Origin: Deltaproteobacteria bacterium
GTDB taxonomy: Bacteria; SAR324; NAC60-12
DNA: 35,582 nucleotides
Reading direction: 5' to 3'
NCBI GenBank assembly: GCA_002726945.1
Contig: PBTB01000126.1
Span: 1 to 35,582, forward strand
Below are positions 1 to 35,582 of this stretch, piece by piece; the first letter of the stretch is position 1, and the number at the start of each line of letters is the position of its first letter. The notes below the pieces were generated by a model. It did no database searches and was not told the DNA's origin. It worked only from the letters and a program-made list of their open reading frames with translations. Position numbers and translations under genes: made by a program.

Positions 1-71
1 AAACAAAAAACATGGATTCAATGATCTCGCAATATTATTAGGATGCGGATTATGGAATTTTCACTTAAAAT

Positions 72-1304
72 ATGCATAAATTATTTATAGGAATGTCTAT
101 TGATCTGGAGAACATCACTTGGCGCAGGACAATCGACCTCTGCGACCGGCAGCTCCGGAATTGCGAGGTCGGACTGGGGTCGAAGTTCGACGGCTTTGCG
201 CACAAGACCGGATTCGATATCGTGGCGGCCTCCGAGATCATGACAATCATGGCACTCGCCAAGGACATGGCCGACCTCCGGGAGCGGATTGGGCGTATTG
301 TGGTTGCCTACAACCGCAGCAACAAGCCCGTCTTCGCCCGCGAACTGAACTGCGTGGGTTCGATGTGCGTGATTCTCAGGGATGCCTTGCAGCCGAACTT
401 GGTGCAAACCACCGAACACACGCCGGTGTTCATCCACTGCGGACCCTTCGGGAATATCGCTCACGGCTGCAACAGCGTCCGGGCTACTCGGCTTTCGCTC
501 AAGCTCGCGCCGTATGTCATCACTGAAGCAGGCTTCGCGGCAGACCTTGGAGCCGAGAAGTTCCTCCACATCAAGTGCCGTCAGGCGGACCTCACGCCCA
601 GTGCAGGAGTCCTTGTTGCCACCGTGCGGGCACTCAAGTACCACGGGGGGATTGAGAAGGAAGCGCTTGGCATCGAAAACGTCAAGGCCGTGCGTATCGG
701 CTGTGCGAACCTGCAGACTCACGCTGAGAACGTTCAGAAGTACGGAATCCCGGTGGTCATCGCGCTCAACCGCTTTCCCACCGACACTCCGGCGGAACTG
801 GATGCGGTCCAGGAGTTTTGTGCCACCATGGGCATGGACTGTGCCCTCAGCGAGGTGGTTGCTCGTGGTGGCGACGGCGGCATTGAACTCGCCAAGAAGG
901 TCAAGGCACTCGCTGATAACAGCGTCGGAGAACGTGTTTCCCTTTACGATCTCAAGGATCCGATCAAGACTCGCATCGAAACACTCGCCCGCGAGGTGTA
1001 CCGAGCCGATGGAGTGGACTTCACTCCAGAAGCGGAAGCGGCCATCGTCCGTCTGGAGCAGAATGACCTAAGCGAGTGGCCGATCTGCATGGCGAAAACC
1101 CAGGCTTCCCTCTCGGACGATTCCAAGCAGCGCAATGCCCCCCGAGGCTGGCGGCTGCAAGTCCGGGAGGTCAAGGTATCCAACGGGGCCGGGTTCATCA
1201 TCGTGGTCACAGGCAAGATGATGCTGATGCCCGGAATGCCGAAACAATCGGCAGTGAACCTGATCGACATTGATGAATCCGGACGGATCTCCGGACTGTC
1301 CTGA
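72..1304 (+). CDS. fhs: Formate-tetrahydrofolate ligase, N-terminally truncated
   Basis: The product matches formyltetrahydrofolate synthetase from about residue 160 of the usual ~556-residue enzyme to its C-terminus. Family blocks visible are ITWRR near the start, ETGFDI-like KTGFDIVAASE, NLVQTTEHTPVFIHCGPF, IAHGCNS, TEAGFAADLGAEKF, VATVRALKYHGG and a C-terminal MPGMPK. The enzyme makes 10-formyl-THF from formate, ATP and THF. The N-terminal third, which carries the ATP-binding loop, is absent: homology begins abruptly after an AT-rich stretch, near the internal ATG at 93. Neither ATG (72 or 93) has a well-spaced ribosome binding site. As drawn it should be catalytically dead, so it is a pseudogene, a rearrangement product or an assembly join. 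folB follows 2 nt after its stop. Family assignment is near certain; the start and functional status are not. Confidence 0.88.
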   Translation: MHKLFIGMSIDLENITWRRTIDLCDRQLRNCEVGLGSKFDGFAHKTGFDIVAASEIMTIMALAKDMADLRERIGRIVVAYNRSNKPVFARELNCVGSMCVILRDALQPNLVQTTEHTPVFIHCGPFGNIAHGCNSVRATRLSLKLAPYVITEAGFAADLGAEKFLHIKCRQADLTPSAGVLVATVRALKYHGGIEKEALGIENVKAVRIGCANLQTHAENVQKYGIPVVIALNRFPTDTPAELDAVQEFCATMGMDCALSEVVARGGDGGIELAKKVKALADNSVGERVSLYDLKDPIKTRIETLAREVYRADGVDFTPEAEAAIVRLEQNDLSEWPICMAKTQASLSDDSKQRNAPRGWRLQVREVKVSNGAGFIIVVTGKMMLMPGMPKQSAVNLIDIDESGRISGLS

Positions 1305-1306
1305 GC

Positions 1307-1684
1307 ATGGGATCGAAGACCTACACCACCCGGCTGCATAACCTTGTGGTCTATGCGTACCACGGGGTACATCCGGAGGAAAAAACCCTCGGTCAGCGCT
1401 TTGAAATCGACATCGAATTCACGCTTGCCAACCCCCCGCAACCGTGGCGGGATGACTTGCGGTCAACGGTCTCCTATGTCAACCTGAACCGTTTGGCTTC
1501 ACGCATTGCAGAGCGTGAGAAATTCGACCTGATCGAGACCCTTGCGGACCGGATGGTGGAGGAGGTCCGCAAGCATCCCCTGATCGCCTCAGTGACGATT
1601 CGAGTGCGCAAACCTTCCGTTCCCATCCAAGGCGTTGTGGACTACGTTGAGGTCGAGGTGAACTGGGAGGGGGACTCAAAATAA
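1307..1684 (+). CDS. folB: Dihydroneopterin aldolase
   Basis: This 125-residue protein has the full FolB/FolX pattern: YHGVHPEEKTLGQRFEID near the N-terminus, the TVSYVNL strand, DLIETLADRM, and the C-terminal VTIRVRKPSVPIQGVVDYVEVEV. FolB cleaves 7,8-dihydroneopterin to 6-hydroxymethyl-dihydropterin plus glycolaldehyde in folate synthesis. The ATG lies 2 nt after the fhs stop, so the two genes are probably co-transcribed and translationally coupled. The lysine in RVRKP and the glutamates in HPEEK are where the family places active-site residues. A folate gene beside fhs and upstream of a THF-dependent demethylase operon fits a C1 theme. FolX (epimerase) is a less likely alternative. Confidence 0.92.
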   Translation: MGSKTYTTRLHNLVVYAYHGVHPEEKTLGQRFEIDIEFTLANPPQPWRDDLRSTVSYVNLNRLASRIAEREKFDLIETLADRMVEEVRKHPLIASVTIRVRKPSVPIQGVVDYVEVEVNWEGDSK

Positions 1685-1705
1685 TTCATTGAACAGGAGA
1701 AAAAT

Positions 1706-2185
1706 ATGAATTGGGAAGAAGCATGTGCGGCTCCAAGTTTATTGAACCTCCCCTATAAAATTGAATTAAACGAATGGGGGACCATTATGATGAGCCCGGT
1801 CAGTTTACAACACTCGTATTATGCAAAAGAAATTGGAATCCTTTTGGAAGAGTTCCTTGAGGGAGGGTTTTCATTACTTGAGGCTGCCGTCGAAACAACA
1901 AAAGGAACTCGTGTCCCGGATGTGGCTTGGTTTACACGGGAACATTGGCAAAAGAACAAAGGGAATTTTGCGGCATCCACTGCACCAATGATCTGTGTTG
2001 AAGTTCTTTCACCCAGCAATGCCTGGGGGGAAATGGAAGAAAAAAAAGCACTTTTTTTTGCAGCAGGTGCGGAAGAGGTTTGGGTTTGTGTGCCTGACGG
2101 GAAAATGCGTTTTTTCACGACCAATGGCGAAATCAAAAAATCAGAAATTGCTCCAGGATTTCCTCTGGAAATCATTCTCGACTGA
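1706..2185 (+). CDS. Uma2-family (DUF820) PD-(D/E)XK nuclease-like protein
   Basis: This 159-residue protein shows the Uma2/DUF820 layout: an N-terminal strand region, an acidic RVPDVAW motif (about residue 70), CVEVLSPSN (about 97-105), and a helix EEKKALFFAAGAEEVWV (about 111-127). The fold is related to restriction endonucleases, but biological roles are mostly unknown. A clear AGGAG lies 7 nt before the ATG. The gene is much more AT-rich than its neighbours, with A8 and T8 runs, and has none of the TCCGGA hexamers common elsewhere in the window. This suggests recent acquisition. It sits between folB and the deacylase gene and has no obvious functional link to either. Confidence 0.85.
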   Translation: MNWEEACAAPSLLNLPYKIELNEWGTIMMSPVSLQHSYYAKEIGILLEEFLEGGFSLLEAAVETTKGTRVPDVAWFTREHWQKNKGNFAASTAPMICVEVLSPSNAWGEMEEKKALFFAAGAEEVWVCVPDGKMRFFTTNGEIKKSEIAPGFPLEIILD

Positions 2186-2203
2186 AACTTTGATTGCTGT
2201 GAC

Positions 2204-2710
2204 ATGACGGATCTGTACGAATTTCTCGACACCCACGGCGTGACCTATGACCGGCATGACCACCCGCCGGTTTACACCGTTGAGGAGTCCAAGCAACTTA
2301 TCCCGGAGATTCCCGGAGGCAAGACCAAGAATTTGTTTCTGCGGGACAAGAAGGGGACGCGTCACATCCTGCTGACGGTGGAGCAGGACAAGCGGGTGGA
2401 CCTCAAGCGCGTCTCGGACGTGGCCGAGTCCAGCAAGTTGAGTTTTGGTTCGGCGGAGCGCCTCAAGCAGCATCTGGGAATCGAACCCGGATCGGTGAGC
2501 CTGCTCGCTCTTTTCAACGACCCTGACGGGCAGGTGGAGGTGTTCATTGACGAAGAGCTTTGGCAGGAGGAGGCTTTGCTCTGCCACCCGCTCCAGAATA
2601 CCAGCACCCTGAGCATTCCTCGGGAGGACATGGAGCGTTTTTTCGAGGCGACTGGACATAGTTTCCGGCTCGTCACGGTACCTGTATCAGAAAATCCAAC
2701 CGATCACTAA
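2204..2710 (+). CDS. ProX/YbaK-type aminoacyl-tRNA deacylase
   Basis: This 168-residue single-domain protein of the YbaK/ProX superfamily resembles the free-standing prolyl-tRNA editing proteins (ProXp-ala/PrdX type). Motifs include the N-terminal YDRHDHPPVYTVEES, GGKTKNLFLRDKKG, the strand RHILLTVEQDKRVDLKR, KLSFGSAERL and a glycine-containing GIEPGSVSLLAL. Members hydrolyse mischarged tRNA such as Ala-tRNA(Pro) in the cytoplasm. The conserved lysine in the GGKTKN block is present. Spacing to the Uma2 stop is 18 nt and the SD is weak. The stop lies 19 nt before the next gene, so it may share a transcript with the sarcosine-type operon, but no functional link is evident. Confidence 0.88.
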   Translation: MTDLYEFLDTHGVTYDRHDHPPVYTVEESKQLIPEIPGGKTKNLFLRDKKGTRHILLTVEQDKRVDLKRVSDVAESSKLSFGSAERLKQHLGIEPGSVSLLALFNDPDGQVEVFIDEELWQEEALLCHPLQNTSTLSIPREDMERFFEATGHSFRLVTVPVSENPTDH

Positions 2711-2729
2711 ACACAAGCAAGGAGCAGCA

Positions 2730-4043
2730 ATGTCCCGCACAGCAGACGCCATCATCATCGGTGCCGGCGTGATCGGTTCCAACATCGCCTTTGAGTTGGC
2801 AAAACGCGGATACAAAACCCTCAACATTGACAAACTGCCCGCCTCCGGGTATGGCTCAACAAGCAACTCGTGTGCGATTGTCCGGGCACACTACTCCACT
2901 TGGGATGGCGTGGCGATGGCCTACGAGGGCTTCTTCTACTGGGACAACTGGGAGGACTACCTTGGCGTCAAGGACGAGCGCGGCATGGCCAAGTACATGA
3001 AAACCGGCTCCTGCATGTTCATGCTCCAAGGCACAGACCACAGCAAGAAGTCCCTCAAGTACTTCAAGGAAATCGGCATTGAACACGAACTCTGGGACTT
3101 GGACACGCTCAAGCAGCGCATGCCGATCTACACCCACGACCAGTATGGCGGCACCACCCGTCCGGATGAGGACGAGCATTTCTTCGACAAAACCGGCGAA
3201 AAAATCGAAGGCGCGGTGTACACCCCCGGTTCTGGATACGTCAGCGACCCGCAACTGGCCTCCCACAACCTGCAAGTGGCCGCAGAAGCCCAGGGTGGTG
3301 CATTTCTCTTCAACACTGAAACCACCGCCATCCGACAGGAGAACGAACACGTATTGGGGGTCACGCTCAGTACCGGAGAACAGGTCGACGCTTCAATCGT
3401 GATCAACGTCGCCGGACCGCATTCCTTCGTCATCAACCGCATGGCCGGGGTCGAGGATGACATGAACATCAAGACCAAGGCCCTGCGCCATGAAGTCCAC
3501 CATGTCCCCGCGCCGAAGGGTTTCAACTTCGAGCAGGACGGCATGCACACCTCGGATGGCGACAACGCCATCTATTTCCGTCCGGAAACCGGCAACACCA
3601 TTCTGATTGGCAGTGAGGATCCCGCGTGTGATCCGAAGGAGTGGATTGACAATCCGGACCACTTCAACAACCAGATCACGGAATCGCAATGGAAGGCGCA
3701 GGTGTATCGCTGCGCCCGCCGCATTCCGGATTTGGAGATCCCGTCCCGCACTCGTGGGGTCGTGGACCTGTACGACGTTTCGGATGACTGGATTCCGCTT
3801 TACGACAAGTCGTGCCTCAAGGGCTACTACATGGCCATTGGCTCGAGCGGGAACCAGTTCAAGAACGCCTCGGTGGCTGCGCACTGCATGGCCGAGTTGA
3901 TCGTGGCTTGCGAGGGGGGACAGGAGCACGACAAAGACCCTGTTCAGGTGAAGACGGTTCACACCGGCCTGACCCTCAACATGGGCTTCTATTCCCGCAA
4001 GCGCGAGATCAATCCCAACAGCAGTTTTTCGGTGAACGGCTGA
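2730..4043 (+). CDS. FAD-dependent oxidoreductase, DAO family (sarcosine/dimethylglycine dehydrogenase-like)
   Basis: This 437-residue flavoprotein has an N-terminal Rossmann motif, IIIGAGVIGSNIAFELAKRG (residues about 8-27). It is followed by the DAO-family GSTSNSCAIVRAHYS, in which related amine oxidases place the flavin-contacting loop, and a C-terminal AIGSSGNQFKNA. It resembles sarcosine oxidase beta and dimethylglycine dehydrogenase flavin domains but lacks a GcvT domain. Expected reaction is oxidative demethylation or deamination of a small N-methylated amino acid. A strong SD (AAGGAG) precedes the ATG. It heads the operon that continues into soxDAG, a second beta-like subunit and etfBA, so electrons probably go to ETF. 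The substrate is not determinable from sequence; dimethylglycine is my best guess. Confidence 0.85.
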   Translation: MSRTADAIIIGAGVIGSNIAFELAKRGYKTLNIDKLPASGYGSTSNSCAIVRAHYSTWDGVAMAYEGFFYWDNWEDYLGVKDERGMAKYMKTGSCMFMLQGTDHSKKSLKYFKEIGIEHELWDLDTLKQRMPIYTHDQYGGTTRPDEDEHFFDKTGEKIEGAVYTPGSGYVSDPQLASHNLQVAAEAQGGAFLFNTETTAIRQENEHVLGVTLSTGEQVDASIVINVAGPHSFVINRMAGVEDDMNIKTKALRHEVHHVPAPKGFNFEQDGMHTSDGDNAIYFRPETGNTILIGSEDPACDPKEWIDNPDHFNNQITESQWKAQVYRCARRIPDLEIPSRTRGVVDLYDVSDDWIPLYDKSCLKGYYMAIGSSGNQFKNASVAAHCMAELIVACEGGQEHDKDPVQVKTVHTGLTLNMGFYSRKREINPNSSFSVNG

Positions 4044-4046
4044 CGG

Positions 4047-4280
4047 ATGCCGTTCCGCTTCTTGAAGCATACCCAGGAACGGCTTCAGGGACGGGGCCTT
4101 GCCTCTGGAGTTGCTTCGGCGGGTGCTGGAAGCTCCAGAGCAGCAAGTCCCGGGTGCCCAAGGAACGGTTGTTTACCAGTCTCGCTTCAAACTGCCGTGA
4201 ACGAAAATGCGGATCCCGCTGTTGTAACAACGGTGTACCTCACTTCGAAAGTTGAGAAATCCTGGAAGGAGGAGCCCTGA
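4047..4280 (+). pseudogene. Decayed DUF4258-family gene (frameshifted)
   Basis: Reading across frames reconstructs a DUF4258-like protein. Frame 1 gives MPFRFLKHTQERLQGRG. The +1 frame then gives LPLELLRRVLEAPEQ and GTVVYQSRF, and frame 1 resumes with VNENADPAVVTTVYLTSKV and EKSWKE. The blocks KH..ER, LE.VL..P.Q, VYQS and TVY.TSK.EK.W are typical of this family. The first shift falls in a GGGG run near 4095, consistent with one extra G. The second, near 4200, looks like a small deletion, because the segment between VYQS and VNE is shorter than usual. No intact ORF remains. It begins 3 nt after the flavoprotein stop and overlaps the DUF2283 remnant. A sequencing error could explain the first shift but hardly both. 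Confidence 0.6.
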
Positions 4281-4432
4281 AAATCCACGACGATCCGGAA
4301 GTTGACATTCTCTACATCCAGATCCGGAATGCGAAAGTCGCCTCGCGAAGAGGAGCCGCCGGGAGTGGTGTGGATTATGCGGAAGACCGCGAAATCGCAG
4401 GCATCGAACTCCACATCATGCTTCTGAGGTGA
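4277..4432 (+). CDS. DUF2283-family small protein, CTG start (possibly decayed)
   Basis: This 51-codon ORF is absent from the supplied track because it starts with CTG. It reads KIHDDPEVDILYIQIRNAKV then VDYAEDREIAGIEL, matching the DUF2283 pattern (KI.YD.E.D.LYI.. ..VDYD..G.IVGIE). A strong GGAGGAG lies 3-9 nt upstream of the CTG, so the CTG occupies the normal start position and is either a rare start or a mutated ATG. DUF2283 genes commonly sit directly after DUF4258 genes, as here, and the pair resembles a toxin-antitoxin arrangement, though I do not know of firm proof. The loop before VDY is altered and the C-terminus is short, so function is doubtful. Confidence 0.55.
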   Translation: MKIHDDPEVDILYIQIRNAKVASRRGAAGSGVDYAEDREIAGIELHIMLLR

Positions 4433-4506
4433 TCGCACCTCTGAACCCGGTGGGGAAAGCCGCCTGAAGGTCTCCCGGTCACAGTAACCTGACAAAGGAA
4501 CAGCGC

Positions 4507-4794
4507 ATGAGTTTCCAACTGAGTTGCCCGAACTGCGGAAAGCGCGCCGTTGGCGAGTTTGCCTTCAGAAGTGAAGTGCTGGAGCGACCCTCGCAAGACG
4601 ATGACTTCCGGAAATGGGCTGAGTATGTGTATCTGCGCCGCAACCACCGGGGCAAGCAGCTTGAGTGGTGGTACCACCGAGGTGGCTGCCAAAGCTGGTT
4701 TCTTGTGGAGCGAGACACCGTGAATAACACGGATCACTGCAGCTTTTGGTACAAAGACCTCCAGCAGGTTCTGGCCACAGAAAAGGAGGGCTGA
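4507..4794 (+). CDS. soxD: Sarcosine oxidase-type delta subunit
   Basis: This 95-residue protein has the SoxD architecture: an N-terminal zinc-knuckle CPNCG (residues 7-11), a WAEYVYLRRNHRG block, and the hallmark EWWYHRGGCQSWFLVERDTV towards the C-terminus. In heterotetrameric sarcosine oxidase, delta is a small zinc-binding subunit that packs on alpha. An AAAGGA site precedes the ATG. The stop TGA overlaps the ATG of the alpha gene (TGATG), giving tight translational coupling and supporting the 4794 start for alpha. The gene is separated from the upstream flavoprotein by the DUF4258/DUF2283 remnants, which appear to interrupt a once contiguous operon. Confidence 0.9.
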   Translation: MSFQLSCPNCGKRAVGEFAFRSEVLERPSQDDDFRKWAEYVYLRRNHRGKQLEWWYHRGGCQSWFLVERDTVNNTDHCSFWYKDLQQVLATEKEG

Positions 4795-7676
4795 TGGCAC
4801 GACGCATCCAAGCACACCGCTACCTCACCTTGCCGGAGCGTGGCAGGGAGATTTCCTTTAAGTACAACGGGAAGACCCTCACAGGCTACGAGACCGACAC
4901 CATTGCCTCCGCACTGATGGCAGAGGAGGTCAAGATCACGAGCCGCAGTTTCAAGTACCACCGCCCTCGCGGGCAGTTCGACGCCGAGGGGCACGGCCCG
5001 GAAGTGCTGGTCACGGTGGACGACGAACCGAACCTCTGGGCAGACCTGATTCCGCTCCGTGACGGCATGGAGGTCAAGTCGCAAAACACCTGGCCGTCTC
5101 CGGAGTTCGACATCGCGGCAGTCAACCAAGTCACCGTTCCCATGCTCCCGAACGGGTTTTACTACAAGATGTTCCACAAGCCCAAGTGGGTGTGGCCGCT
5201 TGCGGAAGCACAAATCCGCAAGGTCGCCGGGCTTGGGAAGATCGACATCAAGGGACGGCACAACAAGCGGCGCTACGAAAAGCGCTACCGCTTTCCGGAT
5301 GTCTGCGTGATTGGCGGTGGCCCCGCAGGTTTGGGTGCGGCGCTGGCAGCGTTGGAAGAGGGCAAGCAGGTGCTGCTCATCGAGAACCGCGCCGAACTCG
5401 GAGGCCACTCGCTTTTTGACCTGTCTCCAGTGTCCGGAAGCCCGGTTTCCGAACTGAACGGCCAGCCGGCCTACCAGGCGGTGCAGACGCTGATTGAGGA
5501 GTTGGCGGATTCCCCGAATCTGGAGGTGATGGTCAACACCACGGTCTTTGCGCTTTACGAGGACAACCTCGTGGCGGCGCAGTGCGGCAGCGACATGTTC
5601 AAGATTCGCGCAGAATCGGTGGTCCTCTGCCCCGGAGCGACCGACCGCCTGCTGGTGTTTGAGAACAACGACCTTCCCGGAGTGATAAGCGCCCGGGCCG
5701 TCGAGCGCAGCATCGCCCGCCACGGCGTGCTTCCGGACGAGGACGCGGTGGTTGTGACCACGCACGACGGCGGCTACCACACTGCGATGATGCTCCACGG
5801 GGCAGGCGCAAAAGTGATGGCGGTCGTGGACTCCCGCACGGGCAACACCCCTGGACACTTCGAGAACCAGGCCCGTGAGGCTGGCATCGAAATCCACAAG
5901 GGGCACACCGTCCACCGCGCACGCGGAGGTCGGTTCGTCACTGGAATGGATGTTGGTTCGCCAACGGGCAGCGACACCACTCGCTCCTTCAACTGTGATC
6001 TGCTCGTGCTGGCCGTTGGCTTCAAACCCACGCTCAACCTGCTCTCGATGGGGCGCAAGACCCCAGTGTGGAACATCGAACGCGGCATTCTGCAAGTGAA
6101 CGAACTGCCGGAGCACATCTACTCCGCAGGCGAAGTTCACGGCAACGCTTCCTTTGGGCGACTGCTGGAAGAAGGCAGTACTGCCGGAAAAGCAGCAGCC
6201 CAAGGCGCGGCCAATCCCGCAACCTCCCGGACGGCGGAAGAGATCATCGCGGCCTTGCCTGCCGACATCGAGTGTGGCGGCAAGAACCACTTCATCTGCA
6301 AGTGCATGGATGTCACCCGCAACGAGGCGCAGGCTTCGATCGGCGAGGGCTACGATCAGGTGGAATCGCTCAAGCGCTACACCAGCATGGGCATGGGTCC
6401 GTGTCAGGGCAAGAGCTGTCACGAGGCCATTGCCCGGCTGGCAGCCATCGACACAGGGCTGTCTCCGGAAGAGGCCATGCCGACCACGATGCGCCCACCG
6501 TTCATGCCCACGACCTTCGGGATTCTGGCAGGACGCGCACCGCACCTTGGACCAATCCGGCGCACCGCGATGCACCACGCCCACATCGACCGGAACGTGA
6601 AGTTCCTCGATGCCGGACAGTGGAAGCGTCCGGAATACTACACCACTCCCGAGGAGGAGGTCAAGCATGTCCGCACGAAGATCGGCATGATTGACGTCAG
6701 CACCCTCGGAAAGATCGAACTTTCGGGTCCGGATGCGCTGGACTTCCTGCACTTCCTGCTGCCCGGTAAATTTCGGAAGCTTGCCGTGGGGAAAACGCGC
6801 TACTCTATGATGATCGCCGAGGACGGCATTCTCTTTGAGGACGGCACACTTTCGCACGTCTCCGAGGGACGCTACTACCTCTCGACCACCACAGGGAATC
6901 AGGATGCGATCATGTCGATGATGATGTGGTGGCTCACGGTGGAACCCCGCGACGTGCAGGTCAAAAACCTCAGCGGGGCCAATGCGGCAATCAATGTCAC
7001 CGGTTCCGGAACACGGGAATTCCTGCAACCGCTCACGGATGTTGACCTCTCCAACGAGGCATTCCCGTACATGGCGTGCCGGGAAGGCAGCATCGCCGGT
7101 GTTCCGGTGGTGATGTTCCGGATTGGCTTCACAGGCGAGTTGGGATACGAAATCCACTACCCCGCCGAATACGGCGAGTCGCTGTGGAATCACCTGCTCG
7201 AAGAGGGAAAATCGCAGGACGTCAAGCCCTTCGGGGTCGAGACGCAGCGCATCCTGCGTCTGGAGAAGGGGCACTTGATCCCCGGAACCGACACGGACGC
7301 GCTCAGCAATCCCTATGAAGCCGGAGTCGGCTTCACCATCAAGGATGACAAACCCGACTTTCTCGGCAAGGCATTTCTCAAGGATTTCAAGGATCGTGGC
7401 ATCAAGAACCGTTTGGTGCCGTATGTCCTCGACAAGGGCGTGGTGATTCCGGAGGACGGAGTCGCGGTGATCGAACAGGGCAAGGCCGTTGGCCGCGTCA
7501 CCAGTTCCCGCACCAGCCCCACACTGGAACAAGGGATTGGACTCGTCTGGCTCCCAGACGGCATGGCGAAGACCAACCAACGTTTCACGATCCGCAACCG
7601 AAAAGGAGTTGATACGAACGCAATCGTGATCGATCATGCCTCGTATGATCCACATGGAGAAAGGCTGAAGTCATGA
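4794..7676 (+). CDS. soxA: Sarcosine oxidase-type alpha subunit with retained Fe-S cysteine motif
   Basis: This 960-residue multidomain subunit starts at the ATG overlapping the soxD stop; the longer ORF start at 4746 lies inside soxD. Domains in order: a ferredoxin-fold N-terminus (about 15-100, with SRSFKYHRPRG and no cluster cysteines), an NAD/FAD-type dinucleotide-binding domain with IGGGPAG at about 173-179, a BFD-like segment (about 490-550), and a GcvT-like THF-binding C-terminus (about 560-950, with RIGFTGELGYEI). The BFD-like segment has C502-x-C504 and C537-x4-C542. As I recall, canonical O2-dependent SoxA lacks these cysteines, while opine-oxidase-type relatives use such a motif for a [2Fe-2S] cluster. 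The GcvT domain should transfer the oxidised methyl to THF as methylene-THF. With etfBA downstream, I infer a dehydrogenase. Confidence 0.9.
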   Translation: MARRIQAHRYLTLPERGREISFKYNGKTLTGYETDTIASALMAEEVKITSRSFKYHRPRGQFDAEGHGPEVLVTVDDEPNLWADLIPLRDGMEVKSQNTWPSPEFDIAAVNQVTVPMLPNGFYYKMFHKPKWVWPLAEAQIRKVAGLGKIDIKGRHNKRRYEKRYRFPDVCVIGGGPAGLGAALAALEEGKQVLLIENRAELGGHSLFDLSPVSGSPVSELNGQPAYQAVQTLIEELADSPNLEVMVNTTVFALYEDNLVAAQCGSDMFKIRAESVVLCPGATDRLLVFENNDLPGVISARAVERSIARHGVLPDEDAVVVTTHDGGYHTAMMLHGAGAKVMAVVDSRTGNTPGHFENQAREAGIEIHKGHTVHRARGGRFVTGMDVGSPTGSDTTRSFNCDLLVLAVGFKPTLNLLSMGRKTPVWNIERGILQVNELPEHIYSAGEVHGNASFGRLLEEGSTAGKAAAQGAANPATSRTAEEIIAALPADIECGGKNHFICKCMDVTRNEAQASIGEGYDQVESLKRYTSMGMGPCQGKSCHEAIARLAAIDTGLSPEEAMPTTMRPPFMPTTFGILAGRAPHLGPIRRTAMHHAHIDRNVKFLDAGQWKRPEYYTTPEEEVKHVRTKIGMIDVSTLGKIELSGPDALDFLHFLLPGKFRKLAVGKTRYSMMIAEDGILFEDGTLSHVSEGRYYLSTTTGNQDAIMSMMMWWLTVEPRDVQVKNLSGANAAINVTGSGTREFLQPLTDVDLSNEAFPYMACREGSIAGVPVVMFRIGFTGELGYEIHYPAEYGESLWNHLLEEGKSQDVKPFGVETQRILRLEKGHLIPGTDTDALSNPYEAGVGFTIKDDKPDFLGKAFLKDFKDRGIKNRLVPYVLDKGVVIPEDGVAVIEQGKAVGRVTSSRTSPTLEQGIGLVWLPDGMAKTNQRFTIRNRKGVDTNAIVIDHASYDPHGERLKS

Positions 7677-8341
7677 CTGCCTTACTGAAACACAGTGCGC
7701 TCTCAGGAGTGTACCGGATGAACGGTGCGAAGACCACCACGGTGGCAGGCTGGGAGATCGCCGAATCCTTTGGGGACACCTCCCGCGAACAAAGGCAACT
7801 TGCCGAAGGTGCGGTCCTCGTGGACTGGTCCCACATCGGCAAGCTCGCCCTCTCGCGGGGGGATGCGGCAGCCGTTGCCGAACAGGCGATTCCCGGTGCG
7901 GCCAAGGCGGCTGTGCTTGGCACGACCGGCAATCAGGACCAAGTCGCCCTCCGGCTCACGGAGAACGACTATCAGTTGCTCTGCCAACCCGGACAGGAGC
8001 AAGCCCTTTTGGAGAAGATGGACCAGGCCAAAAGCACAGTCACGGACTCCACCGGGGCACTGGCGTGCTTTGCGCTGGGAGGTCCACGACGGGACGAGGT
8101 GCTGGAGCGTTCAACGGCCGTTGACCTGCGACGCGACAAGGTGGTTCCCGGATCCGTGATCCAACTCACGATCCACACGATTCACTGCACCCTCTACCGC
8201 ACGGAAAACCTTGAAATCATCACCCACTCCCGTACCCTCTCGGAGTCGCTCTACGATGGCCTGATGGATGTCGGTGTGGGGGTTGGACTGATGCCCGCAG
8301 GACTGGGGACGATTCCAGTTTCATTTGAGGAGGAGAAGTGA
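7673..8341 (+). CDS. soxG: Sarcosine oxidase-type gamma subunit
   Basis: This 222-residue protein overlaps the alpha stop by an ATGA and ends overlapping the beta start, so its position in the D-A-G-B string supports SoxG. It resembles a truncated GcvT fold, as gamma subunits do: EGAVLVDWSHIGKLALSRGD near residue 45-63, ALGGPRRDEVLERST around 130, and HTIHCTLYRTENLEIITHSRTLSESLYDGL near 170-200. Gamma packs against alpha in the known heterotetramer and has no catalytic residues of its own. The sequence is divergent, as is normal for this subunit. An alternative description is simply a GcvT-like accessory protein. Confidence 0.78.
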   Translation: MTALLKHSALSGVYRMNGAKTTTVAGWEIAESFGDTSREQRQLAEGAVLVDWSHIGKLALSRGDAAAVAEQAIPGAAKAAVLGTTGNQDQVALRLTENDYQLLCQPGQEQALLEKMDQAKSTVTDSTGALACFALGGPRRDEVLERSTAVDLRRDKVVPGSVIQLTIHTIHCTLYRTENLEIITHSRTLSESLYDGLMDVGVGVGLMPAGLGTIPVSFEEEK

Positions 8342-9540
8342 TGACCCAGCGGATGTGGCACAACAAGGAAATCAAGGACCGTTACGATGTGGTCATCATT
8401 GGTGGTGGCGCCCACGGGCTCGCCACTGCCTACTACCTTGCCGTCAATCACGGCATCACCAACGTCGCGGTGCTTGAGCAGAAGTTCATCGGCTACGGGG
8501 GTTCCGGGCGCAACACGGCGATCTTGCGCTCCAACTACCGTACTGAGGAAGGCATCAAGTTCTACGACCAGGCCCTCAAGCTCTACGAGGACTTGGCGCA
8601 GGATTTGGACTTCAACCTGATGTTCAGCCAGATGGGGCACTTCACACTGGCGCACTCCACCGCCTCGATGCAGGCGCAGACCACTCGTGCAGCCTACAAT
8701 CAGGCGTGTGGTGTGGACAGCTATGTGCTGGAACCCAAGGAGATCAAGGAGATGCTTCCGGAGATTGACATCACCGATCATCCCCGCTATCCCATCCACG
8801 GGGCGCTCTATCACCCTCCGGGCGGGATCATCCGACACGACGCCGTGGTCTGGGCCTACGCCCGCGCCTGCGATCGTGCCGGAATCCACATCCATCAACT
8901 CACGAAGATGGAGGACATCATCATGACGGACGGCAAGGTCACGGGAGTCGTCACCAATCGCGGCAAAATCAACTGCGGGATGCTCGTTTCCTGCGTCGCA
9001 GGCTGGAGTTCCGGAATCTGCGAACAGGTGGGGGTCAAGCTTGCGCTGGTCACACATCCCTTGCAGGCGCTTGTTACTACGGCCTACAAGCCGTGGCTGC
9101 ACCATGTCGTTGTCAGCTCCACCCTGCACATCTACCTCTCGCAAACGGATCGCGGCGAGCTGGTGTGCGGAAATGGAATAGACCACTACCCGCACTACGG
9201 GATGCGCTCCACCCTCTCCTTCCTGGAAGGGTATGCGGCCCATGTGCTGGAACTCTTCCCCATCCTGCACAATGTTTCCGTGCAGCGGGCATGGGCCGGA
9301 CTCTGCGACATGACTCCGGACTACAGCCCCATCATCTCGCTGATTGACGAAGTGCAGAATTTCATTGTCAACTGCGGATGGGGAACCTGGGGTTTCAAGG
9401 CTTCGCCCGCGAGTGGCTGGAACACGGCGGAGATGGTGGCGACTGGCAGGACTCCTGCCCTGATCGAACCGTTCCGCCATGATCGCTACATCAAGAATCG
9501 GCTGGTCGGAGAGAAGGCGGCAGCCTCCGTCGGCAACTGA
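8341..9540 (+). CDS. soxB: Sarcosine oxidase-type beta subunit (FAD-dependent)
   Basis: This 399-residue DAO-family flavoprotein has VVIIGGGAHGLATAYYLA (about 17-34) for FAD, then GYGGSGRNTAILRSNYRTEEG, close to the SoxB signature. GGIIRHDAVVWAYARA (about 161-176) contains H166; by position this could be the histidine that binds FMN covalently in heterotetrameric sarcosine oxidase, although H158 is another candidate. WAGLCDMTPDYSPII and CGWGTWGFKASPASG follow near the C-terminus. It would oxidise the N-methyl group of sarcosine or a similar substrate. I chose the ATG at 8341 rather than the GTG at 8338: AGGAGGAGAAG lies just upstream and TGATG couples it to the gamma stop. Confidence 0.9.
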   Translation: MTQRMWHNKEIKDRYDVVIIGGGAHGLATAYYLAVNHGITNVAVLEQKFIGYGGSGRNTAILRSNYRTEEGIKFYDQALKLYEDLAQDLDFNLMFSQMGHFTLAHSTASMQAQTTRAAYNQACGVDSYVLEPKEIKEMLPEIDITDHPRYPIHGALYHPPGGIIRHDAVVWAYARACDRAGIHIHQLTKMEDIIMTDGKVTGVVTNRGKINCGMLVSCVAGWSSGICEQVGVKLALVTHPLQALVTTAYKPWLHHVVVSSTLHIYLSQTDRGELVCGNGIDHYPHYGMRSTLSFLEGYAAHVLELFPILHNVSVQRAWAGLCDMTPDYSPIISLIDEVQNFIVNCGWGTWGFKASPASGWNTAEMVATGRTPALIEPFRHDRYIKNRLVGEKAAASVGN

Positions 9541-9555
9541 TCGGTTCTCCAAATC

Positions 9556-9586
9556 ATCGCCTGTCCGAATCCTCCGGGCAGGCGAT
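9556..9586 (+). terminator. Hairpin between soxB and etfB (terminator-like or processing stem)
   Basis: ATCGCCTGTCCG pairs with CGGGCAGGCGAT across a 7-nt loop, a 12-bp stem with one G-T wobble. No T-tract follows, so it is not a standard intrinsic terminator. It may partly attenuate or stabilise the message between the sox and etf halves of the operon. Confidence 0.45.
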
Positions 9587-9616
9587 CAGCATTGGACCAT
9601 CAAGCATAGGAAAAAG

Positions 9617-10402
9617 ATGCAAATCATCGTACCAATCAAGCAGGTACCGGACGTCGCCTTGAACATCAAGGTCAAGGATGGAGAAATTGTGCAAGAGGGC
9701 ATCAGTTGGGTGATCAGCAGTTGGGATGAAACCGCACTGGAAGCCGCGCTCCAACTCACCGAGGAAGCAGGCGGCGAAGTGACCGTCCTTTCCATCGGCA
9801 CCGCCAAGGTGCAGGAAGCCCTCCGCAAAGCACTGGCACTGGGAGCGCACCAGGCGTTGCACATACAGTGCGATTCCAGCGCAGGCTGGGACTCGTACCA
9901 AGTCGCCAAGGTGCTGGCGAAAACCCTTGCAGACCAAGACTACAACCTCATCATCACCGGCAAGCAGGCGCAGGATTCCGATGCCGGACTCACCCCGACC
10001 ATGCTCGCCGAGTTCCTCGGACTCCCGCAGGTGACAAACATCACTGCGTTCAAGGATGTCAGTGATGCAAGCATCACCCTCCACCGCAAGGGCGATGACG
10101 GGATCGAGATTTCCAAAATGACCCTTCCGGGAGTGGTGACGGTGAATGACAGCCTCGCCGAACCTCGGCTGGCCTCGATGCGCGGCATCATGATGGCCAA
10201 GAAAAAACCGATGGAAACAGTTGACATCCACTCCTTGGGCTTGGCTCCGGAGGTCTTGCAATCTGGAGGGCTGATGACTGAAGTGGTGCAGTACGAAAAA
10301 CCGGACGAGCGCAAGGAAGGTCGGCGCTTCGAGGGTGATGAAACGGAGACCGTGCCCGAGGTCATGCAGAATTTGAAGAAAAACATCGGCTTGTTCGCCT
10401 AA
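9617..10402 (+). CDS. etfB: Electron transfer flavoprotein beta subunit
   Basis: This 261-residue EtfB has MQIIVPIKQVPDVALNIKV at the N-terminus, SSWDETALEAALQLTE, the AMP-binding-region segment ITGKQAQDSDAGLTPTMLAEFLGLPQVT, and a C-terminal ASMRGIMMAKKKP block. EtfB binds AMP and pairs with EtfA to carry electrons from flavin dehydrogenases to ETF-quinone oxidoreductase. The track ORF starts upstream at 9479 inside soxB in another frame; the ATG at 9617 matches the family N-terminus. Location directly after the sarcosine-type genes implies a dedicated electron acceptor for those flavoenzymes. No etf-quinone oxidoreductase gene is in the window. Confidence 0.95.
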   Translation: MQIIVPIKQVPDVALNIKVKDGEIVQEGISWVISSWDETALEAALQLTEEAGGEVTVLSIGTAKVQEALRKALALGAHQALHIQCDSSAGWDSYQVAKVLAKTLADQDYNLIITGKQAQDSDAGLTPTMLAEFLGLPQVTNITAFKDVSDASITLHRKGDDGIEISKMTLPGVVTVNDSLAEPRLASMRGIMMAKKKPMETVDIHSLGLAPEVLQSGGLMTEVVQYEKPDERKEGRRFEGDETETVPEVMQNLKKNIGLFA

Positions 10403-10425
10403 CCCACTCACCAGAAGAGCAAAAA

Positions 10426-11388
10426 ATGTCAAAGATTCTCGTGGTTGCAGACCACAAATCCGGAAGCCTCAAGGACAGCACCAAGGAACTGCTGGGTTTT
10501 GCCTCCGGGCTTGGCACAGAAGTCAATGCGGTCGTGATCGGCAGTGGCGTGTCCGCGGCCGCGGATGAGGCGGCAGGACAAGGCGCAGCGACGGTTTATG
10601 TCGCCGATGACGCTTCTCTGGAAGTTTACACCACCGCGCTTTACACCGGACTGGTCGTGGATGCGGTTCAGCAATCCGGGGCCACTCAGGTTTGGCTCAC
10701 CTCCACAGAGATCGGACGCGATCTCACCCCTCGCGTGGCTGCACGTTTGGACGTAGGCGCCCTCAGTGACGTCACCAAGCTGGAAGTCAACGGCGATGAC
10801 ATCACTGCCTACCGCCCCTGCATGGCGACCAAGCTGATTCAGCAGGTTCGCTTCAAGCACGATGGCGTCCGGGTGCTCAGCATTCGCGCTGGCAGCTTCG
10901 AGGTGATCGAGAACGCACCCACTTCCGCAAACGTCGTCAGCCTCTTCCTTCCGGAAGCGGATTCCCGGCTCGAAGCCCTTGGGGTCGAGGTCGAGGAGAG
11001 CAACGAAATCTCGCTCAACGAAGCCCCGATCGTGGTTTCGGTGGGACGCGGCGCGGGGGGGCCGGACGGCTGCGAGTCCGTGCGTCCGTTGGCACAGCAG
11101 ATGGGCGCCGCATTTGGTGCGTCCCGTGCGGTCTGCGATGCCGGTTGGCTCCCGCACAAGCATCAGGTCGGCCAGACCGGAACGCAGGTCAAACCCAACC
11201 TCTATATCGCGCTCGGCATCTCCGGCGCCATCCAGCACCTTGCAGGCATGTCCGGATCCAAAACCATCGTCGCGGTCAACAAGGATCCCGATGCCCCCAT
11301 CTTCAAGGTCGCGGATTACGGCATTGTTGGCGACCTCTTCAAGGCCGTCCCAGTCATGCAGGAGGAGGTCAACAAGCTGAAAACCTAG
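10426..11388 (+). CDS. etfA: Electron transfer flavoprotein alpha subunit
   Basis: This 320-residue EtfA begins [19 protein letters not shown]. It has the AD/alpha-hydrolase-like N-terminal domain with [20 protein letters not shown], then the FAD domain with [21 protein letters not shown]. The family signature [19 protein letters not shown] (about 260-278) is followed by [27 protein letters not shown]. It forms the FAD-carrying half of ETF with the etfB product 23 nt upstream. In this context it should accept electrons from the DAO-family flavoproteins and the SoxA-type subunit of the same operon. Confidence 0.96.
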
Positions 11389-11702
11389 CTTTCAAACACA
11401 CCCGGTTTTCCGTTGGATTTGGATCACCCATTGGTTTTCCGTTGCTCTTGACCGCCGTTACCTTGTGTCGTAATATTTGATGGACTCCGTGGATTCAACT
11501 TGCCCGATGGTCAGAGGCATCAACTTTTTGAAAAATTGGCTGCTCAGAGCACCATGTCTTGCAATAGCTACTGGCTATCGGGACATTTAAAGGAGGTCAT
11601 GGAGTGGAGGAAATCCGTTGCGGCTTGAATTTTGTTGCGCCCCTCACGCACTGTACCATAGCCTCCGATTTGTAAATCCCAAACAAAAGGTACAAATTCA
11701 CG
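11389..11702 (+). other. Intergenic region between etfA and the MDR dehydrogenase
   Basis: This 314-bp, comparatively AT-rich stretch carries two direct copies of GGTTTTCCGTTG (11404-11415 and 11433-11444, 29 bp apart). The promoter annotated separately follows, then a leader of about 220 nt. Small ORFs in the leader include a 36-codon ATG ORF at 11480-11590 and a 9-codon ORF (11599-11628) directly behind AAAGGAGGT. Inverted TGTACC/GGTACA arms flank the last 45 nt before the gene. I recognise no riboswitch class. Confidence 0.5.
11448..11476 (+). promoter_or_regulatory. Sigma-70 promoter upstream of MDR dehydrogenase
   Basis: TTGACC, 17-bp spacer, TAATAT: a close match to the sigma-70 consensus with ideal spacing. 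Transcription would start near 11483 and leave a leader of about 220 nt before the 11703 start. It lies immediately after the second copy of the GGTTTTCCGTTG direct repeat. Confidence 0.65.
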
Positions 11703-12695
11703 ATGGAAAAGATGCGTGCTGCCCGGATGCTTGAGGTGGGCAGAATGGAATGTGAGGAGATCGAAATCCCACGCCTTGAAGACGGACAGGTCATGGTCCG
11801 CAGTGAAATGGCCTCAATCTGCGGAAGCGATCTGCATGTCGTGATGATGGGGGCTGGGCTGGGGCACCCGTGTCCTTGCCCACACGGCTACCCCGGACAC
11901 GAAGGCATTGGGATCGTTGTTGAAAGCAAGTCCGTCGACTTGAGCGAGGGCACACATGTTCTCACCTTCCCCAATCCTCCGGTGGGCGAGTGCTTCAACG
12001 AATACCAGCGCATCGACCCCAGTTACTGCGTGCCTCTACCGGGTTCGGATTTGCCACGCTCGCAATTGATGATGGCACAACAACTCGGAACCGTGTTGTA
12101 CGCGATGAACCAGAATCCCTGTGATGTGCAGGGTAAAACGGTGGTCGTGATGGGTCAGGGGTCTGCCGGACTGTTCTGGACTTACCTGCTCAAGCGGGCA
12201 GGTGCGGAGCGGGTGATCACCAGTGATTTGTCCGACACCCGACTCGACGTCTCCCAAAAGTATGGGGCTGACGTCTGCGTCAACGCCCGGCAGGAGGATT
12301 TTGTGACTGTCGTGAACGATCTCACCCATGGAGAGGGGGCGGACTATGTGGTGGAAGCGGTGGGGTGTTCGGAGACCTTCCTGCAGTCCGTTGATCTGGT
12401 ACGGAGGGATGGCGAGTTGATGTGGTTTGGCCTGCCCAGTGTGGATGACAACATCCCCTTCCAGTTTCAGAAATTCTTCCGCAAGCGGCTCAAGGGCATC
12501 TGTGTCTGGGCGGCGCAGGACGAGCCGGGGGCTGCATCGTTTCGAGAAGCACTGCGGCTCATCTCTGAAAAAGAGATCGATGTGGCCCCACTCCTCAGTC
12601 ACGTCTTCAGCGTGGAAGACATCGACAAGGCGATGCACCTTGCCCATGCGCCACAGGACGCAGGTGCTCTCAAGGTGTCCATTCACTTTGAATGA
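11703..12695 (+). CDS. Zinc-type alcohol dehydrogenase-like (MDR superfamily) oxidoreductase
   Basis: This 330-residue MDR-family protein has an N-terminal GroES-like catalytic domain with ICGSDLH (C40), GYPGHEGIG (H66, E67) and a Rossmann domain with VVVMGQGSAGLFWTYLLKRAG (about 146-166). C40 and the H-E pair are the usual catalytic zinc ligands. The four-cysteine structural zinc lobe of classical ADHs is missing; only scattered cysteines (C57, C59, C99) occur there. It should oxidise or reduce an alcohol or polyol with NAD(P), but the substrate cannot be named. It has its own promoter and long leader, so it is probably not simply the tail of the sox-etf operon. Second ATG at 11712 is an alternative start. 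Confidence 0.83.
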   Translation: MEKMRAARMLEVGRMECEEIEIPRLEDGQVMVRSEMASICGSDLHVVMMGAGLGHPCPCPHGYPGHEGIGIVVESKSVDLSEGTHVLTFPNPPVGECFNEYQRIDPSYCVPLPGSDLPRSQLMMAQQLGTVLYAMNQNPCDVQGKTVVVMGQGSAGLFWTYLLKRAGAERVITSDLSDTRLDVSQKYGADVCVNARQEDFVTVVNDLTHGEGADYVVEAVGCSETFLQSVDLVRRDGELMWFGLPSVDDNIPFQFQKFFRKRLKGICVWAAQDEPGAASFREALRLISEKEIDVAPLLSHVFSVEDIDKAMHLAHAPQDAGALKVSIHFE

Positions 12696-12753
12696 CCTCC
12701 ACCTCACAAACCGTGCCAGCCACTCATCGTGTGGGATCAAGGATCACAGGGAT

Positions 12754-12779
12754 TCCCGCAACTGCGGTTGAGTGCGGGA
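12754..12779. terminator. Hairpin in the convergent intergenic region (MDR gene / fliW)
   Basis: TCCCGCA and TGCGGGA form a 7-bp stem around a loop that can itself pair (CAAC/GTTG). It lies between two converging genes, where a bidirectional terminator is expected. No T-tract is present on either side, so efficiency is uncertain. Confidence 0.4.
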
Positions 12780-12804
12780 GCGGAGGGGTGAGAGGGTGGG
12801 CGGA

Positions 12805-13299
12805 TCAAGCCGCCACGACGCGCTTCTTGCGGGTGGGCTTTTTCTGTTCGGTCTGGGCAACGGGGACTTCCAGCTTATCGCCAAAGAGGAGATGCCGTGT
12901 GTTGTAGCACCCGTTGGTGATCACCATCTGCATGCCCAGCTTCTTGTCGAAGTTGAAAAGCAGCGGCCCCTGAAGGTTGATGGTGACATCTTTCAATTCA
13001 CGGGTCATCGTCACGATCGCCCGGACGCTCACGTCCTCCAGACTTTCGGTGTCGAGCTTCTTGAGGTGCTCGGAGGAGACCTCAATCCGGTAGTCTGAGA
13101 TGGCAAAGTCCGGATCAATGGTGACAAACGCCAGTTCGGGATTGTCGAGCGACTGCATCCATTGAAACGGAGACCCGATCTCGTCCTCCAGCATGGCGAA
13201 ATGTTGATCACTCGTGAACCCCAACATGCCATTGGGCAGGGTCAGGATTTCGCCCTCCTGAATTTCGACTTCTCCAAATCGCGTGGTTTGAATCTTCAT
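12805..13299 (-). CDS. fliW: Flagellar assembly factor FliW
   Basis: This 164-residue protein matches FliW: it begins MKIQTTRFGEVEIQEGEILTLPNGMLGF, then shows FQWMQSLDNPELAFVTIDP and a C-terminal NLQGPLLFNFDKKLGMQMV block. FliW is a cytoplasmic protein that binds flagellin and also CsrA; flagellin build-up frees FliW to inhibit CsrA, which otherwise represses flagellin translation. The basic C-terminal tail KKPTRKKRV extends beyond the core domain. It is the last gene of the flagellar string, 66 nt downstream of csrA, the partner expected from this mechanism. Confidence 0.94.
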   Translation of the reverse strand: MKIQTTRFGEVEIQEGEILTLPNGMLGFTSDQHFAMLEDEIGSPFQWMQSLDNPELAFVTIDPDFAISDYRIEVSSEHLKKLDTESLEDVSVRAIVTMTRELKDVTINLQGPLLFNFDKKLGMQMVITNGCYNTRHLLFGDKLEVPVAQTEQKKPTRKKRVVAA

Positions 13300-13365
13300 G
13301 ATTCCCTTTTGACAAGTGCGTCGGCCAACCCGACGCGGTTTCCTCTGGCTTCCGGAGGTTCCGGA

Positions 13366-13602
13366 TCACCCCTCCTTTTTACTAAACAACCCCTTGAGGT
13401 TCTTGAGCGACACCGGTGATTCGGCGGCGGCTCGCTTGTTCTCTTCCTGAATGCGGATGTAGACCTCTTCGCGGTGGATCACATAACTTCGCGGAGCATC
13501 GATGCCAATCCGGACTTGCTTGCCCTTGACTTCAATGACCGTGATTTTGACATCATCCCCGATCGTGATGCTTTCACCCGACTTCCTTGTCAGTATCAGC
13601 AT
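13366..13602 (-). CDS. csrA: Carbon storage regulator CsrA
   Basis: This 78-residue RNA-binding regulator starts [17 protein letters not shown] and contains [20 protein letters not shown]. The family N-terminus fixes the start at 13602 rather than the track start at 13635. CsrA dimers bind GGA motifs in mRNA leaders and block or stabilise translation. The leader just upstream reads GGGAGGAATCCAGTGGACAG before the T and ATG, with two GGA motifs around the ribosome-binding region, so autoregulation is possible. The C-terminal tail (about residues 58-78) is longer than in enterobacterial CsrA, as is common in FliW-regulated versions. Neighbours are flgL upstream and fliW downstream. Confidence 0.95.
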
Positions 13603-13707
13603 ACCTGTCCACTGGATTCCTCCCGGCAGGCACAACCTGTTGTTCCGATGGTGGCGGAATCTTCACCGGAACTGCGCCAATGCAGGGGCAATTACTATCA
13701 ACGCCGA

Positions 13708-15036
13708 TCAGCGCAGGAAATCCGCAAGGGTGGGCTGGATCAGACGGCTACCCGTGTCCAACGCCAGCCGATTGTTGACCTCGGCGCTACTCACCTCCAA
13801 GGAGGTTTTCGCGAGATCCACATCCCGGATTTCCGATAAGCGCTTCTCATGCTCAAAGGTCTGGTCTTCCAGCTTCATCTCAGCCGTCTGGAGTTCGCGC
13901 ACCAGATTTCCGGTGTCGGCCAGACGCTTGAGAATCTGCTTTTCGGCCAGCTCAAGCTCTTCCAAGCGTTTTGCAATAGCGGTGCCATCGTTTTCCAGCA
14001 TGGCGCGCTCCAGTGAAGCGATCAGGGAGAAGGCATCCACCTCTCCCTCGCCCTTGCCTAGCAGCACCTCTTCCGCTGTCACACCCAAGGGGGACGTGAT
14101 CCCCGTGGCGACTATGATCTCTTTCTTCTCCGGAGACCCGATATAGTCCACTTCAGGGTTCTTGCCAAAGATGAACTCCATGCCTTCCGGGAAGACAATC
14201 CCCTGCGCTTCGGATCCTAGCAGTTCGTCCATCTCCTCCACGTCAAATTCGACCACGTGGTTCAGGTCGAGGTCAAAGTACCCCGCCGACTGATTGCCCA
14301 GCTTTCCTTCCTCATCGGAGAAACGCAGGAACACGCGGTCGTCTGGACGTCCCCTCGGGTTGAACATGTGGACTACCGGGCGCAGCACTTCATCCTCGGT
14401 CCAGGTCTTGCCCCCATCGTCGGAAAGCTGGTAGCGGGCCTGTCCGAAAAGTCCTGTTTTGGTGATGCGAATACGGTAGTCGTTGGAGGAGTGTCCATCG
14501 AACTGCGCACGAAACTGCGAGACGTCAAGCAGTTCCCGGATGTCCTGCTGCAAGATGCTGGTGGTTTCGACCTTTGCGGGCTGATGCGGAGAGTTCTTTT
14601 TGAGCGGCGGCGTGAGGCTTTTCACTCCGGAAAACACATAGAGTTTACCCTCACGGGCGTTCCCAGCATCCAGCAGCCCTTTGCGCAACGCACTCAACTC
14701 GCGGGCGGTCATCAGCCGGGATTCATCGTTGGAATCGCTCCCGGACTGCGAGAGGGTCAAGGTCCGCACCTTGCCCAAGATTTCCAGCATCTGACCCAGT
14801 TCCAACTCACTGCGCTCCAAAAAGGAGATGTTTTCGGCAAGATTGCTCCGTAGTTGCTCGTTGCTGGAGAGCTTGGTGACAATGTCCTGCATCTTGACCG
14901 CGCCCATCGGATCATCCGAGGGGCGGTTGAGACGCTGGCCGGATGCCATCTGCATCTGCAACTCCTGCAACTTCGTGGAGTTGCGCTGGATGTTGCCCAT
15001 CACTTGTTCGCGCTTGGCGACTTCGGTCACTCGCAT
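13708..15036 (-). CDS. flgL: Flagellar hook-associated protein 3 (FlgL)
   Basis: This hook-filament junction protein has the flagellin-like N-terminal helix (RVTEVAKREQVMGNIQ then LQMQMASGQRLNRPSDDP) and C-terminal coiled coil (SLEVSSAEVNNRLALDTGSR). The middle region (about 110-330) is a variable D2-type domain. FlgL forms the ring between FlgK and the filament and is exported by the flagellar type III apparatus. I chose ATG 15036; a GTG at 15042 overlaps the flgK stop as GTGA and would add two residues, with translational coupling replacing the missing SD. It lies directly after flgK and before csrA. Confidence 0.93.
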   Translation of the reverse strand: MRVTEVAKREQVMGNIQRNSTKLQELQMQMASGQRLNRPSDDPMGAVKMQDIVTKLSSNEQLRSNLAENISFLERSELELGQMLEILGKVRTLTLSQSGSDSNDESRLMTARELSALRKGLLDAGNAREGKLYVFSGVKSLTPPLKKNSPHQPAKVETTSILQQDIRELLDVSQFRAQFDGHSSNDYRIRITKTGLFGQARYQLSDDGGKTWTEDEVLRPVVHMFNPRGRPDDRVFLRFSDEEGKLGNQSAGYFDLDLNHVVEFDVEEMDELLGSEAQGIVFPEGMEFIFGKNPEVDYIGSPEKKEIIVATGITSPLGVTAEEVLLGKGEGEVDAFSLIASLERAMLENDGTAIAKRLEELELAEKQILKRLADTGNLVRELQTAEMKLEDQTFEHEKRLSEIRDVDLAKTSLEVSSAEVNNRLALDTGSRLIQPTLADFLR

Positions 15037-15038
15037 CG

Positions 15039-16727
15039 TCACATGTTGATGAGGGTCTGCATCATCTCGTCAACCGTACTCACGTAGCGTGCCGATGCTT
15101 CGTAAGCCTTCTGGTGCTGGATCATGTCGGCCAGTTCCTCGTCCATGTTGACCGCACTGATCGAACTGCGGATCTCCCGGAACTGTTGGACCATGTTGTC
15201 CTGCTGCGCCTTCTCCACCTGATTGCGCTGAACCCTGAGGCCAATGTCACCTAAAATACTGTTGTAGTACTCACCAAACGTGACCGTCTCCTCCCGCATT
15301 GTCGGCTGGTTTTGCAACCGGGCAATGGCGAGGGCAACCTGATTGTCTCCGGAAATGAGGTCTCGTCCGGTGGAAATGGCATTGGGATCCTCAAGGATAC
15401 GTGGACTGATCCGGAGGTCGGCGGCTCCCTTGAGCGTTTCAAAGAAACTGTTGAAACCCATCACCTGTGTGATGGCGGTTTGGTCATCTCCGAAAATGAA
15501 GCGTCGCGACTGTCCGGTTTCCAGGAACATGGAGCCGTCTTCTCCAATGGACGCGGCCATCAAATTGGGATCGTTGACCGTCTGGTTGATGCGGTTCACA
15601 ATGTCCTCCAGCGAATCCACCCCGGCCTGCACCTCAATCTCGTAGGTTTCCAGAATGCTGTTGTCGCGGTCCACGAGGTGGAGTTGGAAAACGCCATCCT
15701 GGAGGAACGGCATTGGTTGGGCACGGGCTTCCGGAGTGAGCGCGTAGGCGCTCTTCATCAGGTCAGCCGCAGAGTTGATCCCCGTTCCGGTCGAGTGAGG
15801 CTGGTTGACCTTCGCGGCAACGCCAAAGGCGAGTTCGTCCAGTTGATCCATGTAGCCAACAATGGTCTCGTCGCGCATCTGGATGAGTTCGGTCATCTCC
15901 CCGCCCCGGAAGGTGCGGATGAGGTCGCGACGGTGGTCATGAGTGGCGATGCCGTCAATGCTCACCATGCCCGCCTCCCCACCTCGCAAAGTGGCGTCCA
16001 GCTCAAACACCTGATCCCCCTCCACAAGTGTCCAGTCGCGTCCAATGATCACCGAGGTGCGCCCGTTGGAGTTTTCGATCATGTTGACGTCCACCAGCTT
16101 GGAGAGTTTTTCCACCGCCAGTTCTCGGGCATCGCGGGCATCGTTTGCGTGGTGCCCGCTGATCTCGTAGCTGTAAATCTGCCGGTTCAGTTCCTTGATC
16201 TGCTGGGCGAGGTTATTGATCTGGTTCACCGCACCCTGAATGCGGGCATCGGCTTCCTTGCGCAACGACTGCAACTGTGCGTGCGTGTCCCGAAAGCGCG
16301 TGGCCAGCGTGTCTCCCTGATTCCGGACCCGTGTGCGCACCACGTCCGATTCCGGCTGGTTGGCCAACTGGCTCCATGAGTTCCAAAAGTCGTTCATCGC
16401 CCGGTGCAGCCCACTGTCGCTCATCTCGCTGAAGACAATTTCCAGCTTTGAGAAGAACTCTTCTCGGGTGGTAAAAACCCCGGACCGTGGAGTTTCCTGC
16501 ACAATCTTACGCTGCACAAAACGGTCAAACACCCGAGTCGTCGGCGAAGGCTCAGAGCCGTTGCCGATCCCGTTGGGTTGTGGAAACGCAGTCTGGGTGC
16601 TTTGCTGCTGGCGTGAAAAGCCCTCGGTGTTCTGGTTGGCAATGTTGTGTCCCGCCGTTGTCACCGTGCGCTGACTCGCGCTCATGGCGCGGCTGCCCAG
16701 ATTGAGGGCGCTGTTCAGGCTTGGCAT
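15039..16727 (-). CDS. flgK: Flagellar hook-associated protein 1 (FlgK)
   Basis: This 562-residue protein has the rod/hook-family N-terminus SLNSALNLGSRAMSASQRTV and AGHNIANQNTEGFSRQQ (residues 3-40) and the C-terminal motif SISAVNMDEELADMIQHQKA then YEASARYVSTVDEMMQTLI. FlgK is the first hook-filament junction protein, secreted through the flagellar export channel with FlgN as chaperone. Length is typical. The gene order flgN-flgK-flgL is conserved in many flagellated bacteria. The stop overlaps the potential GTG start of flgL. Confidence 0.96.
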   Translation of the reverse strand: MPSLNSALNLGSRAMSASQRTVTTAGHNIANQNTEGFSRQQQSTQTAFPQPNGIGNGSEPSPTTRVFDRFVQRKIVQETPRSGVFTTREEFFSKLEIVFSEMSDSGLHRAMNDFWNSWSQLANQPESDVVRTRVRNQGDTLATRFRDTHAQLQSLRKEADARIQGAVNQINNLAQQIKELNRQIYSYEISGHHANDARDARELAVEKLSKLVDVNMIENSNGRTSVIIGRDWTLVEGDQVFELDATLRGGEAGMVSIDGIATHDHRRDLIRTFRGGEMTELIQMRDETIVGYMDQLDELAFGVAAKVNQPHSTGTGINSAADLMKSAYALTPEARAQPMPFLQDGVFQLHLVDRDNSILETYEIEVQAGVDSLEDIVNRINQTVNDPNLMAASIGEDGSMFLETGQSRRFIFGDDQTAITQVMGFNSFFETLKGAADLRISPRILEDPNAISTGRDLISGDNQVALAIARLQNQPTMREETVTFGEYYNSILGDIGLRVQRNQVEKAQQDNMVQQFREIRSSISAVNMDEELADMIQHQKAYEASARYVSTVDEMMQTLINM

Positions 16728-16764
16728 TGCGGCACCTTACGGAACGAAGCTGACATCACGAAAC

Positions 16765-17259
16765 TCAAACGGCAGTGCGGGCGATCTTGCTCCCGGCATG
16801 TTGCAGCTCTCCCACTCCAGAGTAGGTCTGCTGATGGCCGTGGAGTTCCACCATGAAGCGCAGGGCGGTTTCAACGGAGTGCAAGCGGGCACCGGCTTCG
16901 GCGGAGTTACGGTCGGCCTGTTCGCGGATTTCCGTGATCAGTTGGGTGAGGTGCTCGTGGCAGTCCCGGAGATCGTCGGCCTGTTCAGGCTCAACGCGGG
17001 CGATGATGGTACGCAGACGAAGTTCTTGGGGATTCACGTCCCAGTCGTCAGCAAGTTTTCGGACGACCTGAAGGCGCTCGCGCTCCAGCCGCTCGATTTT
17101 GCGGCTGTGGCGTTGTTTGGAGACTTGAAGCTGCAACAACTCTGAACCCCGCACGGAGCCGAAGCTCTGCGCTTCAGACTCCAGCAAGTCCCGGAGTTGC
17201 TCATGCAGCTTGACTTCTTGGTGGAGGATGGCGGTCAGCCGTTCCAATAATGGGGTCAA
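16765..17259 (-). CDS. flgN: FlgN-family flagellar export chaperone
   Basis: This 164-residue, almost wholly helical protein fits FlgN. It has an N-terminal LLERLTAILHQEVKLHEQL, long heptad-like helices through residue 125, and a C-terminal TYSGVGEL that resembles the family's conserved tail before a disordered end. FlgN binds the C-termini of FlgK and FlgL and delivers them to the export gate. The start is TTG at 17259, with GAAGGG upstream. Family similarity is low, as usual for this chaperone, but position between flgM and flgK makes the call strong. Confidence 0.82.
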   Translation of the reverse strand: MTPLLERLTAILHQEVKLHEQLRDLLESEAQSFGSVRGSELLQLQVSKQRHSRKIERLERERLQVVRKLADDWDVNPQELRLRTIIARVEPEQADDLRDCHEHLTQLITEIREQADRNSAEAGARLHSVETALRFMVELHGHQQTYSGVGELQHAGSKIARTAV

Positions 17260-17320
17260 GGTGTCCCTTCAAAAGCGGGGATCCCGGAATACTGACGCGC
17301 CTCAATGTGGTGGGGTGACT

Positions 17321-17611
17321 TCAGGAAATATCTTCCTGAAGTCCTTCCAGCAACAAGTTGCGTGCCAGTTTCTGTGAATCCACCTCATATTCCCCGCTTT
17401 TGAGCTTCGCCTGCAGTTCCGCGACCTTATCGGCACGGACTTCCGGCTCAGCCTCAAGGCGGAGCTTCATTTTATTTAGGGTGAAGGTTTCGGCCCTCAC
17501 CGAACTCTCCGGCTGCAAGCCGCCCTCGCGGAGCTGCGCCTGCTCGATTTCCTTACGATACCCCCCCTTGACATCCGGAGGCATCGGAGGCTGCTGGCCA
17601 GTGATCTTCAT
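17321..17611 (-). CDS. flgM: Anti-sigma-28 factor FlgM
   Basis: This 96-residue FlgM has an N-terminal disordered half (MKITGQQPPMPPDVKGG onward) and the C-terminal sigma-28-binding region RADKVAELQAKLKSGEYEVD followed by SQKLARNLLLE. FlgM holds sigma-28 (FliA) inactive until the hook is finished, then is exported. I use ATG 17611, preceded by AAGAGGTGG, rather than the 17647 track start. A sigma-28 promoter of near-consensus quality lies about 210 nt upstream, consistent with the usual FlgM feedback loop. The gene starts the flgM-flgN-flgK-flgL-csrA-fliW string. Confidence 0.9.
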   Translation of the reverse strand: MKITGQQPPMPPDVKGGYRKEIEQAQLREGGLQPESSVRAETFTLNKMKLRLEAEPEVRADKVAELQAKLKSGEYEVDSQKLARNLLLEGLQEDIS

Positions 17612-17823
17612 GTCCACCTCTTGCGTGACAATGGTTGCTGACGGCAAGTCCGCAGCATAGCCTTCAGCTTAAGGCCCGGCGTCCCCAGACGCAAGCACTG
17701 AAACAGTGCCCCCATCCGGTATGCCGACTGCGGTTTGCACTCACCGTGCGGACAGAAGGGGGAGTGATCCCCCAGACCAACCCCAAGCCTTTCGAGCCTG
17801 AAAAGTTGGTGCTCTCACTAGCC
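17612..17823 (-). promoter_or_regulatory. Hairpin-rich 5' leader of flgM
   Basis: This untranslated stretch of about 200 nt between the sigma-28 promoter and flgM holds several compact stems: GGGGGA/TCCCCC with a 4-nt loop (17758-17773), GCAC/GTGC (17737-17749), a perfect GCACTG-AAA-CAGTGC (17695-17709), and GCGTC/GACGC (17679-17692). No T-tract follows them. I recognise no known riboswitch family. No convincing ORF spans it. Confidence 0.5.
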
Positions 17824-17850
17824 TTATCGGCACTTGGCCGTAAAACTTGA
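17824..17850 (-). promoter_or_regulatory. Sigma-28 (FliA) promoter upstream of flgM
   Basis: On the minus strand the sequence is TCAAGTTT, an 11-nt spacer, then GCCGATAA. The sigma-28 consensus is TAAAGTTT-N11-GCCGATAA, so 15 of 16 positions match with exact spacing. It begins right after the flgJ stop codon, separating early (rod/ring) from late (filament-junction) genes. Confidence 0.88.
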
Positions 17851-17851
17851 G

Positions 17852-18172
17852 TCATCCTCGCAAGTGGGGCCGGAGTTGCTTGTAGATCATCTCGCCCAGT
17901 CCCAGTGAGCCGGAATCGGCCAACTGTTCGGAGCGGTGCTGATCCAGCATTTCCTGGAACACCCGCTCCCCCTCGGAAACCTTGATGAGGTCCGATTTCA
18001 GCGTAGCGTCCCGCATGGATTTCAACATCTGCTGCACAAAGATCGCCTCAAAGTCGCTGGCGGCCTCCCGAAGCTTCTGTGCATCGTTCAGTTCCGCACC
18101 CTGAAGTTTGTCCAGTCGCTGCTGTTCACGGTTCATCACAAAGGCCATGCCGTTTTGAACGGGAGGAATCAT
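17852..18172 (-). CDS. flgJ: Rod-binding protein, FlgJ N-terminal domain only
   Basis: This 106-residue protein matches the rod-capping half of FlgJ: KLREAASDFEAIFVQQMLKSMRDAT (about 33-57), GERVFQEMLDQHRSEQLADSGSLGLGEMIYKQL (about 68-100). The C-terminal muramidase domain of enterobacterial FlgJ is absent, as in many non-enteric bacteria, so a separate peptidoglycan hydrolase would be needed. It acts in the periplasm as a scaffold for rod assembly. It starts 9 nt after the flgI stop, in the normal flgI-flgJ order. Confidence 0.92.
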   Translation of the reverse strand: MIPPVQNGMAFVMNREQQRLDKLQGAELNDAQKLREAASDFEAIFVQQMLKSMRDATLKSDLIKVSEGERVFQEMLDQHRSEQLADSGSLGLGEMIYKQLRPHLRG

Positions 18173-18181
18173 GTCTTCTGT

Positions 18182-19297
18182 CTAGCGAATCAAAAGTTCT
18201 GCGTGCAGCGCTCCAGCGGCCTTGATGGCTTTGAGAACCTCAATGAGGTCGTCACTGGACGCGCCAATTTTGTTGAAGCCATCAACGATCTCCTTGAGAT
18301 CGGCTCCACCCTTGAAGAGGATCACGTTCGACTGCACGGTGGTTTCCTGCGCAACCGACTCTCCTTGCTCGTTCTGTGTGGGGGGCTGTGGGATCTTGAC
18401 CTCAACCTTGAGTCCGCCCTGAGAAATCGCAATCGGCGAAATCCGGACACTGCCGCCCATGACGACGGTTCCGGAACGCTCATCCAGCACGACCTGCGCA
18501 ACGCTGTCCGGCGTGATCTCCAAATTCTCAATGTAGGACACCAGTTCAACGGTGTTTCCCAGGTAGCTGTCCGGAACCAGCACCTCAACGGTGCCCGCAT
18601 CCTTGGCGCGAGCCGTCCGGATGCCCAAGTTCTGGTTGATGAGCTTTGCCAGCCGGAACGCCGTTGTGAAATCCGGACGGTCGAGGTTCATGAAAAGTCG
18701 GGCGCGGCTGTTGAGGTTGAGGTTGATCTCACGCTCAACGATCGCCCCTCCGGGCACCATCCCCACCGACGACACCATCCGTGAGCCGATGGGCAGGTTC
18801 TCCAGTTCTTCCGGAGGCAGGGCTTCGGCGCGGCTCACGCCTCGTGGAATTCCGGCAATTGGCCCCTGAGCCAGCGCGTACACCTGCCGGTTCGGTCCAC
18901 GCAAAGGTGCCATCAGCAAAATCCCTCCACGCAGCGAGATCGAATCTCCCAGCGTTGCCACCGTGGTATCAAGGCGCTGTCCGGATTTTGCAAAGGGCGG
19001 CAGGGTTGCCGTCAGCCACACCGCCGCGATGCTCCGCCCCTGAATGTCCTGACTGCCAAGGCTGATGCCGATGCGTTCCAGAGCGTTGACGACCGGCTTG
19101 CGGGCGAGCAGGCTTTCCGGAGAGTCCCCCGTGCCGTCCAGACCAACGACAACGCCGAAACCGATCAACTGGTTGTCTCGCGCTCCGCGCAACGCCGCGA
19201 CGTCCTTCACCCGCACAGCCAGCGCAACATCCGCCCACACGATCAGTACGAGGCTGACGACGGCAAGCAATTGACGGCGGATCCTGGATCGTTTCAT
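18182..19297 (-). CDS. flgI: Flagellar P-ring protein FlgI
   Basis: This 371-residue precursor starts MKRSRIRRQLLAVVSLVLI with a Sec signal peptide ending near ADVALA. Mature FlgI features follow: VKDVAALRGARDNQLIGFGVVVGLDGTGDS, LPPFAKSGQRLDTTVATLGDSISLRGG, and the C-terminal GASSDDLIEVLKAIKAAGALHAELLI. It forms the periplasmic P-ring around the rod in the peptidoglycan layer, showing the cell is diderm. I prefer ATG 19297 over the 19345 track start because the signal peptide begins there. flgH (L-ring), usually just upstream, is not here; a vWA gene is in that place. Confidence 0.95.
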   Translation of the reverse strand: MKRSRIRRQLLAVVSLVLIVWADVALAVRVKDVAALRGARDNQLIGFGVVVGLDGTGDSPESLLARKPVVNALERIGISLGSQDIQGRSIAAVWLTATLPPFAKSGQRLDTTVATLGDSISLRGGILLMAPLRGPNRQVYALAQGPIAGIPRGVSRAEALPPEELENLPIGSRMVSSVGMVPGGAIVEREINLNLNSRARLFMNLDRPDFTTAFRLAKLINQNLGIRTARAKDAGTVEVLVPDSYLGNTVELVSYIENLEITPDSVAQVVLDERSGTVVMGGSVRISPIAISQGGLKVEVKIPQPPTQNEQGESVAQETTVQSNVILFKGGADLKEIVDGFNKIGASSDDLIEVLKAIKAAGALHAELLIR

Positions 19298-19420
19298 GGG
19301 TGGCTCAAGCAACGTGGGTACAATGGTCCAAGGTGCCCAAAGCAATACAAGTTCAATGCCAGCAACAAGGGTCGGAAAGGCAGAAGATGTCCTGGAGGCC
19401 TCGGCAGGGCCGGAAATCGC

Positions 19421-20821
19421 TCAGGCAGCGGCAGCAGTGGTGGTTTGCAGGTGTTGGTATTCGGGATGGTGTTCAAGGAAACCGCAACCCAAAACCAGAT
19501 CCATCAGGGAAAACAGCGAATCCGGAAGCTCACGCATCACCCAAAGCACCGTCTGGACGCCGCTGCACGCTTCGGCGACCGAGGTGAAACAGCGGATGTA
19601 ACGCTCATAGCGTGTTGCTTCCCGCTCGACTCCCGGGATCGCAACCGTCTCGACCTGAAGGTAGTCTGCAAGGTCTCCCACGCGCTTGGTGTGCCCAAAA
19701 ATGAGCTGCCCATACTGGATGTGCAGGGTTTGAAAACGCTGGGCAGCGGCTTGTGCATCATCCAAGCTGTTTGGGAGGCCGTCGGTCAGGTGAATCACGG
19801 AGCGCAACCCCTTCGACTTCTCCAGCAACCCCTGAGTCGTTTCAAAGGCAGCATCGTAGGCGGTGGTGCCTCCGGGCGAGAGAAAACCGTCAATCTCCTG
19901 CTGGGAATGCTGAGCGGAGTCACTGTAGGGAATGACCGAGACCGAGACCTTGGGGAGCAACTGCTTGAGCGTGTTGAGCAGTGCCGCGCAGCCGAGGTTC
20001 GCCATTTTGAAAATCTCGCGCTCAAAGGTCGACGCACTGACATCGAGCAGGATGACCACCGTGTGCTTCACGGACCCCAGCGCCTCTTGAGTTTCCGGAT
20101 TCAGCAGTGAGGGGAGCTTGCCTTCCTGTTGCAAGGCCAGTGCATGTTTCGCCGAGGCGGGGAGGGCGCTGTGCTGTGTTTTCCGTTCCTGAGAAACCAA
20201 ACTGGAGGCGTCCGGTTTCAGCAGTGGCGGCGAGACGAGATCAAAGCGTGTGGGCACTTTGAAATCGAACATCAGTTCCTCCAGTTCCTCCTTGATCTGC
20301 CGACTGCGTTTCGCGTTCACCCGGCGGTTCGCCTGCGTTGGGCGCAGGGCATCGTGCGCGTGGAGTTGTGCTTCCCGGAAGGTCTGCAACAGCGCGGTGC
20401 AGGCATCGTGCTTGAGAACACACATCCGGGGGCTGCCCCACTTCGCTTCAGGAATTTCGATGCCCCTGTAATAGGGCAGGCGCCGCCCGCCAATCAGCTT
20501 GATCTCAAAGCGTTCATCCACCTTCCCCAATCGAAATCCCAACTCCAGCATCCGCAGCATCTCCCGGATCGTGAGCACGCAGCGACGACGAGGGACCACC
20601 ACAGGAAAGCCCAGCAGTTCCGTGCGTTGCAGGCACTTCATCAACACCCTGCGGTCCCCACCCTGCTTGTCCTGACACAACGCCATCAGATGCTGAAGCT
20701 GCGACTCCATTGCACTGAGATTGCCTGCCAGCACGTTGTGACGCAACGACTCGCCCGTCCGCTGCCGGACAGTGCGCTTCAGGTCAACGGGAGGTGGGGT
20801 TTTTGGGGCAGAATCAGGCAT
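19421..20821 (-). CDS. von Willebrand factor A domain protein, function unknown
   Basis: This 466-residue protein has no signal peptide or membrane segment. The N-terminal ~250 residues are basic and I do not recognise them. A vWA domain occupies about 255-430, with the metal-site motif LLDVSASTFE (D260-x-S-x-S), the GGTTAYDAA threonine loop and HLTDGLPN. An intact MIDAS suggests divalent-metal-dependent protein binding. vWA proteins are often paired with MoxR-type AAA+ ATPases, but none is in the window. It is transcribed towards flgI, 123 nt upstream, behind a sigma-54-like promoter, so it may belong to the flagellar regulon. A flagellar role is an inference from context only. Confidence 0.75.
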   Translation of the reverse strand: MPDSAPKTPPPVDLKRTVRQRTGESLRHNVLAGNLSAMESQLQHLMALCQDKQGGDRRVLMKCLQRTELLGFPVVVPRRRCVLTIREMLRMLELGFRLGKVDERFEIKLIGGRRLPYYRGIEIPEAKWGSPRMCVLKHDACTALLQTFREAQLHAHDALRPTQANRRVNAKRSRQIKEELEELMFDFKVPTRFDLVSPPLLKPDASSLVSQERKTQHSALPASAKHALALQQEGKLPSLLNPETQEALGSVKHTVVILLDVSASTFEREIFKMANLGCAALLNTLKQLLPKVSVSVIPYSDSAQHSQQEIDGFLSPGGTTAYDAAFETTQGLLEKSKGLRSVIHLTDGLPNSLDDAQAAAQRFQTLHIQYGQLIFGHTKRVGDLADYLQVETVAIPGVEREATRYERYIRCFTSVAEACSGVQTVLWVMRELPDSLFSLMDLVLGCGFLEHHPEYQHLQTTTAAAA

Positions 20822-21054
20822 TTCAGGTCTTGCAGTTCATCACTTCTGTCAGCGCAAAAAGCATACCAGTTTTTGAGGCGTTTCCTCAGAACCTTGAGAG
20901 GGATCAGACCTGAAGGAATTTTGGCCTGCTTTGTGCTTCTAGGAAGGGGGAACCCAAGCGGTGTCCGGGGAGGAAAAGCTTGCCCGGCACCTGTCCCCCA
21001 TTGCCCCAAAGGGGGTGGTGGTGCCCCAATGCTCACGCCTATTCAGGAATTGTC
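20822..21054. other. Divergent intergenic region (vWA gene / small membrane protein)
   Basis: This 233-bp region between divergent genes contains the minus-strand -24/-12 element annotated separately. On the plus side G-rich repeats (AAGGGGGTGG) and an SD-like AGGAAT precede the 21055 start. I see no further gene. Confidence 0.5.
20854..20868 (-). promoter_or_regulatory. Putative sigma-54 (-24/-12) promoter upstream of vWA gene
   Basis: The minus strand reads TGGTATGCTTTTTGC. Against the sigma-54 consensus TGGCACG-N4-TTGC, the invariant GG and GC are present exactly 10 nt apart, with five of seven matches in the -24 block and four of four in the -12 block. It ends 33 nt before the ATG at 20821. 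Sigma-54 control of early or middle flagellar genes is common outside the enterics. Confidence 0.6.
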
Positions 21055-21453
21055 ATGGAGACCATGCTGCTGGGATTCTGCCTGCTGTCCCTGCTCATCA
21101 CCACGCTCATCGTTTCGGTGGAGCTGATTCAGGAACGCCGTGCGTTTGCCCGGAATTCGGGGTTGGGGGATCTACCCTCAGAGGCACCTGCGTCGGTTTT
21201 GACGGAAGCATCCTCGCGGCCTGCAGAGTCAACTCCGAACGTCCATTCGATTTATTCCGCGCTGGAACAAAAGCTGGTTCGCTTGGGGTATCATGACAAC
21301 TCCACCCAACTCCAGTTTCTCAACCGAACCCTGCATACCCAGCACGCCGCCCTCACGGATCTTTCCATGACGGAGCTCCAGACGGTGGTCTCCTTCCTCA
21401 AGCACCGGCAGGACACGGTTGCGGTTCACGAACCAACCCCGCAAGTGGCCTGA
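21055..21453 (+). CDS. Small single-pass membrane protein, function unknown
   Basis: This 132-residue protein starts at ATG 21055, with AGGAA upstream; the track start at 20980 has no support. Residues about 2-27 (METMLLGFCLLSLLITTLIV) form one hydrophobic transmembrane helix. A short Ser/Pro/Ala-rich linker and a helical, soluble C-terminal part (about 62-125) follow, with LEQKLVRLGYHDNSTQLQFL and LTDLSMTELQTVVSFLKHRQ. I recognise no family. It runs convergently into the gamma-carbonic anhydrase gene and their 3' ends overlap by 28 nt. Confidence 0.6.
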   Translation: METMLLGFCLLSLLITTLIVSVELIQERRAFARNSGLGDLPSEAPASVLTEASSRPAESTPNVHSIYSALEQKLVRLGYHDNSTQLQFLNRTLHTQHAALTDLSMTELQTVVSFLKHRQDTVAVHEPTPQVA

Positions 21454-22004
21454 GTTCCCTGGAAATCACCGCCGCCGGAACCCGGACGTTCCTGCAAAAT
21501 CACCGCATAGCGTTGCGCATTTTCCACATAGGCGGTGGCACCGTGCTTGATGGTCTTGAGGATGGACTCGTCATACGTTTTCCGGACCTTGGCCGGAGCA
21601 CCAACCACAAGTGAAAAGGGAGGGATCTCGGTGTTTTCCAATACCACGGCACCAGCGCCGACGATGCTGCCCCGACCGATTTTTGCACCAGTCAGCACCA
21701 CGGCTCCCATACCGATCAAGCAGTCGTCCTCAATCACACAGCCATGCAACACGCACTGGTGCCCGACCGTCACGCGATCTCCAAGAATCAGTGGATAGCC
21801 GGGATCCACATGGCACACGCTCAAGTCCTGAATGTTGCTGTCCTCGCCAATCGTGATCGTGCCCTCGTCACCACGCACCACGCAGTTGAACCACACTGAA
21901 CTTCCCGCGCCAATGGTCACTTTGCCAATCACGCAAGCACCGGGGGCGAGATAGACGGATTGGTGAAGTTGTGGAATGTGTTCTCCAATGCTGTAAATCG
22001 GCAT
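21426..22004 (-). CDS. Gamma-class carbonic anhydrase family protein
   Basis: This 192-residue left-handed beta-helix protein of the YrdA/PaaY/gamma-CA group has hexapeptide repeats such as VIGKVTIGAGSSVWFNCVVRGDE and IVGAGAVVLENTEIPP. The three zinc histidines are placed as in the family: H65 in SVCHVDPG, H82 in VGHQCVLHG and H87 in the same segment. It could hydrate CO2 or be an acyltransferase-like relative; activity varies in this group. I use ATG 22004 (MPIYSIGEH) because the track extension upstream is non-homologous. No functional partner is adjacent. Confidence 0.9.
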   Translation of the reverse strand: MPIYSIGEHIPQLHQSVYLAPGACVIGKVTIGAGSSVWFNCVVRGDEGTITIGEDSNIQDLSVCHVDPGYPLILGDRVTVGHQCVLHGCVIEDDCLIGMGAVVLTGAKIGRGSIVGAGAVVLENTEIPPFSLVVGAPAKVRKTYDESILKTIKHGATAYVENAQRYAVILQERPGSGGGDFQGTQATCGVGS

Positions 22005-22036
22005 TTTCTTTCCAGTTGGTGGTGTTGATGTGCCGC

Positions 22037-22066
22037 TTTTTCTCTGTGCTCTCTGCGGTGATTTTT
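22037..22066. repeat. Degenerate CAGAGAGCACAGAG-type intergenic repeat
   Basis: Its reverse complement reads AAAAATCACCGCAGAGAGCA then CAGAGAAAAA. The left part of the 32153-32225 element (AAAATCACCAAAGAG, then GAGAGCACCGATAAAA) is similar. Low-complexity AGAG repeats of this kind occur between genes in many bacterial genomes. Confidence 0.35.
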
Positions 22067-22258
22067 CACGATTTTCCGGGGTCCTTCCTGTTTGGTGATT
22101 GCTTGGAATCAATGTACCTGAATTATACCGGATTTTTTAGATTAAAGGCATCTAAAAATACACAATCCTGCTCTTTATATTGAAGAAATAACGATGAACC
22201 TCAATAAAAATACAAGTAATAAGATGGTATATTAATTTCAGTAAAATAGACTTAAATG

Positions 22259-22274
22259 ACCAGGAGTTCCTGGT
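22259..22274. promoter_or_regulatory. Inverted repeat, possible operator
   Basis: ACCAGGA-GT-TCCTGGT: perfect 7-bp arms with a 2-bp centre, lying 108 bp upstream of the -35 box of the acyl-CoA ligase promoter. This dyad has the size of a dimeric regulator site. The regulator is unknown. Confidence 0.4.
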
Positions 22275-22381
22275 AAGTGCCCAGAGTCCTCTGTTTGTCG
22301 CCTAAGTTTTTCTCAAACCAATCTTCCAAGCAGATTAGCGCGAATTTCCTGAAAGACCTCATAAAATCTGCAAGAGGATCG

Positions 22382-22409
22382 TTGCATTGCCCGGAAATAC
22401 GCTTACAAT
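22382..22409 (+). promoter_or_regulatory. Sigma-70-like promoter for acyl-CoA ligase
   Basis: TTGCAT, 16-bp spacer, TACAAT, about 45 nt before the start codon. TTGCCC and GGGCAA arms (22387-22392 and 22410-22415) flank the spacer and -10 box, which could mark a repressor site. Confidence 0.5.
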
Positions 22410-22453
22410 GGGCAAGCGTTGGAAACACAGACCACCACAATCAGGGGAAGACA

Positions 22454-24241
22454 ATGGGTGAAGTCAAGATTCAGTACAAGAACTTGGTGGAGATGCTGGA
22501 GGACTCCGTGCAGAAGTATGCGGACCGTCCACTCTACGGAACCAAACGGGGCAGGGAATACGCTTGGACGAGCTACCGCGAATTTGGGCAACTGGTCGAG
22601 CAGTTCCGGGGCGGGCTCGCCTCACTGGGCGTGGAACCAGGGGACAAGGTGGCGGTCATCAGCCGCAACACCTTGCAGTGGGCGGTGGGTGCGTATGCGA
22701 CCTACGGGCTGGGGGCGCAGTATGTGCCGATGTACGAAACACAACTGCTCCGGGAGTGGGAGTTCATCACCCAAAACTGCGGGGCGCGGGTGCTGCTAAC
22801 CGCAAACTCCGAGATTTACGAACAGACCCAGCACTTTCCGGAACAGATCATCTCAATGCGGCACGTCGTGCTGCTGGAAGGCAGCGGTGCCGAACAGACT
22901 TTCGACCGACTCTGTGTGGCCGGCGAGCAAGCACCCGTTGCGTCCAGTTCTCCAGAACTGGAATCGCCGATGGGCATGATCTACACGTCCGGAACCACAG
23001 GCGACCCCAAGGGGGTGGTGCTGAGTCACAAGAACATGATCGTGGAAATCGCCGCAGGCATTCCGCTGTTGCGCAAGGGCTGGAAACCTGCCGAAATGCG
23101 CACCCTCTGCTTTTTGCCGTGGGCACACATCTTCGGACAGGTCGTAGAGGTTCACGGACTCCTCCAAGAAGGCGGCAGCGCCGCGCTCGTTGAGGATGTC
23201 AACACCCTTGTGGACGAACTCGCACTTGTCCAGCCCACAGTGCTCTTCGCCGTGCCTCGCGTGTATAACCGCATCCATGAACGCTTGCAGGGTCAGATGA
23301 AGGAGAAGCCCGGATTCATCCAGAGCCTGTTCTACGGAGGACTGCGTCGGGCGAAGCTGGAGCGTGAAGGGCAATTGTTGGGTGGAATGGACCGGCTGCT
23401 GCTCGGACTTGCCCGCAAGCTCGTTTTCAAGAAAGTCCAGCAACGCTTTGGCGGCAACCTGCGCATGGCCGTCAGCGGGGCGAGCGCGCTCAGTCCAGAG
23501 GTCGCGGAGTTTGTCAACGATCTTGGCATTGACGTGTACGAGGGCTACGGACTCAGCGAAAACACCGCCGCCCTCACCCTCAACTACAAAGGACATCGCA
23601 AGTTCGGCTCAGTGGGCAAGCCGATTCCCGGAGTGCGCATCAAGATTGACAAATCGGTTGAAGGCTCGAAGGCAGGAGATGGCGAGGTGGTCGCCTACGG
23701 TGAGGTCATCATGCTGGGCTACCACAATCTGCCGGAGTTGACGGCAGCCACCATCACGGAAGACGGAGGGCTGCACACCGGTGACCTTGGGCACTTTGAC
23801 GAAGACGGCTACCTCTACATCACCGGACGCATCAAGGAGCAGTTCAAGCTGGAGAACGGAAAGTACGTCGCCCCAGCACCGCTGGAGGAATCGCTCAAGC
23901 TCAGCCCCTTCATCAACCAGATTCTCGTCACCGGACTCAATCGACCCCACACGGTTGCACTGATCGTCGTGGAAATGACGACGGTCGAGGACTTTGCCGT
24001 CTCCGCAAGCATCACGGGCAGTGGTGGGGCTCTGCTTCAGGACTCCCGCATCCGGGAGCGTTTTCAGCAGGAACTCACCCGCTACGGAGCGAATTACACC
24101 AGCCTTGAACAACCCAAGAACTTCGCCCTGCTCTCCGAGGAGTGGAGCATCGACAACGGTTTGCTCACGCCTACACTCAAGCTCAAGCGCAACATTGTTG
24201 AGGAGCAGTTCCAGACGCAGATCGACGCACTCTACGGCTGA
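22454..24241 (+). CDS. Long-chain fatty-acid-CoA ligase (AMP-forming)
   Basis: This 595-residue ANL-superfamily enzyme activates fatty acids to acyl-CoA through an acyl-adenylate. The P-loop is YTSGTTGDPKGVVLSHKNM (about 177-195), the A5 motif is YEGYGLSENTAALT (about 360), the A7/A8 region is LHTGDLGHFDEDGYLYITGR, and a C-terminal TPTLKLKR holds the likely catalytic lysine. Length and sequence fit the FadD15/long-chain type. I chose ATG 22454 over the 22277 track start: the N-terminus VKIQYKNLVEMLEDSVQKYA is the family beginning and a promoter lies between the two. lolD and bamA follow, so it may share a transcript with envelope genes. Confidence 0.92.
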   Translation: MGEVKIQYKNLVEMLEDSVQKYADRPLYGTKRGREYAWTSYREFGQLVEQFRGGLASLGVEPGDKVAVISRNTLQWAVGAYATYGLGAQYVPMYETQLLREWEFITQNCGARVLLTANSEIYEQTQHFPEQIISMRHVVLLEGSGAEQTFDRLCVAGEQAPVASSSPELESPMGMIYTSGTTGDPKGVVLSHKNMIVEIAAGIPLLRKGWKPAEMRTLCFLPWAHIFGQVVEVHGLLQEGGSAALVEDVNTLVDELALVQPTVLFAVPRVYNRIHERLQGQMKEKPGFIQSLFYGGLRRAKLEREGQLLGGMDRLLLGLARKLVFKKVQQRFGGNLRMAVSGASALSPEVAEFVNDLGIDVYEGYGLSENTAALTLNYKGHRKFGSVGKPIPGVRIKIDKSVEGSKAGDGEVVAYGEVIMLGYHNLPELTAATITEDGGLHTGDLGHFDEDGYLYITGRIKEQFKLENGKYVAPAPLEESLKLSPFINQILVTGLNRPHTVALIVVEMTTVEDFAVSASITGSGGALLQDSRIRERFQQELTRYGANYTSLEQPKNFALLSEEWSIDNGLLTPTLKLKRNIVEEQFQTQIDALYG

Positions 24242-24316
24242 GCGCACAAAAGCGTTTGAGACTGCATCCGTGATTCGGTATTTTGAAAAGTTTACGGCTT
24301 TTTCCTAAGCCTGCGG

Positions 24317-25003
24317 ATGCAGATCGACGTTTCCGGACTCCACAAGAGCTATCTTGACGGCGAAGGCCGCCACCTCGAAATCCTCAAGGGGCTTGATTTT
24401 CAAGCGGACGCCGGGGATTCGGTGGCGATTGTTGGGGCGTCCGGTGCCGGCAAAAGCACGCTCCTGCACCTGCTGGGGGCACTGGAGCCTCCGAATTCCG
24501 GAACCCTGCTGATTCAGGGCGAACCCCTCCACCTGCTCTCGCGCAACGCCCGGGCCAGATTTCGCAACCATCACATCGGCTTCATCTTCCAGTTCCACCA
24601 ACTGCTTCAGGATTTCACCGCACTGGAAAACGTGGCCATGCCCCTGCTCATCCGGGGGGATTTGCCGTCACAAGCACAGGAGACCGCCAAGCGTTTGCTG
24701 GGTCAGGTGGGGCTGGACAAGCGCACGGGGCACAAGCCCAACCAGCTTTCCGGAGGGGAGCAGCAGCGGGTGGCGGTGGCACGGGCATTGGTGGGCGATC
24801 CTGAAATCCTGCTTGCCGATGAGCCAACCGGGAATCTGGACATTGAGACCGGAACCCAAGTCGTGGACCTCCTGCTTGACCTCAACCGCGAGCGCAACGG
24901 AACCTTGGTGATGATCACCCACAATCTGGCACTCGCCCAGCGTATGGCCCGCCAATTGCGACTGGAGGAAGGCACCCTCCGTCCTCACCAACCCGCCGCC
25001 TGA
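24317..25003 (+). CDS. lolD: LolD-type ABC transporter ATP-binding protein
   Basis: This 228-residue ABC ATPase has Walker A GASGAGKST (about 40-48), Q-loop region GFIFQFHQLLQDFTALENVAMP, signature LSGGEQQRVAVARAL (about 143) and Walker B ILLADEPTGNLD (about 170), with the switch histidine in MITHN. The FQFHQLL and ENVAMPLL motifs point to the LolD/MacB group, which energises release of lipoproteins from the inner membrane. No permease (lolC/E) gene is adjacent; it is preceded by the acyl-CoA ligase and followed by bamA. A lolD-bamA neighbourhood is known in some deltaproteobacteria, usually with lolC upstream. Confidence 0.88.
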   Translation: MQIDVSGLHKSYLDGEGRHLEILKGLDFQADAGDSVAIVGASGAGKSTLLHLLGALEPPNSGTLLIQGEPLHLLSRNARARFRNHHIGFIFQFHQLLQDFTALENVAMPLLIRGDLPSQAQETAKRLLGQVGLDKRTGHKPNQLSGGEQQRVAVARALVGDPEILLADEPTGNLDIETGTQVVDLLLDLNRERNGTLVMITHNLALAQRMARQLRLEEGTLRPHQPAA

Positions 25004-25010
25004 CGCGACG

Positions 25011-25046
25011 AACAGTGAACAATGATCCGTTATCAGTGATCCGTAA
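25011..25046. repeat. GTGATC-type intergenic repeat
   Basis: AACAGTGAACAATGATCCGT is followed by TATCAGTGATCCGTAA. These are tandem degenerate copies of a GTGAtCcGT unit, whose reverse strand translates as SLITDHCSL, a known hallmark of spacer repeats in many bacterial genomes. It lies between lolD and bamA. Confidence 0.5.
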
Positions 25047-25140
25047 GGTCGTCGGCAATCAGAGGGGTGTTGCGGAAGACGAGCACTTCGTCCTGCGGAC
25101 GTGGTTCCTCCGACACCAACCGTTTTGTGCTTTCCGTCAA

Positions 25141-27525
25141 ATGCTCCGTGGGGGGGGGCTGGCGGTACTGCTCGCATGTCTGCCGAGCTTTGCCCTTGGA
25201 CAGTCCTACCTCATTCAGGACATCGAGATTTCCGGAACCTCTGATCTGGAGGTTGCACAAATCCTCCATCAATTAGACAGTCAAGTCGGCGACCCGCTGG
25301 ACCGCCGCAACATCCGCAAAGACCTCCACACGATCTATGAGATGGGGCTGTTCGTGGATGCCCACGCCGAGGTGGAATCCGTCAAGGACGGCTATCGCCT
25401 GCGCTTTGTCGTGCAGGAGCGCCCTCGCCTTGTCGAGGTCAACGTGACAGGAATTGTGCAAGTCTCGAAGGACCAGACCCTCGGGAAACTGACCATCAAG
25501 GCATTGGATTTCTACGATCCGCTCAAGGTTGAGCAGAACATCGAGATCATCCGCAACGAGTACCGCAAGAAAGGCTTTCTACGAGTCGTCATCCGCAGCC
25601 GCATCGAAAAGAAAACCCCAGAGCAGTACCGGCTCTTCCTTGAGGTCACAGAGCGACCCAGTGTCTTCCTCACCGATATCCGGGTTTCCGGAACCCAGTT
25701 CCTCTCTGAACTTGAGATCAAGCGCCTCATCCTCAGTTCCGAGATTGATTGCTTTAACTGGATGAACAACTCCGGGATTTTTCAGGAGGAGATGTTCAAT
25801 CAAGACCTTGCACTCATCACCCAGCACTACTTCAAGAACGGCTACATCAAGGTCTTCCTTGACAAACCCAAAGTCACCTTCATCCACAATCCGGAATACA
25901 CCCGCGTGGACTTGCAACTCCACATCACCGAGGGCGACCAGTATTTCACGGGCAAGGTTGATGTTTCCGGAGACCTCCTTGGCAACAAGCAGGAGTTGCT
26001 GGAAAAGCTGCTGCTGGAAGCGGGGGAGGTCTACAACCCCTTCCTCCAGAACCAAGACCGCTCGGTCCTCAACGAGGTGTATCAGGAGCAGGGCTACGCC
26101 TTTGCCCGCGTGATCCCGCGTCAGACCATCCACGAGGACAACAAGACCGTGGATGTCACTTACCAGTTCATCAAAGGCGAGAAGGCGTACATCGGGCGGG
26201 TTGAAATCGCGGGGAACGCCGAAACCAAGGATCACGTCATCCGGCGTGAGTTCGATATTTTGGAGGGCGAGTTGTTCAACGGCAAGAAGTTGCGGCTCAG
26301 CCAGGAAAACGTGCAGCGCCTCGGCTTTTTTGAGCAAGGACTCACGCTGGACCGCTCCCGACGCACCGATGCAGACAACATCATTGACGTCCTCGCCCGT
26401 CTCAAGGAAACGCAGACCGGCACCTTCCAGGCGCAGATGGGGTTCAGCGACCTCTCCGGATTCAGCGGTGGGTTGTCGCTCTCCAAGGGCAACATCCTCG
26501 GCACCGGACGCACCTTGCGCTTGAGTGCACAGTTTGCACAGAAATCCACCACCAACCAGTTCAGTGTGACGGTCATTGACCCCCGGTTGTTTGAATCGCG
26601 GGTGTCCTCCACTGTTTCCTTCTCCCGTAGCAGTTCAACGGACGCCACGGAGTTGAAGCGCGGGAACATCACCGAAAATAACTACAGCCTTGGCTTCAGC
26701 ACTCCAGTCTATTACCACAACCTGCGGACTTCGATTTCCGTCAGCGCCCTCAACCGCTTCTACGAATCCGACAACGCCACAGATGTTTTCAAACGCTCCG
26801 TGACCACGGGCCTCAGTTGGAACTCGGTCAACCATCCGGTTTTTCCCTCGGAGGGCATCAAGAGCAGCCTGAGCGTCAGCCAGACCGGACGGCCCTTTGG
26901 TGGCAACGTTCACTTCCGGGAGTACCGCTACAGCTACCAGCAATTCTGGTCGCTCAACCCCACGCGCACGCTCATCCTGATGGCAAAGGCGCAACTTGGA
27001 ATCCTCGCCCAACAGGGCAGTGAAGCCATTCCCAGCGAGGAGCGCTACCGCATCGGCGGCATCAACACCGTGCGCGGACACAACTACTTCCGCATCGCCG
27101 GACCCTACGGCGGGGCGATTTACGCCCACAACCTCGAAACCATCACCAATGCAGATAACTCCACCACCACCCGAGACAAGCGCACCGTCAACCTGAGTTC
27201 TGATCAAAAAGCCCAACTCGTGGGTGGAGGCACTGCCGAGCGCATCTTCAACCTTGAACTGATTTTCCCGCTTAGTCAGGACGAGCGCAGCTTTGTGCGA
27301 GGCGTGGTTTTTCTGGACGCAGGAAACGTCAACGCAGAGAGCGTGCAGTACCACCTGCTGGGCGAAAAGGAACCGGCGTTTTTGGACCTCCGCCGCAGTG
27401 CGGGCTTTGGAGCGCGGGTGATCACGCCTGTCGGCGTGTTGCGCTTTGAGTATGGAGCGAAACTCGACCCGCGCAGCTACGAATCCCCCGACCGCTTCGA
27501 GTTCACCATCAGCGGGCTCTTCTGA
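25141..27525 (+). CDS. bamA: Outer membrane protein assembly factor BamA
   Basis: This 794-residue Omp85 protein starts at ATG 25141, where a signal peptide begins (MLRGGGLAVLLACLPSFALG, cleavage near LG-Q). Periplasmic POTRA repeats cover about 22-390 (first: YLIQDIEISGTSDLEV). The beta-barrel follows, with IGGINTVRGHNYFRIAGP containing the conserved VRG of loop 6, and a C-terminal aromatic signal ending FEFTISGLF. BamA inserts outer-membrane proteins. The third residue of the usual VRGF/Y motif is histidine-substituted here (VRGH). No SD precedes the ATG and a G9 run follows it (25150-25158), so the exact start is uncertain; the track start at 25015 includes a non-coding repeat. Confidence 0.93.
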   Translation: MLRGGGLAVLLACLPSFALGQSYLIQDIEISGTSDLEVAQILHQLDSQVGDPLDRRNIRKDLHTIYEMGLFVDAHAEVESVKDGYRLRFVVQERPRLVEVNVTGIVQVSKDQTLGKLTIKALDFYDPLKVEQNIEIIRNEYRKKGFLRVVIRSRIEKKTPEQYRLFLEVTERPSVFLTDIRVSGTQFLSELEIKRLILSSEIDCFNWMNNSGIFQEEMFNQDLALITQHYFKNGYIKVFLDKPKVTFIHNPEYTRVDLQLHITEGDQYFTGKVDVSGDLLGNKQELLEKLLLEAGEVYNPFLQNQDRSVLNEVYQEQGYAFARVIPRQTIHEDNKTVDVTYQFIKGEKAYIGRVEIAGNAETKDHVIRREFDILEGELFNGKKLRLSQENVQRLGFFEQGLTLDRSRRTDADNIIDVLARLKETQTGTFQAQMGFSDLSGFSGGLSLSKGNILGTGRTLRLSAQFAQKSTTNQFSVTVIDPRLFESRVSSTVSFSRSSSTDATELKRGNITENNYSLGFSTPVYYHNLRTSISVSALNRFYESDNATDVFKRSVTTGLSWNSVNHPVFPSEGIKSSLSVSQTGRPFGGNVHFREYRYSYQQFWSLNPTRTLILMAKAQLGILAQQGSEAIPSEERYRIGGINTVRGHNYFRIAGPYGGAIYAHNLETITNADNSTTTRDKRTVNLSSDQKAQLVGGGTAERIFNLELIFPLSQDERSFVRGVVFLDAGNVNAESVQYHLLGEKEPAFLDLRRSAGFGARVITPVGVLRFEYGAKLDPRSYESPDRFEFTISGLF

Positions 27526-27528
27526 GTT

Positions 27529-28926
27529 TCAGCGGATATGCACCAAATCCGGAAACTCACAACGCCGGCAGCCTTGGTGGAAATTCCTGCAGAAATCCTC
27601 ATGAATCTGGAGCAGCCCCTGGCGGTGCCCAAGGCTTTCCGGAGACCTGCGCGAGGAGGCGAGGGCCAGCCGCTGCTGCATGAAGCGCGTGATGCGGTTG
27701 CCCGCTTCAGGCGGCAGCACGAGAAACATGCGGAAGAGCAGATGCTCCAGCGCCGTGTCCTGCTGCCGACGCGCCTGTGCAAGGAAAAACGGCAGCAGCG
27801 CGTTTGCCCAGACGATCACCAGACGATCCTGCCCCACCAGCCGCATCGGCTGCTTGGAATTTCCCAACTGCTCCCACGATTCCCACTCCGGCGTGGGAAA
27901 CCGCGCAAGGCTTGCATCGAGAATGCGGTTGCGGAACTTCGGCTGGTCGGCGTGCCCTTCCAGCGTGGCCAGCACTTCCAGCCAAGTGGCGGCAAGTCCG
28001 GAAGTAGCGGTGTGACGCAGGTGGTGGAACATCGCCAGCAAGCGGCGGTCCGGAGCGTTCTGCGGACGTGAGGATTGCCGCAGCCGTGTTGCCACCCGGA
28101 CTTGCCGGGGCAGTTCCTCCCACTCGGACTGCCATTGCTGAAGTTCCCGGCGGATCGTCGGGTCACTGGGAAGCTGCCGGGAATCGAGCAGGCCACACGC
28201 TCCAAACCATCGGGAAAGCACCGTGGCGCGAGCCCTGCGGATCGGCTGGCGCAGGTGTGGCGTCAGTTCCCGGAGTGGGTAGAGCTTCGCCAATTCCTCG
28301 AACGGCTGAGCGTGGGTGGTATAACCCAGAGCGCGGAAGATACGCTGGAAAAGCAGTTCCTCCGGATCACCCTCGTCCCAGCGTTCCAGCAGTGCATTCG
28401 CCTTTGTCAGTAACCGACGCTCGGCGGCATGTTCCACCACCCGCCGGATGTTCAGTGGAGTGCCGATGACACCGCAGCGTCCAGGGAGTGCTGCAAGTTT
28501 TTGCATCCGTGCCTGCGCTTCCTTGTGGGGCGGCAGCGCTGCATCCCACAACAGCGGGGCCAGTTCGACCTCCGGAATTGCAAATCCGTCTTCCCGCGTT
28601 GCCAACGCTTTGCGGTCGCGGTACAGCACCACATGCAGGACAACCCCGTTGTAATCCGGATTGTGGTGGTGGCTGTGAGCGGTCCAGCCCGAACTGCGCA
28701 AATGCAGTTCCACCGCACCGACGTGCGCGACCCACTCGCCGGAAGTCTCCTGAATCCGGAGGCGTGCCTCCTGAAAATCCGGTCCTGCTCCCCGGTTGCT
28801 CCAACCCGGAAACTCCACCTCAACGGGGGCTCCATCGCTGGTCCGCAAATCCTCCGTCCGAAAATGCTGCTCCGCCCAAACCCAGTGCAGCACCTCCTCA
28901 TGTTCCGGAAATTCAAGTGCAGTCAC
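27529..28926 (-). CDS. DUF2851 family protein
   Basis: This 465-residue protein has the DUF2851 pattern: EVLHWVWAEQHF, VEFPGWSNRGAGPDFQEARLRI (about 36-57), AVELHLRSSGWTAHSHHHNPDYNGVVLHVVLY (about 71-102), and the C-terminal EDFCRNFHQGCRRCEFPDLV. Function of the family is unknown. The N-terminal HxxxD-like spacing of conserved His and Asp hints at a metal or nuclease site, but that is speculation. The start is GTG at 28926, overlapping the gspJ stop as GTGA, so translation is coupled to the secretion operon. The gene runs tail-to-tail with bamA, 3 nt apart. Confidence 0.85.
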   Translation of the reverse strand: MTALEFPEHEEVLHWVWAEQHFRTEDLRTSDGAPVEVEFPGWSNRGAGPDFQEARLRIQETSGEWVAHVGAVELHLRSSGWTAHSHHHNPDYNGVVLHVVLYRDRKALATREDGFAIPEVELAPLLWDAALPPHKEAQARMQKLAALPGRCGVIGTPLNIRRVVEHAAERRLLTKANALLERWDEGDPEELLFQRIFRALGYTTHAQPFEELAKLYPLRELTPHLRQPIRRARATVLSRWFGACGLLDSRQLPSDPTIRRELQQWQSEWEELPRQVRVATRLRQSSRPQNAPDRRLLAMFHHLRHTATSGLAATWLEVLATLEGHADQPKFRNRILDASLARFPTPEWESWEQLGNSKQPMRLVGQDRLVIVWANALLPFFLAQARRQQDTALEHLLFRMFLVLPPEAGNRITRFMQQRLALASSRRSPESLGHRQGLLQIHEDFCRNFHQGCRRCEFPDLVHIR

Positions 28927-29681
28927 TTAAACAACTCCTCGTTGAGCGGACGCACCGTCAGGTTGATCTCCTGCGTCTGCTCAAGGCTTTCATCCTTGCT
29001 CAGGGCAATCCCCATCGTGAGCTTCACTGCAAGGGGGAGGCAACCAACATCCTTGTTGGTCACACAGTCATACGTTTGTGCAGGCCACACCAAATCCCAC
29101 AAGTCCGTCGAACCTCCCCCGAAGGCGGCTTCTCTCTCAGCGATCCGAGGCTCAACCAGGAATTTGCTCACCCTCTGTGAAAGCACCTGCCGCTTGCCCC
29201 CTTCCATGAATTTGTCATCAAGGTAGAAATCCTCCCGGCGCATGAACTTCCAGATTTGTTCGCCAGCATCGTACTCCAGAAAATAGCCGATTTCGTGCAG
29301 TCCCGGATCACTCACCGAATCCTCTGAGCCCAGATTGTAAAATTTCGCAGGCGCGGCGGCGTGCAGGGAAAGAACGCTGGAGTCCTCGTTGTTCGGACCC
29401 AATTGCTGGCTCACGTTGAGTCCGGAAACGCGCTCCTTGGCCGCGCCCGCCTTGGCCCAGCGCCTGAGGAAGCGCACGGCTTGCAGGTCGTCCAACACCA
29501 GCTTCATGAGCAGCCGCAGTTCCTGACGCGCCGAAAGCATGTCCTGCACACCACGGGTGGCACCGGAAAGCTGGAAGAAGGACGTGTAGACCAATCCCAC
29601 CACCATGCCAAGCAGCGCGATGGACACCAGCAGTTCCAGCAGGGTGAAGCCCTGCAGGTGTCGCTTAGTCGGGCTTGACAT
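28923..29681 (-). CDS. gspJ: Type II secretion minor pseudopilin GspJ
   Basis: This 252-residue prepilin-like protein has a short leader ending at GFTLLELLVSIALLGMVVGLVY (about 11-32), the type IV pilin methylation/cleavage motif with Glu at +5. GspJ sits at the tip of the pseudopilus with GspI, K and H. I use ATG 29681, giving a normal leader of about 11 residues; the ATG overlaps the gspI 3' end by 17 nt. Identity as J rather than H rests on its length and on its place after gspI. The C-terminal KLTMGIALSKDESLEQTQEI is a typical GspJ strand. Confidence 0.85.
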   Translation of the reverse strand: MSSPTKRHLQGFTLLELLVSIALLGMVVGLVYTSFFQLSGATRGVQDMLSARQELRLLMKLVLDDLQAVRFLRRWAKAGAAKERVSGLNVSQQLGPNNEDSSVLSLHAAAPAKFYNLGSEDSVSDPGLHEIGYFLEYDAGEQIWKFMRREDFYLDDKFMEGGKRQVLSQRVSKFLVEPRIAEREAAFGGGSTDLWDLVWPAQTYDCVTNKDVGCLPLAVKLTMGIALSKDESLEQTQEINLTVRPLNEELFK

Positions 29682-30042
29682 ACAAATCCGCCTCAAAGGA
29701 CCGTTCCCGCCCGGAGTCCTCCCAGGTCAGCCGATAACGCACCCGCCGGGTGATGACCCCTGGAAGTGGTTCCACGTCCTCCACGAGTTGAAACCACTGG
29801 TAGCCCGCAAGCTCATGATCGGTCTGAAACTCGCCTTGAGAAACCGAAACCGGAGGGGGCGCCTTCGAGCGTTCGTGGAAGAGCAGTCGGTTCTGAATGT
29901 GGGACATCACCCGCCAGAGGGTGTCCGTGGTTGTGAGCGAGAAGAGGGCGGTGCCGTAGGTCTGGTAGATTGCGGTGAGGCTGAGAGTGAGGATGGCGAG
30001 GGCGATCAGCACCTCCAGCACGGTGAAGCCAAGACGGCGCAT
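29665..30042 (-). CDS. gspI: Type II secretion minor pseudopilin GspI
   Basis: This 125-residue protein has the prepilin motif near the start, MRRLGFTVLEVLIALAILTL, cleaved after the Gly, with Glu at +5. The short C-terminal domain (YQWFQLVEDVEPLPGVITRR) matches GspI size. It lies 3 nt after the gspH stop and overlaps gspJ, the usual G-H-I-J order. It helps form the pseudopilus tip complex in the periplasm. Confidence 0.87.
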   Translation of the reverse strand: MRRLGFTVLEVLIALAILTLSLTAIYQTYGTALFSLTTTDTLWRVMSHIQNRLLFHERSKAPPPVSVSQGEFQTDHELAGYQWFQLVEDVEPLPGVITRRVRYRLTWEDSGRERSFEADLYVKPD

Positions 30043-30045
30043 CGC

Positions 30046-30618
30046 TCAGATCTCCTTGAGGGCAAGTGTGCCCAGAATATTCTGCGAGCAGATGCTCCAG
30101 CGTCGGGATTGCCCCCGCTCCCCCAGCGTCAGTGCAAAGGGCTGCACAAAACCGGAACCGTCAATGCGGATCTCCAAACGAGCCGTGCTGGAGGTGCTGA
30201 ACAAACCAGATTCACAATCAAAATCCGCATGGGTTGCCTCCAGCACGTCCAGCGAATCCGGGATTTGGATCGGTCGCAGCACACGATCCTCTCCGATGGG
30301 TTCAAACTCGCCCTTGTCGTTGGGCTGCTCGAACTGGATTTGGCGGGATTTTTCATCAAGGACAAGGCGGTAGGAGCGGTTCTTGAAAACCGCATCGTTA
30401 CGCAGCACCTTGAGACTGCGGACGAGGTTTTGGAAGACGAGTTCGTGATCGGGGGTGAAGAGGGCGGAAAACTGCGGGATGACGGCACCAATCAGCAGCG
30501 CCATCACGGCAATCGCGGCGATCACCTCCAGCAGTGTGAACCCGGAGGGATGCCCGGAAGGCTTAGAGGTCTTTGGAACTGATGTCGGTGTCCAGTTCGG
30601 CACCTCCGTCGATGCCAT
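30046..30618 (-). CDS. gspH: Type II secretion minor pseudopilin GspH
   Basis: The prepilin motif is SGFTLLEVIAAIAVMALLIG, followed by SLKVLRNDAVFKNRSYRLVL and an extended C-terminal domain, as in GspH. The start is unclear. No ATG, GTG or TTG lies close to the motif in this frame; the nearest are GTG 30603 and ATG 30618, both inside the gspG 3' end and giving leaders of about 20-26 residues. I took 30618, which has GGGGG upstream. The order after gspG supports the H assignment. Confidence 0.75.
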   Translation of the reverse strand: MASTEVPNWTPTSVPKTSKPSGHPSGFTLLEVIAAIAVMALLIGAVIPQFSALFTPDHELVFQNLVRSLKVLRNDAVFKNRSYRLVLDEKSRQIQFEQPNDKGEFEPIGEDRVLRPIQIPDSLDVLEATHADFDCESGLFSTSSTARLEIRIDGSGFVQPFALTLGERGQSRRWSICSQNILGTLALKEI

Positions 30619-31006
30619 CGGCCCCCATCGAGATGATCTCATACTCTCTGCCATCGCTGCTGGTGTAGCGGAACTCATTGTCCCAGCCGTCCCTGGGGAG
30701 GTTGTTTCCACGCAAATAAGGGCCGTTCCAGTTCTTGGGGATGATCCCCACCTCTGGTTTGGTCAGCAACGCCTTGAGGCTCTGATCGGTCGAGGGGTAG
30801 CGCCCGTTGTGCAGCCGATAGAGGTCGAGGGCCGTCTCGATGCCCTTGATTTGCGTCTTGCTCACGTCCACTCGCGCTTCGGCAGCGGCGTTGAAAAGAT
30901 ACACCCCCACAACTCCAGAGAGCAGACCAAGGATGAGGATGACCACCATCACCTCAATGAAGCTGAAACCGAGACGACGGCGGCAACGTGCGCGGGACAG
31001 GGACAT
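30563..31006 (-). CDS. gspG: Type II secretion major pseudopilin GspG
   Basis: This 147-residue protein has a basic leader (MSLSRARCRRRLG) and GFSFIEVMVVILILGLLSGV, then the GspG core: KTQIKGIETALDLYRLHNGRYPSTDQSLKALL and WNGPYLRGNNLPRDGWDNEF. The C-terminal calcium-loop segment YEIISMGADGIDGG is present, distinguishing it from type IV pilins. It polymerises into the periplasmic pseudopilus that drives secretion. It heads the pseudopilin set on this strand; 98 nt separate it from yggT upstream and I see no clear terminator there. Confidence 0.93.
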   Translation of the reverse strand: MSLSRARCRRRLGFSFIEVMVVILILGLLSGVVGVYLFNAAAEARVDVSKTQIKGIETALDLYRLHNGRYPSTDQSLKALLTKPEVGIIPKNWNGPYLRGNNLPRDGWDNEFRYTSSDGREYEIISMGADGIDGGAELDTDISSKDL

Positions 31007-31104
31007 AATGTGCTTGGAAGTTTTCGTTCAGAGATACGCTAAAACAACTGGCCTGCATGTGCAATGCCGAAGTCGAGTAGGTTACAACGGGAAGAATTCA
31101 GGGG

Positions 31105-31728
31105 TCAGTAGAGGCAGAGCTGGATAGGCAGGGATTGCTCGAATCCGTAGAGGCTGAGCGGGCTGACAAGGAAGCGGTTGATGAGGAAAAAGAGCACCAG
31201 CCCAACGATGGGGGCGAGGTCAATACGGGTGCGGGGCAGGTAGTGCTGGAGGGGCGTGATCAGGGGATCGGCGAGGACATGGACCACCCGGACCACCGGG
31301 TTGTTGAGTGCGGGGTTGACAAGTGTGAGGAAGAACCAGACAAAGAGGATGAGCATGGCGAAGACAAACAGGCTCTGGAAGACAACCGCGGTACTTTGCA
31401 GCGCGTGGCCCCCAAACTGCCAGAGAAAATCGACTCCGGGCCCTCCGGAAAGTAACTGCCCGAGACTGTGGAGCGTGGCCGGAATCAGGGCCTGTGCAAA
31501 GATCACCACCAGCAGCGAGGCATACGCGCTCAGGTGCGCGAGTTCCACCGGCATCCAGGTTTCGCACCACACCCAGAGCGGACGGGTGCTGCGAGCGATG
31601 AAGCGCACAATCGGGTTGTACGGATCAGCACTCACCCAAGTGAGGACGACCGCCGCGATGATCACCCACTTGTAGAGGAAGAGTCCAAAACAGACCCCTC
31701 CCGCGAGGGCGTCCAGCACCAGAACCAT
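31105..31728 (-). CDS. YggT family integral membrane protein
   Basis: This 207-residue protein has two YggT repeats. Each has a hydrophobic helix followed by an NP-containing motif: SADPYNPIVRFIARSTRPLW (about 34-53) and LVNPALNNPVVRVVHVLADPLITPLQHYL (about 148-176). Four or so transmembrane helices are predicted by eye. YggT proteins are small inner-membrane proteins linked to osmotic or division-related roles in other bacteria, without a settled function. The start is ATG 31728, overlapping the IscA-type stop (TGATG), so it belongs to the redox operon. Confidence 0.87.
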   Translation of the reverse strand: MVLVLDALAGGVCFGLFLYKWVIIAAVVLTWVSADPYNPIVRFIARSTRPLWVWCETWMPVELAHLSAYASLLVVIFAQALIPATLHSLGQLLSGGPGVDFLWQFGGHALQSTAVVFQSLFVFAMLILFVWFFLTLVNPALNNPVVRVVHVLADPLITPLQHYLPRTRIDLAPIVGLVLFFLINRFLVSPLSLYGFEQSLPIQLCLY

Positions 31729-32111
31729 CAGGCTGGCGCCTCTGCCTTCAAATCCCGAACGGGAGTGAACGACTCGCCGCAGCCGCACTGGTGGCCGCTT
31801 GTGAGTTGTTCAAACACGAAACCCTGTTCGACGAGGTTTTTACTCGTGTAGTCTATCCGCACCGGACCAAGGATGTCAGTCAGGCACTCACGATCCACGA
31901 CCACCTGCACCCCCTCGCTTTCCAGCATCACATCCGCATCCCTCACATCCTCCGAGCCGTTCCATCCCAACTCGTATTTCCAGCCTGAACAACCTCCGGG
32001 CTTCGTATCGATCCGCAGGTACGATTTCTCCAGCGGTTTTGCTTCTGCCGTGCAGGCGTCCTTGAAGACTTGCGCAGCCTGAGGAGTCAGTTGCACTTCA
32101 GGGAGTTCCAT
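31728..32111 (-). CDS. IscA/ErpA-type iron-sulfur cluster assembly protein
   Basis: This 127-residue A-type carrier has the three conserved cysteines: C41 in KPGGCSGWKYEL, and C109 and C111 in HQCGCGESF. A-type proteins bind iron or a [2Fe-2S]/[4Fe-4S] cluster and pass it to target enzymes. A strong SD, AAAGGA, precedes the ATG. It follows a CGFS-glutaredoxin fusion gene, a class of protein known to interact with A-type carriers, so a joint role in cluster trafficking is likely. Whether it is IscA, SufA or ErpA cannot be decided from this. Confidence 0.92.
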   Translation of the reverse strand: MELPEVQLTPQAAQVFKDACTAEAKPLEKSYLRIDTKPGGCSGWKYELGWNGSEDVRDADVMLESEGVQVVVDRECLTDILGPVRIDYTSKNLVEQGFVFEQLTSGHQCGCGESFTPVRDLKAEAPA

Positions 32112-32152
32112 GGTTTCTGTCCTTTGCTGTTTCCAAACTTGATTGGAAAATC

Positions 32153-32225
32153 ACCAAAGAGTCGCCGAGAGCACCGATAAAAACATTTTAAAACAGTTCT
32201 CTGGGGCCTTCGCGCCTCTGTGGTT
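32153..32225. repeat. Imperfect inverted repeat of AGAG/CTCT type
   Basis: ACCAAAGAGTCGCCGAGAGC on the left pairs imperfectly with GGGGCCTTCGCGCCTCTGTG on the right, separated by an AT-rich centre (AAAACATTTTAAAA). It lies in the 158-bp gap between the glutaredoxin fusion gene and the IscA-type gene and resembles the fragment at 22037-22066. Confidence 0.4.
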
Positions 32226-32269
32226 CATCAAAACATGGCTTCATTACAGATTGCATGAAACCATGAAAC

Positions 32270-32983
32270 TCAGTAACGCGGGATTTCGGGATCGACCGTC
32301 AGCGACCACGCATCAATGCCGCCCACCACGTTGTAGACCTGCTGAAAGCCCTGCTGCGTGAAGTACTGCGCGGCTTGCAGGCTGCGTCCGCCTTTGTGGC
32401 ACATGAACACCAGCGGGGTATTGGGATCCCACGAGTTAAGCATTTCCTGCGCAAGCGACTGGTCAATCATGCGGGAACCAGCGATGCAGGCAATCTCACG
32501 TTCCTCCGGAGATCGCACGTCCAGCACGGGAATGCCGGGTTGTTTCTTGAGCAGTTCGGCGATGTCCTCGGGCGGGAGGTTCTGCACCTCGACCGGAGGT
32601 GGTGGCGGAGTGAACTCCAAATTCGGATGGGCTTCCTTGAACAACTCCCCCAACTCCCCGTTTCCGGACATCTCCTCAATGATGTCGCAACCGCCAACGA
32701 ATTCCTTGTTGACGTAGAGTTGCGGGATCGTCGGCCAGTTCGCGTACTCCTTGATGTCATGGCGGATGCCCTCGTCGGAGAGCACGTTGAACGTCTCGAA
32801 CGGTACATTCCACCCTCGCAAGGTCTCGATCACGCGGGAGGAAAACCCGCACTGCGGGGCGTCCGGCGAACCTTTCATGAACAAAAACACCGGCGCACTG
32901 GAAACCAGTGACTCGATTTGGGATTTGGGATCATTGGAAGCCGTAGCTTCACCACCATCGTTGGCAACAACATTGAATTTCAT
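32270..32983 (-). CDS. Monothiol (CGFS) glutaredoxin fused to a rhodanese domain
   Basis: This 237-residue protein has two domains. Residues about 20-123 form a Grx4/GrxD-type monothiol glutaredoxin: FLFMKGSPDAPQCGFSS (active Cys45), WPTIPQLYVNKEFVGGCDI. A proline-rich linker (PPPPP at about 126-130) joins it to a rhodanese domain (about 134-235) with LDVRSPEERE, active Cys195 in FMCHKGGRS, and NVVGGIDAW. CGFS glutaredoxins bind a bridging [2Fe-2S] cluster; rhodaneses carry persulfide sulfur. The fusion suggests coupling of sulfur transfer with cluster handling. The ATG overlaps the ferredoxin stop (ATGA). Confidence 0.92.
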   Translation of the reverse strand: MKFNVVANDGGEATASNDPKSQIESLVSSAPVFLFMKGSPDAPQCGFSSRVIETLRGWNVPFETFNVLSDEGIRHDIKEYANWPTIPQLYVNKEFVGGCDIIEEMSGNGELGELFKEAHPNLEFTPPPPPVEVQNLPPEDIAELLKKQPGIPVLDVRSPEEREIACIAGSRMIDQSLAQEMLNSWDPNTPLVFMCHKGGRSLQAAQYFTQQGFQQVYNVVGGIDAWSLTVDPEIPRY

Positions 32984-33273
32984 GGGACTCCTTGCAGGAC
33001 TCTGGATTCGGAAGCAAGTGGAGGAGAGAAAGGGCTCAATGTTTCGCCGTCAGCGCCAATGGCCTCGACCGGACACGCCTCCAGCGCCTCTCGGCAAAGC
33101 TCCTCCTCTTCCGGGGTTTCGGGTTGCTTGTGCACATAATCGTGGCCCGCCTTCAGGTTCGTCATGAAGTTATCCGGGGCGATCTCGGAGCAGAGGTTGC
33201 AGTCAATGCACTCCTCGTCCACATAATACCGTCCGGAAACGTTTTCACCGAAGCGGAGATGGCGTTCGGCCAT
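32980..33273 (-). CDS. Ferredoxin, single [4Fe-4S] cluster type
   Basis: This 97-residue protein has the motif ECIDCNLCSEIAP (C22, C25, C28) and CPVEAIG (C67), the four ligands of one [4Fe-4S] cluster; C60 is an extra cysteine often seen in single-cluster ferredoxins. A small acidic cytosolic electron carrier is expected. I use ATG 33273 (MAERHLRFGE); the track start at 33354 is a GTG close to the predicted transcription start. The stop overlaps the start of the glutaredoxin-rhodanese gene. It leads the operon running through the IscA-type gene to yggT. Confidence 0.88.
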   Translation of the reverse strand: MAERHLRFGENVSGRYYVDEECIDCNLCSEIAPDNFMTNLKAGHDYVHKQPETPEEEELCREALEACPVEAIGADGETLSPFSPPLASESRVLQGVP

Positions 33274-33360
33274 GAAAACTTGTGCTTGTTTTACTTTTGC
33301 CCCACCGGAAACCGCACCAAATCGGTCCGGATTCCGGGCAAGAACGTTTCTCACTTAACC

Positions 33361-33389
33361 ACTGTAAGCGAGGATGGGCGGGAAGTCAA
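33361..33389 (-). promoter_or_regulatory. Sigma-70 promoter for the ferredoxin-led operon
   Basis: On the minus strand TTGACT, 17-bp spacer, TACAGT. It begins just after the hrpA stop codon and would give a leader of about 80 nt before ATG 33273. Confidence 0.65.
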
Positions 33390-33392
33390 TAC

Positions 33393-35582
33393 TTATGCGG
33401 TTTCCAAGGCCAGCAGATGCTGCTCGAAATGTTGCTTGGCAAAACGTTCCATCCGCTTAGTTGAGCTGGGAAACGCGGTGCGCACTTCTGGAGCAAAGAC
33501 GGAAACGCGCAGTTCCTCCAGCATCCAGCGAAACTCATCAAGCCGTTGCTGCTCGGCACGGGCAAGTGAAGTATGCTGAAGCTGTCGCAGCACATCCGGC
33601 CACGGCTCAAGCTGGCTGCGCTTGTCAGCATCCTTCAGAGGATCGAGTGCCATCCGCTCTGCCCGGATGCGCAGCGCCCGCAGATAGCGGTGCAGATCGG
33701 CCCAACGCACATAGGGAATGTGTCGGGCAAAACGCTTAGGCATCAGCGTCCGCAAGTGCTGTTCCAACTCCGCAACCCCGTCTTTTCCGCGAGACAGCGC
33801 GAGTTTGTGCAAAGCTTGACGAGTGGTCGCGTGGTCAGACAGCAGCGCTTCCACCACCTCAATCACGCAGGGCGAGAGGTTCCGGAGCTTGATTGCTGCC
33901 GCGTTTGCCCGTGCCCCAAACTCCGGCTCGGACTTGATCCACGGTCCATCGAAGAGAAAGGCATGAACTGCCTCCCGGACATCGGACTTACACTCGGCAA
34001 CTGTCCCGAAGGGCGCAAGCGCATCCCGGAGATTCCGGAGATCTGCCAAATCATTTTCGAGCCACGCGAGGTCCGGCCCGACGGCGAGCGCGAGCAGTTC
34101 CCGCAAGGCTGGAGCCGTCTGCTCCTCTGCCTCCTCCTGCGTGGCAAACAACCGACGATGCACTCCGTTTTCATCCTTGAGCAATCCAGGAAACGCATGG
34201 ATCGGGATACCTGCCAGCGCATCGAGTTCAATGCGTTTCGGCAGTTCTCCAAAGTTCCAGCCGCTCAATTGGTCGAGATTCCACTCGGACCCGGCCTCTT
34301 GCAGCACCACAAGTTGCCGATCCTGCGCCTGCATTTGGGCAAGCTCCTTCAGCGTGGTTTGCCGTTCCTGAAGCAACTGCTCGACTTCCCGACCCTGCGA
34401 CACCACGCGATTGCGATTGTCTCGCAGTTCAATGCGAGGTTTGAGATATGCTGGAACGCGCTTCCAATCCCACTCCTGTGGGGAAATCTGCACTCCCAAC
34501 TCCTTGTGGACAACGCGACTGAGCGCGTTGAGAAAATCCTCCTCGTTGGGTTCAAGCAAGGGGGCAAGCCGCTTGGCCGTGTCCGGAATCGGCACAAACT
34601 GCCTACGCTGCGCCTTGGGCAAAGTCCGCAGCAGGTGCTGAATACGTTCCTCCCACTGTCCTGGAACCAGCCAATCCAACAACGGCGCCCGCAAATGCGG
34701 AACCACCAGATCGTGAACTCGCAAGGTCGCACCATCGAGTTCCTCACCGGGAGCAAAGGCATAGTGGAGTTGCAGACGCGTGGTGCCGACGGTCAGATAA
34801 TCCGGAAAGCCATCTGCATCCAGTTGTTGCTCTGCGGCCCGCTCCAGCAAATCCGCTTCCTGCATGAAAAGAAAATCCTGGACACCTTCCGCGTGTTTCT
34901 GCTCCAGCAGACGGTTGAGATCGTGGATCGAGGTGATATTTCGCAAGCGTTCCGTGTAAAACGCCTCAGCTGCAGCGTCAAAGGTGAATTCCCGGTTGCA
35001 GCGCAGTTTTACATCCTCACGGACGAGCCGCTGCTTAAGCTTGCGGTTGTGTCGGAAAAACGGGAGATTCGCCCGCAGTCGTTCCTCGACCAACCCCTCC
35101 CGGATAAAAAGCTGGGTCGCCTCTGCAGGATTGACGCGCCCGTAAGCAATGCTTCGCCGGGGGACGATGGGCAGCCCATGCAGGGTCACCTTCTCATCCG
35201 CTTGCACGATTCCGGAGTCCTCGTCAAAGCGCGGGTTGGAGTAGCTTTTGCGGCAGAGGTCGCCGCCAAGAGCTTCCAGCCAGCGCACATCAATGTTGGC
35301 AACTTTGCGGGCATAGAGCCGCGTGGTTTCAACCTGTTCTCCCGCCAGCACCCACGGTCCCGCCTTGCCATGCAGCCCGGACCCCGGAAACACGAACACC
35401 TCTTTGCCGCCGCCCGTGCGATACTTTGATTTCTCGTCCTTCTGTGCAACCTGACTGAGCAGTCCGGAAAGCAGGGAACAGTGAATCGCCTGGTAATCTG
35501 CGGGATTGTCGTTGATGACCAGCAGCTTTGCATCGCGCAGGATGCCTGCAAGCTGACGGTGGATATCGCGCCACTCGCGCAT
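33393..35582 (-). CDS. hrpA: HrpA-type ATP-dependent RNA helicase, C-terminal part (runs off window)
   Basis: The 729 residues present correspond to the C-terminal half of HrpA-like DEAH helicases: an OB-fold region with YRTGGGKEVFVFPGSGLHGK and WVLAGEQVETTRLYAR, then the long DUF3418 domain (FTFDAAAEAFYTERL, HAFPGLLKDENGV, and a C-terminal MLEELRVSVFAPEVRTAFPSS). The helicase core motifs lie beyond the right edge. The ATG at the very edge is coincidental: REWRDIHRQL is internal in this family. HrpA acts on ribosomes and mRNA in the cytoplasm. The gene ends 4 nt upstream of the promoter of the ferredoxin operon. Confidence 0.93.
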   Translation of the reverse strand: MREWRDIHRQLAGILRDAKLLVINDNPADYQAIHCSLLSGLLSQVAQKDEKSKYRTGGGKEVFVFPGSGLHGKAGPWVLAGEQVETTRLYARKVANIDVRWLEALGGDLCRKSYSNPRFDEDSGIVQADEKVTLHGLPIVPRRSIAYGRVNPAEATQLFIREGLVEERLRANLPFFRHNRKLKQRLVREDVKLRCNREFTFDAAAEAFYTERLRNITSIHDLNRLLEQKHAEGVQDFLFMQEADLLERAAEQQLDADGFPDYLTVGTTRLQLHYAFAPGEELDGATLRVHDLVVPHLRAPLLDWLVPGQWEERIQHLLRTLPKAQRRQFVPIPDTAKRLAPLLEPNEEDFLNALSRVVHKELGVQISPQEWDWKRVPAYLKPRIELRDNRNRVVSQGREVEQLLQERQTTLKELAQMQAQDRQLVVLQEAGSEWNLDQLSGWNFGELPKRIELDALAGIPIHAFPGLLKDENGVHRRLFATQEEAEEQTAPALRELLALAVGPDLAWLENDLADLRNLRDALAPFGTVAECKSDVREAVHAFLFDGPWIKSEPEFGARANAAAIKLRNLSPCVIEVVEALLSDHATTRQALHKLALSRGKDGVAELEQHLRTLMPKRFARHIPYVRWADLHRYLRALRIRAERMALDPLKDADKRSQLEPWPDVLRQLQHTSLARAEQQRLDEFRWMLEELRVSVFAPEVRTAFPSSTKRMERFAKQHFEQHLLALETA

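Follow-up and report, generated by a model that had tools for sequence, protein, structure and literature searches.

FlgM determines when the late flagellar genes turn on, yet to our knowledge there has been little description of cis-acting control over its synthesis. The stretch of SAR324 DNA analysed here (the window, 35,582 nt in all) carries an flgM gene that is separated from flgJ by a gap, for which the original prediction proposed a near-perfect sigma-28 promoter followed by an unusually structured leader. The question is what such a leader would be for: an RNA regulator of flgM, a target of CsrA, a small RNA in its own right, or simply a spacer. We lean towards a sigma-28 promoter combined with a lineage-specific structured 5'UTR that would act in cis to temper FlgM synthesis.

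The flgM locus and its sigma-28 promoter

Pfam matches define a run of minus-strand genes around the finding, leading from flgI through flgJ, flgM, flgN, flgK, an flgL-like gene and csrA to fliW (Table 1). Both csrA and fliW lie downstream of flgM in this run, in keeping with the earlier statement that places csrA in the flgM operon. Among 52 genomes of class SAR324, flgM was detected in 49 and FliW is present in 48. A 32-nt segment within flgJ (window 17950-17981) is 88% like a stretch at locus L002 (G000:C127:13046-13077; E ~1e-3), a likeness that is probably due to chance.

Table 1. Coordinates of genes, promoter elements and predicted RNA structures in the flgM region of the window
Feature	Position	Strand	Basis or remark
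flgI, P-ring protein	18182..19345	-	PF02119, E 5.6e-104
flgJ, rod-binding type, gene upstream of flgM	17852..18172	-	PF10135, E 3.5e-16
flgJ stop codon	17854-17852	-	TGA
Sigma-28 (FliA) promoter TCAAGTTT-N11-GCCGATAA	17824..17850	-	15/16 to consensus
-35 element TCAAGTTT	17850-17843	-	
-10 element GCCGATAA	17831-17824	-	
Structured flgM leader (5'UTR), ~207 nt	17612..17818	-	fold z; transcription start inferred
Predicted 5' hairpin, two stacked helices, AGCACCAACT/GGTTGGTCT and TCAGGCT/GGCTTGG	17774..17813	-	mean pair probability 0.83
Predicted hairpin GGGGGA-UCAC-UCCCCC	17758..17773	-	mean pair probability 0.85
Predicted large domain	17607..17757	-	mean pair probability 0.94
Predicted closing helix of large domain, UUCUGUCC on GGACAUGAA	17757-17750 on 17615-17607	-	
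Predicted 15-bp hairpin within large domain	17685..17719	-	mean pair probability 0.99
Predicted 6-bp hairpin GGCCUU/AAGGCU within large domain	17659..17676	-	mean pair probability 0.97
flgM start codon	17611-17609	-	ATG, preceded by ribosome site AGAGGTGGAC
flgM, anti-sigma-28 factor, 96 aa	17321..17611	-	PF04316, E 1e-12
flgN	16765..17259	-	PF05130
flgK	15039..16727	-	PF22638, PF06429
flgL-like, flagellin N domain	13708..15042	-	PF00669; flgL name inferred from position
csrA	13366..13635	-	PF02599, E 1.1e-25
fliW	12805..13299	-	PF02623, E 1.9e-34

The promoter motif begins 1 nt past the flgJ stop codon, about 200 nt upstream of flgM, and was scored against the FliA consensus TAAAGTTT-N11-GCCGATAA. 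When the window was searched with the pattern TMAAGTTT-N11-GCCGATAA at up to three mismatches, this site was the single match, with zero mismatches, compared with 0.21 matches in the shuffled window; no second sigma-28 promoter was found by this search. The 2.6-Mb draft genome holds two perfect sites for the same pattern, one of which is the flgM promoter, and four with one change. At three mismatches the genome scan returned 17+17 matches, scarcely more than the 17+13 of the reversed control pattern, and so only the best matches were treated as informative and the weak ones were not counted. Five of the twelve best genome matches, representing four loci, sit directly upstream of flagellin genes (L073, L074, L077/L078, which are one locus, and L080). 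FliA itself is encoded in the same genome, with a score over the cut-off.

A sigma-28-like site with 12-16 matches is also found upstream of flgM in 47 class SAR324 relatives with a readable upstream region. It mostly starts between -4 and +30 nt relative to the flgJ stop, with exceptions at 110 (L036), at 57 (L037) and near -30 (L039 and L044); in two of the relatives the flgJ end was unreadable and gave no promoter position. The distance from promoter to flgM, by comparison, ranges from ~70 to 320 nt. As the site stays near the flgJ stop while its distance to flgM varies, the promoter appears to be anchored to flgJ. The motif score, the class-wide presence of the site before flgM, the same motif before the genome's own flagellin genes and the presence of FliA together make the sigma-28 reading well supported. 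Judged from sequence, it is as good as certain that flgM has its own sigma-28 promoter directly behind flgJ, as predicted, and that this promoter is of the ordinary kind.

Other promoter types were also considered. No sigma-54 site could be assigned, the 26 loose matches being at chance level (22 expected). By eye, a sigma-70 -10 box TATGCT seemed common to genera g1, g4 and g8; it was dropped because some g8 species have CATGCT and because it lies within a covarying stem-loop.

Fold of the window leader

With the transcription start that we infer from the promoter, the leader measures ~207 nt up to the flgM ATG, in agreement with the predicted length of about 200 nt. It has a real excess of structure: its fold energy gives z = -3.58 against 200 dinucleotide shuffles (repeats -3.95 and -3.54), the antisense strand gives z = -1.39, and just 2 of 178 same-length stretches of the window reach z -3.5. 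These two background stretches start at 7701 on the plus strand and at 17301 on the minus strand. The former (7701-7905, z -3.57), in a gene-dense stretch, is the strongest fold outside the flgM region. The latter (17301-17505, z -6.1), at the end of flgM, is a very strong fold with a ~11-bp hairpin over the flgM stop codon, GACTTCAGGAAGATATTTCCTGAAGTC, which is retained only partly in relatives.

The proposal of four compact stems in a row proved roughly right. Among the predicted helices with a probability above 0.8 are a two-part 5' hairpin, the GGGGGA/UCCCCC hairpin, the 15-bp hairpin and the 6-bp hairpin, of which the last two are nested in a domain closed on the flgM start. The closing helix of this domain, predicted here for a single species, would sit over the flgM start codon and the last part of the ribosome site. 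Around the start, overall accessibility is 0.30 compared with 0.37 in shuffles; as this difference is not significant, closure of the start site in the window is put forward as a hypothesis.

The window leader had no match in Rfam, either by gathering score or at E<=1, and a terminator scan of 17300-18400 found no terminator-like site. A short upstream ORF was considered, since an ATG frame in the window runs into the flgM start (ATGA). Such short frames were not taken as coding because the best of them in g8 is broken in two species (L017 and L022).

Leaders of related genera

The searches turned up no other species of the window's genus, and the stems of the window leader are not conserved outside that genus. 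The original prediction had named lack of stem conservation as grounds for rejecting its reading, and across genera this is what we observe. Leader length ranges from ~50 to 290 nt across relatives, and for most genera the sequences cannot be aligned with each other. Covariance models were built from related flgJ-flgM leaders, as had been suggested, and neither R1 (from sister family f2; GGA hairpin plus ribosome site) nor R2 (from genus g8) matches the window, at E<=1 and E<=10 respectively. In a DNA search with the window leader, the best non-self matches were 22-30 nt long, with E about 0.005. Homology of the window leader to the g8 or f2 leader RNAs, found neither by covariance model nor by DNA search, was rejected. 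Closure of the ribosome site shows no trend across the class, with z near or above 0 in most genera.

Long leaders recur elsewhere in the class. Leaders of ~270-290 nt are found in genera g4 and g8, with the promoter remaining at the flgJ stop. The 14 g8 leaders (~280-290 nt) can be aligned along their full length and contain three helices, in which 95.2% of cells are paired and six pairs have changed on both sides. Their covariation score is higher than that of any of 500 shuffles or of any slid control; relatedness alone may be enough to beat shuffle counts, and the slid controls, which preserve relatedness, drop to 33-52% paired. The R2 model, built on helices P5-P6, matches once per genome, always upstream of flgM and in g8 alone, one extra g8 match being partial and at a contig end. 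For the two g4 species, whose leaders are 73% identical, the joint fold has 84 consensus pairs, of which 10 are changed on both sides and none is broken, a score inflated by the use of these same two sequences to derive the structure.

Near their 5' end, the g8 leaders (e.g. L013:1210-1500) carry an invariant AAGGUGUU in which the AGGUG of the ribosome site is repeated. A two-state switch, in which this 5' AAGGUG copy and the ribosome-site AGGUG compete for the CA(U/C)CU that lies between the two, was attractive but unsupported by covariation, which is silent on the matter because both copies are nearly invariant.

The variability of the leaders would suit an explanation in which the promoter is real and the leader is non-regulatory, a rapidly evolving spacer with stems that do no more than guard the transcript from decay. 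In its favour are the differences in length and the lack of alignment between most genera; some relatives lack excess fold, several leaders (L034, L036, L040, L051 and L052) are short or weakly folded, and start-site access in the window does not differ significantly from that in shuffles. It accounts poorly, however, for the covarying helices of g8, for the GGA-loop hairpin that f2 keeps (see below), or for a window fold with z of about -3.5 to -3.9. We regard it as a serious alternative, albeit an unlikely one.

CsrA and the flgM leader

Given that csrA and fliW lie within the flgM gene run, the leader might be a CsrA target, with CsrA, freed or held by FliW, repressing flgM translation through GGA sites. 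CsrA of C. jejuni binds flgM mRNA in gel shift (PMC4894983), and most genera of sister family f2 carry a GGA-loop hairpin ~50 nt before flgM together with a GGA at the ribosome site. The window also has a GGA at its flgM ribosome site (AGGUGGAC before the ATG), a weak sign in what is a common ribosome-site sequence. Against this, the five GGA of the window leader are found in a hairpin loop in 0.00 of the ensemble, compared with an average of 0.13 in shuffles, R1 misses the window, and its matches in the window's own genome are at noise level. The flagellin leader at L073 in the same genome served as positive control: here the GGA loop is present in 1.0 of samples and 0/60 shuffles reach that value. 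A CsrA hairpin in the window leader was rejected on this ensemble test. Since the window leader exposes no GGA hairpin, though the L073 flagellin leader carries a perfect one, the CsrA reading is unsupported for the window; with the ribosome-site GGA as its one remaining element, we judge it improbable.

The L073 leader is itself a probable CsrA site, being a sigma-28 flagellin leader of ~180 nt (z -3.5) with GGAG near its start. By analogy with B. subtilis and C. jejuni, CsrA/FliW most likely acts on flagellin in the genome of the window.

The CsrA idea fits the flgM leaders of family f2 rather than the window leader. In 7 of 10 f2 genera, 0.94 or more of the ensemble forms a GGA-loop hairpin 48-52 nt before flgM. 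The hairpin sequence of G037 (L040) is the same but forms in only 0.215 of the ensemble; in G039 the GGA hairpin is at 68 nt before flgM, and in G034 it is built on an unrelated stem sequence. Stem covariation in f2 is 0.393, which 0/500 shuffles reach, with G034 out of register in the alignment. The f2 leaders have further GGA at the ribosome site, and clear R1 matches are limited to the flgM leaders of this family. A GGA-loop hairpin with a changing stem was noted at L032, L039, L040, L042, L043, L048, L049 and L050. On these sequence features the f2 flgM leaders are of CsrA-type design and are likely to be under CsrA control.

A possible separate small RNA

Small RNAs dependent on sigma-28 are known in E. 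coli (PMC10578931), but that the region upstream of flgM makes a separate small RNA from its sigma-28 promoter is highly improbable in the window, where the leader has neither a terminator-like site nor a second promoter. A layout that could make one exists in three genomes of one f3 genus (L038, L041 and L047), where the flgJ-flgM gap holds two sigma-28-like promoters in tandem with a T run (U-tract) before the second, as if a small RNA of ~150 nt ended there. Since a simple terminator scan of L038 and L047 did not score their U-tracts as terminators, a separate f3 small RNA is a suggestion only. Tandem sigma-28-like promoters in this gap are also seen at L046, L051 and L052.

Proposed role of the leader

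The idea of an RNA regulator remains plausible, as the window leader folds better than chance and leaders of sister genera have covarying helices. By analogy with those leaders, and not by homology, the window leader is more probably regulatory in cis than otherwise. In the reading that we favour, a sigma-28 promoter with a cis-acting structured 5'UTR, the promoter would yield a late-class transcript of flgM, flgN, flgK, flgL, csrA and fliW. This transcript would be controlled by the very sigma factor that FlgM inhibits, giving a negative feedback loop. It would open with ~200 nt of stable stem-loops acting in cis, which may mainly set how much FlgM is made per transcript, through access to the start site, where the predicted closing helix would lie, and through transcript stability. 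RNA reading through from flgJ would bear the same leader, since the promoter begins so close behind the stop codon of that gene.

A broader reading can be offered tentatively, and we do not think it the likely one: the gap between the flgJ-anchored promoter and flgM could be a hot spot in SAR324 where every genus has evolved a regulatory RNA of its own, so that FlgM, the anti-sigma-28 brake, would always be RNA-controlled while the means change. This would take in the multi-helix leader of g8, the CsrA-type hairpin of f2, the possible small RNA of one f3 genus and the stem array of the window. If these leaders do act on FlgM, the flagellar checkpoint of an abundant, uncultured group of the ocean would include an RNA layer, one that is kept in place and rebuilt in each lineage.

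Comparison with known systems

The papers found in the open-licence literature deal with trans-acting control of flgM and with the binding of CsrA to flgM mRNA in C. jejuni, and leaders of the present kind are not described in them. Small RNAs that control flgM include OmrA/OmrB (PMC7549644) and CJnc230 (PMC11187230). They share with our proposal the post-transcriptional control of the anti-sigma factor, but are trans-acting RNAs that meet an ordinary flgM start, whereas the window has a long cis leader with no known partner. The sigma-28-dependent small RNAs of E. coli, UhpU, MotR, FliX and FlgO (PMC10578931), are likewise RNA elements produced under the flagellar sigma factor. These are separate, Hfq-bound and in several cases derived from 3'UTRs, while the element in the window is continuous with flgM, without a terminator between.

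In C. jejuni, an RpoN promoter drives flgM together with flgI-flgJ, and a FliA promoter drives flgM alone (PMC11187230). The gene order flgI-flgJ-flgM and a separate FliA-type flgM promoter are common to both systems. They differ in that no sigma-54 site could be assigned here, and in that many SAR324 leaders are long and structured, with no small RNA known to act on them.

The control of flagellin leaders by CsrA/FliW, as for hag in B. subtilis (PMC6529632) and flaA in C. jejuni (PMC4894983), offers a close parallel for the CsrA question. The window flgM leader departs from that pattern in having no exposed GGA hairpin. As in those systems, csrA and fliW are found among flagellar genes, and in the window's genome the L073 flagellin leader combines a GGA-loop hairpin with a GGAG near its start. 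The flgM leaders of f2 carry the same kind of hairpin, which, if these leaders act on FlgM, would connect the anti-sigma factor with the flagellin sensor CsrA/FliW.
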